From Labilibaculum euxinicum (GTDB lineage: Bacteria; Bacteroidota; Bacteroidia; Bacteroidales; Marinifilaceae): 64,000 nt of DNA. Below, piece by piece: positions 1 through 64,000 of this stretch (positions within the stretch are counted from its first letter, which is position 1; each line of letters begins with the position of its first letter). The DNA lies in assembly GCF_009795715.1 (NCBI RefSeq), contig NZ_WTCR01000013.1, positions 1 to 64,000 on the forward strand, written 5' to 3'. Both the position numbers and the translations under genes were made by a program. The notes below the pieces were generated by a model. It searched no databases, was not told where the DNA came from, and saw only the letters and a program-made list of their open reading frames with translations.

Positions 1-67
1 GGACAATTTCGCTGTAATCCCCAAGTTTCCTAGGGACTCACGAGCTCGTTAGCTCCCAAAGCGGGTG

Positions 68-75
68 CAAAGATA
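68..75 (-). promoter_or_regulatory. Second leftward -7 element
   Basis: The minus strand reads TATCTTTG, matching the Bacteroidota -7 consensus TAnnTTTG. The best upstream TTTG is 28 bases away, longer than usual, so this element is weaker evidence than the one at 204-236. The bases that follow repeat those after the first promoter, which suggests a duplicated start region. Confidence 0.4.
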
Positions 76-203
76 AATCATTTATTTCATTATATCCTAA
101 TCCCAAAGTGAAAAAATTTCAAAAAAATAAAGCCCGTTCCGGTGATAAAAAAATTACTCCCCAAATCACCCAAAATCCTGCCCACTTTCCGTTGAAAGCG
201 GTG

Positions 204-236
204 CAAAGATAAACCATTATTTTTCCCAATTCCAAA
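204..236 (-). promoter_or_regulatory. Leftward Bacteroidota-type promoter
   Basis: On the minus strand TTTG (233-236) is followed after 21 bases by TATCTTTG (204-211), matching the Bacteroidota primary sigma factor consensus TTTG-N19-21-TAnnTTTG. The transcript would run out of the window at base 1. No gene for it is visible here. Tandem promoters with a structured leader would suit a stable-RNA operon, but that is inference. Confidence 0.6.
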
Positions 237-382
237 CCATTTCATAAAGTTTTTCCAAACATTAACTTAACTAACTGATAACATGAATAATTATTTTTTA
301 TAAAAAATAATTTAGCGAATGATTCCTGATGGTGCTGAGTAAAACATTATTCGCTGATGATCGGGAGAACCCTCCATTAGAA

Positions 383-441
383 ATAGAAGCGATATCCTTT
401 TAACGAGGAACGAAGTAAAAGATTTAGCGGATAGCCCGACC
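383..441 (+). repeat. Structured intergenic repeat (Bacteroidota type)
   Basis: The unit reads GAAGCGATATCCTTTT, a loop of about 15 bases, then AAAAGATTTAGCGGATAGCC followed by CGACC. CTTTT and AAAAG can pair as a stem, flanked by AAGCG and TAGCGG. From memory, similar elements with a variable loop and a trailing GCGGA-AGCCCG are scattered between genes in many Bacteroidota genomes. Its function is unknown. It could be an RNA processing or termination element. Confidence 0.4.
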
Positions 442-586
442 AATTTCTCTATTCTTTCGTATACGAAATTGGAAATGGAATGAATTAAAATTAAAAATTT
501 TAGGCTTTTTAACTATCGTTCGGAAAAGATTTTAGGTAGATATACTATCTTCGTATTGCAAAATTATTTTAACACATTAATCTCTC

Positions 587-1318
587 ATGGTGACAAATCG
601 TATTGTTATTATCCCAACTTACAACGAAAAAGAAAACATTGAAGCGATTGTAAGGAAGGTTTTTTCGCTGGATACAGCTTTTGATATTCTGATTATAGAA
701 GATAACTCGCCAGACGGGACTGCTGCTATTGTAAAGAAACTACAAAATGAGTTTTCGCAGCTGCACATTGTAGAACGCAAGGGCAAACTTGGTTTGGGCA
801 CAGCATATATTACTGGTTTTAAATGGGCGTTGGAACGCAAATATGAATATGTGTTCGAAATGGATGCTGATTTTTCACACAATCCTGAAGATTTAGTTCA
901 CTTATATAAGGCTTGTTCGGAAAAAGGCGGCGATATGGCTATTGGATCGCGCTACGTTTCCGGTGTAAATGTTGTAAATTGGCCTATGGGTAGAGTATTG
1001 ATGTCGTATTTTGCATCGAAATATGTCCGGTTTGTAACGGGAATGAAGATTCATGATGCTACAGCCGGCTTTAAATGCTACACAAGAAAGGTATTGGAAA
1101 CGATTAATTTGGATAATATCCGATTTAAAGGCTATGCTTTTCAGATTGAAATGAAGTTTACCACCTGGAAATTTGGTTTTAATATTATTGAAGTACCAAT
1201 TATTTTTACCGACAGAACCCAAGGAACCTCTAAAATGAGTGGTGGAATTTTTAATGAAGCTGTTTGGGGAGTGATTAAAATGAAATTGAGAAGCTTTTTC
1301 ACAAAATATAATAGATAG
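587..1318 (+). CDS. Polyprenol monophosphomannose synthase (GT2, DPM1-like)
   Basis: This 243-residue family 2 glycosyltransferase probably transfers a sugar, typically mannose from GDP-mannose, to polyprenyl phosphate at the inner face of the cytoplasmic membrane. The GT-A signatures are all visible: PTYNE at residues 10-14, DNSPDGT at 39-45 and the metal/nucleotide motif DADFSHNP at 93-100. The C-terminal GTSKMSGG segment is typical of DPM1-like enzymes. There are no transmembrane helices after the catalytic domain, as in the short DPM1 form. It is followed at 113 bp by dihydroorotase, a pairing I recall from other Bacteroidales. The actual sugar is not provable from sequence. Confidence 0.85.
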   Translation: MVTNRIVIIPTYNEKENIEAIVRKVFSLDTAFDILIIEDNSPDGTAAIVKKLQNEFSQLHIVERKGKLGLGTAYITGFKWALERKYEYVFEMDADFSHNPEDLVHLYKACSEKGGDMAIGSRYVSGVNVVNWPMGRVLMSYFASKYVRFVTGMKIHDATAGFKCYTRKVLETINLDNIRFKGYAFQIEMKFTTWKFGFNIIEVPIIFTDRTQGTSKMSGGIFNEAVWGVIKMKLRSFFTKYNR

Positions 1319-1431
1319 GAGAAGTGAGATGTTAGCTATGAGATTAATTTATTTGATAAAATAGTGAGGCTTCCCAAACATCTATATACTATAATATACA
1401 AAATATTACAACGTATTAACTAAGCAACCAA

Positions 1432-2772
1432 ATGTCAAGTTTTCTAATTAAAAACGCCTTGATTATTAATGAAGGCAAAAAGTTTGCAGGAAGTGTTCTT
1501 GTAAAAAATCAGCTAATTGAAGAAATATATACTTCAGCTCCTGAAGTTACGGATAAGAATTGGACTGTTGTTGATGCTGCCGGAAGATTACTGATTCCGG
1601 GTGTTATTGATGATCAGGTTCATTTTCGTGATCCGGGAATGCCACAAAAAGGTGACTTGTATACAGAATCGAGAGCTGCCGTTGCTGGCGGAACTACCTC
1701 GTTTATGGATATGCCCAATGTGAAACCACAAACGGTAACTCAGGAATTGCTAACTGAACGTTATAAATTAGGCTCTGAAAAATCTTTGGCAAACTATTCC
1801 TTTTATATGGGCGCTACAAACACAAACCTGGAGGAGATTTTAAAAACAGATCCGAAATCGGTTTGTGGCATTAAGATATTTATGGGCTCGTCGACCGGAA
1901 ACATGTTGGTAGATGATATTGACACGCTTTCGCAGATTTTTGAAAAATCGCCCATGTTGATCGCAACCCACTGTGAGGACACTCCCACCATTGATAAAAA
2001 TCAGGCTGAATATCAGAAAAAATTCGGTGATGACATTCCTATGGAGTATCATGGTGTGATAAGAAGTGCCGAGGCTTGCTACAAATCGTCATCGAAAGCT
2101 ATCGAACTGGCAAAGAAATACAATACACGTTTGCATATTCTGCATTTGTCGAGTGCAATGGAAATGGATTTGTTTGATAATTCGATTCCTGCAAAAGATA
2201 AAAGAATTACCAGTGAGGTTTGTGTTCATCATTTATGGTTTGATGATAAAGATTACCTGACTAAGAAGTCGAGAATACGTTGGAATCCTGCAATTAAGAC
2301 AAAAAAAGATCAGGATGCGCTTTGGGAAGCTCTTTTGGATGATCGTTTGGATGTGGTTGCAACTGACCATGCTCCGCATACTCCGGAAGAAAAGGATGGC
2401 AACTACATACAAGCCGCCGGTGGTGGTCCTTTGGTTCAGCATTCGCTGATAGCAATGATGGAACAAGCACGTAGAGGAAAAATCAGTATGGAAAAGGTAG
2501 TGGAGAAAATGTGCCATACTCCAGCTGAAATTTTTCAGGTTGAAAAACGTGGATTTATTCGCAAGGGATACTACGCCGATTTGGTTCTTTTAAAGGAAGA
2601 TGACTGGACAGCTACCAATGCCAATTCGTTATACAAATGTGGATGGACTCCTTTTGATGGTGAGAAATTCCAATATAAAGTAGACAAAACCTTTGTTAAT
2701 GGTCATTTGGCCTACGACAATGGTGTATTTGATGACAGTACTAAAGGAATGAGGCTGAGTTTTGAAAGGTAG
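1432..2772 (+). CDS. pyrC: Dihydroorotase (class I, Bacteroidota type)
   Basis: This amidohydrolase of 446 residues would close carbamoyl-aspartate to dihydroorotate in pyrimidine synthesis. Metal-site landmarks are the DQVHFRDPG loop (His64), a lysine in GIKIFMGSS, THCED, LHILHLSS and the terminal metal aspartate in TDHAPHTPEE. The first metal motif reads Q-V-H where classical dihydroorotases have H-x-H; I recall the same change in other Bacteroidota dihydroorotases. It lies between the polyprenol mannosyltransferase and a lipoprotein gene, all on the same strand. Related cyclic amidohydrolases such as allantoinase or hydantoinase are the alternative, less likely for this family. Confidence 0.88.
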   Translation: MSSFLIKNALIINEGKKFAGSVLVKNQLIEEIYTSAPEVTDKNWTVVDAAGRLLIPGVIDDQVHFRDPGMPQKGDLYTESRAAVAGGTTSFMDMPNVKPQTVTQELLTERYKLGSEKSLANYSFYMGATNTNLEEILKTDPKSVCGIKIFMGSSTGNMLVDDIDTLSQIFEKSPMLIATHCEDTPTIDKNQAEYQKKFGDDIPMEYHGVIRSAEACYKSSSKAIELAKKYNTRLHILHLSSAMEMDLFDNSIPAKDKRITSEVCVHHLWFDDKDYLTKKSRIRWNPAIKTKKDQDALWEALLDDRLDVVATDHAPHTPEEKDGNYIQAAGGGPLVQHSLIAMMEQARRGKISMEKVVEKMCHTPAEIFQVEKRGFIRKGYYADLVLLKEDDWTATNANSLYKCGWTPFDGEKFQYKVDKTFVNGHLAYDNGVFDDSTKGMRLSFER

Positions 2773-2830
2773 AAGTGAGATTTGAGAAATAAGAAAAAAG
2801 GTAAAAGTAAAAAGGTGAAATCTTCAAAAT

Positions 2831-3328
2831 ATGAAACACTATAATCTTATAGTTACAGCTCTGATTTTTTCAGGGCTGTTTTTGTTTTCCTGCCAGCAGA
2901 AAGACACTGTTGAAAACAAAGAATATTCTGGTGTGAAAATCGCCAATCCTATTATTTATGAGGTTTTGGTGACTAATCCGAATCCGGAAGATGATTGGAA
3001 AACTGAATGCCTTGCAAATACCAATATTCACGATCTGGTGAAAGACATTATTAATGCGGTAAGAAATGGCGATCTTCCAGCCTTTGATTATTACGACAAT
3101 CATCAGTTATCAATTCCTGAACTTGAAAAAATAATAGCCGAAAGTGATTTGATGAATAAAACGGGAAACATTCAGTTTGAAGAGGAATGGTTTTGGGATG
3201 CGAAAAAGCTTTCTCTTGAAAAGAGAGTTAAAAAAATGATGTTTGGCTACGAGATATATGATGCTCTGGGAAAAGTCAGAGGATACAAAGCCAGTTTTGT
3301 AGTGGATTTAGATGCTGATAAAAAATGA
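2831..3328 (+). CDS. GldN-like small lipoprotein
   Basis: This 165-residue protein begins with a lipoprotein signal peptide (hydrophobic residues about 5-20, lipobox LFSC with the lipidated Cys near 21). The mature part has a helix rich in D/E and a segment EEWFWDAKKLSLEKRV followed by a GKVRGYKASFVV strand. That order, an EDWFFD-like motif, then a VRI-type strand, then GE-RGY, recalls the core of GldN/PorN, a type IX secretion component. It is shorter than GldN and stands alone, with no gldKLM nearby. The GldN link is my pattern reading; an unrelated small lipoprotein remains possible. Confidence 0.55.
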   Translation: MKHYNLIVTALIFSGLFLFSCQQKDTVENKEYSGVKIANPIIYEVLVTNPNPEDDWKTECLANTNIHDLVKDIINAVRNGDLPAFDYYDNHQLSIPELEKIIAESDLMNKTGNIQFEEEWFWDAKKLSLEKRVKKMMFGYEIYDALGKVRGYKASFVVDLDADKK

Positions 3329-3402
3329 TCGTTTGTAATTTTCACTGATTTTAAACCAATTCCAATTCTTAGCTATCAACCGCCATTAATACTTTCAAAC
3401 AG

Positions 3403-3435
3403 ATTGTTCATTTTCTAAATTTACATTTACTTTTG
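3403..3435 (+). promoter_or_regulatory. Promoter of the 3-PGDH-like gene
   Basis: ATTG (3403-3406) and TACTTTTG (3428-3435) are separated by 21 bases. The -7 box matches TAnnTTTG fully and the upstream box has one mismatch to TTTG. The start codon is about 80 bases downstream. Confidence 0.55.
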
Positions 3436-3517
3436 TACGGCATTTGAGAACATACGGCCTTGCCTAAGAAAAAAAGCCCGAAACTTCTCACATCTACAAT
3501 CTTATATCATAAAAAGA

Positions 3518-4459
3518 ATGAAAGTACTATTTATAGATTCAACCCACGCACGTTTGAAAGAAATGCTTGAAGAAGCAGGGTTTGAATGCACTTATGCTCC
3601 TGAAAAGAACAAAGAAGAACTTCTGGCAATTTTTCATGAGTTCGACGGCTTTATTATCCGCAGTAAATTCAAATTGAACAAGGAAGAATTAGACCAGGCT
3701 ACTCGTCTGAAATTTATTGGCCGTGTGGGTGCCGGATTGGAAAACATTGATGTAGACTACGCCGAAAGCAAAGGGATTAGATGCTTTAATGCTCCGGAAG
3801 GAAACAGAGATGCGGTTGGCGAACATGCTGTAGGAATGTTGCTCTCTCTTTTCAACAACTTGTGCCGGTGCAATTTGGAAGTTAGAAATGGAATGTGGCG
3901 ACGGGAAGAAAATCGAGGCATCGAAATAAAAGGAAAAACCATTGGTATTATTGGATATGGAAATATGGGCGGTGCTTTTGCCCAACGCCTGAAAGGTTTC
4001 GGTTGCAAAGTTATTGCCTACGACAAATATAAATTCGATTATTCGGATAAGTTTTGTGAAGAAAAACAGATAGAAGACTTGTTTGAGCAATGTGATGTTT
4101 TGAGTTTACATGTTCCGCAAACGGAGGAAACAATGTTTATGGTGAATGATGACTTCCTTAATAAATTTAAAAAGCCAATTTACCTTATTAATACTGCTCG
4201 CGGAAAAGTTGTTCGTATTGCTGATTTGGTGAAAAATTTAGAAACAGGAAAGGTTAAAGGTGCTTGTTTGGATGTACTGGAATATGAAAAAACTTCATTC
4301 GAAGATTTGCATGCATCGGAGCTGCCCGCAGAGTTTCAATATTTAATTGAATCGGAAAAAGTACTGCTTAGTCCGCACGTTGGAGGCTGGACACATGAAT
4401 CGAATATTAAACTATCGGAAGTTACGGCTCAAAAGATTATTGATGAATTTGGAGAGTAA
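3518..4459 (+). CDS. serA: D-3-phosphoglycerate dehydrogenase-like 2-hydroxyacid dehydrogenase
   Basis: The 313-residue protein has the two-lobed D-2-hydroxyacid dehydrogenase layout. The NAD-binding motif GYGNMG is at residues 146-151. The catalytic triad is visible as Arg228 (NTARGK), Glu257 (LDVLEYE) and His287 (SPHVGG). There is no C-terminal ACT domain, so it is the short form without classical serine feedback. Its likely role is the first step of serine synthesis; an unassigned 2-hydroxyacid dehydrogenase is the alternative. A perfect bidirectional terminator follows. A decayed second copy of its 3' half lies at 5343-5794 on the same strand. Confidence 0.8.
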   Translation: MKVLFIDSTHARLKEMLEEAGFECTYAPEKNKEELLAIFHEFDGFIIRSKFKLNKEELDQATRLKFIGRVGAGLENIDVDYAESKGIRCFNAPEGNRDAVGEHAVGMLLSLFNNLCRCNLEVRNGMWRREENRGIEIKGKTIGIIGYGNMGGAFAQRLKGFGCKVIAYDKYKFDYSDKFCEEKQIEDLFEQCDVLSLHVPQTEETMFMVNDDFLNKFKKPIYLINTARGKVVRIADLVKNLETGKVKGACLDVLEYEKTSFEDLHASELPAEFQYLIESEKVLLSPHVGGWTHESNIKLSEVTAQKIIDEFGE

Positions 4460-4470
4460 TGATTCTTACT

Positions 4471-4511
4471 AAAATACAAAACCTTTAATTAAATTAAAGG
4501 TTTTGTATTTT
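4471..4511. terminator. Bidirectional terminator
   Basis: A near-perfect 41-base palindrome has arms AAAATACAAAACCTTTAATT and its complement around one central base. It has A-rich and T-rich flanks on both sides. It sits between the convergent dehydrogenase gene and the gene at 4510-5148, so it can end transcription both ways. Confidence 0.85.
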
Positions 4512-5148
4512 AAATATGAAGCTCCAGCTTAGGCTCCTCAATCTGAATAATATGACTTCTGATTTCTTCTGCAATGCTGAATAAAGTTTCTATTTTTTCC
4601 GGCTCAACGAACCATCTGTCTGTAGTAAAAATTCCAAAATGAGATCTGTTTATTAATGACGGAACAAAACTGGTATTTACAAGATTCACTCCGATTTTAA
4701 GCCTTTTATCAAACTCCAATGAGTTACAAATCAATTCTTGTATCTCTAAATTCTTAAAAATATTATTTGTCCCGATAGAATCAAACTCCTCTATCACCAC
4801 CTGAGAATCGAAAGATTCATTGCCCGTTTTATAATCGCTCTGCGATAAGAAGGGATTAAATATATCCTTTATATTTTTCTTTCTGATAAGTATTTTAGCT
4901 GATCTGCACATCGATATTGGGAAAAAAACACCACTAAACGTTGATTTTTCATTTATCTTTCGGGAATCTCCAAAACATACAAAATAACTATTCTCACCTC
5001 CATTATTAGGAATATACAGATTTCGAAGATTATAAATAAGAGGATTCAAAGCATTACCATGACAATGCTTCACTGAAAAGTCAATATTTCTATTAGACTG
5101 CCTTGCAAATTCTTTTAACTTCTGAATGCTTGTTTTTCGCTTTTTCAT
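4510..5148 (-). CDS. Hypothetical protein, 212 aa
   Basis: I do not recognise this protein confidently. It has a basic N-terminus (KKRKTSIQKLKEF), no signal peptide and no membrane segment, so it is probably cytoplasmic. The second half has alternating strands with a SFDSQVVIEEFDS segment and a terminal helix before EEPKLELHI. This faintly recalls the soluble part of DUF3137-type proteins, where a phrase like 'FD..f.v' precedes a helix and a beta sheet, but the match is weak. The gene is monocistronic, convergent with the dehydrogenase, and lies between that gene and its decayed duplicate. Confidence 0.7.
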   Translation of the reverse strand: MKKRKTSIQKLKEFARQSNRNIDFSVKHCHGNALNPLIYNLRNLYIPNNGGENSYFVCFGDSRKINEKSTFSGVFFPISMCRSAKILIRKKNIKDIFNPFLSQSDYKTGNESFDSQVVIEEFDSIGTNNIFKNLEIQELICNSLEFDKRLKIGVNLVNTSFVPSLINRSHFGIFTTDRWFVEPEKIETLFSIAEEIRSHIIQIEEPKLELHI

Positions 5149-5342
5149 GAGTTTAAGTTAATTACATTATTTTATGTAAAAATAATCACCAATACCACAA
5201 GTATTACTGTTCAATTCAATTTACCTAAAATCCACTTAATAGAAAAATATTTTTTCTCAAAAATCTTTACTCAATAGCATTTAATCAACAATTAAAAGCC
5301 TTTCATCAACAAATATGAACCTATAAACAGAACCTAAAAAAC

Positions 5343-5794
5343 GATATTATTAGAATTATGAGATACGGTACTACGGAAATTATTTTTGCCTATCCATTAA
5401 AAGTTTTGACAGAAAAGCAACTGATTACGACAAATTCAACTATTCAGGCGAGTTTTGCGAAGGAAGAATGATGGAAGACTTGTTTGAGCAATGCGATATT
5501 ATGAGTCTGTATGTGCATGTGTAGCAAACAAAGGAAACAATGTTTATGATGAATAATGAATTCCTGAATAAATTTAAAAAACTGATTTGCCTTATTAATA
5601 CTGCACGCGGAAAAGTGGTTCGTATTGCCATCTGGTGAAAAATCCGCATCTGGTCAGATGAAAGGTGTTTGTTTATCAGATTGAAGCGAAAAAAAGCATT
5701 GCTGAGTCTGCACGTTGGTGGCTGGACTCATGAATCGAATAGGAAACTATCGGAAGTTAGGGCTCAAAAAACTATTGATGAATTTGGAAAATAG
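5343..5794 (+). pseudogene. Decayed duplicate of the 3-PGDH-like gene (3' half)
   Basis: The stretch aligns to the dehydrogenase gene from about residue 142 to its stop. Shared peptides include YDK, EDLFEQCD, LINTARGKVVRIA and LHVGGWTHESN, and the last codons read DEFGK then stop against DEFGE then stop. It has an in-frame TAG after EDLFEQCDIMSLYVHV, where the parent continues PQTEE. It also has a short deletion after VVRIA and a deletion of about 80 bases where the parent encodes LDVLEYEKTSFEDL and the following residues. The 5' half is absent. It cannot encode an enzyme. It is best read as an old duplication that decayed. Confidence 0.88.
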
Positions 5795-5812
5795 AGATAT
5801 TTAGAACAAAAA

Positions 5813-5838
5813 ACTCCGCCCAAAGCGGAGTTTTTTTT
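5813..5838. terminator. Rho-independent terminator
   Basis: ACTCCGC and GCGGAGT flank the loop CCAAA and are followed by eight T on the plus strand; an A run precedes it, so it can work on both strands. It follows the dehydrogenase relic, whose original terminator this may be. It also lies just past the stop of the minus-strand gene at 5856-6395. Confidence 0.85.
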
Positions 5839-5855
5839 ATTTGTAATTGTGAATT

Positions 5856-6395
5856 CTAAAATCCGTAAGCCATTCCAATTCCAAAGTAATGGTAAGCCTC
5901 ATCGGTTAATTCAATTTCAGCTTCCATAATCAGCGACCATCCATTACCGACTGCAACTCTTATGCCGATTGGCACCCAAAGAGGGATTGTTGTTTCATCG
6001 CCAAAATTAATATCCATATCTAATCCGGTAATCAATTTTGTGCCTGATGCCAGGGGAACCGTTACATTTGCTGTTCCATCCAAACCAAAATCATGAAAAT
6101 GATGAGCTCCTGCTGACAATGAGAGATTCTTACTGATTCCGAACTCCACATCGCCACCGTAATAGGTTTCATCGCCAAAAGCACCAATCTTAGCTCCCAA
6201 ATCGATATTTCTTCCAACGCCTACTCCAGCATGGAAAAACATTAAAAATTCATTTGATCCATTGGATACCAACATCGAGGGTTCAAATCCAATCGACGCC
6301 TCACCACTTTTTAAAATTCCTGATGTATTAAAAATTTGGGCATTCGAAAATGCTGCAACAAATAAAAACATCAGTACAAATAGTATTCTCTTCAT
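5856..6395 (-). CDS. Small exported beta-strand-rich protein (outer membrane-like)
   Basis: From the Met at 6395 the protein starts MKRILFVLMFLFVAAFSNAQ, a standard Sec signal peptide with cleavage after NAQ. A Met six codons upstream (6413) is open but would add a charged tail before the signal, so I prefer the later start. The mature part of about 160 residues alternates short glycine-rich strands and ends in AYGF, as small outer membrane beta-barrels do. I recognise no specific family. No neighbour suggests a function. Confidence 0.65.
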   Translation of the reverse strand: MKRILFVLMFLFVAAFSNAQIFNTSGILKSGEASIGFEPSMLVSNGSNEFLMFFHAGVGVGRNIDLGAKIGAFGDETYYGGDVEFGISKNLSLSAGAHHFHDFGLDGTANVTVPLASGTKLITGLDMDINFGDETTIPLWVPIGIRVAVGNGWSLIMEAEIELTDEAYHYFGIGMAYGF

Positions 6396-6908
6396 TTCAA
6401 TAAATTTTATCATTCTCTGTCAAATACACTTCAATCTCTATTTTATAGTGTATTCGCTGAAAATTCAAGGTGCATAGTCAAAAATAAATCGCACATAATT
6501 CTAAAAGATTACTTATACGATCTTCTTTGTAAATTTAATAAAAAGCTGCACAAAGTTTTAAATCCCTGAGCAGGATTAATTCACGAAACTCATCATTGGA
6601 GAGCTTCCCATCAATAAGCTAATCTTTCCTCTCTGAGCCAAAGGGATTTCCATACTGAGAAATGAGGGCCACTTTGTGAGAGAAAGCGTTCCATTTTATC
6701 CAAAAAAGTGCTAATCAAGTAAAAACACAAAGAGACCTCCCATTGCGGGATCGTTTTCTAACTGCCAACAGCTGAATACGAATTACAAATTCTGTTGCTC
6801 CTTACCCCCTGATTAAAAATCAGGGGTATGGTATCAGATCTTGAGCCTCTGGTTTAATTTGATACTGGATGCTTCTTTTTTCGAAGGAAAAAATAAACCT
6901 TAACGTAT
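6396..6908. other. Intergenic region without a clear gene
   Basis: It contains no convincing ORF. One perfect hairpin is noted separately (6806-6826). A short minus-strand frame ending at 6535 reads like a helical protein tail but has no start and is too short to call. Confidence 0.5.
6806..6826. repeat. Perfect hairpin downstream of metF
   Basis: CCCCTGATT and AATCAGGGG flank a three-base loop. No T run follows on either strand, so it is not a classic terminator. It is about 80 bases past the metF stop and may protect the 3' end of the methionine operon mRNA. Confidence 0.5.
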
Positions 6909-7868
6909 TTAATAGATTGCTTTTGCGATATCACGAACACAATCGGATGCCATAAGTGTATAAAAGTGTAAGGAAGGAACCCCGTGCTGAATCAATTCTT
7001 TTCCTTGCTGAATTCCCCACTCTATACCAACTTGCTTTACCTCATCATTGGTTTTGCATTTGCGAACTTCGGCAGCTAATGCTTCAGGAATATCGGTTTT
7101 GAAAATCTGCGGAAGCACTGTCAACTGGCTTAAAGCAGATATTGGCTTGATACCTGGAACAACAGGAACTGTAATACCGGCATCGCGTACTTTCTTTACA
7201 AAATCAAAGAATTTCTGATTATCGAAGAACATTTGGGTAACGATGTATTCAGCTCCGGCATCCACTTTCTTTTTCAACCAATAAATATCGGAATCAATAT
7301 TTGGAGCTTCTTCGTGTTTTTCAGGATATCCGGCCGTACCGAAAGAAAACGGAGTTGCAAAAGGCTCTACATGTGTGCCATCCAAAAACCCGCCTTTGTT
7401 AATTTCATTCACCTGATTGATTAAATCGATCGCATATTTGTGCTCTCCTTCACTGGAAATAAAAGCATGGCGGGAAGATGAATCACCACGCAGTAGTAGT
7501 AAATCGTAAATACCCAGAAAATTTAAATCCAAAAGTGCATTTTCAGTCTCTTCCGGGGTAAATCCGCTGCAAATTACATGAGGAACAACAGTTATTTTGT
7601 ATTCATTTTTTATTGCTGCCGCCACTGCTACCGTCCCCGGGCGCTTTCGGGTAATTTTTTTTTCAATTAAACCACTTTCCGATTCTGTGAAAACCACCTC
7701 GTCGCGATGTGCTGTGATATTAATGTACTTAGGATCGAATTCCTTTAGCTTATCTATCGTGTTAAAAACTTTGTATATGCTGTTTCCCCTCAAAGGAGGC
7801 AACAATTCAAATGAGAAATGTGTGGTTTTATTCTCAATTGCCTGATTTAATAGTTCGATTACTTTCAT
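6909..7868 (-). CDS. metF: 5,10-methylenetetrahydrofolate reductase
   Basis: This 319-residue TIM-barrel flavoprotein reduces methylene-THF to 5-methyl-THF, the methyl donor for MetH encoded just upstream. Family signatures are THFSFELLPPLRG near the N-terminus (the catalytic Glu lies in SFELLPP), NITAHRDE, HVICSGFTPEE, LLLLRGDS and the flavin/folate segment VTQMFFDNQKFFDFV followed by VPVVPGIKPI. Length is normal. It is the last gene of the methionine operon, 78 bases after metH, with a short GATTTGAGAAATAAG repeat in the gap. Confidence 0.95.
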   Translation of the reverse strand: MKVIELLNQAIENKTTHFSFELLPPLRGNSIYKVFNTIDKLKEFDPKYINITAHRDEVVFTESESGLIEKKITRKRPGTVAVAAAIKNEYKITVVPHVICSGFTPEETENALLDLNFLGIYDLLLLRGDSSSRHAFISSEGEHKYAIDLINQVNEINKGGFLDGTHVEPFATPFSFGTAGYPEKHEEAPNIDSDIYWLKKKVDAGAEYIVTQMFFDNQKFFDFVKKVRDAGITVPVVPGIKPISALSQLTVLPQIFKTDIPEALAAEVRKCKTNDEVKQVGIEWGIQQGKELIQHGVPSLHFYTLMASDCVRDIAKAIY

Positions 7869-7879
7869 TGGTTAAATTT

Positions 7880-7911
7880 AGATGTGAGATATTAGATTTG
7901 AGAAATAAGAT
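7880..7911 (-). repeat. Short dispersed GAGATTTGAGA-type repeat
   Basis: The gap between metH and metF carries GATGTGAGATATTAGATTTG and then AGAAATAAGA when read on the plus strand. Very similar strings follow the dihydroorotase gene (2772-2796) and the mannosyltransferase gene (1320-1345). A shorter version precedes lysC (12888-12900). It looks like a dispersed intergenic repeat with no coding role. Confidence 0.45.
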
Positions 7912-7946
7912 TCATTCCCGATACAACCAATTCTCATAAATCATAT

Positions 7947-10900
7947 TTATAATATAGCTGTTAACAGCTTCTTTGCTTTCTCTTCGGATATTCCTTTTCG
8001 GGAGGCATAATCCTTTAATTGATCTTCCTTAATTTTATCGATAGAGAAATACAATGCCTCCGGATGAGCGAAAATCAATCCACTTACCGAAGCTGCCGGA
8101 TACATGGCAAAACTTTCGGTTAATGTTGCTCCTATGTTTTTTTCAACATCCATAAAATCCCAAAGTACCTGTTTTTCGGAATGCTCGGGCAATGACGGAT
8201 ATCCAAAAGCAGGACGAATTCCCTGATAATGTTCACGAAGCATCATCTCTATGTCAAGATCTTCGTCGGCAGCATATCCCCAATCTTCTTTACGGATTTT
8301 TTCGTGCAGTAATTCGGTGAAAGCTTCCGCCAAACGATCAGCCAAAATCTTAATCATGATGCTGTTGTAATCATCATGATCTTCGGCAAATTTCTCCAGT
8401 ATTTCTTCAATACCCAAACCTGCTGTTACCACAAAGGCGCCCACATAATCGATTCTTTCCGATTCGATTGGAGCCACAAAATCGCTCAAACACAAACTGC
8501 TCAGTCCTTTTTTAAACTTCTCCTGCTGACGAATGCCGCAGAATCTGGTAATTTCATTTGTTCTGTCTTCATCGGTATACAATACGATATCATCGCCAAC
8601 ACTATTGGCAGGAAACAATCCGTAAACCGCACTTGCTTCAATCAATCCTTCACGCTCAATTACATCCAACATGTAATTGGCATCATCGAAAAGAATTTTA
8701 GCTTGTTCCTTAAAATCCAGATCTTCCATAATTTCAGGATACATACACTTTAGCTCCCAGGCTACAAAAAAGAAAGTCCAGTCGATGTATTTACGGATTT
8801 CGCCAATCGAAAAGTTATTCAGAACCTGCAATCCTGTTTTGTTTGGCTGGTAAATAGGAGCGGTTTTCCAATCAATTTGCTCTCTGTTTTTTCGGGCCTC
8901 ATCCAAAGTATAGTATTCAACCGGCTTTTTATTTTCATGATCTTCACGCACAATTTGATACTCATCACGGGTTTTTGCCAAAAAATCTTTTCTTTTATTC
9001 TTATCGCACAACTGTTTAAAAATTCCCACCGATTTAGAAGCATCTATAACGTGAACCACACCATTCTCATAATTTGGTTCAATTTTAACCGCAGTATGCA
9101 ATTCCGAAGTGGTTGCACCGCCTACTACCAAAGGAATATCCAAACCTTGCCGCTTCATTTCTTCAGCAACAAAACACATTTCTTCCAAGGAAGGGGTTAT
9201 CAGCCCGCTTAAACCAATTGCATCCACATTCTCTCGTATGGCAACTTCTATAATCTTTGAGCTGGGAACCATAACGCCCAAATCAATCACCTCGAAATTG
9301 TTACATCCTAAAACTACGCCAACAATATTTTTCCCAATATCGTGTACATCACCTTTAACGGTCGCCATTACTATTTTACCGGCATTTTTCGCATCGGTCA
9401 AACTATTTTTCTCTTCCTCGATAAAAGGTTGAAGATAAGCAACAGCCTTTTTCATTACCCTTGCTGATTTTACCACCTGAGGCAAAAACATTTTCCCTTC
9501 GCCAAACAAATTGCCCACAATGTTCATTCCATCCATCAAAGGTTGTTCAATCACATCCAATGCACGAGGCAACAACTGTCTGGCTTCTTCAGAATCCTGT
9601 TCAATATAATCGGTGATTCCTTTTACCAGAGAATAAGAAAGTCTTTCAAAACAAGGTTTTTCTCTCCATGCATCGGCTTTCACCTGAACTTTCCCTACCG
9701 ATTTCAATCCTTCGGCCAATTCAATGAGTATCTCGGTAGCCTCAGGCTTGCGATTCAAAACCACATCTTCTACTTTTTGTAAAAGTTCTGGTTCTATTTC
9801 ATCGTAAATCTGTAACATTCCCGGATTTACAATTCCCATATCCAAGCCTTCTTTTATGGCATGATACAAGAAAACGGAATGCATTGCTTCCCGAACTGTA
9901 TTGTTTCCCCGGAAAGAAAAAGACAGATTGCTGATTCCTCCACTAATTTTAGCATGTGGCAAATTGGCTTTGATCCACTTTACGGTTTTGATATAATCAA
10001 CCGCATAGTTGTTGTGTTCTTCGATTCCTGTGGCAATTGCCAATACATTGGGATCAAAAATGATATCCTCGGCCGGAAAGCCAACCGTTTCGGTTAATAT
10101 TTTATAGGCTCTTGCGCAAATTTCAGTTCTTCGCTGGAAAGTATCGGCCTGTCCTTTTTCATCAAAAGCCATTACAACAGCAGCAGCTCCGTATCTTTTT
10201 ACTTTGGTTGCATGATCGATAAATTCTTCTTCACCTTCTTTTAATGAAATTGAATTGACCACACATTTTCCCTGCACACATTTCAATCCTGTTTCCAACA
10301 CCGACCATTTTGATGAGTCGATCATGATGGGAACACGGGAAATTTCCGGTTCAGACACCAATAACTTTAAGAAAATATCCATTTCCTTTTCAGCATCCAA
10401 CATGGCATCATCCATGTTTACATCGATGATTTGTGCTCCGTTTTCAACTTGATTGCGAGCTATCGAAAGTGCTTCTTCGTATTTTTTCTCACGAATTAAA
10501 CGGGCAAATTTTATAGAACCTGCCACATTAGTCCGTTCTCCTACATTCACAAAATTGGTGAGCGAATTAATCCGCAGTAATTCCAATCCACTCAAACGGG
10601 TTTCCTTTTCTACAACCGGAATTTCTCTGGGAGCAGCACCTTTAACCGCATCAGCTAATATTTTAATGTGTTCTGGTCGGGTTCCACAGCAACCTCCAAC
10701 AATATTTATCTTCTTATTATCCAATAATTCTTTTAAATCACCCAACATGGTTTGAGGAGTTTCGTCGTACTCTCCCAATTCATTTGGCAAACCTGCATTC
10801 GGATAAACACTCACATAAACCGGAAGCAGCGTATCCAATTGTTGAATATACGGCACCAAATCTTTAGCTCCAAAAGCACAATTCAATCCAATACTCAGCA

Positions 10901-11618
10901 ATCGGTCACATTTTACTGAAGTAACAAAAGCCTCCAGGGTTTGTCCCGAAAGAGTTCGTCCACTGTTGTCAGTAATGGTTCCCGAAATCATGATTGGTGT
11001 ATCCAATCCTCTTTCTTCCAGCAATAAATCAGCCGCATAAATCGCAGCCTTGGCATTTAAAGTATCAAAAATTGTTTCTATCAAAAGGGCGTCTACTCCA
11101 CCATCCAGTAATCCCTTTATCTGTTCGGTGTAAATTCTCACCAAATCATCAAAACCTACATCCCGATATCCAGGATCTTCAACCTTTGGCGACATGGAAG
11201 TCGTTTTGTTGGTTGGGCCTATTGCTCCCGCTACCCAACGTGGAGTATTTGGATCAATAACATTCATTTCATCAACAGCAGCACGGGCATTTTTCACTGC
11301 TTCAAAATTCAGTTCATACGCCAATTCTTCCAATTGATAATCGGCCAATGATATTGCATTGGCATTAAATGTATTGGTCTCAATAATATTGGCTCCGGCT
11401 TCCAAAAACTTTTGATGAATCTCCTTAATGATTTCAGGCTGAGTCAAAGTCAGCAAGTCGTTGTGTCCTTTCTGATCACTTGAAAAATCTGCAAAACGGG
11501 TTCCACGAAAATCTGCTTCAGTCAACTTGTGCGCCTGAATCATTGTTCCCATGGCACCGTCTAAAACAAGAATTTGCTTCTGTAATGCCTCTTTAATAGA
11601 TGTAAATTTCTGTTCCAT
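7947..11618 (-). CDS. metH: Cobalamin-dependent methionine synthase
   Basis: This 1223-residue four-module enzyme methylates homocysteine using methyl-cobalamin. The modules are a homocysteine barrel (about 1-325, zinc Cys in GLNCAFG and GGCCGT), a pterin-binding barrel (about 355-620, [11 protein letters not shown]), a B12 cap and Rossmann module (about 650-890, with the axial His motif [11 protein letters not shown]) and an AdoMet reactivation domain (about 900-1223, [12 protein letters not shown]). All are intact, so full-length MetH is expected. Its ATG lies one base after the lysC stop, showing tight coupling. Activity requires B12, but no cobalamin riboswitch is seen; control seems to come from the SAM riboswitch at the operon head. 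Confidence 0.97.
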
Positions 11619-11619
11619 A

Positions 11620-12879
11620 TTAATTTGCGACTGTTAGATAGATTGCAGTATTACTATTCTTTTGTTCTACCAAAACATGATGTTTGTTCTGTATTTCTTC
11701 GATTGTCGCCGGCGTATAATGCCGAACGGTGATCAATTCCAAATCCTCACTCAATTCAACCTCATACTTTTCTTCCAATTCTGCCACCAAATCCTGCATA
11801 TTTCTGGCTGAGCTATTGGCACAGAATGCAAAGCTAACCGCAGTGTTCTGAGTAAAATTAAGCTTTATTCTATACTTTGTAACCAGTGTAAAAATAAAAA
11901 CAAGGTCTTTTTCACCAATAAAAGAAAAATTCAGCGGTTTTAAAGTCACTAACAACTGTCTTTTTTTTACAATGTAATTTGGCAGCAATGGTTGTGGCTG
12001 ATCTCCTTTTGTAATTAAAGTTCCTTTTTGCGATGGATCGATAAATGATTTCACCCACAAAGGAATCTTCTTTGCCTGCAACGGCTTTATGGTTTTCGGA
12101 TGAATTACCCTGGCTCCGTAATAAGAAAGCTCTATTGCTTCATGATAAGGAATTAAATCCAATTTGGTTGTCACATCAAAATAATCAGGATCTGCATTCA
12201 AAATTCCCAATACATCTTTCCAGATGATCATTTTATCAGCGCCAAGCAAATGAGCTAAAATTGCCGCTGTGTAGTCTGATCCTTCTCTTCCTAATGAGGT
12301 GGTGAAACCATTCGGATCTCTGGCAATAAAACCCTGCGTAATGTACAATGCAGCCGGATTATCTGGAAATACGGCATTGGCTTTTTCTTTCGACGAATCC
12401 CAAAGAATGTTGGCATCTACGTAATTATCATCGGAATCCAAACAGGTTCGAACATCAATCCACTTATTATTTTGTCCGATATGATTTAAATAAGCAGCTA
12501 CAATTGTTGTTGATAAAAGTTCTCCAAAACCAATCACCTGATCGTATTCAAAATTGAACTGATCGGATGATGGTTTTGAAATTTTGGTTTTCAGCTCGAT
12601 GAAAAGAGCGTTTATTTCCGAACTGACCTTCGCCGGAACTTCTTCGAATAAATCATCGATCACTGAAGTGTGGTTTTCCTTCAGCAGATCAAAAAGTTCC
12701 AAGGCCTTATCATTTCCGGAAAAATAAGCATCTACAATTTCTTCCAGCAAGTTGGTTGTTGTACCAATTGCCGAAATCACTACTGTAAGCGGACGCTTTA
12801 CTTTGCCAATAATTTGACAAATATTTTTAATAGCAGCAGCATCTTTTACCGATGCACCGCCAAATTTGTATATGATCAT
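11620..12879 (-). CDS. lysC: Aspartate kinase (methionine-operon copy)
   Basis: The 419-residue monofunctional aspartokinase makes aspartyl phosphate for homoserine. Visible motifs are KFGGASV at residues 5-11, the catalytic loop [16 protein letters not shown] and [12 protein letters not shown]. Two ACT-like segments follow (about 300-419). It is not fused to homoserine dehydrogenase; hom is the separate gene 74 bases upstream. It ends one base before the metH start. A full-length paralogue lies at 17291-18547 outside the riboswitch-controlled operon, which suggests this copy is dedicated to methionine and the other to lysine/threonine (inference). Confidence 0.92.
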
Positions 12880-12903
12880 TTCTAGTTAGATTTGAGATGC
12901 AAA

Positions 12904-12919
12904 CCCCGATAGTTATCGG
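12904..12919. repeat. Intercistronic hairpin CCCGATA/TATCGGG
   Basis: A perfect seven-base stem with a two-base loop lies between hom and lysC, next to a GATTTGAGATG string. From memory, this CCCGATA-nn-TATCGGG motif recurs between Bacteroidota genes. No T run follows, so it is probably an mRNA-stability element rather than a terminator. Confidence 0.5.
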
Positions 12920-12953
12920 GATGAGATTTTACATTGATTTCCATTATTCAAAA

Positions 12954-14144
12954 TTACTCATCACCCAAATAAGCCAGGAAAATATCTTTCCCTGCAATTT
13001 GCTTACGGATATTTATCAGTTTGGAAAGATTCAATGTTCCAATTACATAGTTAAAATCTTTTCCAGTCAGCGATTCCGATATCTCCTTGAAATCAAATAA
13101 TTCCAAATCGTTTTTATCTGTGTACCTCAAATAAATCTCAACATCCATATCGTTGGTGTATTCCAAACCACCATAATATTTCAGCTTTTTATATTCGTAT
13201 TTGTAATTGTAGGCCAAAGCTGTTATATCCGATAAAACTGCCGATCCGGTTGGATGCGCACCAGCTCCTTTTCCATACATAAACTGGTTGTCGTAGAAAT
13301 TCCCCTGAATTAAAACGCCGTTGTAATGACTCTCAACCGTATAAGCATGCTCTGTTGGTCTCACAAATTTTGGAGCCACAAACAAATTCACCCTATTGCC
13401 GTTTACTTTGGTTACTTTTCCCAGCAATCGAATTTTATATCCCTTTTGCGATGCCAACTCAATATCTTTTGGTGAAAGATTCGCGATTCCCGAATTAAAA
13501 ACCTCATCGGGATGCACAAACAAACCAAATCCGTGAACGGTAAGGATAATCAGTTTGTATAAAGTATCGAACCCACCAACATCCGATGTAGGATCACTTT
13601 CAGCAAATCCTAAATCCTGTGCTTCTTTTAATGCCAGATGGTAATCCAGATTTTCATTGAAAATCTTTGTCAGGATATAATTAGATGATCCGTTCAGGAT
13701 TCCACTTACCGATTGCAATAAATCATTGTCGTAGTATTCTTCCAAATTTCTGATAATAGGAATACTTCCACATGCCGAAGCTTCATACAAAAATGAAACC
13801 TTGTATTGCCACTGCAATTGAATCAGTTCCTCGATATGATAGGCCAGCATTTTTTTATTGGCAGAAACCACATGCTTTCCATTTTGCATAGCTGCCTTTA
13901 CAATCTGGTAGGCCACATCTGCATCGTCAATTAATTCTGCAACAACATTAATTTCCGGATCATTCAAAATATCTTCCGGATTTAATGTAAGTACCTCAGG
14001 ATCGATGTCCCGTTGCTTAGCTGCATCTTTCACACAAACTTTCACGATAGATGCATCCAAACCTTTGCTGTTTTTTAGAACGTGAGCCAATCCGGAACCT
14101 ACAACACCGTAGCCAAAAACGCCTATTTTTAATTTATTACTCAT
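12954..14144 (-). CDS. hom: Homoserine dehydrogenase
   Basis: This 396-residue enzyme reduces aspartate semialdehyde to homoserine. It starts with the NAD(P) motif GVFGYGVVGSGLAHVL. It continues with VSANKKMLA, EASACGSIPIIRNLEEY, the catalytic region LNGSSNYILTKI, EAQDLGFAESDPTSDVGG with the substrate-binding DVGG, and GAGAHPTGSAVLSD. About 60 residues follow the catalytic domain, too short for a standard C-terminal ACT domain, so threonine feedback may be weak or absent. Its ATG overlaps the metX stop by four bases (ATGA), so the two are translationally coupled. Confidence 0.95.
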   Translation of the reverse strand: MSNKLKIGVFGYGVVGSGLAHVLKNSKGLDASIVKVCVKDAAKQRDIDPEVLTLNPEDILNDPEINVVAELIDDADVAYQIVKAAMQNGKHVVSANKKMLAYHIEELIQLQWQYKVSFLYEASACGSIPIIRNLEEYYDNDLLQSVSGILNGSSNYILTKIFNENLDYHLALKEAQDLGFAESDPTSDVGGFDTLYKLIILTVHGFGLFVHPDEVFNSGIANLSPKDIELASQKGYKIRLLGKVTKVNGNRVNLFVAPKFVRPTEHAYTVESHYNGVLIQGNFYDNQFMYGKGAGAHPTGSAVLSDITALAYNYKYEYKKLKYYGGLEYTNDMDVEIYLRYTDKNDLELFDFKEISESLTGKDFNYVIGTLNLSKLINIRKQIAGKDIFLAYLGDE

Positions 14145-15169
14145 TTGATTTTGCTATCGTTTAAGAATGTTTTTAATACTTCAGTTAATTGTTCCTGTTC
14201 CAAAAGGAAGCCATCGTGCCCGTAAATTGAATTGATTTCCAGGAATTCTGCATTTGGAATATTGTCAGCAATGAATCGTTGCTCCTGAATTGGGAAAATC
14301 TGATCGGAATTTACACCAATCACCAATGTTCTTGATTTGATTTCGTTCAAAGCAGAAACCAAACCATTTCTTCCACGGCCAATATCATGACTATCCATTA
14401 TTTTTGAAAGATGCCAATACGAATAAGCATTAAATCTGCGCGCCAGCTTCTCACCCTGATACCTCTGATAAGAACTTGCCCGGTAATGATCTGTTTTGCC
14501 TTCTTCATTTTCCTGCTGAGAATGATCGTAAGTTGAATAAGTTCTGTAACTGAGCAGAGCAATCGATCTTGCCACGCGCATGCCATTCAAACCTGCCTCA
14601 TCATTCGATTCTTTCCAGGTAGGATCAACTTCAATTGCCATTCTTTGCGATTCGTTGAAAGCAATTCCCCAAGGAGAATGTTTTGCATTGGAGGCCAATA
14701 TCACCAAATTGTCCAACTTCCCATTCAACAGATAAGCCCACTCCATGGCTTGCATGCCGCCAAGTGAGCTTCCAATCATCATATGAATACGTTCTATTTT
14801 CAAATGCTTTCTCAAAATTTCATGTGCCCCAACCAAATCCCGAACCGTTAGTTGTGGAAAATCATGATAATATGCCTGTCCGTTGTCCGGATTTTTTGAA
14901 AGAGGTCCGGTTGAACCGTAGCAGGAAGCAAGAGTATTGTCGCAAACTATGAAGTAATCTTTTGGATTGAAAAAATCATTTTCTCCAAATAATCCTTCCC
15001 ACCAATCGAAAACATCCGAATTAGCAGTAAGAGCATGACAAACCCAAATCACATTATTCCTTTGCGGATCGTATTCCCCATAGGTGTGATAGGTAAGCTC
15101 CAACTCTTTCAGACACTCACCTGATTCAAGTTGTAAACCTTCTTTATGGATGTAACATTCTGGATTCAC
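14141..15169 (-). CDS. metX: Homoserine O-acetyltransferase
   Basis: This alpha/beta hydrolase of 342 residues acetylates homoserine. The nucleophile elbow GSSLGGMQAMEW is clear, and the Asp (NSDQIFP) and His (YGHDGFLLE) of the triad are near the C-terminus. The start is GTG at 15169; the frame is closed two codons upstream, so no ATG alternative exists. The gene follows metY by 133 bases that hold a strong hairpin and overlaps hom by four bases. Acetyl rather than succinyl chemistry fits the MetX fold and the MetY partner. Confidence 0.94.
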   Translation of the reverse strand: MNPECYIHKEGLQLESGECLKELELTYHTYGEYDPQRNNVIWVCHALTANSDVFDWWEGLFGENDFFNPKDYFIVCDNTLASCYGSTGPLSKNPDNGQAYYHDFPQLTVRDLVGAHEILRKHLKIERIHMMIGSSLGGMQAMEWAYLLNGKLDNLVILASNAKHSPWGIAFNESQRMAIEVDPTWKESNDEAGLNGMRVARSIALLSYRTYSTYDHSQQENEEGKTDHYRASSYQRYQGEKLARRFNAYSYWHLSKIMDSHDIGRGRNGLVSALNEIKSRTLVIGVNSDQIFPIQEQRFIADNIPNAEFLEINSIYGHDGFLLEQEQLTEVLKTFLNDSKIK

Positions 15170-15250
15170 TGTTTATTGATTTTGTTTTGTTTGTTGTTTT
15201 TTTACTTTGTGAAAATTTCACCCAAAATATTCTTGAGCGAAATCTTAAGT

Positions 15251-15289
15251 TCCCAGTCGAAAATCCGACTAAAAAATTTCCGACTGGGA
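15251..15289 (-). repeat. Intercistronic hairpin between metY and metX
   Basis: TCCCAGTCG and CGACTGGGA form a nine-base perfect stem. Inside lies another AGTCGGA, which can pair with the same CGACT arm to give a shorter alternative stem. No U run follows in the operon direction, so it looks like a stability, processing or partial-attenuation element, not a terminator. Confidence 0.55.
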
Positions 15290-15302
15290 TTGACTATAAG
15301 AA

Positions 15303-16955
<1,653 letters not shown>

Positions 16956-16975
16956 ATGCGTTAAATCATACGCAT
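16956..16975 (-). terminator. Putative attenuator hairpin overlapping the leader ORF end
   Basis: ATGCGT, which is the Met34-Arg35 codons of the leader ORF, pairs perfectly with ACGCAT, which spans the last base of the UAA stop and the next five bases. The loop is eight bases and a U-rich run follows (UCUUUCU, then seven U at 16930-16936). A competing pairing, GAATGC with GCATTC, uses the same 3' arm. A ribosome stalled on the Met codons would block the hairpin. The stem is short, so terminator strength is uncertain. Confidence 0.5.
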
Positions 16976-17074
16976 CATTTGCTGCATTCGCATCATCAAC
17001 ATGGTTGAAGATTGCAACGTGAAGTTTTGCTCCTGATGAGCCTGCTGATTGTAATTAATTTGAGTCTTCTTCAT
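16961..17074 (-). CDS. Methionine-rich leader peptide of the met operon
   Basis: A 37-codon ORF starts seven bases after the 3' strand of riboswitch helix P1 and ends about 340 bases before metY. It begins MKKTQINYNQQ and ends MLMMRMQQMMRMI, so seven of its last 13 codons are AUG, eight Met in all. Met run, short length, position in the leader of a methionine operon and a hairpin built from its last codons fit a ribosome-mediated attenuation leader. No homologue is known to me. Chance Met enrichment from CAT-rich DNA is the alternative. Confidence 0.65.
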   Translation of the reverse strand: MKKTQINYNQQAHQEQNFTLQSSTMLMMRMQQMMRMI

Positions 17075-17081
17075 AATCTGT

Positions 17082-17191
17082 TAATTTATATTCACCAAAA
17101 ATTTGGTCAGGATTTGACACCTTTCAGCTATGGAAGCCGCGGTTGTCAGAAGGTCAACGAGCCTGTTCTCTTACTTCTTCTGTATAAATTA
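17082..17191 (-). ncRNA. SAM-I (S-box) riboswitch aptamer
   Basis: On the minus strand every helix of a SAM-I aptamer can be paired. P1 is TAATTTATA with TATAAATTA (9 bp). P2 is CAGAAG with CTTCTG. The upper P2 is GAG with CTC, with a GUUGA kink-turn-like bulge. P3 is CGGCU-UCCAU-AGCUG. P4 is GGT..CA with TG-ACC. The P2 loop CAGG matches CCTG after P4, giving the diagnostic pseudoknot. Conserved core strings GGCTCGTTGACC and ACAACC are present, as is AGGTGTCAAATCC. It lies about 40 bases after the promoter. SAM binding should repress the downstream metY-metX-hom-lysC-metH-metF operon. Confidence 0.87.
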
Positions 17192-17230
17192 TAGATATTC
17201 TCCTGAGAGATTTACCTTATATAACGGGAA

Positions 17231-17261
17231 CAAAGATAGGGAAGTTTTTGAATTCACCAAA
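17231..17261 (-). promoter_or_regulatory. Promoter of the methionine operon
   Basis: TTTG (17258-17261), a 19-base spacer and TATCTTTG (17231-17238) on the minus strand match the Bacteroidota consensus perfectly. Transcription would start near 17224, some 30 bases before riboswitch P1. It is only 30 bases past the stop of the second aspartokinase gene, with no terminator between, so readthrough from that gene is also possible. Confidence 0.85.
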
Positions 17262-17290
17262 CATTCCCGACCTCTTTGTCTTTTATTTTT

Positions 17291-18547
17291 TTACAACAGC
17301 ACAAATTGTGCAGTATCTCTGCTTCGCTGTTCCAGCAGTATTTCCCGGCCATTGGTCATTCTTTCAACGGCTTCAGAATTGTGATGGCGAATCGTAATCA
17401 ACTCCAGATTCTCATTGTATCTCACTTCAAATTTGGTAGAAATTTCTTCAATTAAATTTTTCAACCTTCTATCTGAATTATCAACACATACCGAAAAACT
17501 AATTGCCGAATTCTGAATTAAATTTACTTTCACCTGATGTTTTGCGAAAATGGAAAACAACGAACTTAAATTTTCTTCCAGTATGAAAGAAAAATCACTT
17601 GGTCGTATCGAAATCAGCACCTGATCTTGTTTACGAATATAAACAGGAATCAACTGATCCTGCTTTTTAGAAGCTGTACTAATTAAAGTTCCTGACTCGT
17701 TCAGACTAAGAAACGAACGCACCTGCAAAGGAATTTTCTTTTTCTTAATTGGCTGTATGGTTTTGGGATGAATTACTTTAGCGCCGTAAAAAGCAAGTTC
17801 GATAGCTTCCTGATATGATATACGCTCTAATTTCTGCGCATCGGGCAGCCATTTTGGATCTGCATTCATAATTCCAGGAACATCTTTCCAAATGGCCAAT
17901 TTATCCACATCAAGGATATAAGATAAAATTGCAGCGGTATAATCGGAGCCTTCCCGTCCTAAAGTTGTGGTTTGATTGGTTTTAGTTCCACCCAAAAATC
18001 CTTGGGTTACGTATACAAATGTGTTGGTAAAACCAAAAGCCTGAGGCACCAATCTCTGAGAAAGTTCCCAATCAATCCGTCCTTCTTTATAAGTATCATC
18101 CGTTTTTAAACAAGTACGGATATCCACCCACTTATTTGGCGTACCGCTTAAACGAAGGTATTCAGATACAATTGTTGTAGAAATCAACTCTCCAAAACAC
18201 ACAATTTGATCGTAATCAAATTCGTAACTTAAGGATGGCGATTTTTGCAGATAAGCCCGCAACTGCCCGAAAAGAGATTCTATTTTCGAAAAAACAGCAT
18301 CATCCTTTTTGGAAAACAATTCATTTATGATCTTTGTATGGTATGTTTGCAATGCATCTACTTTAGATTCAATCCCATCCTTTTTAGCTGCAAAAGCATC
18401 AACGATCTCTTCCAAAGCATTGGTTGTTTTGCCCATTGCCGACAATACAATAATCATTTCCTCTCTGTAGGATTGTACAATTTTCACAAAATTCCGTACA
18501 CCATCAGCACTATTTACCGAAGCCCCGCCAAATTTAAATATGTTCAT
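17291..18547 (-). CDS. lysC: Aspartate kinase (second copy)
   Basis: This 418-residue aspartokinase has the same layout as the copy at 11620-12879: KFGGASV near the N-terminus, [41 protein letters not shown], then degenerate ACT-like segments. I start at the ATG at 18547; an in-frame TTG just before (18550) adds one residue. The two copies are clearly homologous but diverged along their length, so the duplication is old. This one lies upstream of the riboswitch and has its own leader region, so it probably serves lysine/threonine supply or housekeeping flux (inference). Confidence 0.9.
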   Translation of the reverse strand: MNIFKFGGASVNSADGVRNFVKIVQSYREEMIIVLSAMGKTTNALEEIVDAFAAKKDGIESKVDALQTYHTKIINELFSKKDDAVFSKIESLFGQLRAYLQKSPSLSYEFDYDQIVCFGELISTTIVSEYLRLSGTPNKWVDIRTCLKTDDTYKEGRIDWELSQRLVPQAFGFTNTFVYVTQGFLGGTKTNQTTTLGREGSDYTAAILSYILDVDKLAIWKDVPGIMNADPKWLPDAQKLERISYQEAIELAFYGAKVIHPKTIQPIKKKKIPLQVRSFLSLNESGTLISTASKKQDQLIPVYIRKQDQVLISIRPSDFSFILEENLSSLFSIFAKHQVKVNLIQNSAISFSVCVDNSDRRLKNLIEEISTKFEVRYNENLELITIRHHNSEAVERMTNGREILLEQRSRDTAQFVLL

Positions 18548-18901
18548 CAAAAAAATGTTAGATAATTCTTACTAAAAGGTTATTTAAACCCGCTTTCAAA
18601 ATAAAAATTGAAGTTACAAAATATTGTTTCAGCATTACAAAGTTTGTGAAATTTTAAGATCATTCTGTAATTCATTTCGCACTTTTTAATCGCAAAAAAG
18701 AAAAAAACGCGGTTGAAAACAAAAACCTGTTTAATGCCATTAAAACAACAATTTTCCTTTCACTTATTACATACCTAATATACCAAGGCTTCACACCTTA
18801 AAATTAATTACCGTAAACGTTTGAAATAAGTGTTTCGGCGTTTCACAAAAAAGCATAACTTTATGCCACCAAATGAATGTAAACCAAAAAGCCTTAAAAA
18901 A
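18548..18901. other. Divergent intergenic region (aspartokinase / fbp)
   Basis: This AT-rich region has start signals for both flanking genes. A TAACTTTA near 18855-18862 on the plus strand resembles a -7 box for fbp. On the minus strand a 22-codon Phe-rich frame is present but resembles T-run noise. No riboswitch or terminator was recognised. Confidence 0.4.
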
Positions 18902-19924
18902 ATGACTGAACACAACAATGTTCAAACTCTAAATCAATTCATCATCCAAAGACAATCCGATCATCCTGGAGCAAAGGGAGAATTATCCCGGTTACTTCAT
19001 CATATTGGAATTGCATCTAAAATTGTAAACCGTGCTGTGAACAAAGCCGGTCTGGTTGATATTTTAGGTGAACATGGAGATCGAAATGTGCAGGGAGAAG
19101 ATCAGCAGAAACTGGATGTTTTTGCAGATACTCACTTTATTGATGCCTTAAAAGCCTGTGGTGAATGCTGTGCTGTTGCATCGGAAGAAAATGAAGAAAT
19201 CATTATTTTTGATGATGAATTGAGTAAACATGGAAAATATGTTTTCGCAATGGATCCGCTTGACGGCTCATCGAATATCGATGTAAATGTTTCGATCGGA
19301 ACAATTTTCTCGATTTACGAACGCCTTTCTCCTCGGGGAGAAGTTGCTAAAATTGAGGATTTCCTTCAGGAAGGAACCAAACAGGTTGCTGCCGGATATA
19401 TCATTTACGGTTCGTCAACCATGTTGGTATACACCACCGGAAAAGGAGTAAACGGTTTCACTCTGGATCCATCAATCGGTGAATTCTGTTTGTCGCATCC
19501 CAACATTAAAACACCAAAAACAGGAAAAATTTACTCCATCAACGAAGGAAATTACATCAATTTTCCAATGGGTGTAAAAAAGTACATTAAGTATTGTCAG
19601 GAATATGATCAAAAATCAAACCGCCCCTACACTTCCCGATACATAGGATCTTTGGTGGCCGATTTTCACCGAAATTTATTGAACGGTGGTATTTTTATCT
19701 ATCCGCAAACCAGAAAAAACCCCAACGGAAAACTTCGTTTGATGTACGAATGCAATCCAATTGCTTTTATTGCTGAACAAGCCGGCGGTAAAGCTATCGA
19801 TGGCACGCAGCGAATTTTAACCATTAAACCAAGTTCGCTTCACGAACGTGTTCCGTTTTATACCGGATCGACAAACATGGTGAAGAAAACCGAAGAGTTT
19901 TTACATTTCTTCAACAACATCTGA
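18902..19924 (+). CDS. fbp: Fructose-1,6-bisphosphatase, class I
   Basis: This enzyme hydrolyses fructose 1,6-bisphosphate in gluconeogenesis. The protein of 340 residues aligns by eye along its length to E. coli Fbp: [31 protein letters not shown], the metal and substrate motif [33 protein letters not shown] and [18 protein letters not shown] chose the ATG at 18902 because the family starts at T..TLNQFI; an upstream ATG at 18830 would add 24 basic, non-conserved residues and overlap the likely promoter. Confidence 0.93.
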
Positions 19925-19962
19925 AATAGAATTTTCAGAAGAAAAATTTAACACACTACTAA

Positions 19963-19996
19963 ACAAAGCCACTTTTCAATTGAGAAGTGGCTTTGT
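19963..19996. terminator. Bidirectional terminator after fbp
   Basis: ACAAAGCCACTT and AAGTGGCTTTGT form a 12-bp stem around TTCAATTGAG between the convergent fbp and scramblase-like genes. An imperfect second copy of this hairpin and its flank lies at 20817-20891. Confidence 0.8.
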
Positions 19997-20016
19997 ATTC
20001 TTTACTTATTGGTCGC

Positions 20017-20604
20017 TTATTCTTTTAAAACCATATCAATACACATTACCGCGGCAAGAATAAGAATTCTCATCGGATTATCTGCAGTCACTTTCTCATC
20101 AATCGCCAACATATAATTATCTGCTGATGTAAACAATTCCTTGCCAATTCCAGCCCATTTTTTACTTACATGAGCAAACTCTGTTTCCCCTTTACTGAAT
20201 TTAAAATCCCAGCTGGTCCATTTTCCTTTAAGAGTGCACAAAATATTTTCAGTAGAATCAATAACATCAAATTTGCCACCTATTGAGAAAAATTTTTGTT
20301 TGAATTTTCCCAATAAATTATCATTCTCATCAAAAACTTCAACTGTAGACAAGAAGAATGAAACACCTCGTTTTATTGTTAGTACTTTTTCACCTGAAAC
20401 AGTTTTAATTTCAATATTAAAAGGAGTCATTCTCTTGTAATCAGTAAAGCGAAGCATCTTGGTAAAAAAACCAAGTTTTTCTTCCCTGCAGGTCATTATC
20501 ATTTCCTGATTTTCAGGATTGAAAATATCAAAATTATTTGCTGCTTTGAACATGCCAACATGTTCCTTCACGAAAAATGAATTTCGACTTAAAATTGGAT
20601 TCAT
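20017..20604 (-). CDS. LURP-one/phospholipid-scramblase-family protein
   Basis: This 195-residue protein has a twelve-strand-type tubby-like fold pattern: short strands separated by turns (FDIFNPENQE, VLTIKRGVSFF, VEVFDENDNLLGKF, FDVIDSTENILCTLKG) and a C-terminal hydrophobic helix (MRILILAAVMCIDMVL). That is the LURP-one/scramblase layout, where the last helix is buried in the barrel. The function in bacteria is unsettled. It is monocistronic, convergent with fbp, with a shared terminator. Lipid scrambling should not be assumed. Confidence 0.8.
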   Translation of the reverse strand: MNPILSRNSFFVKEHVGMFKAANNFDIFNPENQEMIMTCREEKLGFFTKMLRFTDYKRMTPFNIEIKTVSGEKVLTIKRGVSFFLSTVEVFDENDNLLGKFKQKFFSIGGKFDVIDSTENILCTLKGKWTSWDFKFSKGETEFAHVSKKWAGIGKELFTSADNYMLAIDEKVTADNPMRILILAAVMCIDMVLKE

Positions 20605-20985
20605 ATTTTATCTATTTTGTTGAATGGTCTCACTCCATTTTGTAAGAGATGCCAAAAGGTTATCTTAATTTAATTTCATCGTTACTATTTTAGAGAAAAA
20701 CACCTTGCCTGCCTGTAAGCCTTAAGCAATACTATTATCCATAAAATTTTTACGAAAGTAAACATTATTTACAATCAAGTATAATAATGAAAGCCTAAAC
20801 TATGATACTTTAAACCGAATTTACAGAAGAAATTATTGTAACACACCACAAAACAAAAGCCACTTTCCAATTGGGAAGTGGCTTTTGTTTTGTTCTTACC
20901 GCAAGTTTGCAACCTGTAATTCTCCTCATATTACTTGCTTATGCCAGAAGTCGAAGATTTCTAGCAGATCAAACACTTAGAAATA
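20605..20985. other. Intergenic region with a duplicated terminator
   Basis: It holds the start region of the scramblase-like gene and, at 20817-20891, an imperfect copy of the sequence that follows fbp. No intact gene is present. The region continues into an exonuclease relic. Confidence 0.6.
20850..20891. terminator. Second copy of the fbp-type terminator
   Basis: A 16-base perfect stem (AAAACAAAAGCCACTT with its complement) surrounds TCCAATTGGG. The 30 bases upstream (GAATTTACAGAAGAAA, then AACACACCAC) repeat the 30 bases before the terminator at 19963. It now sits past the 3' end of the exonuclease relic. Confidence 0.75.
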
Positions 20986-21148
20986 TCAATTCATTCCTAA
21001 CAATTCTAAAATTTCACCTTCCTTCAAAATACAAGCATCTTTACCCTGCTCAATTTTAATTTCCATCTTCTCAACCTTTGAAGGGCCGACTCCTTTCCCT
21101 GCACATAAAATATTAGGCTGTTTCAAAATCTATTACTAAAAATTTCAT
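20986..21148 (-). pseudogene. Relic of a DEDD exonuclease with C-terminal BRCT domain
   Basis: The minus strand starts ATG at 21148 with MKFLVIDFETA, the typical beginning of a DNA polymerase III epsilon-like 3'-5' exonuclease (catalytic DFE). It then runs out of frame into a segment reading ILCAGKGVGPSKVEKMEIKI and ending EGEILELLGMN before TGA at 20986. That second part is a BRCT C-terminus (GxGPSK-EK plus a late ILELL). About 110-250 internal codons are missing and the junction is frameshifted, so a deletion removed the centre of the gene. It is too short to work. Confidence 0.75.
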
Positions 21149-21509
21149 TTTATATTTTCTTTAAATTATTAATCAATAAATATTCTTCACTAACACTTGC
21201 AATCACATGCTCTTCTTGCAAACCTGCAAACACCTCCCCATTTCGGTAGAGTTATTTCTACATGCCTGCAGCAACTGTTTTTTTTCGGTAAAATGTGCTT
21301 TGCAGGCGTGCAGCAACTATTCGACAGCTGTGAAATGGTGTATGCAAGCATGTTTACCCTATTTTACTACAATCGAACAGGCGCTGCAGTCATGCATCAC
21401 CAATTTTATTGTGGCAAAGTATGCGTTGCAAGCCTGCGTACTATACTCCACCAAAAAAAAGTATGCGCTGCAGGCTTGCAGCGCATACTTTTCTGTATTT
21501 ACAATCGGA
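21149..21509. other. Intergenic region made mostly of a tandem repeat array
   Basis: No supported gene. A plus-strand frame (21207 to 21785) is open only because the repeat period is a multiple of three, and it continues antisense across the well-supported gene at 21510-22175. The repeat array is described separately. Confidence 0.6.
21204..21497. repeat. 42-bp tandem repeat array (about seven units)
   Basis: Six full units start at 21246, 21288, 21330, 21372, 21414 and 21456, and a partial unit precedes them. Each is 42 bp with a core like TTGCAGGCNTGCAGC, itself an imperfect palindrome. The last unit contains a long inverted repeat, TATGCGCTGCAGG and CTTGCAGCGCATA. Units diverge elsewhere. 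Read in one plus-strand frame each encodes a 14-residue unit like KYALQACSAYFST. The array abuts the 3' end of the hypothetical gene at 21510. Confidence 0.75.
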
Positions 21510-22175
21510 TTACACTTCGGGAGCAACAACCTCTTCCTCAACCTTTGCTTTCGATACCGTTCTGGGGAACAAACGATCGGCATATTTCCTGCCAAACAAC
21601 TTTACCGCATCCAGATAATTGAATTCGTATTGTTTGCGCAAATCGGCCTGAGCCAATCCTTCGTTTGCCACAGCCATTTCTACATTGGTTTTGGCTTGTT
21701 GCTTGTTGGATATTGCTGTGCGCACTTCGGCAATGGCTCTGGTAAGTGGCGCATATTGTACCGCCAAAACGTGCTCTTCGCCTAAGGCTTTAATACGTTC
21801 AGCAATTTGATTAGCCTTATCAACTTCTTTGGCAAATGGTGCACGTACAATGTCGGAATACTTCCCATCGGGAAATAACATAGTAAAAACAGGTCGTCCC
21901 GGATTGTTACGGTCGTATTGTTTGGCCACATCGGCCACGTTTCGAATGCTATCGTCCAATACCGCATCTCTCAGCATCAAATCATCATGAGCAGCATCAT
22001 ACAATTCCCTCTTTTTATCGGTTTCATCTCTTTTTTCTTTTAAAACAATAATTTTAGGGGCTATTGCCTCTGCTAAACCTTCTGCTCCTTTGGTTTGTTT
22101 ACAAAGCCTGGTATGGCGATTCGAATTGTTAATGTGTACCTGCGACGACATTTTGTCGTTTAATAGTTTTGCCAT
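21510..22175 (-). CDS. Hypothetical cytoplasmic protein, 221 aa, helical
   Basis: The protein is strongly charged and helix-forming, with KRDETDKKRELYDAAHDDL, VADVAKQYDRNNPGRPVF and a second helical half (EVDKANQIAERIKALGEEH and the following residues). It has no signal peptide or membrane segment. The C-terminus is a short acidic, valine-rich tail. Codon pattern and amino-acid composition support real coding. I do not recognise the family. The 42-bp repeat array begins 13 bases past its stop, and that association may be significant. Confidence 0.8.
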   Translation of the reverse strand: MAKLLNDKMSSQVHINNSNRHTRLCKQTKGAEGLAEAIAPKIIVLKEKRDETDKKRELYDAAHDDLMLRDAVLDDSIRNVADVAKQYDRNNPGRPVFTMLFPDGKYSDIVRAPFAKEVDKANQIAERIKALGEEHVLAVQYAPLTRAIAEVRTAISNKQQAKTNVEMAVANEGLAQADLRKQYEFNYLDAVKLFGRKYADRLFPRTVSKAKVEEEVVAPEV

Positions 22176-22543
22176 TTTATGTTGGTTTTAGTGAAACTAA
22201 TTCTCTGTATTATTTTTGTAAATTGTTCCTACCTATACGGATCATAAACTATCATCAAGCTCTTCAAACTCACCAATCATCTCTGATCCCACTCAATTCT
22301 TCTATATTATTTTTTATGATCGAATTTTTAAATTTAACAATTCGATTATTAAAATACACATAATTCTCTTTATTATTTTTCACAACTCCATTTTAAACAC
22401 TCATCAAGTCTCATCAACAAGCTATTGACACTCCATCATCTTTGTTGTAATTTTACACAAGCACCCTACATTGCTTCCAATTCTCTTCGCACACATATGG
22501 TATATTTTAAATCCAATTCGTGAATAAATCAATATCAAAAGCA
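22176..22543. other. Intergenic region, nothing recognised
   Basis: This very AT-rich sequence separates two divergent unknown genes. I see no clear TTTG/TAnnTTTG pair, repeat or hairpin. Confidence 0.4.
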
Positions 22544-23128
22544 ATGAAAAATACAGTTTACAAACTCTTAATAAGCCTGTTTCTATTTACGGTTCCCCTT
22601 ATTGCTTTCAGTCAAAACGGGAAAGTCATTATTAATGATATTGAGCTGAATGAAACTCAACTTACCAATCTTGAAAATGAATATGGACTAAAACCCAAAG
22701 CAGGAAATTACTGGTACGACAGCAAAAGTGGTTTGTATGGAGTTGTTGGTTATGCTTCTTTCGGATTTATGCTGCCCGGACACGATTTTGGGGAATTAAA
22801 ATCAGACGCATCTGCCGGCAATACAAGTGTAGTTGTTAACGGGCGGGAACTGCCCGAGAACGAATGGTTGGTGTGGAGCTATGTATTGGGTTATTACATT
22901 CAACCAGGCTTTTACTGGTTCGATGATCAGGGTAATGCCGGTTACGAGGGCAATCCAATTCCTACTGTTAATTTGTATTTGGCTGCTCAGCAGAACTATT
23001 ATATGGGACAAGGCAGTGGCGGAGATAATTTCTGGTCAACCCGCTTTAGTGCCGGCAATTCCGATCAGGGCAATACCCGCGGCTATGTTAGTGTTCCCGG
23101 ATACGGCCCTGTCGGTTATGGATTTTAA
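22544..23128 (+). CDS. Secreted protein with WYD/NGRE repeats, unknown function
   Basis: From ATG 22544 the product has 194 residues with a signal peptide (MKNTVYKLLISLFLF... ending AFSQ). A GTG at 22520 is an alternative start that would add eight residues before it. The mature part has two similar modules: GNYWYDSKSGLYG..GY.S and GFYWFDDQGNAGYEGNP, plus ASAGNTSVVVNGRELP and a glycine-rich tail. Similar 'YWYD..SG-G ... NGRE' proteins occur in scattered bacteria without known function. It ends one base before the convergent YciI gene, with no terminator between. Confidence 0.75.
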   Translation: MKNTVYKLLISLFLFTVPLIAFSQNGKVIINDIELNETQLTNLENEYGLKPKAGNYWYDSKSGLYGVVGYASFGFMLPGHDFGELKSDASAGNTSVVVNGRELPENEWLVWSYVLGYYIQPGFYWFDDQGNAGYEGNPIPTVNLYLAAQQNYYMGQGSGGDNFWSTRFSAGNSDQGNTRGYVSVPGYGPVGYGF

Positions 23129-23129
23129 A

Positions 23130-23420
23130 TTAAACCTCCAGCAAACAAGTTAACTCGTCGCTCGTCATGCTGGGGATAAATTCAGTGATTGCATAATCTG
23201 CTAAATCATTTTTGTGAAAAGGATCTTTAGCCAGAATTTCTTCCAATTGTTTTTTATCCTTCACTGTTGAAAGTATTACGCCTCCTGTTCTCGGAACTTT
23301 TCTGCCCGAGGCCTGAAAATTTCCCAAAGCATACTGCTCTTTTAAATACTGAACGTGATTGTTCAATTCTTCTTCTACCTTTTCGATAGGTACTTTGTAG
23401 GTTAATGAAATGATAAACAT
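23130..23420 (-). CDS. YciI-family protein
   Basis: This 96-residue single-domain protein has the YciI/ferredoxin-like pattern: MFIISLTYKV strand, a helix (EKVEEELNNHVQYLKEQY), a GNFQASGRKVPRTGGVIL strand pair and KDPFHKNDLADYAITEF. The family's conserved His is in NNHVQYLKEQ and the Asp in AKDPF. Its substrates are unknown. It is seven bases after the VOC gene and probably co-transcribed with it. Confidence 0.85.
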   Translation of the reverse strand: MFIISLTYKVPIEKVEEELNNHVQYLKEQYALGNFQASGRKVPRTGGVILSTVKDKKQLEEILAKDPFHKNDLADYAITEFIPSMTSDELTCLLEV

Positions 23421-23427
23421 GATTTTA

Positions 23428-23898
23428 TTATTTTTTTAATCTTAAAATTATAGTCTCAACAGTTTCAAGTGGTATTCCACTTTTTCGTGCAATTTGTTTT
23501 ATAGAAAGTCCTTCGTTTTTCATATTCATCACAAATACTTCCATAGGCTCTCCCACTTCAATCAGATGATTGTCGGGATCAAAAAAACGAATGGACCTTT
23601 GTCCCCAGGATTCTTTATGAATTTCATGTAAAAACACTGTTTTTTTCATTTTCAGTCTCTCACAAAACTCTTCAAGCAACTCCGTTTCAAAATACAATTC
23701 GAATCGATTCAAATCACCTTTTGTGTTCAACTCTTTCTCAATAATATGATTTGGTGCCGGTTCCCAAATCGTTAAACCACTCTTAAATATCACATTCTTT
23801 CCAAAATCATGTTCTATTTCCTGATTAAGTACACGAATGTAGAAATCTTTTGATATTTCGATATCCTTTACAAATAGTACTGACGAATGAAATTTCAT
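23428..23898 (-). CDS. VOC-fold (glyoxalase-like) protein with C-terminal helix-turn-helix
   Basis: Residues 1-115 follow the vicinal-oxygen-chelate pattern: VLFVKDIEISKDFYIRVL, GLTIWEP and then IRFFDPDNHLIEVGEPM with the metal Glu. The last 35 residues (MKNEGLSIKQIARKSGIPLE and on) read as a small helix-turn-helix-like tail, a fusion also seen in other VOC proteins from memory. Small-molecule binding or thiol chemistry is likely. Whether the tail binds DNA is unknown. It forms an operon with the YciI gene. Confidence 0.8.
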   Translation of the reverse strand: MKFHSSVLFVKDIEISKDFYIRVLNQEIEHDFGKNVIFKSGLTIWEPAPNHIIEKELNTKGDLNRFELYFETELLEEFCERLKMKKTVFLHEIHKESWGQRSIRFFDPDNHLIEVGEPMEVFVMNMKNEGLSIKQIARKSGIPLETVETIILRLKK

Positions 23899-23977
23899 AT
23901 CCTTCTAATTTTTTTTACTTAAAAGCAACAAATGTGCATCCTATCAAACCAACGACATTTCCTTTTGCCTGCTTTAT

Positions 23978-24041
23978 ACTTGGTTCTTGGCACTTGTTAC
24001 TTGGTTCTTGGCACTTTGTTCCTGATCCTTGGCACTTTTAA
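23978..24041 (+). repeat. Three ~21-bp tandem repeats
   Basis: ACTTGGTTCTTGGCACTTGTT is followed by an almost identical 22-base copy and a more diverged third copy (CCTGATCCTTGGCACTTTTA). The array lies directly upstream of the mfd promoter. From memory, CTTGGTTCTTGG-type short repeats are common between Bacteroidota genes. Confidence 0.65.
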
Positions 24042-24071
24042 CTTGTCCCTAAAATATTTTCCCTAAATTTG
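24042..24071 (+). promoter_or_regulatory. Promoter of mfd
   Basis: CTTG (24042-24045), an 18-base spacer and TAAATTTG (24064-24071) fit the Bacteroidota consensus with one mismatch in the upstream box. Transcription would start about 20 bases before the TTG start codon. Confidence 0.65.
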
Positions 24072-24098
24072 CGAATCAAATAATAAAAGGACAAGGGT

Positions 24099-27000
24099 TT
24101 GGAACTAAAACAACTTATACAAATTTTCTCGGAGCATCCTGCACGATACAGCATTGAAAAATATCTGGAACAAAAATCAAAGTTTCAGCTTCACCTAAAA
24201 GGTTTGGTTGGTTCTTCGCTTCCCTTGTTGGTTTCCGCCCTTAAACCCGGCCAACATCCACACATTTTACTGTTTAACGATAAGGAGGAGGCCGCCTATT
24301 TTTACAATGATCTGTGCAATCTGCTTGATGAAGATACCGTTTTGTTCTTCCCATCTTCCTTCAAACGTTCCGTTCAATATGAGAAAACTGACAGTTCGAA
24401 CATTATTCTTCGTGCCGAATGTCTGAACCGTTTGAATTCCGATAAGCATCCTACTTTCATTATTACTTTTCCCGAAGCCGTTATCGAAAAAGTAATTAGT
24501 AAAGCACAACTGGAAGAAAATACCTTAACAATTAAGGTAGGCGAAAAATTATCTCCCGAATTTGTGGAAGAAGTCTTGATCGATTATGAATTTGAACGAG
24601 CCGATTTTGTGGTAGAACCAGGTCAGTATTCTATCCGCGGAAGCATTATTGATATTTTTTCCTTCTCGGATGAGCATCCTTTTCGAATTGATTTTTTTGG
24701 CGAAGAAGTAGACTCCATCCGAATGTTTAATGTGGAAAATCAACTATCCATAGAAAAACTAAACTCCGTTGATATCATTCCCAACATTCAGGAAAGTCTG
24801 CTGAAGGATTCCAGGATATCCTTTCTTTCTTTTGTGCCCGGCAATGCCGTTTTTTGGTGCAGGAATTTACAGTTTTCCTGCGACCGAATTCAATCTATAT
24901 ATGAAAGCACCATCGAAAAGGTTCCTTTTATGCAAATGGGTGAAGATTCCGTATCCACTAAAGATTATCTGATAAACAGCAAAGAATTTTTGAATCAGTT
25001 AAGTGATTTTTCGACATTGGAATTCGGACAAAAATTCTTTTTTGTGGCTCAGGAAGAGCTTCAGTTCAATCAAAATCCGCAGCCAGCATTCAACAAAAAC
25101 TTTGAATTACTTGGCCAGCATTTGCTAAATAACAATGCCAAAGCAGAATCGAATTACATTCTTTCCGACAATCCAAAACAGATTGAACGAATCCACAATA
25201 TTTTTGAAGATCAGGGAATTGAAGTTGAGTTTCAGGATGTAAACCATACGCTTCACGAGGGGTTTTCGGATAAAGACCTGAGAATATCGATCTTCACCGA
25301 TCATCAGATTTTCGATCGTTACCACAAATTTCAGCTTAAGAACTCAACGGTTCACAAAGCCAAGGAAGTGGTAACTCTTAAAGAGATTAACCGCCTTCAC
25401 CCAGGTGATTACATCGTTCATTCCGATCATGGAATTGGTCGTTTCGGAGGTTTGCAGCTAATCGATACAAACGGCAAACCACAAGAAGTAATTCGTCTGG
25501 TTTACAAAGACAACGACATTCTGTATGTGAGTCTGCACTCGCTTCATAAAATTTCAAAATACAAAGGCAAAGACGGATCTGCTCCTAAAATATACAAACT
25601 GGGTAACGGCACATGGCAAAAGCTAAAGGAAAAAACCAAAGGCAAGGTAAAAGATATTGCCAAGGATTTGATTGCCCTTTATGCCAAACGAAAATCAGAA
25701 AAAGGTTTTTCGTTCAGTCCCGACACCTATATGCAACAAGAATTGGAAGCTTCTTTCATTTACGAAGATACTCCCGATCAGGTGAAAGCAACAATCGCAA
25801 CCAAAGAAGGAATGGAATCGCCTTACCCAATGGACAGGTTGGTATGTGGTGATGTTGGTTTCGGAAAAACCGAAATTGCCATTCGTGCCGCTTTTAAGGC
25901 TGTTGCCGATAACAAACAGGTCGCTATTCTGGTTCCGACCACAATTCTGGCTTTTCAGCATTTCAAAACTTTTAACGATCGATTGAAAAATTTTCCCTGC
26001 ACGGTAGATTATATCAGTCGAATGAGAACCTCGAAAGATCAGAAACAGATTCTGAAAAATTTAAAAGCCGGACAAACTGATATTATAATCGGGACACACC
26101 GGATCATAGGAAAAGATGTTGAGTTTAAAGATTTGGGTTTACTCATCATTGACGAAGAGCAGAAATTTGGTGTATCGGTAAAAGAGAAACTGAAACAATT
26201 TAAAGTAAATGTTGATACCTTAACATTAACTGCTACTCCAATTCCAAGAACATTACAATTTTCATTGCTGGGTGCGAGAGATTTGTCCATCATCAATACG
26301 CCGCCACCAAACCGTTATCCGATTGTAACCGAAATTCACAATTTTAATGAAGACATTATTCGGGAAGCAATTACCTACGAAGTGGAACGAAACGGACAGG
26401 TTTTCTTTATTCATAACAGGGTTCAAAATATCAAGGACGTTGAAGCAATGATTCAGAGAGCCGTTCCAGGAGTTTCAACTGTGGTTGCCCACGGACAAAT
26501 GGAAGGACCTAAACTGGAAAAAATCATGCTCGACTTTATCCGAGGTGATTTTGATGTTCTGATTGCAACTACCATAATTGAATCTGGATTGGACATTCCG
26601 AATGCCAATACCATCATCATTAATAACGGACAGAATTTTGGATTGAGCGAACTGCACCAGTTAAGAGGCCGCGTTGGCCGATCGAACAAAAAAGCATTTT
26701 GCTATTTGTTAACTCCTCCGCATGATTCCATGACTCAGGAAGCCAGACAAAGACTTCAGGCCATTGAAAACTTCTCGGAACTGGGAAGTGGTTTTAATAT
26801 TGCCATGCAGGATTTGGATATTCGTGGCGCCGGTAATTTACTGGGTGGCGAACAAAGTGGTTTTATTGCTGATATTGGTTACGAGACTTATCACAAAATT
26901 CTGAATGAAGCACTTCTGGAATTGAAGGAAAATGAATTCAAAGATGTTTTCGAAGATGAAAAGAAAGAAGAAGGAAAAAATGTTCTCCGATTTATAAGCG

Positions 27001-27449
27001 AATGCCAAATAGATACCGATTTGGAAATTCTATTTCCTGAGAAATATGTTGAAAGCATTTCAGAACGAATTCGTTTGTACCGCGAATTAGATAACATTCA
27101 AACCGAAGAGGAAATAGAGAAATTTGAATCTCAACTAAAAGATCGGTTTGGAGACTTACCCGAACCATGTCTTGAACTGCTAGATGTTGTTCGTTTGCGT
27201 TGGATTTCTTTGGATTTAGGAATCGAAAAAATCATTCTTAAAAAGGGAAAACTGGTTCTGTATTTTATTTCTGATCAGGATTCAGCTTTTTATAAATCAG
27301 CGCAGTTTAGTAAAGTCCTGCAATTTCTGCAGACACAAGTTGTTCCCTGCAAAATGAAAGAAGCAAAAAACAGACTAAGTCTTAGTTTCGAAAAAATTAA
27401 GAACATTAAAAAAGCCAGCGAAATACTGGCTCTAATTAATGAGATATAA
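24099..27449 (+). CDS. mfd: Transcription-repair coupling factor
   Basis: This 1116-residue DNA translocase removes RNA polymerase stalled at lesions and recruits UvrA. The order is a UvrB-like N-terminal half (residues 1-450), the RNAP-interaction/CarD-like region (HPGDYIVHSDHGIGRFGG near 435-455), the translocase with GDVGFGKTE near 584, DEEQKFGV near 684, TATPIPRTL, and QLRGRVGR near 853, then the C-terminal TRCF domain. Length is normal. The start codon is TTG at 24099; no ATG lies in frame before the conserved region, and the promoter sits just upstream. Confidence 0.95.
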   Translation: MELKQLIQIFSEHPARYSIEKYLEQKSKFQLHLKGLVGSSLPLLVSALKPGQHPHILLFNDKEEAAYFYNDLCNLLDEDTVLFFPSSFKRSVQYEKTDSSNIILRAECLNRLNSDKHPTFIITFPEAVIEKVISKAQLEENTLTIKVGEKLSPEFVEEVLIDYEFERADFVVEPGQYSIRGSIIDIFSFSDEHPFRIDFFGEEVDSIRMFNVENQLSIEKLNSVDIIPNIQESLLKDSRISFLSFVPGNAVFWCRNLQFSCDRIQSIYESTIEKVPFMQMGEDSVSTKDYLINSKEFLNQLSDFSTLEFGQKFFFVAQEELQFNQNPQPAFNKNFELLGQHLLNNNAKAESNYILSDNPKQIERIHNIFEDQGIEVEFQDVNHTLHEGFSDKDLRISIFTDHQIFDRYHKFQLKNSTVHKAKEVVTLKEINRLHPGDYIVHSDHGIGRFGGLQLIDTNGKPQEVIRLVYKDNDILYVSLHSLHKISKYKGKDGSAPKIYKLGNGTWQKLKEKTKGKVKDIAKDLIALYAKRKSEKGFSFSPDTYMQQELEASFIYEDTPDQVKATIATKEGMESPYPMDRLVCGDVGFGKTEIAIRAAFKAVADNKQVAILVPTTILAFQHFKTFNDRLKNFPCTVDYISRMRTSKDQKQILKNLKAGQTDIIIGTHRIIGKDVEFKDLGLLIIDEEQKFGVSVKEKLKQFKVNVDTLTLTATPIPRTLQFSLLGARDLSIINTPPPNRYPIVTEIHNFNEDIIREAITYEVERNGQVFFIHNRVQNIKDVEAMIQRAVPGVSTVVAHGQMEGPKLEKIMLDFIRGDFDVLIATTIIESGLDIPNANTIIINNGQNFGLSELHQLRGRVGRSNKKAFCYLLTPPHDSMTQEARQRLQAIENFSELGSGFNIAMQDLDIRGAGNLLGGEQSGFIADIGYETYHKILNEALLELKENEFKDVFEDEKKEEGKNVLRFISECQIDTDLEILFPEKYVESISERIRLYRELDNIQTEEEIEKFESQLKDRFGDLPEPCLELLDVVRLRWISLDLGIEKIILKKGKLVLYFISDQDSAFYKSAQFSKVLQFLQTQVVPCKMKEAKNRLSLSFEKIKNIKKASEILALINEI

Positions 27450-27456
27450 TATTATT

Positions 27457-27489
27457 ACTCCGATCGATAAATTGATCGGAGTTTATTTT
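27457..27489. terminator. Bidirectional terminator
   Basis: ACTCCGATC and GATCGGAGT surround GATAAATT, followed by TTATTTTTT. It separates the convergent mfd and response-regulator genes. Confidence 0.85.
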
Positions 27490-28596
27490 TTATGAACACG
27501 AATGATCCCGGATGTAGCAAACCACTCCGGTTTCTTCTCCTTTTTCGTTACGCAACAAACTAGCAATCATCTTCACGTTCTGCTTTTTATCATTTATCTC
27601 TAAAGTAAAATTCACTTCATGTTTCCCGTTCTCCCCTAATGGAATTAAAATATCTTCGGCAAACGATTTTTGTCCCTCGTAAAGAAACAAACTACAGTAT
27701 AATTTACCGATAGTGCTGTCTTCAGAAATACCAAAAATCCGTTCACATGCCCGGTTCCACGATTTCACCTTTCCCTCAAGGTCGAAAGTAACAACACCAT
27801 CAACAAAATTATTAATGATATTCGCTTTTTCAGCTAACAACTGACGATAGGCAAACTCCCGCGTAATATCACGAACAATTAATTGTAAATTTTTCTTACC
27901 ATTAAATTCAATTTGAGCTCCGGTCAAACCAACATCAATCAATTCGCCATGTATGGTTTTTAATTTCAGATGAGTATAAGAGATTCCTTTTTCCATAGCC
28001 GACGAATTCTCCAATCTCTCTTTAAAAACTGCCGAGTAATCATCATCAACAAATGACAACAAGGGCAAGCCCATTAAATCTTCGATGTATGCTGTTTTGA
28101 ATAATTTTAATCCCAAACAGTTCACATATTCGATCAAACCATTTTCATTGATCACAATAATAGCTTCGGGAGAATCAGTAATGAAGTTTCTAAAACGCTG
28201 TTCACGCATTTTCTGATCCAAATCAAATTGATGTTTATAAAAAGCCAATTCTATTGAAATTCCAAGTTCCCTCTTATCAATTGGTTTCACCAGATATCCA
28301 TAAGAATGAATATTAATGACTCTCTGAATAGTGCTTTCTTCAGTATCGCTGGAAAGGAAGATAACCGGAATGTCAAATTTGGTTTTAATTAATTCTGTAG
28401 TTTGAATTCCATCCAGACCTCCACCCAAATGAACATCCATCAGAATAATATCCGGCTTCATTGTTTCACACAAACGAATAGCCTCTTTTCCATCTTCTAC
28501 TATTCCGATAAGATCGTAACCCAGTTCTTTTAAAAACATCCGAAAGATGGTCGATATTAAACTGTCATCTTCTACAATTAAAATTTTTTTCTTCAT
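27490..28596 (-). CDS. Response regulator with two PAS domains (REC-PAS-PAS)
   Basis: From ATG 28596 the 368-residue protein begins with a receiver domain (acidic pocket EDD at about 9-11, phospho-acceptor Asp54 in LMDVHLGG, switch Lys in YLVKPIDK). A PAS domain follows (about 135-250, ending QLIVRDITREFAYRQL), then a second PAS (about 260-365, DGVVTFDLEGKVKSWNRACERIFG). There is no histidine kinase, DNA-binding or cyclic-di-GMP output, and no cognate kinase gene next to it. It may act as a sensory adaptor that binds another protein. An upstream TTG (28599) adds one residue. Confidence 0.85.
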   Translation of the reverse strand: MKKKILIVEDDSLISTIFRMFLKELGYDLIGIVEDGKEAIRLCETMKPDIILMDVHLGGGLDGIQTTELIKTKFDIPVIFLSSDTEESTIQRVINIHSYGYLVKPIDKRELGISIELAFYKHQFDLDQKMREQRFRNFITDSPEAIIVINENGLIEYVNCLGLKLFKTAYIEDLMGLPLLSFVDDDYSAVFKERLENSSAMEKGISYTHLKLKTIHGELIDVGLTGAQIEFNGKKNLQLIVRDITREFAYRQLLAEKANIINNFVDGVVTFDLEGKVKSWNRACERIFGISEDSTIGKLYCSLFLYEGQKSFAEDILIPLGENGKHEVNFTLEINDKKQNVKMIASLLRNEKGEETGVVCYIRDHSCS

Positions 28597-28801
28597 CAAT
28601 CTAAAATTGAATGTGTGATCGATTTTAATCTAAAAAAAGGATATACAATCATTTAAATTGTATTTACTGAATAATTAAATAGCATCTTATTTAAAATGAT
28701 TATAAAAAACCTAAGTATCAATAGACTAATATGCCTAAAGTTTACTAATTTTATGCGATTTTACAAGACATTTACAATAAATTACCATCATTCCGACTCT
28801 T

Positions 28802-29539
28802 TTGAATTTAATAGTAGACATAGGGAACACACAAATAAAGTCAGGCTTCTTTGAAAACAATCAATTAGTTAGACTTGAAAACTCGACATTAGGGGAAACT
28901 GAATTCGTTTCCGGCCTTTTATCAAGATGTGAAAATGCACCTAATGTTATTATTTCTTCTGTTAGAAAATATCCTGAAGAATTAATCTCCAGATTAAAAT
29001 TGGCCTGCAAAGTCGTTCTGTTTTTTAATTCAGAAATAGGCACACCACTGGAAAACTTATATGAATCGAAAAGCACACTCGGCTACGATCGATTAGCCGC
29101 TTGCGCAGGCGCACATGGTTTATATAAAGGAAAAGACATACTGGTAATAGATGCCGGAACCGCTATCACGTTTGATTTTGTTACTGCTAAAGCCCAATAT
29201 TTAGGAGGCTGTATATCTCCCGGTTTAAAAATGCGTTTCAAAGCTTTACACGAATTTACTCAAAACCTGCCCGAGCTGTCAAAAAATGAAGGTTTCAATT
29301 TAATTGGTAAAAACACCAATGATGCAATAGTGTCAGGCGTTCAAAATGGTCTGATCTTCGAAATAGATTCATACATCAACAAATTAAAAGCCATACATCC
29401 GGAATTACGTGTGGTAATTACCGGAGGAGATGCCCGTTTTTTAAATAAATCAATAGATAACAAAGTAGCATATCATCCCGAAATCGTATTGGAGGGGTTG
29501 AATAAGATATTGGAATTTAATTTATTGATTCACTCTTAA
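28802..29539 (+). CDS. coaX: Type III pantothenate kinase
   Basis: This 245-residue ASKHA-fold kinase phosphorylates pantothenate, the first step of coenzyme A synthesis. The N-terminal phosphate motif VDIGNTQIKSG, the second motif DAGTAITFDFV and GGDARFL near residue 220 are all present. The GYDRLAACAGA helix and the GCISPGLKMR loop are type III hallmarks. It starts with TTG at 28802. It heads a same-strand run coaX, TPR protein, lptC, membrane protein, CNNM and PpiD-like, an order I recall from other Bacteroidales. Confidence 0.92.
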   Translation: MNLIVDIGNTQIKSGFFENNQLVRLENSTLGETEFVSGLLSRCENAPNVIISSVRKYPEELISRLKLACKVVLFFNSEIGTPLENLYESKSTLGYDRLAACAGAHGLYKGKDILVIDAGTAITFDFVTAKAQYLGGCISPGLKMRFKALHEFTQNLPELSKNEGFNLIGKNTNDAIVSGVQNGLIFEIDSYINKLKAIHPELRVVITGGDARFLNKSIDNKVAYHPEIVLEGLNKILEFNLLIHS

Positions 29540-29654
29540 TAAGACGTATTTTTTGCAGCTTTATATTTTATTTATAGTTTTGCAAAGGGCTCTCAAATAT
29601 AGATGTCCCAACCAGTTTCGAAGCTTGTACTAAATTTTTGGTATGAGTTTTGCA

Positions 29655-29679
29655 GTTTTAGTTCTGACAAAACTAAAAC
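29655..29679 (+). terminator. Hairpin after coaX, possible terminator
   Basis: GTTTTAGTT and AACTAAAAC flank a seven-base loop. The run that follows, TTTCGTTATATTT, is T-rich but not clean. It may terminate coaX transcription or serve in the leader of the TPR gene. Confidence 0.4.
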
Positions 29680-29789
29680 TTTCGTTATATTTAGACCCTG
29701 GTTTAAAATATTGAGATTTTACAGGTAAATCTAAATGTCATTTTTGGTTTTGAAATAAAAAGTAACTTGATTATAAAAAAAATAGTAAT

Positions 29790-31127
29790 ATGAAGACAAG
29801 ACTTTTAATTGTAACAATGGTTCTTTTGTTTTCGGGTCTGTTTAAGGCGGAAGCTCAGACTTTGGAATCAAAATATGGGTTGGATAGTGCTAAAACAATT
29901 TTAAACGCATCTCTCTACATCGAGATGGTAAAACAGGGAAATTACAAAGAAGCACTTACTGGATGGAGATACGTTTATAGAAATGCACCTGCCTACCAAA
30001 AATCCACGTATATTAATGGTGTGAAAATAATGGAAGGATTATACCGCGCTACTAAGAATGACAAATACATTGACACTTTAATGATGGTTTACGATAACCG
30101 AATTAAGTATTTTGGTAAAGATCGTAAATATTCTACAGGTTGGATTCTTGGTCGTAAAGGTGGTGATTTGTTTCAATACCGGGAAAAAGATATCCCTTCT
30201 GTAAAAGAAGCTTATGCCATGATGAAAAAATCCATTGAAATGCAAGGACTGAATGCTGAAGCGAAAGTTATTGCCAACACAATGGAAGCATCAAAAGTTT
30301 TGGTTCAAAACAATCAAATAGAAGCAGAAGAAGTGATCGACAATTACCTTCTTTTTATGGATATGGCTAAGAAGCAAATGGATGCTGAGACTGATCCAGC
30401 TAAAAAAGACAATATCAACAACGCAAGATTGAATGTAGAACAAATTTTCTTTGCTGCCGGAGTTGCTGATTGTGAAACCTTAAGCAATATCTTTACTCCT
30501 AAATTTCATGCAAATAATAATGATTTGGTTCTGATCAATAAGATCTTAAGAATGTTGAATCGTCAGGAATGTGAAGATGGAGCTTTGTATGCTGAAGTTG
30601 CGGAAAGAAAATATGAATTGGATCCGAATGCTGATGCTGCTCACAACTTGGCAAAAATGTTTATCAAGAAAAAAGAATTTGACAAGAGTAAAGAGTACTT
30701 AGTTAAGTCTATCGAATTGGAAGCAGATGCTGATATTAAAGCAGACCTTCATTTCAAATTAGCTACAATTCTTTTAATGCAAGGCAAATACAGTGATGCT
30801 AAATCTAACGCATTAAAAGCAGCCAAATACAGAGCTAATTGGGGACAACCTTATTTGTTGATTGGAAAAGCTTATGCTGCTTACAGCAAAAATTACGGAT
30901 CAAGTCCGCTTGAAAAGCAAGCTGTTTATTGGGTAGCTGTTGATAAATTTGCTAAAGCTAAAGCTTTAGATCCTGATTGTTCTGAAGAAGCCCGCGAATT
31001 AATTACTACTTACTCTAAGTATTTCCCCCGCAAAGAGGAAGCTTTCTTCGAAGGAATTAAAGAAGGAGATACTTATAAAGTTGGAGATTGGATTAACGAA
31101 TCAACCAAAGCAAGATTAACAGAATAA
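29790..31127 (+). CDS. Periplasmic TPR-repeat protein
   Basis: This 445-residue protein has a signal peptide (MKTRLLIVTMVLLFSGLFKAEAQ) and then helix-pair repeats typical of tetratricopeptide proteins, most clearly LYAEVAERKYELDPNADAAH, KEFDKSKEYLVKSIELEADA, LHFKLATILLMQGKYSDAKS and a later VAVDKFAKAKALDPDC. It is four bases from lptC and so probably translated with it, which hints at a role in envelope or LPS transport. No enzymatic motif is visible. Confidence 0.8.
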   Translation: MKTRLLIVTMVLLFSGLFKAEAQTLESKYGLDSAKTILNASLYIEMVKQGNYKEALTGWRYVYRNAPAYQKSTYINGVKIMEGLYRATKNDKYIDTLMMVYDNRIKYFGKDRKYSTGWILGRKGGDLFQYREKDIPSVKEAYAMMKKSIEMQGLNAEAKVIANTMEASKVLVQNNQIEAEEVIDNYLLFMDMAKKQMDAETDPAKKDNINNARLNVEQIFFAAGVADCETLSNIFTPKFHANNNDLVLINKILRMLNRQECEDGALYAEVAERKYELDPNADAAHNLAKMFIKKKEFDKSKEYLVKSIELEADADIKADLHFKLATILLMQGKYSDAKSNALKAAKYRANWGQPYLLIGKAYAAYSKNYGSSPLEKQAVYWVAVDKFAKAKALDPDCSEEARELITTYSKYFPRKEEAFFEGIKEGDTYKVGDWINESTKARLTE

Positions 31128-31131
31128 AACA

Positions 31132-31701
31132 TTGAAAAATATCAATAATATTATCAAAAGCATTGTGATCCTTTCCGGGATTACAATGCTTTTGTCTTGT
31201 GAAAACAGTATTAAAGAGGTACAAAGTATTACAAGTAACGAAAAAAACCCGGAGCGTTCGGGCAAAGATGTTGAATTTATTTTCACTGATTCAACACGAA
31301 TTAAATATCGTGCTTTTGCGGTTGAATTTATTGATGTGAAAACCGAAGATAAAGAGTATCAGGATTTCCCAAAAGGAGGAAAAATTACTTCCTATGACGA
31401 TGACGGAACTGTTGCAGGACAAATAGAAGCAAATTATGCCAAACACTTTACCTCAGATCAATTGTGGGAACTAAGAAATAAAGTTATTGCTGTTAGTGAT
31501 GACGGGAAAACCATAAATACCGAGTTAATGTATTGGGATCAAGGTAAAGGTCTCATTTATTCGGATCAATATGTTAGAATTACCACAGATGATGGTCAGG
31601 TTTTGGAAGGAATCGGTTTTTCTTCTGATGATAAAATGGATAAGATTACCCTCAAAAAAGTTACTGGTGAAGTATATTTAAATGATGAAACAGAACAATA
31701 A
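31132..31701 (+). CDS. lptC: LPS export protein LptC-like lipoprotein
   Basis: This 189-residue protein has a lipobox (MLLSCENS) and a mature part of repeated beta strands with alternating hydrophobic residues (DGTVAGQIEANYAKHF, LWELRNKVIAVSDDGKTI, and EGIGFSSDDKM with a terminal KVTGEVYL). This is the LptC/OstA-like jellyroll pattern that bridges LPS from the inner membrane to LptA. Bacteroidota versions are lipoproteins, unlike the E. coli membrane-anchored form. The start is TTG at 31132, four bases past the TPR gene stop. Confidence 0.8.
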   Translation: MKNINNIIKSIVILSGITMLLSCENSIKEVQSITSNEKNPERSGKDVEFIFTDSTRIKYRAFAVEFIDVKTEDKEYQDFPKGGKITSYDDDGTVAGQIEANYAKHFTSDQLWELRNKVIAVSDDGKTINTELMYWDQGKGLIYSDQYVRITTDDGQVLEGIGFSSDDKMDKITLKKVTGEVYLNDETEQ

Positions 31702-31742
31702 GAATAAAATCGTACTATATTGCATCTAAAATCATTTAACAC

Positions 31743-31946
31743 ATGAAACAAAAACTCCCTTTCATTTTAGAAATCATCTGGTTAATCGTTATGATTGTTG
31801 GCTTGATTGCTGCTGTACACAAAACAATTGATTACGGATTTGCTGAAAGTATTATGCTGTATGTTATCGCCGGCATTGCTGGTTTGATGTATGTTTGGAG
31901 AAGATACATGCGGAAATTACAAGAGAAAAACAAAGCCCGGAAATAA
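31743..31946 (+). CDS. Small membrane protein, 67 aa
   Basis: Two hydrophobic segments (about 6-22, FILEIIWLIVMIVGLIAAV, and 34-49) with a basic C-terminus (RRYMRKLQEKNKARK) predict a two-helix membrane protein with cytosolic tail. Its stop TAA is directly followed by the ATG of the next gene. It lies between lptC and the CNNM gene and probably belongs to that unit. Function is unknown. Confidence 0.75.
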   Translation: MKQKLPFILEIIWLIVMIVGLIAAVHKTIDYGFAESIMLYVIAGIAGLMYVWRRYMRKLQEKNKARK

Positions 31947-33203
31947 ATGAACGAGCTGATCATCATTTTTATCATGTTGGCCTTATCGGCATTTTTCTCA
32001 GGAATGGAAATTGCTTTTATTGCCGCAAACAAGTTGCGAATGGAGCTTGATCGAAACAAAAATACAGTTTCGGCTAAGGTTATTTCTATTTTTTCTCAAA
32101 ACCCAGGACATTATATTAGTACCATGCTCGTTGGCAACAACATTGCCCTTGTAATATATGGTATTCTTATGGCTAAGTTATTGGAACCTTCTATAGCGCT
32201 ATGGATTGATTCCGATTCAATAATACTGGCTGTTCAAACATTTCTTTCAACCATATTAATTTTGGTTACTGCAGAATTTATACCCAAAACTCTTTTTAGG
32301 ATCAATCCAAACATGGCTTTGAACCTGTTTGCCCTTCCGGTGATGTTTTTTTACATTTTATTCTATCCGATAACATCGTTCACTATATTCCTATCAAAAA
32401 ATATTATCCGAAAAATTTTTAAAACTAACATTACCGAAGAAGAAGAAACGCAGGCTTTTGGGAAAGTTGATCTGGATCATTTGGTACAGGAAGGCCATGA
32501 TGCCCAAACCATAGCCGAAGACGATCTTCACGACATAAAAATATTTAGAAATGCGCTCGATTTTTCGAAAGTGAAATTGCGCGAATGCATTGTGCCCCGA
32601 AATGAAATTGAGGCAATGGAAATTAATGGTGATATTTCAAGCCTGACGCAACGTTTTATAGAAACCGGATACTCCAGAATTTTAATCTACAAAGATTCAA
32701 TCGACAATATTGTTGGTTATATACACTCGTCTATAATTTTTAAAAACCCACAAAGTATAAAGGCAGGCTTAAGCAATATTATTATTGTACCCGAAACAAT
32801 GCCCGCTCATAAATTACTAAATCTTTTTACGCGCGAACATAAAAGTGTTGCCGTAGTGGTTGATGAATTTGGAGGAACAGCGGGAATGGTTACCATCGAA
32901 GACATCATGGAAGAGATATTTGGCGAAATTGAAGATGAACATGATGACGTAGATCTGGAAGAACAGAAAATTTCAGATACAGAATACATTTTCGCAGGCC
33001 GTTTGGAAATAGATTATCTGAATGACAAGTATGAACTTAACCTGCCTGTATCAGAAGACTTTGAAACATTAAACGGCTTTCTTATTTTCACTCACGAAAG
33101 TATTCCCACGTATAATGAAACAATTCGCATTGAAAATTTCAATTTTAAAATTTTGGAAGTAAGCAATACACGTGTTATTAAAATACGCTTAACAATTCTA
33201 TAA
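31947..33203 (+). CDS. CNNM/CBS-domain membrane protein (hemolysin-like)
   Basis: This 418-residue protein has a CNNM membrane domain (hydrophobic helices near 3-20, 60-80, 90-115, 125-150, with FFSGMEIAFIAAN typical of the first helix). Two CBS domains follow (about 200-325, including TGYSRILIYKDSIDNIVGYIH and VVVDEFGGTAGMVTIEDI), then a CorC_HlyC domain. The family exports or senses Mg2+ or Co2+; the old name 'hemolysin' is misleading. The start codon directly follows the stop of the preceding gene. Ion specificity cannot be read from sequence. Confidence 0.88.
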   Translation: MNELIIIFIMLALSAFFSGMEIAFIAANKLRMELDRNKNTVSAKVISIFSQNPGHYISTMLVGNNIALVIYGILMAKLLEPSIALWIDSDSIILAVQTFLSTILILVTAEFIPKTLFRINPNMALNLFALPVMFFYILFYPITSFTIFLSKNIIRKIFKTNITEEEETQAFGKVDLDHLVQEGHDAQTIAEDDLHDIKIFRNALDFSKVKLRECIVPRNEIEAMEINGDISSLTQRFIETGYSRILIYKDSIDNIVGYIHSSIIFKNPQSIKAGLSNIIIVPETMPAHKLLNLFTREHKSVAVVVDEFGGTAGMVTIEDIMEEIFGEIEDEHDDVDLEEQKISDTEYIFAGRLEIDYLNDKYELNLPVSEDFETLNGFLIFTHESIPTYNETIRIENFNFKILEVSNTRVIKIRLTIL

Positions 33204-33455
33204 AATATCCTTCATTCCCAATTTTCTTATCCTCATTTAAATCATCTCTATTTATATCCAAAATAGATATCCGGGTTTGTCCGCATCCTCAATTGTAAGT
33301 AGGATCAGGTCAATATTATTCCAGATAGAAATAATTACTTTCAAGTCTCTTTTTATTTTACTATAAAAGCGAGTAATCCAATTGCAATAAAAAGCGATCA
33401 TTTCCCATTTTTTTGTATATTCGTAGCCTAATTAAGAATATTTAAATCTTTTTCG

Positions 33456-35579
33456 ATGGCAACATTACAAAAAATAAGAAATCGTGGTGTTTTTATAGGG
33501 ATCATTATTGGTGGTGCTCTTCTTGCATTTATTGCTGGAGATGCTCTAAAATCAGGTGGTTCGTTATTAGCAAACTCACGAAATGAGATGGCAGAAATTG
33601 CAGGGGAATCAGTAAACATCCGTGATTTCCAAAACCGATTCAATCATAGTCTTGAGATTAACAAACTCATGTCCGGACAGAACTCAATTCCATCGGAACA
33701 GATTGAGCGTTTAAGAGAGCAGGTTTGGCAACAGATGGTTCAGGAATTTGTAATGAACCGTGAGTATGATGAGTTGGGAATTTCTATTTCTTCTGAGGAA
33801 TTATTTGATATGGTTCAAGGTAGAAATATCGATCCTGCTATTCGTCAGTTATTTCAAAACGAAAACGGATTGGTTGATAAGGATCAAGTTGTTGCAACTC
33901 TTAAGAAATTAATTGCAGCTCCTAATGGAACTCCTCAAAAAGCTTACTGGTTAAACATCGAAGAATCAATTATTACGCAAAGAAATCTTGTTAAGTACAA
34001 TACCTTAGTTCAAAAAGGTCTTTACATGCCAAATGTATTGGTTAAAGACATGGCAACTAAAGGAAGTAAAAAAGTAGATTTCAATTATATTGTGAAAAGT
34101 TACAATCTAATTCCAGACAGTACTATTAATGTAACTGAATCTGAAATCAGAGATTACTATAGTAAACACGAAGATCTGTTCAAACAAACAGAATCAAGAA
34201 AGATTGATTACGTATCATTTGACGTTATACCTTCTACTGAAGATTACAAAGCAACTGAAAAATGGATTGTTGACTTGAAAGAAGACTTCACAAATGAAAG
34301 CAATGACGTTCAGTTTGTAGAATTGAATGGCGACAGCGATTTTAATGCTTACTATTTCAAACAAGACGAAATCACAAATGCTGATCTTAACGCATTCGCG
34401 TTTTCTGCAAATAAAGGTGATGTATTTGGCCCTTACTTCGAAAACGAAATGTATAAAATGGCAAAACTGCATGAAGTAAAAATGCTTCCTGATTCAGTAA
34501 AAGCCCGTCACATTCTAATTCGTCCTGTTAATCGTGATTATAAAGGTGCTGAAGCAAAAGCTGACAGTTTGAAAGCTTTACTTGATAAAGGAGCTAAGTT
34601 TGCTGTTTTAGCAAAAGAAAACTCATCAGATCAAGGTTCTGCTGTTAATGGTGGTGACTTAGGATGGTTTTCTCAAGGAAAAATGGTTCAGCCATTCAAC
34701 GATGCTGCTTTCTCTTCGAAAAAGAATGAAGTAAAAGTTGTTCTGACTCAATTTGGAGCTCACGTTATTCAGGTTACCAATATGAGTAAGGCAGTGAAAA
34801 AAGTTCAACTTGCTATTGTTGACCGTAAGGTTGAAGCCAGTCAAAAAACAATTCAGGCAGCTTATGCTAAAGCCCGTACTTTTGCAGGAAACAATCTTGA
34901 CAAAAATGCGTTCGAGAAAGCAAGCACTGCTGATGGTTTAAATCGTAGAACAGCAAATCTTAAAAGAGAAACTAAATTGATCCCCGGACTGGAAAATTCA
35001 AGAGATCTTGTTAGAGCTGCCTACAACACGGATAATATGGAGAGTATTTTATTGAATAATGATAACTCTGCAGTTTTCGAATTTGGAAACAAGTTTGTTG
35101 TTGCAATCCTTTCTGATATAAAAGAAGAAGGAATTGCGTCTATTCAAGATAAGGTTTCTGAAATCAAGAGAGCGATCAGAAAAGATAAAAAAGCTGAACT
35201 AATTATTGCTGAGATGACAAAGAGTAGTGCCGGAGCTCAAAGTTTACTTTCTGTGGCACAAAAAGAAAACTTAGAAGTTAAAACTGCAACAGGTATCAGT
35301 TTCCAATCGTTTCAGATTCCTGGTGCAGGAATTGAGCCTAAAGTAATAAGTACAGCTTCAATGCTGGAGAAAGGTAAAATTTCATCTCCTGTTGAAGGCA
35401 ATCAAGGTGTTTACATGCTTGTTGTTACTAACGAAAACAGCGATGAAGTTTCTGATGTTACCGTTCAAGCTTTTAAATCAAGATTAGAGCAAGGATATCA
35501 ATACAGAACAAACTATCAGGCATTTCAGGCATTGAAAGAAAATGCAAATGTTATTGATAAAAGATACAAGTTTTATTAG
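33456..35579 (+). CDS. PpiD-like peptidyl-prolyl isomerase and periplasmic chaperone
   Basis: This 707-residue protein has one N-terminal membrane anchor (VFIGIIIGGALLAFIAGDAL) and a SurA-like N-domain (about 40-160). A parvulin domain at about 345-440 carries KARHILIRPVN, SSDQGSAVNGGDLGWFSQGK and VQPFNDAAFS. A second, degenerate parvulin-like region lies near 480-660. This is PpiD architecture, which helps outer membrane proteins fold after export. The Bacteroidota protein is longer than E. coli PpiD (623 residues). A strong terminator follows. It sits after the CNNM gene, with 250 bases between. Confidence 0.87.
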   Translation: MATLQKIRNRGVFIGIIIGGALLAFIAGDALKSGGSLLANSRNEMAEIAGESVNIRDFQNRFNHSLEINKLMSGQNSIPSEQIERLREQVWQQMVQEFVMNREYDELGISISSEELFDMVQGRNIDPAIRQLFQNENGLVDKDQVVATLKKLIAAPNGTPQKAYWLNIEESIITQRNLVKYNTLVQKGLYMPNVLVKDMATKGSKKVDFNYIVKSYNLIPDSTINVTESEIRDYYSKHEDLFKQTESRKIDYVSFDVIPSTEDYKATEKWIVDLKEDFTNESNDVQFVELNGDSDFNAYYFKQDEITNADLNAFAFSANKGDVFGPYFENEMYKMAKLHEVKMLPDSVKARHILIRPVNRDYKGAEAKADSLKALLDKGAKFAVLAKENSSDQGSAVNGGDLGWFSQGKMVQPFNDAAFSSKKNEVKVVLTQFGAHVIQVTNMSKAVKKVQLAIVDRKVEASQKTIQAAYAKARTFAGNNLDKNAFEKASTADGLNRRTANLKRETKLIPGLENSRDLVRAAYNTDNMESILLNNDNSAVFEFGNKFVVAILSDIKEEGIASIQDKVSEIKRAIRKDKKAELIIAEMTKSSAGAQSLLSVAQKENLEVKTATGISFQSFQIPGAGIEPKVISTASMLEKGKISSPVEGNQGVYMLVVTNENSDEVSDVTVQAFKSRLEQGYQYRTNYQAFQALKENANVIDKRYKFY

Positions 35580-35599
35580 AGAGTAAAACTCATTAAAAA

Positions 35600-35631
35600 G
35601 CGGGATGATAATTTATCATCCCGCTTTTTTT
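35600..35631. terminator. Terminator after the PpiD-like gene
   Basis: GCGGGATGATAA and its perfect complement around one central T form a 12-bp stem, followed by seven T. It lies between the PpiD-like gene and the converging yqeY end of the dcw operon, and A runs on the other side let it work in both directions. Confidence 0.88.
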
Positions 35632-35702
35632 GTGCATTTAAGTTTATCCATAAAAAAAGAGATGCTGCAAATGCAACACCTCTTAAAATTCCTTATTGAA
35701 AG

Positions 35703-36149
35703 CTAAGACAAAAGCTCCTTAACTTTATCAGCAATTGCTTTACCATCAGCTTTACCGGTTAATTCTTTGGAAGCCAATCCCATTACTTTCCCCATATCTT
35801 TCATGGAAGATGCTCCGGTTTTAGTAATGATTCCCTGAACGGCAACGGTCAAATCTTCATCAGACAATTGAGCAGGAAGATAAACCTCTAAATAACTTAA
35901 TTCCAGAAGTTCCTTCTCTGCTAAATCTCCACGCCCTCCGGCAGTGAATGTACTGGCTGAATCTTTACGTTGTTTCACCAATCGCTGAATGATCTTAAGT
36001 GCAGAATCATTGTCGATATCGGCAGCTCCTGTTTTTGTCATTTCCATGGTAAAAGCTGTTTTTACAGCTCGGAGTGCTTCCAATCTGTCTCTTTCCTTCG
36101 CCTTCATGGCAGTTTTTATATCTGAATTGATCTGTTCTAATAAACCCAT
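35703..36149 (-). CDS. yqeY: GatB/YqeY domain protein
   Basis: This 148-residue protein reads as YqeY: an N-terminal helix (LEQINSDIKTAMKAKERDRL), EALRAVKTAF, a helical middle including IIQRLVKQRKDSASTFTAGG, then EVYLPAQLSDEDLTVAV, and KDMGKVMGLASKELTGKADGKAIADKVKELL, the C-terminal domain shared with GatB. Its role is unclear; the domain binds tRNA in amidotransferases. It is the last gene of the dcw operon, 37 bases after the second ftsZ. Confidence 0.85.
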   Translation of the reverse strand: MGLLEQINSDIKTAMKAKERDRLEALRAVKTAFTMEMTKTGAADIDNDSALKIIQRLVKQRKDSASTFTAGGRGDLAEKELLELSYLEVYLPAQLSDEDLTVAVQGIITKTGASSMKDMGKVMGLASKELTGKADGKAIADKVKELLS

Positions 36150-36186
36150 TGTTCTGTATTTTAAGTTTCTATTTATGACTGTATGA

Positions 36187-37425
36187 CTACTCTTCGTCTA
36201 AAGTAAAGCGAATAACCTTACCCGATTGAAATTTCTGGTTGTCTATATTCTTCAGTTTTCGCTTGTAAGCAGGAATATTTTCAATTTCATCAATTTCAGT
36301 ATCCTTCAAATCTGTCAAGATTAACTGATTCTCTTCCGATTTTTCATTCGCCTCTTCTTCTAAAATAGTTTTTACTTGATCGACAGCACTGTTGCGTCCT
36401 CTGCCAGCCTGAAAAGATGCAGTTTTGGGTGTCGCCTTCTCCTCTGGAATTAAACCATTATCGAAACCCGTTGCTATGATTGTAACCGATACTTTGTTTC
36501 CTAATACCAAATCCTGCCCTGTACCCCAAATAATAGAAGCACTATCGCCAACAGCTTCCTGAACGTAGTCGGTTATTTGTCCCACCTCATCCATGGTTAC
36601 CTCTTCCTGACCGGAACTAATATTTAAGAGAATATTTCGGGCACCTCTAACATCATTGCTGTTCAATAATGGTGATGTAAGAGCCTCGCGAATGGCATTA
36701 ACAGCACGATCCTCTCCCTCGGCCGAAGCAGATCCCATTACTGCAACCCCACTATCTGTCATTACTGTTTTTACATCTTCAAAATCTACGTTGATATAAC
36801 CGTGAAGCGTTATAATCTCAGCAATTCCTTTAGCTGCGGTTGCCAACACATCATCCGCCTTGGAAAAGGCTGTAGACAACTTTAAATCGCCGTAAATTTC
36901 GCTTAGCTTTTCATTGTTTATGACTAAAAGTGAATCCACATTCTCTTTTAGTTTATTGATTCCTTCAATGGCCTGGTGCAATCGCTGGCGTCCTTCAAAA
37001 CGAAATGGTATCGTAACAATACCCACCGTTAAAATCCCCATTTCTTTAGCCGCTTTCGCGATAACCGGAGCGGCACCTGTACCTGTTCCTCCTCCCATAC
37101 CAGCAGTAATAAAAACCATTTTGGTATTATCAGCCAGCACTTCAATTATATCTTCCAAATTCTCAATCGCGGATTGCTCACCCCGCTCGGGTTTGTTACC
37201 CGCACCACGACCTTCAGTCAGCGATTCACCCAACTGAATTTTCACAGGAATTTCACTTGTTTCAAGGGCCTGGGCATCAGTATTGCAAATGACAAAATCC
37301 ACATCTTTTATGCCCTGCTTATACATATAATTTACAGCGTTACCGCCACCACCACCAACACCAATTACTTTTATAATCGATGATTCATTTTCCTGCAAAC
37401 TAAAATCAATTAAATCCTCAGTCAT
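36187..37425 (-). CDS. ftsZ: Cell division protein FtsZ, operon-distal copy
   Basis: This 412-residue tubulin-like GTPase has every catalytic motif: GVGGGGGNAVNYM, the signature GMGGGTGTGAAP near residue 108, NNEKL and the T7-loop acid in GYINVDFEDV. The tail is a linker of about 60 residues that ends with ENIPAYKRKLKNI, which matches the conserved FtsZ C-terminal peptide (IPAF/Y-L/K-R) that binds FtsA and other partners. About 20 more residues follow. So this copy keeps the FtsA-binding end, unlike its upstream neighbour. The two genes are 46 bases apart. Confidence 0.95.
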   Translation of the reverse strand: MTEDLIDFSLQENESSIIKVIGVGGGGGNAVNYMYKQGIKDVDFVICNTDAQALETSEIPVKIQLGESLTEGRGAGNKPERGEQSAIENLEDIIEVLADNTKMVFITAGMGGGTGTGAAPVIAKAAKEMGILTVGIVTIPFRFEGRQRLHQAIEGINKLKENVDSLLVINNEKLSEIYGDLKLSTAFSKADDVLATAAKGIAEIITLHGYINVDFEDVKTVMTDSGVAVMGSASAEGEDRAVNAIREALTSPLLNSNDVRGARNILLNISSGQEEVTMDEVGQITDYVQEAVGDSASIIWGTGQDLVLGNKVSVTIIATGFDNGLIPEEKATPKTASFQAGRGRNSAVDQVKTILEEEANEKSEENQLILTDLKDTEIDEIENIPAYKRKLKNIDNQKFQSGKVIRFTLDEE

Positions 37426-37471
37426 TAATATCTAAAATTATCTCTTTTATGATTTCACGCAACTTAAAACG

Positions 37472-38782
37472 CTACATCGAAGAATCATTATTATCAAATA
37501 TCTGTGTAAACTTATCTTTAAACCAATTGTCAAGGCTTCCTTTTTTATGTTCCTCTTCTCCACTTTCTTCCTCAACTTCAATAGGTTCCTTACTTTTAGT
37601 TACAGGCGTTTTTTTCTCTTCTGTTACCTCATACTCCTCACGGTCTTCATCGGAGCGTTTTCTCATCAACTCTTCTCTTCGTTGCCTTTCCTCCCGCTTC
37701 TTCATTGCCGCAATCTCCTCAGCTTCGGCTGGATTCTCAATAATCAGCTCCAATTTAGGAGCTTCATTTTGAACTGATTTCCGAGGTTCTATACTTAATT
37801 CAGGAATAGGGCTTTCGGAAAATCCGGTAGCAATAATTGTAACGCTTAATTCATCGTCCAATCTATCACTATTACCATTTCCCCAAATAATACTCACCTC
37901 GTCACCCACTACATCGTGAACGTAATCGGTAATCACACTAACCTCCTGCATGGTCACCTCATCTTTACCCGAGATGATATTTAATAAGATATTTCTTGCT
38001 CCGCAAATATTATTACTGTTCAATAACGGAGATGTAAGTGCCTCTTCAATAGCACGAAGCGCTCTATCTTCACCTGAAGCAGAAGCTGATCCCATTACGG
38101 CTACACCACTATCCCTCATCACGGTTTCCACATCGGCAAAATCGACATTTACATAACCATGAACAGTAATTATTTCAGCAATACTTTTGGCGGCAATAGA
38201 TAAAACATCATCAGCCTTTGCAAAGGCATCCGATAATTTTAAATCACCATACATCATCCTCAACTTTTCGTTATTGATGATTAGAAGTGCATCCACATGC
38301 TTTTCCAGATTTGCAATTCCTTCCATCGCCTGCTCAATTCTTCTTTTCCCCTCAAATCGAAATGGGATCGTTACAATTCCAACAGTTAGGACTCCCTGCT
38401 TTCTGGCTGTTTCTGCAATTATAGGAGCTGCACCTGTTCCGGTTCCACCTCCCATACCGGCAGTCACAAATATCATTTTGGTTTTCTCACTTAAAACTTT
38501 ATTGATGTCATCAATACTTTCAAGTGCAGATTCCCGTCCTCTTTCAGGTTTGTTTCCAGCTCCTCTACCCTCGGTAAGTGATTTACCAAGCTGTACCTTA
38601 ATCGGCACCTGACTGTTTTCCAAAGCCTGAGAATCAGTATTACATATTACAAAATCGACCCCCGTGATTCCTTCTTTTAACATGTGATTAACAGCGTTAC
38701 TTCCACCGCCACCCACACCAATCACTTTTATAATGGATTTCTCTTTAGGTTCAAAATCAACCGGTAACAATTCGTCAATCAT
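37472..38782 (-). CDS. ftsZ: Cell division protein FtsZ, first copy with atypical tail
   Basis: This 436-residue FtsZ has GVGGGGSNAVNHM, GMGGGTGTGAAP, NNEKL and GYVNVDFADV, so GTP binding and hydrolysis should be intact. The C-terminal linker is long, highly charged (KKREERQRREELMRKR and an acidic block) and lacks an IPAY/F peptide. It ends NWFKDKFTQIFDNNDSSM, an amphipathic-looking helix much like the end of the neighbouring FtsA (FFSALFDTDDLKM). The globular part is clearly homologous to the second copy but diverged along its length. It may bind membrane directly (inference). Confidence 0.93.
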   Translation of the reverse strand: MIDELLPVDFEPKEKSIIKVIGVGGGGSNAVNHMLKEGITGVDFVICNTDSQALENSQVPIKVQLGKSLTEGRGAGNKPERGRESALESIDDINKVLSEKTKMIFVTAGMGGGTGTGAAPIIAETARKQGVLTVGIVTIPFRFEGKRRIEQAMEGIANLEKHVDALLIINNEKLRMMYGDLKLSDAFAKADDVLSIAAKSIAEIITVHGYVNVDFADVETVMRDSGVAVMGSASASGEDRALRAIEEALTSPLLNSNNICGARNILLNIISGKDEVTMQEVSVITDYVHDVVGDEVSIIWGNGNSDRLDDELSVTIIATGFSESPIPELSIEPRKSVQNEAPKLELIIENPAEAEEIAAMKKREERQRREELMRKRSDEDREEYEVTEEKKTPVTKSKEPIEVEEESGEEEHKKGSLDNWFKDKFTQIFDNNDSSM

Positions 38783-38815
38783 GATGTCACAAGTATTAGG
38801 GTTACAATATTTTAT

Positions 38816-40078
38816 TTACATTTTTAAATCATCAGTATCAAACAAAGCACTAAAAAATTTCTGAAATCCTTTCTTTTTGCCTGTTTTATTTTTGTCTGTA
38901 TTCTGATTCTGAATTTTTTTACGAGGTTTATTCAAACCTTTTAGCATCAATCCAATTCCTGTTGCATAAATTGGCTGATTTAAGGTTTCATCTAAAATAA
39001 TTTTAGATGATGCTCCGGGATAGCCTATGCGAACATCTATTCCGGTTTGTTTTTGAGTCAGTACGTCAAGATTCGTAAGTAATGCACCTCCACCTGTCAA
39101 TACTATTCCGGCACCAATTTTATCGTGCAGTCCTGTAATTTCGATTTGAAATTTAACACTGTCAATAATCTCCTCCATTCGGCATTGAATGATTTGAGCC
39201 AAGGTTTTAAAAGAAATTTCCTTTGGATCCCAACCACCAACACTTGGAATGGTAACCACCTTTTCTTCGTCTACTAAATCAGCGACAGCTTCTCCAAACT
39301 GAATTTTTAAAGCTTCGGCCTGTTTTATAAGTACCGAGCAACCTTCCTTTATGTCTCGGGTAACAATATCGCCACCAAAAGGAATTACTGCAGTATGCCT
39401 TAGTATACCATCAAAATAAACTGTAATATCCGTAGTTCCGCCACCAATATCAACCAAAACAACTCCAGCATCTTTTTCTTCTTCGCTTAACACAGATAAA
39501 GAAGAAGCTAAAGGTTCCAAAACCAATTCTTCAATTTCCAATCCAACTTCCTTCACACATTTCTCAATATTGCGTGCAGATGCAGTTCTTCCAATAATAA
39601 TATTGAAATTCCCGTCCAGCCTTCGTCCGGCCATTCCTATTGGATTCCGAATGCCAGCCTCCTTGTCAACTACGTAATCTTGCGGAATCACATGCAGTAT
39701 TTGTTCTCCAACCTCAATTGGAATCCTAAAATTCTCATTTATGATTTCCTCAACATCCTGTTTAGTAATTTCACCTATTCCATTTTGGATGTATTTAAAC
39801 TGTCGGTTCTTTATGCTCCGTATATGCTGTCCGGCAATACCTACATAAACTGTAGAAATGTCTTTGTTAGTTTTCTCCGCCAATCGATCAACTACCTCAC
39901 TGATAGCACCAATTGTATCTTCAATACTATGAATCACGCCCCTCTTAACGCCCCTCGATACGGTTTTTTCCATACCTATAATCCGCAACCTTCCATCGGT
40001 GTCTACTTCACCCATAATGGCAACAATTTTAGTTGTGCCAATGTCGATAGCTGCTATGATATTATTCCTGCTAGTCAT
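38816..40078 (-). CDS. ftsA: Cell division protein FtsA
   Basis: The 420-residue actin-like protein anchors FtsZ to the membrane. ASKHA motifs are IAAIDIGTTKIVAIMGE, DIGGGTTDITVY and GAGIVLTGGGALL, and the FtsA-specific 1C/SHS2 domain lies between (residues about 85-160). The tail KKKGFQKFFSALFDTDDLKM is an amphipathic membrane-targeting helix as in other FtsA proteins. It overlaps ftsQ by eight bases and precedes the first ftsZ by 33 bases. Confidence 0.95.
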   Translation of the reverse strand: MTSRNNIIAAIDIGTTKIVAIMGEVDTDGRLRIIGMEKTVSRGVKRGVIHSIEDTIGAISEVVDRLAEKTNKDISTVYVGIAGQHIRSIKNRQFKYIQNGIGEITKQDVEEIINENFRIPIEVGEQILHVIPQDYVVDKEAGIRNPIGMAGRRLDGNFNIIIGRTASARNIEKCVKEVGLEIEELVLEPLASSLSVLSEEEKDAGVVLVDIGGGTTDITVYFDGILRHTAVIPFGGDIVTRDIKEGCSVLIKQAEALKIQFGEAVADLVDEEKVVTIPSVGGWDPKEISFKTLAQIIQCRMEEIIDSVKFQIEITGLHDKIGAGIVLTGGGALLTNLDVLTQKQTGIDVRIGYPGASSKIILDETLNQPIYATGIGLMLKGLNKPRKKIQNQNTDKNKTGKKKGFQKFFSALFDTDDLKM

Positions 40079-40811
40079 TTAAATTCTTTTTTGTGCAAAC
40101 TACCTGATTCTTATATTTCAAATTGATTTTACTATACGTATTCCAACCTTTTTTTGAAAATCCTTTGATATACAAAGCTCTCAATTTTTGAAATTTCTGC
40201 TCGTAGTTTTCAATGCTCCCCAATTCAATTTTATGAGCTCCAACACGAGGAATTAAAACGTACTCCTTGTTTCTGTCTACATCAATTTGTGTGATCTGCG
40301 ATTTCCAAAATTCATCATTTGTAATAAATTTTACCAACTCAAACAGTTCTTCTTTTATCAACTGATCATTTACAGCCCCTGAAACCACCAAAACCCTTGA
40401 TGTAAAATTTGCAGACAAAGGCATTTTCTCTCCATCCGCATCAATATAATATCCATTCCCCGATAAAATCCGCACAATTGGGTTGCGTTGTTTAATTTCA
40501 ACAATTAATTTTCCGGAAAGCGAATTGTACACTTCCGATTTTTTCACATAAGGAATCTTGTCTATTAGATCCTCCAATGCTTCTTTATTAACTTCGGAAA
40601 TAGTAGTCCCTACCACTCCCGGATATTTTTTCTTAATAATTCTTTCAACATCAGAATTGTTTACAAAACCTCTTTTCACACTATCAACCACATTTACCAG
40701 TGTACCTGAAAACACCAGCTTCTCCGATTTGCCATTGGCAAAGGAAAAAACTACAATTAAGTACCCCAGCAAGAATACCCAAATTAATGTGTTTGCAATT
40801 TTTTTTAGCAT
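40071..40811 (-). CDS. ftsQ: Cell division protein FtsQ/DivIB
   Basis: This 246-residue bitopic protein has one N-terminal membrane segment (TLIWVFLLGYLIVVFSFA), a POTRA-like domain (about 60-115, with DLIDKIPYVKKSEVYNSLSG) and a beta domain (IDADGEKMPLSANF, then RVLVVSGAV). The weak sequence but clear layout, and its place between murC and ftsA, identify it. It overlaps murC at the start and ftsA at the end. Confidence 0.88.
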   Translation of the reverse strand: MLKKIANTLIWVFLLGYLIVVFSFANGKSEKLVFSGTLVNVVDSVKRGFVNNSDVERIIKKKYPGVVGTTISEVNKEALEDLIDKIPYVKKSEVYNSLSGKLIVEIKQRNPIVRILSGNGYYIDADGEKMPLSANFTSRVLVVSGAVNDQLIKEELFELVKFITNDEFWKSQITQIDVDRNKEYVLIPRVGAHKIELGSIENYEQKFQKLRALYIKGFSKKGWNTYSKINLKYKNQVVCTKKNLND

Positions 40812-42178
40812 TCCAATCGTTCGCAGATTAAATTTTTAATCGGCTCGACCAACTTGTCGATATCGCCTGCACCTAAAGTTAGTAAAACTTCAAATTCTTT
40901 CTCTCTAAGTAACTCTATCAAATCACCTTTAGTACATAATTTAGCTGGCACCTTCAGGTTTTTCAAAATAATTTCAGAATTAACCCCTTCTATTGGCAAT
41001 TCTCTGGCTGGATAAATATCCAAAAGAATGACTTCATCTAAAAGATTTAAACTTGCAGCAAAACCTTCTGCAAAATCTCTTGTTCGTGAATATAAATGAG
41101 GTTGAAATATTCCGGTTATTTTCTTTTCAGGATACAATTCCCTTACTGATGATATACTTTCCCACAACTCTTTTGGGTGATGTGCATAATCATCAATAAA
41201 AACAATTTTTTCATTTCTGATTTGATAATCAAACCTTCTTCTAACACCTTTAAAAGTTGAAAGAGCTTTTCTCAACTCATCAGCTTCAACACCGCAAAGA
41301 AGAGCCATAGCTGATGCTGCAATTGCATTTTCAACATTAATTTTCCCTGGGTAGGAGAACAACAAATCTTTAATTGTTCCATCCGGATACACCAAATCAA
41401 ATTGATAAAATCCTTCCACTAATTTGATGTTCTCAGCATAAAAATCTGCTTTATCCTCTAATGAATAAGTATAAGCCGAAAGTTTATCATGAGTGAGAAC
41501 CAATCCCTTTTTATAGACAAGGATTCCCCCTTCCTTTATTTGATGAACAAAAGCCTGAAAGCTCTTTTCCAATTCATTTCTATCGCCGTAAATATCCAAA
41601 TGATCAGCATCCATTGAGGTAATTACAGCCAACTGCGGGTGTAATTGAAGAAATGAACGATCAAACTCATCAGCCTCAAGAATCATCCAAGGACTGGTTT
41701 TTGACAGTAAAAGATTAGACTGATAGTTGCGGGAAATTCCTCCTAAAAAAGCATTGCAATCTAAAGCTGATGTTTTGAAAATATGCGCTGTGATGGTTGA
41801 AACCGTAGTTTTACCATGGGTTCCGGCAATACCTATACCATTCAAATTATCGGAAAGCAAACCCAGAACCTGCGATCGCTTCATAATTTCAAATTGTTGC
41901 TGCTGAAAATAAATCAATTGAGGATGATTTGCAGGAATAGCAGGTGTGTACACTACTAAAGTATCATACTTAGATTGATAACGTACTGGAATTTGATCGA
42001 CATCTTCCTGAAAAGTTATACCAATACCTTCCGCAGTTAATTCCGCAGTAAGCTGAGTGGCCATTCGGTCATAACCAAACACATTCTTACCAATGGAATT
42101 AAAGTAGCGGGCTATAGCACTCATGCCAATTCCACCAATCCCGATAAAGTAAATATTTTTATAATCCTTAATCTGCAT
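40805..42178 (-). CDS. murC: UDP-N-acetylmuramate--L-alanine ligase
   Basis: This Mur ligase of 457 residues adds L-alanine to UDP-MurNAc in the cytoplasm. GIGGIGMSAIARYF opens the Rossmann domain, the ATP loop is GTHGKTTVSTI near residue 112, and EADEFDRSFL, DADHLDIYGD and DDYAHHPKEL complete the set. Length is normal. It lies between murG and ftsQ with seven bases of overlap with ftsQ. Confidence 0.95.
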   Translation of the reverse strand: MQIKDYKNIYFIGIGGIGMSAIARYFNSIGKNVFGYDRMATQLTAELTAEGIGITFQEDVDQIPVRYQSKYDTLVVYTPAIPANHPQLIYFQQQQFEIMKRSQVLGLLSDNLNGIGIAGTHGKTTVSTITAHIFKTSALDCNAFLGGISRNYQSNLLLSKTSPWMILEADEFDRSFLQLHPQLAVITSMDADHLDIYGDRNELEKSFQAFVHQIKEGGILVYKKGLVLTHDKLSAYTYSLEDKADFYAENIKLVEGFYQFDLVYPDGTIKDLLFSYPGKINVENAIAASAMALLCGVEADELRKALSTFKGVRRRFDYQIRNEKIVFIDDYAHHPKELWESISSVRELYPEKKITGIFQPHLYSRTRDFAEGFAASLNLLDEVILLDIYPARELPIEGVNSEIILKNLKVPAKLCTKGDLIELLREKEFEVLLTLGAGDIDKLVEPIKNLICERLEC

Positions 42179-42181
42179 AAT

Positions 42182-43282
42182 CTATGTTAATGCTATTATT
42201 TGTTCTGCAATTTCATCTGCTGCATCGGGCTTCGCCAAAGCTTTGCAATTCGCCGAAAGCTCAGATAATTTATCTGCATCATTTATCAGTTTTAATGCCT
42301 CCACAACCAATTCCTTTTCAGCATCAATATCTTTTACCATTATCGCAGCATTCTTATTTACCAGAGCCATGGCATTCTTGGTTTGGTGATCTTCAGAAAC
42401 ATTAGGTGACGGTACCAAAATACATGGCTTTTCCACCAGGCATAGTTCTGATATTGTACCCGCTCCAGCTCTGGAAATAACCATATCGGCAGCAGCATAA
42501 GACAAGTCCATTCTCCCCAAAAAATCAAAAACTTTTAATCCGGGGATGTCCCAATTTTTCAATTCTTCGCGAACCTTTTCAATGTAAAACTTTCCTGTTT
42601 GCCAGATTACCTGAACTTCTGAATCTGAAATTGCCGAAAGCGAACGCAACATACTATTATTAATGGTTCTTGCTCCCAAACTTCCCCCTACAACCAAAAT
42701 GGTTTTCTTTTCAGGATCTAACTCAAAATGAGCCATTGCCTCCTGCTTTTTCAAAGCAATATTTATTAAATCTTTTCGAACAGGATTTCCTGTCAATAAT
42801 ATTTTGTCAGCAGGAAAAAAACGTTCCATTCCTTCGTAAGCCACACAAATCTTTTTTGCTTTTTTTGCCAAAAGTTTGTTCGTTATTCCCGCATACGAAT
42901 TCTGCTCCTGAATTACGGTAGGAATTCCCATTTTAGCTGCGGCATGTAAAAGCGGACCACTGGCATATCCTCCAACACCAACAACTGCGTCGGGCTGAAA
43001 ATCCTTAACAATGGCCTTGGCTTTTTTCAAACTTTTAAACAGTCTCGAAAAAAATTTCAAATTCTCCTTCGAGAAATTTCGTTGAAGTCCCCGTATTGGC
43101 AATCCAACTATTTTATATCCTGCAGAAGGAACTTTTTCCATTTCCATTTTCCCTTCGGCTCCTACAAATAAAATTTCACAATCGTTATGCTTTTCTTTTA
43201 AAGCATTTGCAATTGAAATAGCCGGAAATATATGGCCTCCTGTTCCGCCTCCGCTAACAATTATTTTAATTTTCTGCTTCAT
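42182..43282 (-). CDS. murG: UDP-GlcNAc--lipid I N-acetylglucosaminyltransferase
   Basis: The GT-B enzyme of 366 residues makes lipid II from lipid I at the inner membrane face. Signature loops are GGGTGGHIFPAI near the N-terminus, VGVGGYASGPLL, the NSYAGITNK loop and ISRAGAGTISEL before VPSPNVSEDHQTKNA. It overlaps ftsW by 17 bases, so the two are translationally linked. Confidence 0.95.
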   Translation of the reverse strand: MKQKIKIIVSGGGTGGHIFPAISIANALKEKHNDCEILFVGAEGKMEMEKVPSAGYKIVGLPIRGLQRNFSKENLKFFSRLFKSLKKAKAIVKDFQPDAVVGVGGYASGPLLHAAAKMGIPTVIQEQNSYAGITNKLLAKKAKKICVAYEGMERFFPADKILLTGNPVRKDLINIALKKQEAMAHFELDPEKKTILVVGGSLGARTINNSMLRSLSAISDSEVQVIWQTGKFYIEKVREELKNWDIPGLKVFDFLGRMDLSYAAADMVISRAGAGTISELCLVEKPCILVPSPNVSEDHQTKNAMALVNKNAAIMVKDIDAEKELVVEALKLINDADKLSELSANCKALAKPDAADEIAEQIIALT

Positions 43283-44453
43283 TTACTTTTGCTTCTTCAT
43301 TCAATTTCTCTTCCTCATTTACCCAATTACTCACACTTAGTATCATTCCAAACGCAGCACTAGTAAAAATTAATGACGTACCTCCCATACTCACTAAAGG
43401 CAAAGGTTGTCCCGTTACCGGGATTAAATTAACCGATACAGCCATATTAGTCAATGCCTGAAAAACAATACTTAAAGTTAAACCAACCACCAGCAATGCC
43501 GGAAAAGTCCGATTGCATTTCCGGACAATCAAGCCGGCGCGATACAGTAATATGAGATAAAAAGCCAGTATGATAAAACCTCCAATCCAGCCCATTTCCT
43601 CCAAAATAATGGCATAAATAAAATCAGAATACGGATGTGGTAAAAAATTCCGCTGTGTGCTATTTCCTGGGAACTTTCCGAAAATTCCCCCGGAAACAAC
43701 TGCAATTTTTGCTTGTTCTACCTGATAATTCTGGTTGTTATTTACATTTGACTCATCTTTATCAAAAAAGTTAACGATTCGACTCCGCACGGTTTGAACA
43801 CGTCCGATGCTGGGAAGCAGAGGTGCCATTACAATCAGCATAATCACCAATCCCAAAACAACACCCACCGATCCAAACAAATATTTTTTTGCTATTCTAC
43901 CAATAAACATCAGCAAATAACATACACCTCCCAACAATACTGAAGTAGAAAAGTCATCCAAAAAAATCAACAAACACACAATTCCTACAGGAATAACAAT
44001 GTGCCAAAACGCCTCTTTTTTGCAGGAATCTTCAGCCTGATATCGTGACAACGTTCTGGAAACATGCAATATTAAGGCAAGTTTAGCAAGCTCCGACGGC
44101 TGAAAGTTGAACCCTATCCCAGGAATTGTAATCCACCTTGATGCATCGTTTAAGTTTGTACCAACGAGTTTTGCCAATATGAGCAATCCGATTGAAATGA
44201 TCAGAACCAGATTGGCTGAACTGGAATATACCTTAAAATGTATCCGATGAACTACATAAATAATCATGTAGCAACCGCCCAAAAGAATCAATTGCTTAAT
44301 GAAAAAATAGGATGTATTCCCGCCTTTCACCTTATAGGCAAGTGTTCCGGTTGAACTATATACAACCAGCAAAGAAATCATTGAAAGAAAAAAGATAATG
44401 ATCCAGATCGTTTTATCTCCCTTCAAGCTTAAATTCTTAAAAAAACCCGCCAT
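43266..44453 (-). CDS. ftsW: Peptidoglycan glycosyltransferase FtsW
   Basis: This SEDS-family membrane protein of 395 residues has about ten predicted membrane helices. Conserved parts are GFNFQPSELAKLALILH, a catalytic-type Asp in IFLDDFSTSVLLGGVCYL and the C-terminal VNLIPVTGQPLPLVSMGGTS. It works with the FtsI transpeptidase encoded in the same operon. The end carries a charged EEKLNEEAKVNEAEN tail, longer than in E. coli. Confidence 0.92.
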   Translation of the reverse strand: MAGFFKNLSLKGDKTIWIIIFFLSMISLLVVYSSTGTLAYKVKGGNTSYFFIKQLILLGGCYMIIYVVHRIHFKVYSSSANLVLIISIGLLILAKLVGTNLNDASRWITIPGIGFNFQPSELAKLALILHVSRTLSRYQAEDSCKKEAFWHIVIPVGIVCLLIFLDDFSTSVLLGGVCYLLMFIGRIAKKYLFGSVGVVLGLVIMLIVMAPLLPSIGRVQTVRSRIVNFFDKDESNVNNNQNYQVEQAKIAVVSGGIFGKFPGNSTQRNFLPHPYSDFIYAIILEEMGWIGGFIILAFYLILLYRAGLIVRKCNRTFPALLVVGLTLSIVFQALTNMAVSVNLIPVTGQPLPLVSMGGTSLIFTSAAFGMILSVSNWVNEEEKLNEEAKVNEAEN

Positions 44454-44462
44454 ATCTTCAAT

Positions 44463-45800
44463 TTATAAATTTCTTACTTCTTCCTTGAACTGATTTCCGC
44501 GGTCTTCATAATTCTTGAACAAATCGAAACTTGCACAAGCTGGAGACAACAAAACAACCTCTTCCTTACTGGCTATTTGATATGCTTGAGTCACTGCCTC
44601 TTTCATAGATCCGGCATCAACTATAAAATCCACTTTACCATCAAAAGCTGCATGAATTTTAGAATTGTCAACACCCAAACACACAATTCCTTTCACCTTT
44701 TCTTTCACCAAATCGGCCAAAACGGAATAATCATTTCCTTTATCAACTCCACCAACAATCCAAACTACCGGCTCATCCATACTTTCCAATGCATACCACG
44801 TAGAATTGATATTTGTAGCTTTTGAATCATTAATAAACTGAATTCCCCTTACACGAACCACCTTTTCCAATCGATGATCAACACCTTGAAAATCACTTAA
44901 ACTTTCGCGAATTACTTCCTTCCGAATTTGCAGTACACTTCCGGCAATTCCTGATGCCAATGAATTATATACATTGTGAATTCCAGGTAAAGACAAATCT
45001 TTTTTATCCATAGAAAAGAGATTTTCGTTGTATTGAATTTTTAAAAGTTCATTCTCAATCCATCCGCACATTTCTTCTATTTCCTGAACGGAAAACGGCA
45101 ATAATTGAGCAAGAGTATCACAATTCATTAATTCTTTTTTGATGATATCATCATCGGTGCAAAACACAAAAGAATCCTCGGATTTCATATTTTGCAATAT
45201 TCTGAATTTTGAATTGATGTAATTTTCCATTTTATAATCGTACCGATCCAAATGATCCGGCGTAATATTTAACAGTATAGCAATGTTAGCTCTAAAATCA
45301 TACATCCCATCCAACTGAAAACTGCTCAACTCAACCACATAATGCGTATAATCTTTTTCGGCAACCTGCCAAGCCAGACTATCTCCTACATTTCCGGCTA
45401 AACCAACATGCAATCCTGCCTTCTTCAGCATATGATACAAAAGCAAAGTTGTTGTTGTTTTTCCGTTACTGCCGGTTATACATATCATTTTAGCATTGGA
45501 GAATCTTCCCGCAAATTCAATTTCAGAAATTACAGGAATATTTTTTTCTTTCAGCTTAACAATTAAAGGCGCTGTATCAGGAATCCCCGGACTTTTCACA
45601 ACTTCATCTGCCGATAAAATAAGAGATTCAGTATGTTGCTTTTCCTCAAAATCAAGCTGATATTTATTCAGCACAAGCCTGTACTTGGGACTTATTTCTC
45701 CTAAGTCTGAAACAAACACATCAAAGCCTTTTGATTTGGCCAACACAGCCGCACCAACACCACTTTCTCCTGCACCTAATATGACGATTCGTTTTGCCAT
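44463..45800 (-). CDS. murD: UDP-N-acetylmuramoyl-L-alanine--D-glutamate ligase
   Basis: The 445-residue Mur ligase adds D-glutamate. It has GAGESGVGAAVLA in the first domain, the ATP loop GSNGKTTTTLLLYH near residue 111, ELSSFQLDG, ITPDHLDRYD and NDSKATN, with SPACASFDLFKNYEDRG at the end typical of MurD. It is six bases from mraY and nine bases from ftsW. Confidence 0.95.
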   Translation of the reverse strand: MAKRIVILGAGESGVGAAVLAKSKGFDVFVSDLGEISPKYRLVLNKYQLDFEEKQHTESLILSADEVVKSPGIPDTAPLIVKLKEKNIPVISEIEFAGRFSNAKMICITGSNGKTTTTLLLYHMLKKAGLHVGLAGNVGDSLAWQVAEKDYTHYVVELSSFQLDGMYDFRANIAILLNITPDHLDRYDYKMENYINSKFRILQNMKSEDSFVFCTDDDIIKKELMNCDTLAQLLPFSVQEIEEMCGWIENELLKIQYNENLFSMDKKDLSLPGIHNVYNSLASGIAGSVLQIRKEVIRESLSDFQGVDHRLEKVVRVRGIQFINDSKATNINSTWYALESMDEPVVWIVGGVDKGNDYSVLADLVKEKVKGIVCLGVDNSKIHAAFDGKVDFIVDAGSMKEAVTQAYQIASKEEVVLLSPACASFDLFKNYEDRGNQFKEEVRNL

Positions 45801-45806
45801 TTGTAC

Positions 45807-47060
45807 TTATCTGATTTTTAGAGTTACTATTGTTATAATTGCCAGAAAAATTCCAATGATCCAAAATCGGGTAACAATTTTTGGTTCTGGATATCCTTTC
45901 ATCTGATAATGATGATGAAGAGGTGCCATTTTAAAGATTCTTCGCCCTTCACCATATTTTTTTCTGGTGTATTTAAACCAGGAAACCTGCATCATCACCG
46001 AAATATTCTCAACAAGAAAAATTCCGCATAAAACAGGAATCAACAATTCTTTGTGAATAACAATGGCAAAAACAGCTATAATTCCTCCCAAAGACAAACT
46101 GCCTGTATCACCCATAAAAACTTGTGCCGGGTAAGAGTTGTACCACATAAAGCCAATGGTTGCTCCAATAAAAGCAGCAATAAAAATTACCAGTTCGCCT
46201 GAATTTGGAATGTACATGATATTCAAATAATCAGCATACACCACGTGACCGGAGACATAGGCCAATATTCCTAAAGTGGCACCAATAATTGCTGACGAAC
46301 CTGTCGCCAGACCATCTAAACCATCGGTAATATTTGCACCGTTTGAAACGGCTGTAACAATAAATATGGTAATAATTATAAAAACCAGCCAAGCCAACAT
46401 AGGTGCATATTCTCCACCAAAAGCAACTAACGATTCGTAATCAAATTCATTATTCTTAAAAAAAGGTATCGTTGTTTTTGTAGATTTTTCATCAGTTGTT
46501 AAACGAGTTGTTCCGGGAGCCTGAGATGTAAATCCTTCGTCAACCAATTCGGTTTGAATTCCTATTTCAGACATACTCGTTTTTTCACGTACAACTACAT
46601 CATCATTTATATAAAGGGTTAACCCAACAATTAGACCTAAACCTATTTGGCCAGCTACCTTAAGCTTGCCACTTAAACCGGCCTTGTCCTTTTTAAAGAC
46701 TTTTATATAATCATCGACAAAACCAATTAATCCTAACCAGATAGTTGTAATAATCATTAGTATAATGTAGACATTATCGAGTTTGGCAAATAGTAAAACC
46801 GGAATTAAAATGGAGATAATGATAATGATTCCCCCCATGGTTGGTGTTCCTTTTTTTTCCATTTGACCGGCTAAGCCCAAATCCCTAACAATCTCGCCAA
46901 TTTGCTGCTTTTGCAATAAGAGAATGATCTTTTTCCCAAATACAGTCGCAATAAATAACGAAGTCATAATGGCTAATGCCGACCGAAATGAGATATATTC
47001 AAACATCCCGGCTCCCGGGAAATCCAATTGATTTAAATACCTAAATAAATAGTATAACAT
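45807..47060 (-). CDS. mraY: Phospho-MurNAc-pentapeptide transferase
   Basis: This 417-residue membrane enzyme makes lipid I. Ten-helix architecture fits, with the metal motif [10 protein letters not shown], the catalytic-loop [15 protein letters not shown] and [11 protein letters not shown]. The protein is longer than E. coli MraY (360) because of a soluble insert of about 55 residues (roughly 150-210, rich in T, E and K) after the fourth helix; I recall this insert from other Bacteroidota MraY proteins. Confidence 0.94.
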
Positions 47061-47062
47061 AA

Positions 47063-48520
47063 CTACAGCTTAAAAATTTCCTTGATTATTTCCTTATCAT
47101 CAAAATGATGCTTAATTCCTTTTATTTCCTGATAATCTTCATGACCTTTCCCTGCAACCAAAATAATATCATCCTTTTGCGCCAACATACAGGCTGTTCG
47201 TATAGCTTCTTTTCTATCAGTAATCGCTAATACTTTTCGAGTATTGTTTGCAGTCACTCCTTCCTTCATATCTTTAATAATCTGATCAGGATCTTCCGAT
47301 CTTGGATTATCCGATGTCAGAATTACTTTATCGCTTAATTCGGCACTAATTTTTGCCATTAATGGTCTTTTGGTTTTATCTCTATCGCCACCGGCACCAA
47401 CAACTGTTATTACCTGCTCGTTTCCTGTTCGTAAAGCTTCGATTGTTTCCAAGACATTTTTCAAGGCATCCGGAGTATGAGCATAATCTACAATAGCCAT
47501 AATGCCATCTGTAGAAATGATACTTTCGAACCTTCCATCAACAGATTTCAACTCACTTATTCCTCGTAACACCTCATCTTTGTCTTGATTCAGCAGACGA
47601 GCCGTACCATAAACGGCCAATAAATTATGAGCATTAAAATCACCAATAAAGTTGGTCCATATCTCTGTGCCATCCATTTCCAAAAGCATTCCTGTAAAGT
47701 GCTTTTCTAAAATCTGACAGCGATAATCAGCAAAAGAACGAGTTGAATAGGTAAATTTATGCCCTTTCATATTTTGGAGCATCAGCTTTCCATTTTTATC
47801 ATCGGCATTTGTAACAGCAAATGATTTCTTCCCCAGCTGATCAAAAAAAGCTTTTTTCACCTTTAAATAAGCATCGAATGTTTTGTGATAATCGAGATGA
47901 TCGTGTGTGATATTTGTAAAAATTCCGCCCTTATAATTCAATGCTCCAACCCGTTTTTGATCGATAGCATGCGAACTAACTTCCATAAAACAATATTCAC
48001 ATCCGGCCTCAACCATTTCTGCCAACAAGGCATTTAACTGCAATGCGTCGGGAGTAGTGTGAGTTGCCTTAATTTCTTTTTCATCCACATAATTGCAAAC
48101 TGTCGACAACAAGCCAACTTTGTAACCTAGTTTTTTAAACAAATCATACAACAAAGTAGCAATTGTAGTCTTTCCGTTTGTTCCGGTTACACCAACCAGT
48201 TGTATATTTTCGGTTGGTTTGTTGTAAAAATTATGTGCAATCTGCGAAAGCGTGGCCGAAGAGTCTTCAACCACAATAAAGGTTGTTTCAGAAGTACTGC
48301 TGTCAGGTAACTCTTCGCATACAATCACCGTTGCTCCCTTTTCAACTGCCGTATTTATAAAATCATGACCATCAGACATGGTTCCTCTGCACGCAACGAA
48401 TAAATCGCCGTGTTTCACCTTTCGGGAATCAAAATGAATCTCATTCACTTCAACATCCCTGTTCCCCTTTATGCTCTGTATATTTACCGAACCAAACAGT
48501 TCATTTATATTTATTCCCAT
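47063..48520 (-). CDS. murE: UDP-MurNAc-tripeptide ligase (meso-DAP adding)
   Basis: This Mur ligase of 485 residues adds the third stem-peptide residue. The ATP loop [14 protein letters not shown] is near residue 113, and THTTPDA and [11 protein letters not shown] follow. The amino-acid pocket reads SDNPRSEDP, the DNPR motif that selects meso-diaminopimelate over lysine. It is two bases from mraY and ten bases from ftsI. Confidence 0.95.
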
Positions 48521-48530
48521 CTGTCACATT

Positions 48531-50648
48531 TTAAGATAAATCGATTGTAATATGATCTCCTTTATTAAAATAAGCTCCTGGTTGTATAGATTGTCCGGAC
48601 ACAGATCCCAAGCCTTTTACCCGAACCTTCAGTCCTGCATTTTCCAATATATAAAGTGCATCCTGAACGCCCATCCCTTTTACATTCGGAACCATAAATT
48701 TCTTAATTGTTCTGTATTTGTATTCAATAATTGAGTCTTTCCGCGAAGTTATTACCCATTCCGACTGAATATCTTTATTCGCTATTTCAATGTTTAATTC
48801 ATCAAACACTTTGTCCAGATCATTTTTATATCCATTCAATGAAACCGGTACCTTTGGTTCCAAACTTGCATCATCCGGTTTTATTGGATGCATTGAATAG
48901 CTCATCGCATACACTTTATCTGCAATTGTTTTAAAAACCGGACCGGCAACCTGATTTCCATAGAATCCTTTGGTTTTATTTGGTCGGTTAATTACAACAA
49001 TACACGAATACATAGGATCATCAGCAGGAAAATACCCAACAAATGAAGCTTGGTACACTTTAACTTTATAACCTTTATTTTTATCGGCTATTTGTGCCGT
49101 TCCAGTCTTTCCGGCAATGGTATAGTTCGCATTCCGCAGGTTTCTGGCCGTTCCTCTTAAAACAACACCTTCCAACATGTTTTTCACATTTTTAAGTGTT
49201 TCTCCGGAACAAATTTTAGATTTCAAGACTTCTTTATCAAAAGTTTGAATTACATCGCCATGATACCTCAATTCCTTTACAAATTTAGGCTTCATCATCT
49301 TACCATTATTAGCTATTGCATTATAAAATGTAAGAGTCTGCAAGGGTGTTTGCTGAACCGCATACCCAATCGACATCCAAGGCAAAGAAACTCCCGACCA
49401 TGATGGATCATCAGGATATTTGATACTTGGAATTCCTTCTCCTTTAATAGCAAGCCCCAATGGTTCATTCAACCGAAACTCGTAAAGACGATTAATAAAC
49501 GATCTAGGTTTGTTTTTATAGTGATCGTTTACCAATTTCGAAATCCCCACATTCGATGATTTTTCAAAAGCCTCCTGAACCGTTATTTTTCCATATCCGC
49601 CTACATGAGAATCGCGCATTTTTTCTTTGTAATAGCTAAATACGCCATTCCCTGTATCCACAGAGTCCATAGGGCCAACATATCCATCCTCAAACAAAGC
49701 CATTATTGAAGCCAACTTGAATGTTGAACCAGGTTCTGTTGCCTCACCAATAGCATAATTATAATCTTCCTTATATGATTGCGATTTTTCATCGAAACCT
49801 AAATTGGCTATTGCTTTAACTGCTCCCGTTTTCACCTCCATTAAAACCACAGATCCATGATCTGCATTGTATTTTATAAGCTGTTGCTCTAAAGCAGATT
49901 CAGCAACATCCTGATAATTCACATCAATGGTAGTGATCAAATCGTTCCCATCTTTAGGCTCGACCATATTTACAGGCAACCATCTGCCTGACATTTTTTG
50001 AATGATACTTATTCCATCAACTCCTTTTAAATCACTTTCAAAAGCCCCTTCGATACCCACCTTACCAATTTGCTGATTTTGTTCGCCTTCCAGCAAATAT
50101 CCTATTGTTCTGTTGGCCAGATTTAAGTGAGGCTGTATGCGTCTGTTTTCCTGTTCACAAATTAATCCACCTTTATTCTGCCCCAAACGAAAAATAGGAA
50201 AGGTCTTGATCTTTTTAAGTCCGATGTAATTAATTTTCTTTCGGTGAATTAAAAAATACCGGTTCGACTTGGTTCGATATTTCGCTTTCCAAAGCATATT
50301 TCTATAATCCTTTGCAGATTTATCCTGAAAAAACCGCGATAAGCAAAGTGCCAAAGAATCAACATCGGCACGAAAAAGAGAATCTGTCAATCCGGAAGCA
50401 CGAAAATCCATTCGTAATTGATAGTAAGGCAATGAACTTGCTAAAAGCCGGCCGTCAGCGGCACAAATATCTCCCCGATTGGCCGACACGATCACATCTC
50501 GCTGCGAAAGAGACTGAGCTTTACTTCGCCATTTATCTCCTTCGAACAATTGCAAGGCTACCACCCTACCAACAATGAGTATTGCAAAAATAATCACCAA
50601 AGTATAGATCGCCCCTACCCGCCATATGATATCCTTTTTTATCGGCAC
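48531..50648 (-). CDS. ftsI: Division-specific transpeptidase FtsI/PBP3 with PASTA domain
   Basis: This class B penicillin-binding protein of 705 residues has a membrane anchor (AIYTLVIIFAILIVGRVVALQLF) and a dimerisation domain. The transpeptidase domain has SxxK as EPGSTFKLASI, SxN as KSSNVG and KTG as AGKTGTAQ. A single C-terminal PASTA domain follows (VPNVKGMGVQDALYIL, then LENAGLKV). The start is GTG, and its first base is the last base of the ftsL stop (TAGTG). Bacterial FtsI with one PASTA unit is longer than E. coli PBP3 (588). Confidence 0.94.
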   Translation of the reverse strand: MPIKKDIIWRVGAIYTLVIIFAILIVGRVVALQLFEGDKWRSKAQSLSQRDVIVSANRGDICAADGRLLASSLPYYQLRMDFRASGLTDSLFRADVDSLALCLSRFFQDKSAKDYRNMLWKAKYRTKSNRYFLIHRKKINYIGLKKIKTFPIFRLGQNKGGLICEQENRRIQPHLNLANRTIGYLLEGEQNQQIGKVGIEGAFESDLKGVDGISIIQKMSGRWLPVNMVEPKDGNDLITTIDVNYQDVAESALEQQLIKYNADHGSVVLMEVKTGAVKAIANLGFDEKSQSYKEDYNYAIGEATEPGSTFKLASIMALFEDGYVGPMDSVDTGNGVFSYYKEKMRDSHVGGYGKITVQEAFEKSSNVGISKLVNDHYKNKPRSFINRLYEFRLNEPLGLAIKGEGIPSIKYPDDPSWSGVSLPWMSIGYAVQQTPLQTLTFYNAIANNGKMMKPKFVKELRYHGDVIQTFDKEVLKSKICSGETLKNVKNMLEGVVLRGTARNLRNANYTIAGKTGTAQIADKNKGYKVKVYQASFVGYFPADDPMYSCIVVINRPNKTKGFYGNQVAGPVFKTIADKVYAMSYSMHPIKPDDASLEPKVPVSLNGYKNDLDKVFDELNIEIANKDIQSEWVITSRKDSIIEYKYRTIKKFMVPNVKGMGVQDALYILENAGLKVRVKGLGSVSGQSIQPGAYFNKGDHITIDLS

Positions 50649-51028
50649 TACTTCTCTAAATATATTTTAATAGGAGGCTCGGTTGCTTCAATCAAATCAA
50701 GACCTTCATTTTCCACTCTTTTTACAACTTCTGATTGCTTGCTCATATACATCAGATCGGAGGCTGTTGTTATCGATTCAAACCTTAGCTCCTTTAACTC
50801 TTGCTCCAAACCGACCATATCACGATAAACTCTTTCGGAACGATACCTGTTGCTGATATAAAAAATTCCTAAAACAACTAAGAAAATGATAAAAGGCAAC
50901 TGTTGAACCACTTCCGTTTTCGTTAAAATACTTCCATCAATAAAATCCTTGACCGAACCTGAAGATGTCTCTTTCAGTTCCTCACTAGGCTTAATGAAAT
51001 CGTTGTATTTTTTTCGAAATTTAAACAT
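50648..51028 (-). CDS. ftsL: FtsL-like cell division protein
   Basis: This 126-residue protein has one hydrophobic helix (about 47-62, LPFIIFLVVLGIFYIS) after a cytosolic tail, then a helical coiled-coil-like segment (GLEQELKELRFESITTASDL) and a basic end. Low sequence similarity is normal for FtsL. Its position between rsmH and ftsI is the main evidence. It would partner FtsQ and FtsI at the septum. Confidence 0.75.
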   Translation of the reverse strand: MFKFRKKYNDFIKPSEELKETSSGSVKDFIDGSILTKTEVVQQLPFIIFLVVLGIFYISNRYRSERVYRDMVGLEQELKELRFESITTASDLMYMSKQSEVVKRVENEGLDLIEATEPPIKIYLEK

Positions 51029-51030
51029 CC

Positions 51031-51936
51031 TTATAATGATTTAGGTTGAGCAATCCGAAGTTTCGCACTTCGCGCTCTTCCATTTAGCTCAATCTCCTTT
51101 TCACCCGGAAGAATTACCTTTCGGTTAATCGCGGTTAACGGCGTTTGCACATTCCCAAAGAAATCTTTTTCTGCATTGCCTTCAAATTTTCCATCCCGAA
51201 TAAAATTCTTCACCAATCTATCCTCCAAAGAGTGGTAAGTGATCACAACCAATCTTCCATCCGGCTTTAACATTTCTGCAGACTGCAATAACATTTCCTT
51301 CAAAACATCCATCTCCTGATTCACCTCTATCCTAATAGCCTGGAATACCTGAGCTAAATATTTATGCTCTTTAAACTTAGGCGTACAAGGAGCAATCACC
51401 TCCTTAAAATGCTGAATAGTAGTAAACGGCGTTTCTTTTCTTTGATTATCAATTACCCGCACGAGCTTTCCTGGATTTTTAACCTCTCCGTAAAATTTGA
51501 AGATTCGAAACAAATCCTCAACACTATACTCATTCAATAAATCAGCAGCAGTAAAATTTGAATCCTGATTCATTCTCATATCAAGGTCGCCATCGAAACG
51601 AAAAGAAAAACCTCGTTCGGCCACATCAAATTCATGAGAAGAAACACCCAAATCGGCTAAAATTCCATCCACTTTAGGGTAACCTAAATATTTCATGAAA
51701 TTCTTAAAGTACCTGAAATTATGACGGACAAATATGAACCGATCGTCTTTTGGCACATTTTCTTCTGCATCCACATCCTGATCAAAGCCAATCAATTTGC
51801 CTGTAGTAAGATGCTTTAAAATCTCTCTTGAATGGCCTCCTCCACCAAAAGTGAGATCTACATAGATTCCATCTGGTTTTATATCCAACCCTTCAATACT
51901 CTCTCCTAGTAAAACTGGAATATGATATGTACTCAT
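51031..51936 (-). CDS. rsmH: 16S rRNA m4C1402 methyltransferase
   Basis: The protein methylates N4 of C1402 in 16S rRNA. Motifs are HIPVLLGESIEGL, DLTFGGGGHSREIL, DGILADLGVSSHEFD, QVFQAIRIEVNQEM and ITYHSLEDRLVK. I prefer the ATG at 51936 giving 301 residues, since the family begins near YHIPVLL; an ATG at 51960 would add eight residues. It is 57 bases from mraZ. Confidence 0.94.
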   Translation of the reverse strand: MSTYHIPVLLGESIEGLDIKPDGIYVDLTFGGGGHSREILKHLTTGKLIGFDQDVDAEENVPKDDRFIFVRHNFRYFKNFMKYLGYPKVDGILADLGVSSHEFDVAERGFSFRFDGDLDMRMNQDSNFTAADLLNEYSVEDLFRIFKFYGEVKNPGKLVRVIDNQRKETPFTTIQHFKEVIAPCTPKFKEHKYLAQVFQAIRIEVNQEMDVLKEMLLQSAEMLKPDGRLVVITYHSLEDRLVKNFIRDGKFEGNAEKDFFGNVQTPLTAINRKVILPGEKEIELNGRARSAKLRIAQPKSL

Positions 51937-51993
51937 TTTTTTATCTTTTAATTGAAACACAAAGGAACAACTCTAAATGCTCATACTCAACGA

Positions 51994-52455
51994 TTACCCG
52001 TTATTTAAATCCCCTCCTAAAATTTCATCAGCCAAAGTACTGAATCCATCCTGCCCAAGAGCTGATTTTTCGTAAGTTTCAGTATCCCATATTTCGATTT
52101 TCCCATCTTGTCCGGCCAGGGTAACATCTTTTGAAAATCCGGCAAAATCAAAAAATTTCTTAGGAATTAAAATCCGTCCATTCCCATCAATTAAGACCTC
52201 TGCAGTACCTCTAAAAAACTCCCGCAAAAATCCTGCATGCTTCTTATTAAAAGGATTCACCTTCGTCCGTACCATCTCGGTTTGCTTCTCCCATTCCGAA
52301 ATAGAGTAGAGGTCTAAACATTTCTCGTAAAGATTTTTCCTTAGAACACAACGATTTTCAGAACCTCCATTAAGGAGCTTCCGAAAAGCAGAAGGCAGCA
52401 AAACACGGCCTTTTGAGTCCAACCTACAAGGATAATCACCTATAAATGTTACCAT
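51994..52455 (-). CDS. mraZ: Transcriptional regulator MraZ
   Basis: The 153-residue protein has two AbrB-like DNA-binding halves, each with the DxxxR signature: CRLDSKGRVLLPSAFR and VLIDGNGRILIPKKFF. It is the first gene of the dcw operon and its operator, with three correctly phased repeats, lies 42-66 bases upstream, so autorepression is expected. Confidence 0.94.
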   Translation of the reverse strand: MVTFIGDYPCRLDSKGRVLLPSAFRKLLNGGSENRCVLRKNLYEKCLDLYSISEWEKQTEMVRTKVNPFNKKHAGFLREFFRGTAEVLIDGNGRILIPKKFFDFAGFSKDVTLAGQDGKIEIWDTETYEKSALGQDGFSTLADEILGGDLNNG

Positions 52456-52496
52456 TGGGAAAAATAATTTACAATTGTAAAATTAGAGAAAAATTT

Positions 52497-52521
52497 ACCC
52501 ACTTTCAACCACATACTCCCA
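52497..52521 (-). promoter_or_regulatory. MraZ operator (three TGGGN repeats)
   Basis: On the minus strand the order is TGGGA, GTATG, TGGTT, GAAAG, TGGGT, that is three TGGGN-type boxes with five-base gaps (10-bp period). This is the known MraZ binding pattern. The middle box has one mismatch. A candidate -7 sequence TAATTTTA lies about 20 bases further downstream toward mraZ, so binding could cover the promoter. Confidence 0.85.
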
Positions 52522-52599
52522 CTTTTATAGTTTTGTTAATAACTTTTAACAAGCAGCCCAACTAATTATCACTCAATTATATTGAGATTGTTATAAATC

Positions 52600-52633
52600 T
52601 TTGAGAAACAAAGCAAGAAAATTGCGATATTTG
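52600..52633 (+). promoter_or_regulatory. Candidate promoter of the acyltransferase pair
   Basis: TTTG (52600-52603), a 22-base spacer and GATATTTG (52626-52633, one mismatch to TAnnTTTG) lie 30 bases before the ATG. Confidence 0.45.
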
Positions 52634-52662
52634 CTAACTATATTAAAATATTTAAGATTTTT

Positions 52663-53499
52663 ATGCAAAAAGAAAACACTCCCGAGAGCTATTTAAAAAT
52701 TGATATAGAGAAGGTTTTTGCAAGTAAAAGTGAAAGAATTTCAAAACTACTCCCTAAGTTTATAATTCGTTACCTTAAAAGAATCGTTCATCAGGATGAG
52801 CTTAATGATTTCTTATCAAGAAACTATCAAAAAGAAGGTATTGAATTTGCAGATAGTGTTTTGGAAGAACTTCAAATTACTTTTGAGATTAAAGGTCTTG
52901 AAAACATCAATAAAGAAGGCAGATATATTTTCGCTTCCAATCATCCATTAGGTGGTCCCGACGGGATTATTTTAATCAGCATTTTTGGCAAGCATTTTCC
53001 GAAAATTAAATTTTTGGTTAATGATATCCTAATGAATATCAAAAACTTATCAGACGTTTTTGTGCCAATAAACAAACATGGAGGGCAAGCAAAAGAAGCT
53101 GCAAGAACAATAGTAGAAGCCTACCAATCGGAAGCAACAATACTCACCTTTCCGGCAGGTTTAGTTTCCCGAAAACAAAAAGGGAAAATTGAAGATTTAG
53201 AATGGAAAAAAAGTTTTATTTCGAAGGCAAAAAAATACAAACGCGATATAGTACCTATTCATATTAACGGAAGAAACTCTAATTTCTTTTATAACCTTGC
53301 CAATCTTAGGAAATTCCTAAGGTTAAAATCTAATTTGGAAATGTTATATTTGCCAAACGAGCTTTTTAAGCAAAGAGGAAAAAAATTCACTATTTGCGTA
53401 GGTAAGCCTGTCTCATACCAAACCTTTGACAAAAGTATGTCGTATGACAAGTGGGCTGAAAAAATGAAAGAGAAAACATATAATTTAGCAAATCAATAA
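52663..53499 (+). CDS. glsA: 1-acyl-glycerophosphate acyltransferase-type O-acyltransferase (GlsA-like)
   Basis: This 278-residue PlsC-family enzyme has the catalytic NHxxxxD box (SNHPLGGPD at about 88-95) and TFPAGLVSRKQKGKIEDLEWKK as the substrate-binding block. It lies 155 bases ahead of a large GNAT of the Acetyltransf_5 type. In Bacteroides the same pair makes glycine lipids: GlsB N-acylates glycine, GlsA O-acylates the hydroxy-fatty acid. That assignment is inference from context; plain phospholipid acylation is the alternative. Confidence 0.75.
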   Translation: MQKENTPESYLKIDIEKVFASKSERISKLLPKFIIRYLKRIVHQDELNDFLSRNYQKEGIEFADSVLEELQITFEIKGLENINKEGRYIFASNHPLGGPDGIILISIFGKHFPKIKFLVNDILMNIKNLSDVFVPINKHGGQAKEAARTIVEAYQSEATILTFPAGLVSRKQKGKIEDLEWKKSFISKAKKYKRDIVPIHINGRNSNFFYNLANLRKFLRLKSNLEMLYLPNELFKQRGKKFTICVGKPVSYQTFDKSMSYDKWAEKMKEKTYNLANQ

Positions 53500-53653
53500 A
53501 TCCTTATCCCTAAGGTTCTATTCGTTTGATCAAATATTAGCCACAGTACTATTCATTATTATCGATAATGTAAGTATTTTTGAAAATCATTTTTAGTAAA
53601 AAAAAAAAACCAAAATAATAATTATCCTTGCAAAGGAATCAATACAACGACTA

Positions 53654-54631
53654 ATGAAAGAAATTATTCCCCCTGTACCACGAGAGGAGCTTGAGAAAGA
53701 ACTGACTGAAGAAAGATTTGTACGCAAGACCAACAAGGGATCGAATGAAATCTATTGCTTCACACATCATGATTCTCCTAATCTGATGAGAGAAGTTGGA
53801 CGTTTACGTGAAATCACTTTCCGTAAAGCCGGAGGAGGTACAGGTAAAGATATTGATATTGATGACTTTGATCTGGATGAAAAACCATATCATCAATTAA
53901 TTGTTTGGGATCCTAAAGCAAAAGAAATTCTTGGCGGCTACCGTTATATTTTGTGCAGCGAGGCTCCTAAAGATGAAAATGGAGAAATCTATCTTGCAAC
54001 TTCCAGATTGTTTAATTTCTCAGATGAATTTAAAAAGAACTATATGCCTCACATGATCGAATTGGGGCGGTCGTTTGTACAACCGGAATATCAATCGATC
54101 AGAAAAGGCCGTAAAAGTTTATATGCACTTGATAATTTATGGGATGGATTAGGTGCTTTAATTATTGATTACCCTGAAATTAAATATTTCTTTGGCAAAG
54201 TAACAATGTATCCTGATTACAACAGAGATGCCCGAAATCACATCCTGTATTTCATGAATAAAATGTTCAACGATCCGGACAAACTTGCCACTCCTACAAC
54301 TCCTCTTGTAACCAATATGGACACAGAGCTGTTAGCAAAAGATTTTTGCAAAGATACTTTTGAGGAGAACTACAAAGTTCTATCACAAAATGTTCGTAAG
54401 AATGGAGAAAATGTTCCCCCACTCATTAATGCTTACATGGGATTATCCCCTACAATGAAGTGCTTTGGCACAGCCATCAACACACATTTTGGAGATGTTG
54501 AAGAAACAGGTATCATGATTACAATTGCCGATGTTTACGAGAACAAAAAAGACCGGCACACGGCATCTTACCTTTCTTTACTGCACATCAAGCTTCCAAA
54601 AACAAAACTGAATATTTTTAAAAAGAAATAA
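53654..54631 (+). CDS. glsB: GNAT N-acyltransferase (GlsB/OlsB-like)
   Basis: The 325-residue protein is the Bacteroidota 'hemolysin-like' N-acyltransferase: an N-terminal GLHREITFR-like segment (REITFRKAGGGTGKDIDIDD), the core HQLIVWDPKAKEILGGYRYI, the catalytic-type MIELGRSFVQPEYQ and GKVTMYPDYN. OlsB-type enzymes are shorter and lack the long C-terminal extension. It lies after a PlsC-type O-acyltransferase, the two-gene layout of glycine-lipid synthesis. Amino-acid preference (glycine or ornithine) is not evident from sequence. Confidence 0.75.
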   Translation: MKEIIPPVPREELEKELTEERFVRKTNKGSNEIYCFTHHDSPNLMREVGRLREITFRKAGGGTGKDIDIDDFDLDEKPYHQLIVWDPKAKEILGGYRYILCSEAPKDENGEIYLATSRLFNFSDEFKKNYMPHMIELGRSFVQPEYQSIRKGRKSLYALDNLWDGLGALIIDYPEIKYFFGKVTMYPDYNRDARNHILYFMNKMFNDPDKLATPTTPLVTNMDTELLAKDFCKDTFEENYKVLSQNVRKNGENVPPLINAYMGLSPTMKCFGTAINTHFGDVEETGIMITIADVYENKKDRHTASYLSLLHIKLPKTKLNIFKKK

Positions 54632-54638
54632 TCTCAAA

Positions 54639-54666
54639 AAGCATTCTGAAAAGAATGCTTTTTTTT
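54639..54666 (+). terminator. Terminator of the acyltransferase pair
   Basis: AAGCATTCT and AGAATGCTT around GAAA, followed by eight T. It ends transcription from the glsA/glsB-like pair. Confidence 0.88.
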
Positions 54667-54684
54667 GTAACACATTCAAACAAA

Positions 54685-54710
54685 AAACCCGCCTTTTGCA
54701 AGACGGGTTT
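54685..54710 (-). terminator. Terminator of purF
   Basis: On the minus strand AAACCCG and CGGGTTT bracket an inner CTT/AAG stem around a TTGC loop, followed by a T run. It lies 22 bases past the purF stop. Confidence 0.82.
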
Positions 54711-54731
54711 CCATTTTATATCGAACTTATT

Positions 54732-56633
54732 TTAGTAAGCCCGTCTGTCATTTCCTTCACAATAGTTAATAAAAGAAGTATTCACCACTTTATTTCCTCC
54801 TGGAGTTGGATAATTTCCTGTGAAATACCAATCACCAGTATGCTCAGGACAAGCTACATGAAGATTTTCAACTGTCTGATAAACAATCCTCACCTCAGCA
54901 TCCATCACTTCCGGAGTTAGTAACACCGCAATTTTATCCGATATTTCTTCCGCAGTAAAAGGCTTGTAAATTTCTTTCACAAAGTTAACTACCTCTTCTT
55001 TAGGCAAATTTTCCTGAGCTTTACACTTCTTATATGTTTCATCAATTACAGCCTCCAAACCACGCTCTTTCAGCATTGCAATTGCAGCATTAAAAGCAAT
55101 AAATTCACCCATTCGGGTCATATCTATTCCATAACAATCAGGATAACGAATCTGAGGAGCTGAAGAAACAATTACAATCTTTTTTGGATGAAGACGATCT
55201 AAGATCCTAAGAATACTTTGCTTTAAAGTTGTCCCTCTAACAATAGAGTCATCAATAACAACCAGATTATCCTCTTGATTCTTAACAATCCCGTAAGTAA
55301 CATCATAAACATGACCTACCAAATCGTCACGCCCTTCATCATTGGAAATGAAGGTTCTCATTTTCGCATCCTTAATAGCTATTTTTTCTACTCTGGGCTC
55401 AACAGAGATAATCTCCTGAAGTTTTTCCTCTGTCCAACTTCCGTTCAAATCATGAATCTGCTGTTTTTTTTGCTCCATTAAGTGATGTCGAACACCTTCC
55501 ATCATGCCATAAAATGCTGTTTCAGCAGTATTTGGAATAAATGAAAAAACAGTATTTTTAATGTCATGATCAACAGAATCCAAGATAGCCGGAGTCAACA
55601 GTTGCCCCAGCCTCTTCCTTTCCTTATAAATATCTCTATCGCTTCCCCGGGAAAAATAGATTCTTTCGAAAGAACAAGATCTTCTTTTTTGAGCAACACG
55701 CACAGGAACCTCGGCAACATCACCATTCTTACGAACAATAACTGCATTTCCCGGAGCAATTTCTTTAATCGAATTTGCTCTAACATTTAAAGCTGTTTGA
55801 ATAACCGGTCTTTCCGAAGCAACTACAACAATCTCATCATCATGATAATAAAATGCCGGACGAATACCCCAAGGATCTCTCATCACAAAAGAATCGCCAT
55901 GGCCAAACATACCTGCAATTGCATATCCTCCATCCCAATCTCTACTGGCTCCCGAAAGCACCTTTTGTATATCTATATTCTTTTCTATTTGAGGGGATAT
56001 CTCCTGATTCGATAAACCATCATTTTTATACTGACGGAATAGCATTTGATTTTCTTCGTCTAAATAATGCCCTACTTTTTCAAGAATTGTTACTGTATCA
56101 GTATAATTTTTAGGATGTTGTCCCAATCCAACCAACAAATCAAATAGCTCATCAACATTAGTCAGATTAAAGTTTCCGGCCAACACCAGATTTCTCGACT
56201 TCCAGTTATTTTCTCTCATTACCGGATGAACGAAATCAATACTGTTTCGTCCAAAAGTTCCGTATCGTAAATGTCCCAAATACACTTCTCCTGCAAAGGG
56301 TAAGTTTGCTTTGGCCCAAACAGGGTCATTAAATTTCTCAGGATATTTTGCCTCTGCGGCCGCCAGCTCTTTGTAAACACCGTCAAAAACATCTTTTATT
56401 GGCTGATCACTGCATGAACGCTCACGATGAATGTATTTGTTCCCTGGAGGCATGTCCAATTTCAACCCAACAGCTCCAGCACCTTCCTGGCCTCTGTTGT
56501 GTTGTTTTTCCATCAACAGATAGAGTTTTTGAATACCATATCTCCACGATCCGTATTTTTCCTGATAGTACTCAAGAGGTTTTAGCAATCGAATCATTGC
56601 TATCCCACACTCGTGCTTTAGTTGGTCACTCAT
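54732..56633 (-). CDS. purF: Amidophosphoribosyltransferase
   Basis: The 633-residue enzyme makes phosphoribosylamine, the first step of purine synthesis. An N-terminal class II glutamine amidotransferase begins HECGIAMIRL; Cys9 would be the nucleophile after removal of a short propeptide. HNRGQEGAG, GHLRYGTFG and the PRPP-binding loop VVIDDSIVRGTTLKQSI (about 458-474) follow. The Bacteroidota form is longer than E. coli PurF (505) with inserts. It lies 22 bases after the SPOR gene. Whether another purF exists in the genome cannot be seen here. Confidence 0.88.
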   Translation of the reverse strand: MSDQLKHECGIAMIRLLKPLEYYQEKYGSWRYGIQKLYLLMEKQHNRGQEGAGAVGLKLDMPPGNKYIHRERSCSDQPIKDVFDGVYKELAAAEAKYPEKFNDPVWAKANLPFAGEVYLGHLRYGTFGRNSIDFVHPVMRENNWKSRNLVLAGNFNLTNVDELFDLLVGLGQHPKNYTDTVTILEKVGHYLDEENQMLFRQYKNDGLSNQEISPQIEKNIDIQKVLSGASRDWDGGYAIAGMFGHGDSFVMRDPWGIRPAFYYHDDEIVVVASERPVIQTALNVRANSIKEIAPGNAVIVRKNGDVAEVPVRVAQKRRSCSFERIYFSRGSDRDIYKERKRLGQLLTPAILDSVDHDIKNTVFSFIPNTAETAFYGMMEGVRHHLMEQKKQQIHDLNGSWTEEKLQEIISVEPRVEKIAIKDAKMRTFISNDEGRDDLVGHVYDVTYGIVKNQEDNLVVIDDSIVRGTTLKQSILRILDRLHPKKIVIVSSAPQIRYPDCYGIDMTRMGEFIAFNAAIAMLKERGLEAVIDETYKKCKAQENLPKEEVVNFVKEIYKPFTAEEISDKIAVLLTPEVMDAEVRIVYQTVENLHVACPEHTGDWYFTGNYPTPGGNKVVNTSFINYCEGNDRRAY

Positions 56634-56655
56634 TATTAACTTCTTAAATGGTTAT

Positions 56656-57168
56656 TTAGTTTGCATTTTGTTGTTTATCCTCTTCATCAAGAATAAGCTC
56701 TTCAAGATCTTGCTCGTTTGGTGTCAAATCTGAAAATAAAATATAAGTCTTAACCGGATAACAATTCGGAAAGAACTTTAAACAAGCTTTGTAAAGCTCG
56801 ATTGATTCTATTTTACTTCGAAAATTACCAACACTAACCCTAAAATCAGGAGCCTTATATACTACATAAGCCCTTTCTTCAGGAAACAGCTCTTTAAATT
56901 CTTCCTTAATCTTAAATGCTTTTTCCCGATCGGTACTTCTACCTGAAAAAATCTGAATTCTATATCCTGAAAATCCAGGATCCTTTGAGCTAATCATTTT
57001 ATCTGTATCGAGCAGCTCTTTAATTCGATCATCCTGAATGAGCCTAACACTCCCCAGCGAGTCTACTCTTTGTTCACCACTAGATTTCACGTCTTCAACA
57101 AATTGTGCATTTGATGAGACACCTAACAGAATAAAGATAGATAAGAATAATATTTTAATGTACTGCAT
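56656..57168 (-). CDS. SPOR-domain exported protein
   Basis: From ATG 57168 the 170-residue product has a signal peptide (KILFLSIFILLGVSSNAQ), a linker and a SPOR domain at about 78-145: YRIQIFSGRSTDREKAFKI, VVYKAPDFRVSVGNFRS and LKFFPNCYPVKTYI. SPOR domains bind denuded septal glycans, so it probably localises to the division site. An upstream ATG (57213) would place 15 residues before the signal. It is between the universal stress gene and purF on one strand. Confidence 0.85.
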   Translation of the reverse strand: MQYIKILFLSIFILLGVSSNAQFVEDVKSSGEQRVDSLGSVRLIQDDRIKELLDTDKMISSKDPGFSGYRIQIFSGRSTDREKAFKIKEEFKELFPEERAYVVYKAPDFRVSVGNFRSKIESIELYKACLKFFPNCYPVKTYILFSDLTPNEQDLEELILDEEDKQQNAN

Positions 57169-57241
57169 TTTTTGTTGTTTATAAACACCTAATAAAAACA
57201 GAAGATGAATCACCTGTTAAACCAGCTGCCGGATTCATTAA

Positions 57242-58075
57242 TTAATTGTTAGGAACAGATAATATTGGAATTTCAGAACGATTTATCATCTGTTGAGCGT
57301 AAGATCCAAAAAACATATTAATCGAGCTTTCAGCTTGTTCTGTCATAATTGCAATTAAATCTGCATCTACTTCACGAGCATAATCCAGAGAAGAGAAAGT
57401 ATTATTGTCTCCTTTACGAATGCTCTTCACATAGTCAATATTCCCATCCTTTAAGTAGTCTTCAGCCTGTCTCATATAATGTTCAATCTTCCCGATCACA
57501 TTGGTGTCGGAAGTTTCATGAACACCCAAAATATGAACTTTCGCATTACATCGGGAAGCAATTTCAGACACAAATGGAATTTTCTTTCTTGTATCAGTGC
57601 TTGCATCAATAGGCATTACAATTGTTTTTACCTGCCCCTTAGTGAATTCTTTTTGTACCGTTATAACAGGACAAGTGGCATTCGTAACGACTTTAACAGC
57701 ATTACTTCCAATAAAAAATTCTTCGAAACCGGAAGCTCCGTAAGCTCCCATAAGAATCATGTATGCATCGCCGTATTTTGCTTGATTTACAATTTCGCGG
57801 TAAACACTTCCTGTTCTTATTTTAAAATCAAAAACTCCATTCCTAACACAATAGTCAGCAGAATGAAGCTCAGTCAATTTCTCGAAATATTCTTGTACGG
57901 TATGAATGATTTCATTTTTCAATTCCTCGAAATGAAAAGGGATTTCGAATTTCTCAGATTTCTGCACATGAATCATCCTAAGATGACAATCCAATTTATT
58001 TGCCAAATAAATGCCAAACCTCAATGCCTTGAGAGAATCACCAGAAAAATCAACTGGAACTAAAATACGTTTCAT
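57242..58075 (-). CDS. Universal stress protein, tandem UspA domains
   Basis: The 277-residue protein has two UspA folds (1-140 and 150-277). The first has the nucleotide-binding pattern MGAYGASGFEEFFIGSNAVKV. The second ends MFFGSYAQQMINRSEIPILS, with the glycine-rich loop degenerate, so probably only one half binds ATP. The terminal strand VLVPVDFSGDSLKALRFG at the start is typical. Its role in stress is not specific. Confidence 0.88.
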   Translation of the reverse strand: MKRILVPVDFSGDSLKALRFGIYLANKLDCHLRMIHVQKSEKFEIPFHFEELKNEIIHTVQEYFEKLTELHSADYCVRNGVFDFKIRTGSVYREIVNQAKYGDAYMILMGAYGASGFEEFFIGSNAVKVVTNATCPVITVQKEFTKGQVKTIVMPIDASTDTRKKIPFVSEIASRCNAKVHILGVHETSDTNVIGKIEHYMRQAEDYLKDGNIDYVKSIRKGDNNTFSSLDYAREVDADLIAIMTEQAESSINMFFGSYAQQMINRSEIPILSVPNN

Positions 58076-58503
58076 GATGTCTACTTTTACATTAACACTT
58101 TATAACCGTAACACAAGAACTATTCCTAAATTTGAACGACATACCATCCAAACGGGTTTAAAAAGAGATTAATTTCTCACAAACCCACTCTAAATCAAGT
58201 TCTTCCTGAACCCCTTATTTGCGGGATAAAAATACACAAAAATATTTAGCAACAAACACAATTACCAAGCCAATATAAACTTAAATATCCATTGCTTAAA
58301 TATTGATGAAAATCGTTTCGATCTCCTACTAAAAGTACAAATTAATCAACTAAAAACCATCCAATTAATAATCATAAGCTTACATCCTGAATTCTGAAAC
58401 GCAATCCATTATTCTTTACCCATTCTAAATCACCTCTCCTTTCTTGTCATTCAGTTGAGATAATATAACTTTGCACAAAATTTATTATAAGGGAAATACA
58501 AAA
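58076..58503. other. Divergent intergenic region (usp / miaB)
   Basis: This AT-rich region holds the miaB promoter at its right end (58443-58473). No RNA gene or repeat recognised. Confidence 0.5.
58443..58473 (+). promoter_or_regulatory. Promoter of miaB
   Basis: CTTG (58443-58446), a 19-base spacer and TAACTTTG (58466-58473) match the Bacteroidota consensus, with one mismatch upstream. The TTG at 58471, an apparent earlier start codon, is part of the -7 box and cannot be translated from this transcript, which supports the ATG at 58504. Confidence 0.75.
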
Positions 58504-59835
58504 ATGAGCAATAACAACAAAAAATTATTTTTGGAGACTTACGGTTGCCAAATGAATGTTGCTGATAGTGAAGTTGTAGCTTCGATAATGGAACATGATG
58601 GTTTTATCATTACAAAAAACCGCGAAGAAGCTGATGTAATTTTAGTAAATACCTGCTCGGTTCGTGAAAATGCAGAAACCAGAGTTCGTGGAAGAGTTCA
58701 AGGCTTTAGCGAATTAAAGAAAAAGAACCCAAAACTATTGGTTGGAGTAATTGGCTGCATGGCTGAACGACTCGGAGAAAAACTATTTGATCAGGAAAAA
58801 AATGTAAATATTGTTGTTGGCCCTGATGCCTATATGGATCTTCCTCTTCTGGTGAAAAAAGCAGAAAATGGAGAGAAAGCGATCAACATAGAACTCTCCC
58901 TTACCGAAACATACAAAGATATTTGTCCGTCGAGAATTGATGAAACTTCCATATCTGGTTTTGTTTCTATCATGAGAGGCTGCAATAATTTCTGCACCTA
59001 CTGCATTGTTCCCTACACAAGAGGACGTGAACGTAGCCGAAACCCGGAGAGTATATTAAAAGAAGTTAAAGATTTGGCTGAAAAAGGATACAAAGAAGTT
59101 ACTCTCTTAGGCCAAAATGTAAATTCATTTGCTTTTAAGAATTCTGTTTCCGAAGTCAGCTTTCCTGAGCTTTTAGAGATGGTTGCTGTTTCTGTTCCTG
59201 AAATGAGAATCAGGTTCGCAACGTCACACCCTAAAGACATGAGTGATGACACATTAAAAGCCATTGCCAAGCATGATAATATCTGTAAGTTTATTCACTT
59301 GCCGGTGCAATCAGGAAGTGATTCCGTTTTGAAAGACATGCGCAGAAAATATACTCAGGAATGGTATAAAGACAGAATTGCAGCCATCCGAAAAATTATA
59401 CCAGGATGCGGGATTTCCTCCGATATTTTTTGTGGATTCCATAATGAAAGCGAAGAAGATTTCAATCAAACCATTGAATTAATGAAATGGGCGAAATTCG
59501 ATTTAGCCTACATGTTTAAATATTCAGAACGTCCGGGTACATTTGCTTACAAGAATTTAGAAGACAATGTTCCCGAAGAGGTAAAACAAAGAAGATTAGA
59601 AGAGATGATTGCTCTGCAAAACCAAATATCTTTAGAAAACAATCAAGGTGATATTGGAAAAGTTTTCGAAGTTTTGATTGAAGGAATTTCCAAAAGATCT
59701 GAACAGGATGTATATGGAAGAACTTCACAAAATAAAGTGGTTGTATTTCCAAAAAAGAACTACCGTGTTGGTGATTTGGCAAATGTAATTATTAACGAAT
59801 GCACCAAAGCAACTCTTGTAGGAGAAGCTGTTTAA
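58504..59835 (+). CDS. miaB: tRNA-2-methylthio-N6-dimethylallyladenosine synthase
   Basis: This 443-residue radical-SAM methylthiotransferase modifies A37 of tRNAs. The N-terminal MTTase domain has ETYGCQMN, NTCSVRENAE and IGCMAERLG with the three Fe-S cysteines. The radical-SAM core has CNNFCTYCIVPYTRGRERSR, and a C-terminal TRAM domain ends the protein. Start chosen at ATG 58504 because the promoter overlaps the earlier TTG. A terminator follows. Confidence 0.95.
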   Translation: MSNNNKKLFLETYGCQMNVADSEVVASIMEHDGFIITKNREEADVILVNTCSVRENAETRVRGRVQGFSELKKKNPKLLVGVIGCMAERLGEKLFDQEKNVNIVVGPDAYMDLPLLVKKAENGEKAINIELSLTETYKDICPSRIDETSISGFVSIMRGCNNFCTYCIVPYTRGRERSRNPESILKEVKDLAEKGYKEVTLLGQNVNSFAFKNSVSEVSFPELLEMVAVSVPEMRIRFATSHPKDMSDDTLKAIAKHDNICKFIHLPVQSGSDSVLKDMRRKYTQEWYKDRIAAIRKIIPGCGISSDIFCGFHNESEEDFNQTIELMKWAKFDLAYMFKYSERPGTFAYKNLEDNVPEEVKQRRLEEMIALQNQISLENNQGDIGKVFEVLIEGISKRSEQDVYGRTSQNKVVVFPKKNYRVGDLANVIINECTKATLVGEAV

Positions 59836-59853
59836 TCTGAAAACACATATTAA

Positions 59854-59896
59854 AATCCAACAAGGCTGAATTATTCAGTTGTGTTGGATTTTTTTG
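59854..59896 (+). terminator. Terminator after miaB
   Basis: AATCCAACA and TGTTGGATT form the outer stem with an inner CTGAA/TTCAG pairing, followed by six T. Confidence 0.8.
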
Positions 59897-59935
59897 GTAT
59901 TTTTACCAGACAGCCTGCATCAAAACCTTACTACT

Positions 59936-60454
59936 ATGAAAATTCAGATTCGACCGGAAAACAAGAATGATTACAAGACTATATCCATGATTAACGACAT
60001 GGCATTTGGTAGAGAAACTGAAGGATTATTAGTTGAAAAACTTCGAAAAAACAAAAAGTTCATCAAAGATCTTTCCTTAGTTGCTTGTATGGGAAATGAA
60101 ATTGTTGGTCATATTTTATTCTTTCCAATCGAAATTAAATCTGAGAATAACACATTTGATTCTTTAGCCTTGGCACCTATGTCGGTAATACCTGAATTGC
60201 AAGGATTAGGTATTGGGGCACAATTGGTAGAGAATGGATTGGCAAAGGCAAAAAAAATGGGGCACCAATCTGTAATTGTATTGGGGCACGATAAATATTA
60301 CCCTGAATTTGGTTTTACTCCAGCTTCCAAATTCAATATCACATGTACTTTTGAAGTGCCAAATGAAGTTTTTATGGCACTTGAATTGGAAAAAGATGCT
60401 CTAAAAACCGTTTCCGGATGTGTTGAATACCCAAAGGAATTTAACGACCTGTAA
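59936..60454 (+). CDS. GNAT acetyltransferase (YhbS-like)
   Basis: From ATG 59936 the protein has 172 residues. The acetyl-CoA loop PELQGLGIGAQLVENGLAKA and VIVLGHDKYYPEFGFTPASK place it near YhbS-type GNATs. An earlier start at 59879 would fall inside the preceding terminator's T run, so it is unlikely. Substrate unknown. Confidence 0.85.
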   Translation: MKIQIRPENKNDYKTISMINDMAFGRETEGLLVEKLRKNKKFIKDLSLVACMGNEIVGHILFFPIEIKSENNTFDSLALAPMSVIPELQGLGIGAQLVENGLAKAKKMGHQSVIVLGHDKYYPEFGFTPASKFNITCTFEVPNEVFMALELEKDALKTVSGCVEYPKEFNDL

Positions 60455-60690
60455 ATCTCACAATTTTCACTGTAATTATTTATTATAACTGCAGACAAGC
60501 AGTCCGAAAACGAACAGTACTTTGTTCACATCCGAACAATAATAATTATCTGCAGTACAACACTTTCAACACAACCACACACACAATCAAGAGCTTATTA
60601 GCTTTGGTACAAATTATGATACTACCATCGAATTAATATTATTGTTCATGGAAAACCTATGTCCTAATTTTTAACACAATTCGACAAAAC

Positions 60691-63600
60691 ATGATTAAAA
60701 AGTTGTTTTTCATCACCACATTTTTAATTGCTCTTGCACAAAGTCTTCTCGGTATGGATAATCCTCAATGGTTGAGGTATCCGTCAATCTCTCCGGATGG
60801 TCAAACTGTTGTTTTTGAATATGGCGGCGATTTATTTACCATTTCTTCGGAAGGTGGTAATGCCACAGCACTTACCAGCAACCAGTCCTACGACTACCAA
60901 CCGGTTTGGTCTCCCGACAGCAAAACTATCGCATTTGCTTCTGACCGATACGGGAATTTTGACATCTTTACAATACCTGTTGAAGGAGGGACTCCGAACA
61001 GAATTACATTTAATTCAAAAGGAGAAATACCATCTAGTTTTACACCAGACGGACAAAACATACTATTTTCTTCAACAATTAGTGATGATTTCAAAAATGC
61101 AATGTTTCCGTCAGGCGTACTTCCTGAATTGTACAGTGTACCGGTAAATGGCGGCAAAGTTTCACAGATACTGACTTCGCCGGCATTGGATGCAAAGTAC
61201 AGTAAAAATATGGAGTACATATTATACCGTGACAGTAAAGGATATGAAGATCATTGGAGAAAGCATCATACCTCGGCAGTTACCAGAGACATTTGGTTGT
61301 ATGATGTTGCAAATAAAAAACACAGTATGTTCTCAACATTTGAAGGTGAGGATTTGTATCCTGTATTTAATGCATCAAATGATGAGATCTACTATCTGAC
61401 AGAAAAATCAGGCAGTTTTAATGTTTGGAAAGCTCCTGTAAAAGATAAAACCCAACTGACTCAAATCAGTACATTTGAGAAACTCCCGGTTCGTTTCTTA
61501 AGCATTTCTGACAGCAACAAACTTTGTTATTCCTGGAATGGTGAAATTTATACTCAGGAAGAAGGAAAAGCTCCTGTAAAACTAGAAACAGCCATTGCTA
61601 TTGACAATAAAGAAAATGAAGTCAGTTTTGAAAAACTAAGCAGCGGCGCTACCGAAATGAGCGTTTCTCCAAACGGAAAAGAAGTTGCTTTCATTGTACG
61701 TGGAGAAGTTTTCGTGACCTCTGTTGAATATGGAACTACAAAACGAATTACCAACACTCCGGAACAGGAACGCTCGGTAAGCTTTAGTCCTGATGGAAAA
61801 GCTTTACTATATGCTTCGGAAAGAAACGGCAGCTGGAATTTGTACCAAACCAAAATGACCCGGGAAGATGAAACTCAGTTTGCCAACTCTACCATTTTAA
61901 AAGAAGAGGCAGTTTTGGAAATTGATGCAGAAACCTTTCAACCAAAATATTCTCCTGACGGCAAAGAAATTGCTTTTCTTGAAGATCGCGTTATCCTAAA
62001 AGTAATCAACTTAGAATCAAAAAAAGTTAGAACGATACTAGGCAAAAAATGGAACTACTCTTATTCCGACGGAGATCAGCATTACGACTGGTCGCCTGAT
62101 GGCAAATGGTTTCTTGTTAATATTTATCCTCACACCATTTTTATGCCAGATGCGGCAATGGTGGATGCTCAGGGAAATCAGAAGGTGATTAACCTTACTG
62201 AAAGCGGCTACAGCGATTCTGATGCCAAATGGTCATTAAAAGGAAATGCAATGATCTGGTTCACCGACAAACGTGGATATCGCAGTCATGGAAGCTGGGG
62301 CTCGCAATCGGATGTTTACATTCAATTCTTTAACCAGAAAGCATTTGATGATTTCAAACTTTCAAAGGAAGAAAAAGAATTAAAAGAAGAAGCTGAAAAA
62401 GCTAAGAAAGAGGAAGATAATGGCGATGACAAAGACAAGAAAAAGGATAAGAAGGACAAAAAAGACAAAGATAAAGTTGAAGATTTAAACATTGAATTTT
62501 CAGGAATGGAAGATCGTCAGATTTGTTTAACAATCAATCCTTCCAAACTTTCTGATGCAATTCTGACTCCTGATGGAAAAAAATTATTTTACCTAAGCAA
62601 ATTCGAAGGTGGATACGATCTTTGGGTAAACGATTTGGAAGAGAAGGAAACGAAAAAAATTCTTGACCTAAAAGGCGGTGGCGGCGATATGCAGTTCGAC
62701 AAGGAAGCAAAAAACCTGTTTTTAATGTCAGGCAACAGCATCATTAAAGTAGATGTTGCGACAAACAAGCGAAAAAACATCAGCTACACTGCCGAAATGT
62801 ATTTGGATAAAGCCAAAGAAAGAGAATATCTTTTTGAACATGTTTGGCGCACCATGTTAAGAAAATTTTATGATCCTGAAATGCATCAAGTTGACTGGGA
62901 TTTTTACAAAAGTGAATACAAGCGATTTTTACCTTATATTAATAACAATCACGATTTTGCAGAAATGCTAAGTGAGTTATTGGGTGAGTTAAATGCTTCG
63001 CATACCGGTTCCGGTTATCGGGCCAGATCAAAAAATCCTGATCAAACAGCCAAATTAGGCGCATTCTTTGATTGGAATTACGAAGGTGATGGTTTACGAA
63101 TTGCCGAAGTACTGGAAAAAGGCCCCCTTAACCAAGCCGATTCAAAGATTAAAGCAGGAACTATCATCGAAAAAATTGATGGAAATGTGATTCCTAAAAA
63201 CGAGAGTTATTATCCTTTACTAAATCACAAAGCTGATAAAAAAGTACTCTTATCTCTTTACAATCCTTACACAAAAGAACGATGGGAAGAAACTGTAAAA
63301 CCTGTTTCGGGCATTAATACTTTATTGTACGAACGTTGGGTAAAAAAGCGTCAGGAAGAATGCGAGCGCCTGTCGAACGGACGAATTGGATATGTTCATG
63401 TAAAAGGAATGGATTCGCAAAGCTACCGAAAAGTATATTCTGAAATTCTGGGTAAATATGGTACTTACGAAGCCATTGTTGTTGATACCAGATTTAATGG
63501 CGGAGGATGGCTGCACGACGATTTAGCAACTCTGCTTAGCGGTGAAGTATACTCTACCCTTTCACCCAGAGGACAGGATTTTGGAACAGAACCTCTTTCC

Positions 63601-63939
63601 AAGTGGAAAAAGCCATCTGCTGTTTTAATTAGTGAGAGCAATTATTCTGACGCTTGCGCATTCCCATATGTATACAAAACATTAAAAATCGGGAAACTGG
63701 TTGGAATGCCTGTTCCCGGTACTATGACTGCTGTATGGTGGGAAACTCTTCAGGATCCGACTTTGTATTTCGGTATGCCAATGGTTGGAGTAAAAGACAC
63801 CAAAGGAAAATACATTGAAAATCACCAAATAGAACCGGATATTAAAGTTAGAAATGACTACGAAGTTGTAACCAAAGGTGATGATCAGCAACTTAAAAAA
63901 GCGGTTGAGTCTTTATTAAAAGAAATTGATGAAAAATAG
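60691..63939 (+). CDS. Secreted tricorn-type protease (S41)
   Basis: This 1082-residue protein starts with a signal peptide (KLFFITTFLIALAQSLLG). Two WD40/PD40-like beta-propeller regions follow (about 25-320 and 330-520, with repeats such as SPDGQTVVFEYGGDLF, WSPDSKTIAFAS and SPDGKEIAF). A lysine- and aspartate-rich linker lies near 565-600. Then come a tricorn C1 helical domain, a PDZ domain (about 790-870) and an S41 peptidase domain with nucleophile Ser986 in NYSDACAFPY. Unlike archaeal tricorn it is exported. Substrates are probably peptides in the periplasm or outside. Confidence 0.9.
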   Translation: MIKKLFFITTFLIALAQSLLGMDNPQWLRYPSISPDGQTVVFEYGGDLFTISSEGGNATALTSNQSYDYQPVWSPDSKTIAFASDRYGNFDIFTIPVEGGTPNRITFNSKGEIPSSFTPDGQNILFSSTISDDFKNAMFPSGVLPELYSVPVNGGKVSQILTSPALDAKYSKNMEYILYRDSKGYEDHWRKHHTSAVTRDIWLYDVANKKHSMFSTFEGEDLYPVFNASNDEIYYLTEKSGSFNVWKAPVKDKTQLTQISTFEKLPVRFLSISDSNKLCYSWNGEIYTQEEGKAPVKLETAIAIDNKENEVSFEKLSSGATEMSVSPNGKEVAFIVRGEVFVTSVEYGTTKRITNTPEQERSVSFSPDGKALLYASERNGSWNLYQTKMTREDETQFANSTILKEEAVLEIDAETFQPKYSPDGKEIAFLEDRVILKVINLESKKVRTILGKKWNYSYSDGDQHYDWSPDGKWFLVNIYPHTIFMPDAAMVDAQGNQKVINLTESGYSDSDAKWSLKGNAMIWFTDKRGYRSHGSWGSQSDVYIQFFNQKAFDDFKLSKEEKELKEEAEKAKKEEDNGDDKDKKKDKKDKKDKDKVEDLNIEFSGMEDRQICLTINPSKLSDAILTPDGKKLFYLSKFEGGYDLWVNDLEEKETKKILDLKGGGGDMQFDKEAKNLFLMSGNSIIKVDVATNKRKNISYTAEMYLDKAKEREYLFEHVWRTMLRKFYDPEMHQVDWDFYKSEYKRFLPYINNNHDFAEMLSELLGELNASHTGSGYRARSKNPDQTAKLGAFFDWNYEGDGLRIAEVLEKGPLNQADSKIKAGTIIEKIDGNVIPKNESYYPLLNHKADKKVLLSLYNPYTKERWEETVKPVSGINTLLYERWVKKRQEECERLSNGRIGYVHVKGMDSQSYRKVYSEILGKYGTYEAIVVDTRFNGGGWLHDDLATLLSGEVYSTLSPRGQDFGTEPLSKWKKPSAVLISESNYSDACAFPYVYKTLKIGKLVGMPVPGTMTAVWWETLQDPTLYFGMPMVGVKDTKGKYIENHQIEPDIKVRNDYEVVTKGDDQQLKKAVESLLKEIDEK

Positions 63940-63966
63940 TCTGTGAAATCAATGAACCTGCAATCA

Positions 63967-63994
63967 AACACTTCTTCCTGATGGAAGAAGTGTT
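63967..63994 (+). terminator. Hairpin after the protease gene
   Basis: AACACTTCTTCC and GGAAGAAGTGTT form a perfect 12-base stem around TGAT. The T run, if present, lies beyond the window. Confidence 0.7.
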
Positions 63995-64000
63995 CTGCAG

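Follow-up and report, generated by a model that had tools for sequence, protein, structure and literature searches.

A Met/Cys-codon leader ORF behind the SAM-I aptamer of metY operons in Bacteroidia: a candidate dual-input 5' leader

Attenuators of the trp/his type combine a leader ORF rich in codons for the product of the pathway with mutually exclusive RNA segments and an intrinsic terminator upstream of the structural gene. Actinobacterial leader ORFs of the polycysteine type are reportedly the subject of work by Canestrari from 2020. According to published reports, such ORFs carry Cys runs near the stop codon, possess no conserved terminator and have been proposed to act through Rho (PMC1262725), while the metL leader peptide upstream of metNIQ in S. 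lividans has the mixed tail RCMCRRMCAF, an unclear terminator and a leaderless transcript (PMC8079986). In the Salmonella mgtA/mgtL leader, Mg2+-responsive structures are joined to a proline-rich uORF whose elongation matters, with a Rho-dependent stop (PMC11552253; PMC6386406), and in speF/orf34 a leader ORF controls Rho (PMC6386406). Published work further mentions a Cys-codon uORF ahead of cysS in Rhodobacterales, strong indications that leader peptides attenuate amino-acid operons in Flavobacterium psychrophilum, leader sORFs in B. thetaiotaomicron and S-boxes in metagenome fragments of Bacteroidetes/Chlorobi. Leader-peptide control in Bacteroidia is little documented in the literature searched. 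No description of a SAM-I aptamer followed by a Met/Cys leader ORF was found in the open PMC literature searched, which was covered mostly as titles and beginnings of abstracts.

Here, such an arrangement was analyzed in a window of 64,000 nt, the whole stretch of Labilibaculum euxinicum DNA under study, and compared with SAM-I sites across the class Bacteroidia. The arrangement is best read as a dual-input 5' leader that would respond both to SAM and to the charging of Met- or Cys-tRNA, a reading to which we give a probability of roughly 0.6.

Architecture of the locus

The features that make up the locus, in the direction of transcription, are as follows.

17231..17261, minus strand: Bacteroidetes-type promoter, TTTG (17261-17258), 19 nt, TATCTTTG (17238-17231); motif by sequence
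17083..17190, minus strand: SAM-I riboswitch aptamer, Rfam RF00162
17083..17090, minus strand: 3' strand of P1, UAUAAAUU, complementary to AAUUUAUA at 17190-17183
16961..17074, minus strand: leader ORF of 37 codons plus stop with a Met-rich tail, from sequence; conserved in family and class
15303..16622, minus strand: metY, O-acetylhomoserine sulfhydrylase, first gene of the operon; PF01053 and TIGR01326 above cut-off
14141..15169, minus strand: metX-like alpha/beta hydrolase, PF00561; homoserine acetyltransferase, or metX, is a name by context only
12954..14144, minus strand: hom, homoserine dehydrogenase; PF00742, PF03447
11620..12879, minus strand: aspartokinase; PF00696, and TIGR00657 above cut-off
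7947..11618, minus strand: metH, B12-dependent methionine synthase; five Pfam domains
6909..7868, minus strand: metF-like methylenetetrahydrofolate reductase, named from its translation

An earlier note, made from this DNA alone, had placed a SAM-I aptamer at 17082-17191 and had recommended a run of the Rfam SAM covariance model; that model scores 70.8 bits (E 1.5e-14) at 17083-17190 of the minus strand, the gathering cut-off being 44.4, which bears the assignment out. It is the sole Rfam match at the gathering threshold within the 64 kb window, where no T-box was matched. The promoter that the same note had located directly ahead of the aptamer is present in the listed form, and we take it to be one from its fit to the Bacteroidetes consensus. 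Of 216 SAM-I sites, 165 have a TAnnTTTG box no more than 85 nt 5' of the aptamer, and 12 have one in an 85-nt window further up, so that aptamer and leader ORF should share one transcript. Some SAM-I matches elsewhere in the class are much longer than the model, 172-194 nt against 108 positions (for example G498:C5:72666-72859, G486:C82:32852-33023 and G686:C198:4834-5005), suggesting insertions in stems.

The leader begins with an ATG located 8 nt behind the Rfam end of the aptamer, and Met occupies seven of its last 13 codons (MLMMRMQQMMRMI), in agreement with what had been described; the peptide matches no NCBIfam family. The 3' strand of P1 is situated 9-16 nt upstream of the start codon. 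From this position it is proposed that the strand may double as the initiation region of the leader ORF.

Behind the leader, the genes follow in the order metY-metX-hom-aspK-metH-metF. The six-gene methionine operon proposed earlier is upheld by family models for metY, hom, aspartokinase and metH; the metX product is identified just as an alpha/beta hydrolase, and the metF-like name of 6909..7868 is presumed from its translation. The nearest named relatives of metY in the collection searched are from Labilibaculum sp. (94%), Marinifilum breve (92%) and Ancylomarina euxinus (90%), the own species possibly being excluded, and on this basis the host probably belongs to the Marinifilaceae. The window contains two genes of the aspartokinase family, one (11620-12879) belonging to the operon and the other (17291-18550) immediately preceding the leader in the same orientation.

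Distribution and coding character of the leader ORF

The survey comprised 217 SAM-I sites of the class Bacteroidia, a non-random set to which relatives and the order contributed 91 sites, a group of 80 named metY loci 56, and the class 70. Within the first subset, which represents part of the matches listed, 31 sites were taken automatically and 60 by score or as left-over relatives, and it too is non-random. The metY subset came from the best 80 of 591 relatives, of which 56 possess SAM-I and 24 do not, and the class subset (n = 70) joins 30 top-scoring loci with 40 picked at about one per family. An ORF was counted if it began with ATG 4-20 nt behind the aptamer and had 14-70 codons, and its tail was called M/C-rich with at least four Met/Cys among the last 12 residues; expectations were obtained from dinucleotide shuffles. 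Downstream gene groups were assigned by a script on short protein motifs, the Pfam check of the HcyBio type (homocysteine biosynthesis) applying to one locus only (L005, PF01837), and at least one site in the group termed "other" (L043) looks metY-like. The counts for each group, together with two control aptamers, are listed below.

metY: ORF 89/101 (shuffles 14.2); M/C-rich tail 59/101 (shuffles 0.10)
HcyBio type: ORF 10/10; M/C-rich tail 9/10
metH: ORF 4/60 (shuffles 8.0); M/C-rich tail 0/60
MetB/MGL type: ORF 2/16; M/C-rich tail 0/16
Aspartokinase: ORF 4/8; M/C-rich tail 1/8
MetX: ORF 2/5; M/C-rich tail 0/5
Three more small groups, two sites each: none
Other, without gene group: ORF 6/11; M/C-rich tail 3/11
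TPP aptamers (control): ORF 5/30; M/C-rich tail 0/30
Cobalamin aptamers (control): ORF 3/30; M/C-rich tail 0/30

The conserved Met-rich ORF which, it had been suggested, should be sought behind the aptamer in relatives was therefore found at metY sites, with tails rich in Met or Cys at 59 of the 101. Three pairs of sites are identical over the aptamer and 300 nt (L001/L020, L012/L093 and L016/L092), and counting each once leaves the metY figures at 86/98 for the ORF and 56/98 for the tail. Among the 12 metY sites without an ORF 4-20 nt behind the aptamer, two (L133 and L288) carry an M/C-rich ORF just outside that range; a further 30 of the 101 have an ORF whose tail contains fewer than four Met/Cys, loci of Sphingobacterium and Algoriphagus among them. 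At metH, the ORF count falls below that of the shuffles. A chance ORF behind an ordinary SAM-I riboswitch would account for short ATG ORFs as such, which the shuffles yield at 14.2 of 101 metY sites, but not for M/C-rich tails, expected at 0.10 sites, and is hardly credible.

The leaders of metY and HcyBio type form 61 clusters at 50% identity; in 35 of these the tail contains four or more Met/Cys. Within the last 13 codons, ATG occurs 107 times in frame and 7 and 5 times in the other two frames. The corresponding counts of TGT/TGC are 154, 116 and 17, the second owing part of its size to ATG codons with C or T behind them, which yield TGY after a shift of one base. Relative to the head of the peptide, the tail is enriched 14-fold in Met, 9-fold in Cys and 2.4-fold in Arg, while the heads differ among clusters. 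In the aligned family of the window, gaps in the ORF are multiples of three, save in the outlier L007. The earlier note had held that equal rates of synonymous and non-synonymous change would speak against its idea; synonymous change proved to be the higher, with pN/pS of 0.49 for the leader ORF in ten sequences without L007, 0.31 in the last 12 columns, and 0.55 overall when L007 is included. These results bear on the view that the ORF is untranslated and that a conserved RNA structure gives rise to the AUG and UGC repeats as a side effect. In its favor, codons of the tail take part in local hairpins of the predicted folds, but the strong frame bias of ATG, the differing heads joined to tails of like composition, pN/pS below 1 and the near-fixed distance of the start codon make it very improbable. 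The comparison shows a conserved, predicted coding leader with a tail of Met/Cys codons, tied to metY and HcyBio operons.

When an ORF was allowed to start anywhere within 260 nt, the start fell 6-14 nt behind the aptamer for 68 of 71 M/C-rich ORFs. Owing to this spacing, a ribosome would have to initiate in a region that includes the 3' strand of P1. A Shine-Dalgarno-like motif precedes the leader start at one of 68 loci, and the 20 nt upstream consist of 51% A.

Regarding the amino acid, Met is ahead in the tails of 36 of the 68 metY and HcyBio-type sites with M/C-rich tails, Cys is ahead in 31 and the two are equal in one. Tails in the order to which the window belongs are mainly Met-rich (MMRMQRMMRMI, MRMRCMR, MPLMPMCMR), and loci of Mucilaginibacter, Pedobacter, Pontibacter, Hymenobacter and Chryseolinea have Cys-rich tails with a Met or two (CICMCCCC, CMCCC, RMCMCCCCC, RMCCCCACCC). 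The genes served put sulfur into homocysteine or reduce sulfite, which would suit the sensing of either amino acid. The dual input first suggested, SAM with Met-tRNA, therefore stands in part: metY sites across the class repeat the ORF, its M/C-rich end and its adjacency to the aptamer, all of which the metH copies read do not show, but Met alone is too narrow, since Cys takes its place in many lineages. An arrest peptide, in which the nascent chain, perhaps together with SAM or Met, stalls the ribosome, would be expected to conserve the order of its residues. Some groups do share short endings, for example MRCMR and MPLMPMCMR, though MRCMR may equally reflect RNA pairing of AUGCG repeats; among lineages the order varies while the Met/Cys content is kept, and this explanation is considered improbable.

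Alternative pairings and loci where the modules come apart

Three short segments around and behind the stop codon of the leader provide candidate alternative pairings in the RNA.

16970..16976, minus strand: segment A, GAUGCGU, codons of Met34-Arg35; pairs with B
16955..16961, minus strand: segment B, ACGCAUU, its first base being the third of the stop codon; can pair with A or C
16916..16922, minus strand: segment C, GGUGCGU, its first base lying 39 nt past the end of the stop codon; can pair with B

The window's family, analyzed in 16 sequences, conserves all three, and the predicted A:B and B:C pairings are mutually exclusive. The A:B hairpin has a predicted energy of -7.1 kcal/mol in 14 of the 16, the window included, -6.7 in L009 and a weakened -4.1 in L007. 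B:C, extended by an inner stem (16951-16948/16930-16927), belongs to the segment's minimum-energy fold in every one of the 16, at -11.7 to -14.8 kcal/mol and -12.1 in the window. In the 16 sequences, 97.3% of cells are paired for A:B, with no covariation, and 96.6% for B:C, where changes are one-sided only. Two-sided covariation was found in neither helix, and the columns hardly vary, so that the pattern represents conservation and is not proof of structure. Folded alone, 16900-17080 is no more stable than shuffles (z -0.63). A consistent downstream partner for segment C was not found in the window's family; a segment D pairing with C was considered and dropped because the folds differ between sequences. 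Furthermore, a covariance model of A-B-C, searched under strict filters in 344 genomes of the order, returned its own site and two weak matches only. The structure consequently seems to evolve rapidly behind a codon tail that is retained in its position, and the A-B-C element looks lineage-specific.

The hairpin that the earlier note had built from the Met34-Arg35 codons and the bases after the stop is retained as the pairing GAUGCGU/ACGCAUU; its role as a terminator with the following U-run is not. As an intrinsic terminator, A:B with UCUUUCU fails the terminator scan, and the competing B:C occupies the minimum-energy fold. The scan of the window detected no intrinsic terminator in 16600-17300. 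Moreover, our own scan (a stem of at least six pairs, three of them G-C, and a T-rich tail) was positive at one of 68 M/C-leader loci, L022 of the same genus, and negative at 67. The stop step in the window is consequently probably Rho-dependent or non-canonical. A Rho-type base composition was tried as a signature and rejected: the C/G ratio after the stop codon is 1.49 (60 loci) compared with 1.02 after TPP and cobalamin aptamers (60 loci), but the same excess of C over G, 1.51, occurs upstream of the SAM aptamer and so is not specific.

At certain loci the modules occur separately. Among the named metY loci, an M/C-rich upstream ORF is present at 4 of 24 without SAM-I and 37 of 56 with SAM-I, and on the reverse strand at 2 of 80; no SAM-I was matched at those four SAM-less loci even at E up to 5. 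Of the SAM-less loci scanned at the level of the order, 2 of 15 have such an ORF. At the metY locus of Thermophagus xiamenensis (L094), a Met leader ends in TGMMMGRMSMA, and SAM-I was found neither at this locus nor in the genome. Its B and C after the leader share the core of those in the window (GACGCAUC, CCGGUGCGUC). A ribosome footprint of about 12 nt was assumed for the folds: with the stretch removed that a ribosome stalled on the first Met of the tail would cover, a long B:C stem is predicted (-28.7), and with the RNA removed up to the stop region, an imperfect C hairpin whose 3' arm ends at six to seven T. In these predicted folds, the Thermophagus locus displays the textbook order of an attenuator and supports a view of the window's A-B-C as its relative.

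The second SAM-I site of the window's own genome (L002; contig C11, 158971-159074, minus strand) lies before a nitrite/sulfite reductase gene. Here a 27-codon Cys ORF (CCCCM) starts 149 nt behind the aptamer and is followed by a strong intrinsic terminator with ten T, and L073 is similar. An antiterminator at this site was sought in simulated folds with a stalled ribosome, which keep the terminator and hence show no switch there. The same genome has nine matches to cobalamin riboswitches, four on contig C2 and three on C3. Elsewhere, the ORF behind SAM-I at L065 has 44 codons, the last seven of them for Cys, and precedes a PBP-domain (binding-protein) gene, and SAM-I at L008 is followed by a leader ending MLCMRMCMRMC, ahead of an NhaC-type antiporter gene that might, as a guess, encode a methionine transporter. 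No more than 550 nt upstream of metY at L106, a locus without SAM-I, an ORF ending SMCMCCMYMCM is followed by a ATGATGATGCGTATGTGTTGC stretch, possibly representing tandem leaders.

Separate modules would be expected if two independent controls stood in series, the aptamer operating a switch of its own and an ordinary Met/Cys attenuator following without any gating of the leader by the aptamer. M/C-rich ORFs without SAM-I, at the named metY and order-level loci counted above, favor this main rival, as do SAM-I without an M/C-rich ORF at metH and the distant Cys ORF of the second SAM-I site. Against it, the spacing of 6-14 nt at 68 of 71 ORFs leaves little room for a separate expression platform, and we regard it as less likely than the dual-input leader, which is the reading followed below.

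Proposed mechanism and comparison with described systems

In the dual-input leader, transcription would start just upstream of the SAM-I aptamer, with the leader ORF next downstream. Binding of SAM would close P1, which would then cover the A-rich initiation region and reduce translation of the leader; this gating is suggested by the spacing of aptamer and ORF. When SAM is low, the leader ORF would be translated and the ribosome would report the charging of Met-tRNA, or of Cys-tRNA in other lineages. A ribosome held at hungry Met codons would cover A, so that B could pair with C and transcription would continue. With a free-running ribosome, or with no translation, A:B would form or B would be masked, leading to an early stop, perhaps via Rho. 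Full expression of the operon would thus require both low SAM and a shortage of the amino acid. A broader proposal, put forward more tentatively, is that SAM-I in Bacteroidia may gate a sensor ORF and not an enzyme gene: SAM would set the start and Met- or Cys-tRNA the finish, the two inputs being multiplied before metY, HcyBio or related sulfur operons, while lineages would have exchanged Met for Cys, or the reverse, as the amino acid sensed and would have kept the gate.

If this reading is true, many metY operons of Bacteroidia would carry a natural two-input RNA device that joins a metabolite aptamer to a sensor of tRNA charging and separates two competing demands on methionine, protein synthesis and methylation. 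The way in which these bacteria stop transcription in 5' leaders would also become directly testable.

In comparison with SAM-I (S-box) riboswitches of RF00162, the locus agrees in having an aptamer above the Rfam cut-off and a methionine operon downstream; it differs in that the adjacent ORF is a Met/Cys-codon leader and not an enzyme gene, with no intrinsic terminator found behind it. It shares with trp/his-type attenuators a short ORF rich in pathway codons, ending in codons for the product. The stop lies beside conserved segments whose predicted pairings would exclude each other, though in columns that hardly vary. Unlike them, it adds a metabolite aptamer, its Met and Cys tails interchange among lineages, and 16600-17300 holds no intrinsic terminator. 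Polycysteine leaders likewise have Cys runs near the stop and no conserved terminator, but the accessible text on them mentions no SAM aptamer. The mixed Met/Cys tail recurs in metL of S. lividans, which differs in serving a transporter operon from a leaderless transcript and for which, in the portion of the paper available, a SAM aptamer is likewise not mentioned. Nearest in logic is mgtA/mgtL, where a ligand-responsive structure and a regulatory uORF also stand in one leader; in the present case the ligand would be SAM, the codons are those of Met and Cys, and the arrangement occurs at many metY sites of Bacteroidia. The arrangement is a combination of two known devices, recurrent and specific to particular genes.
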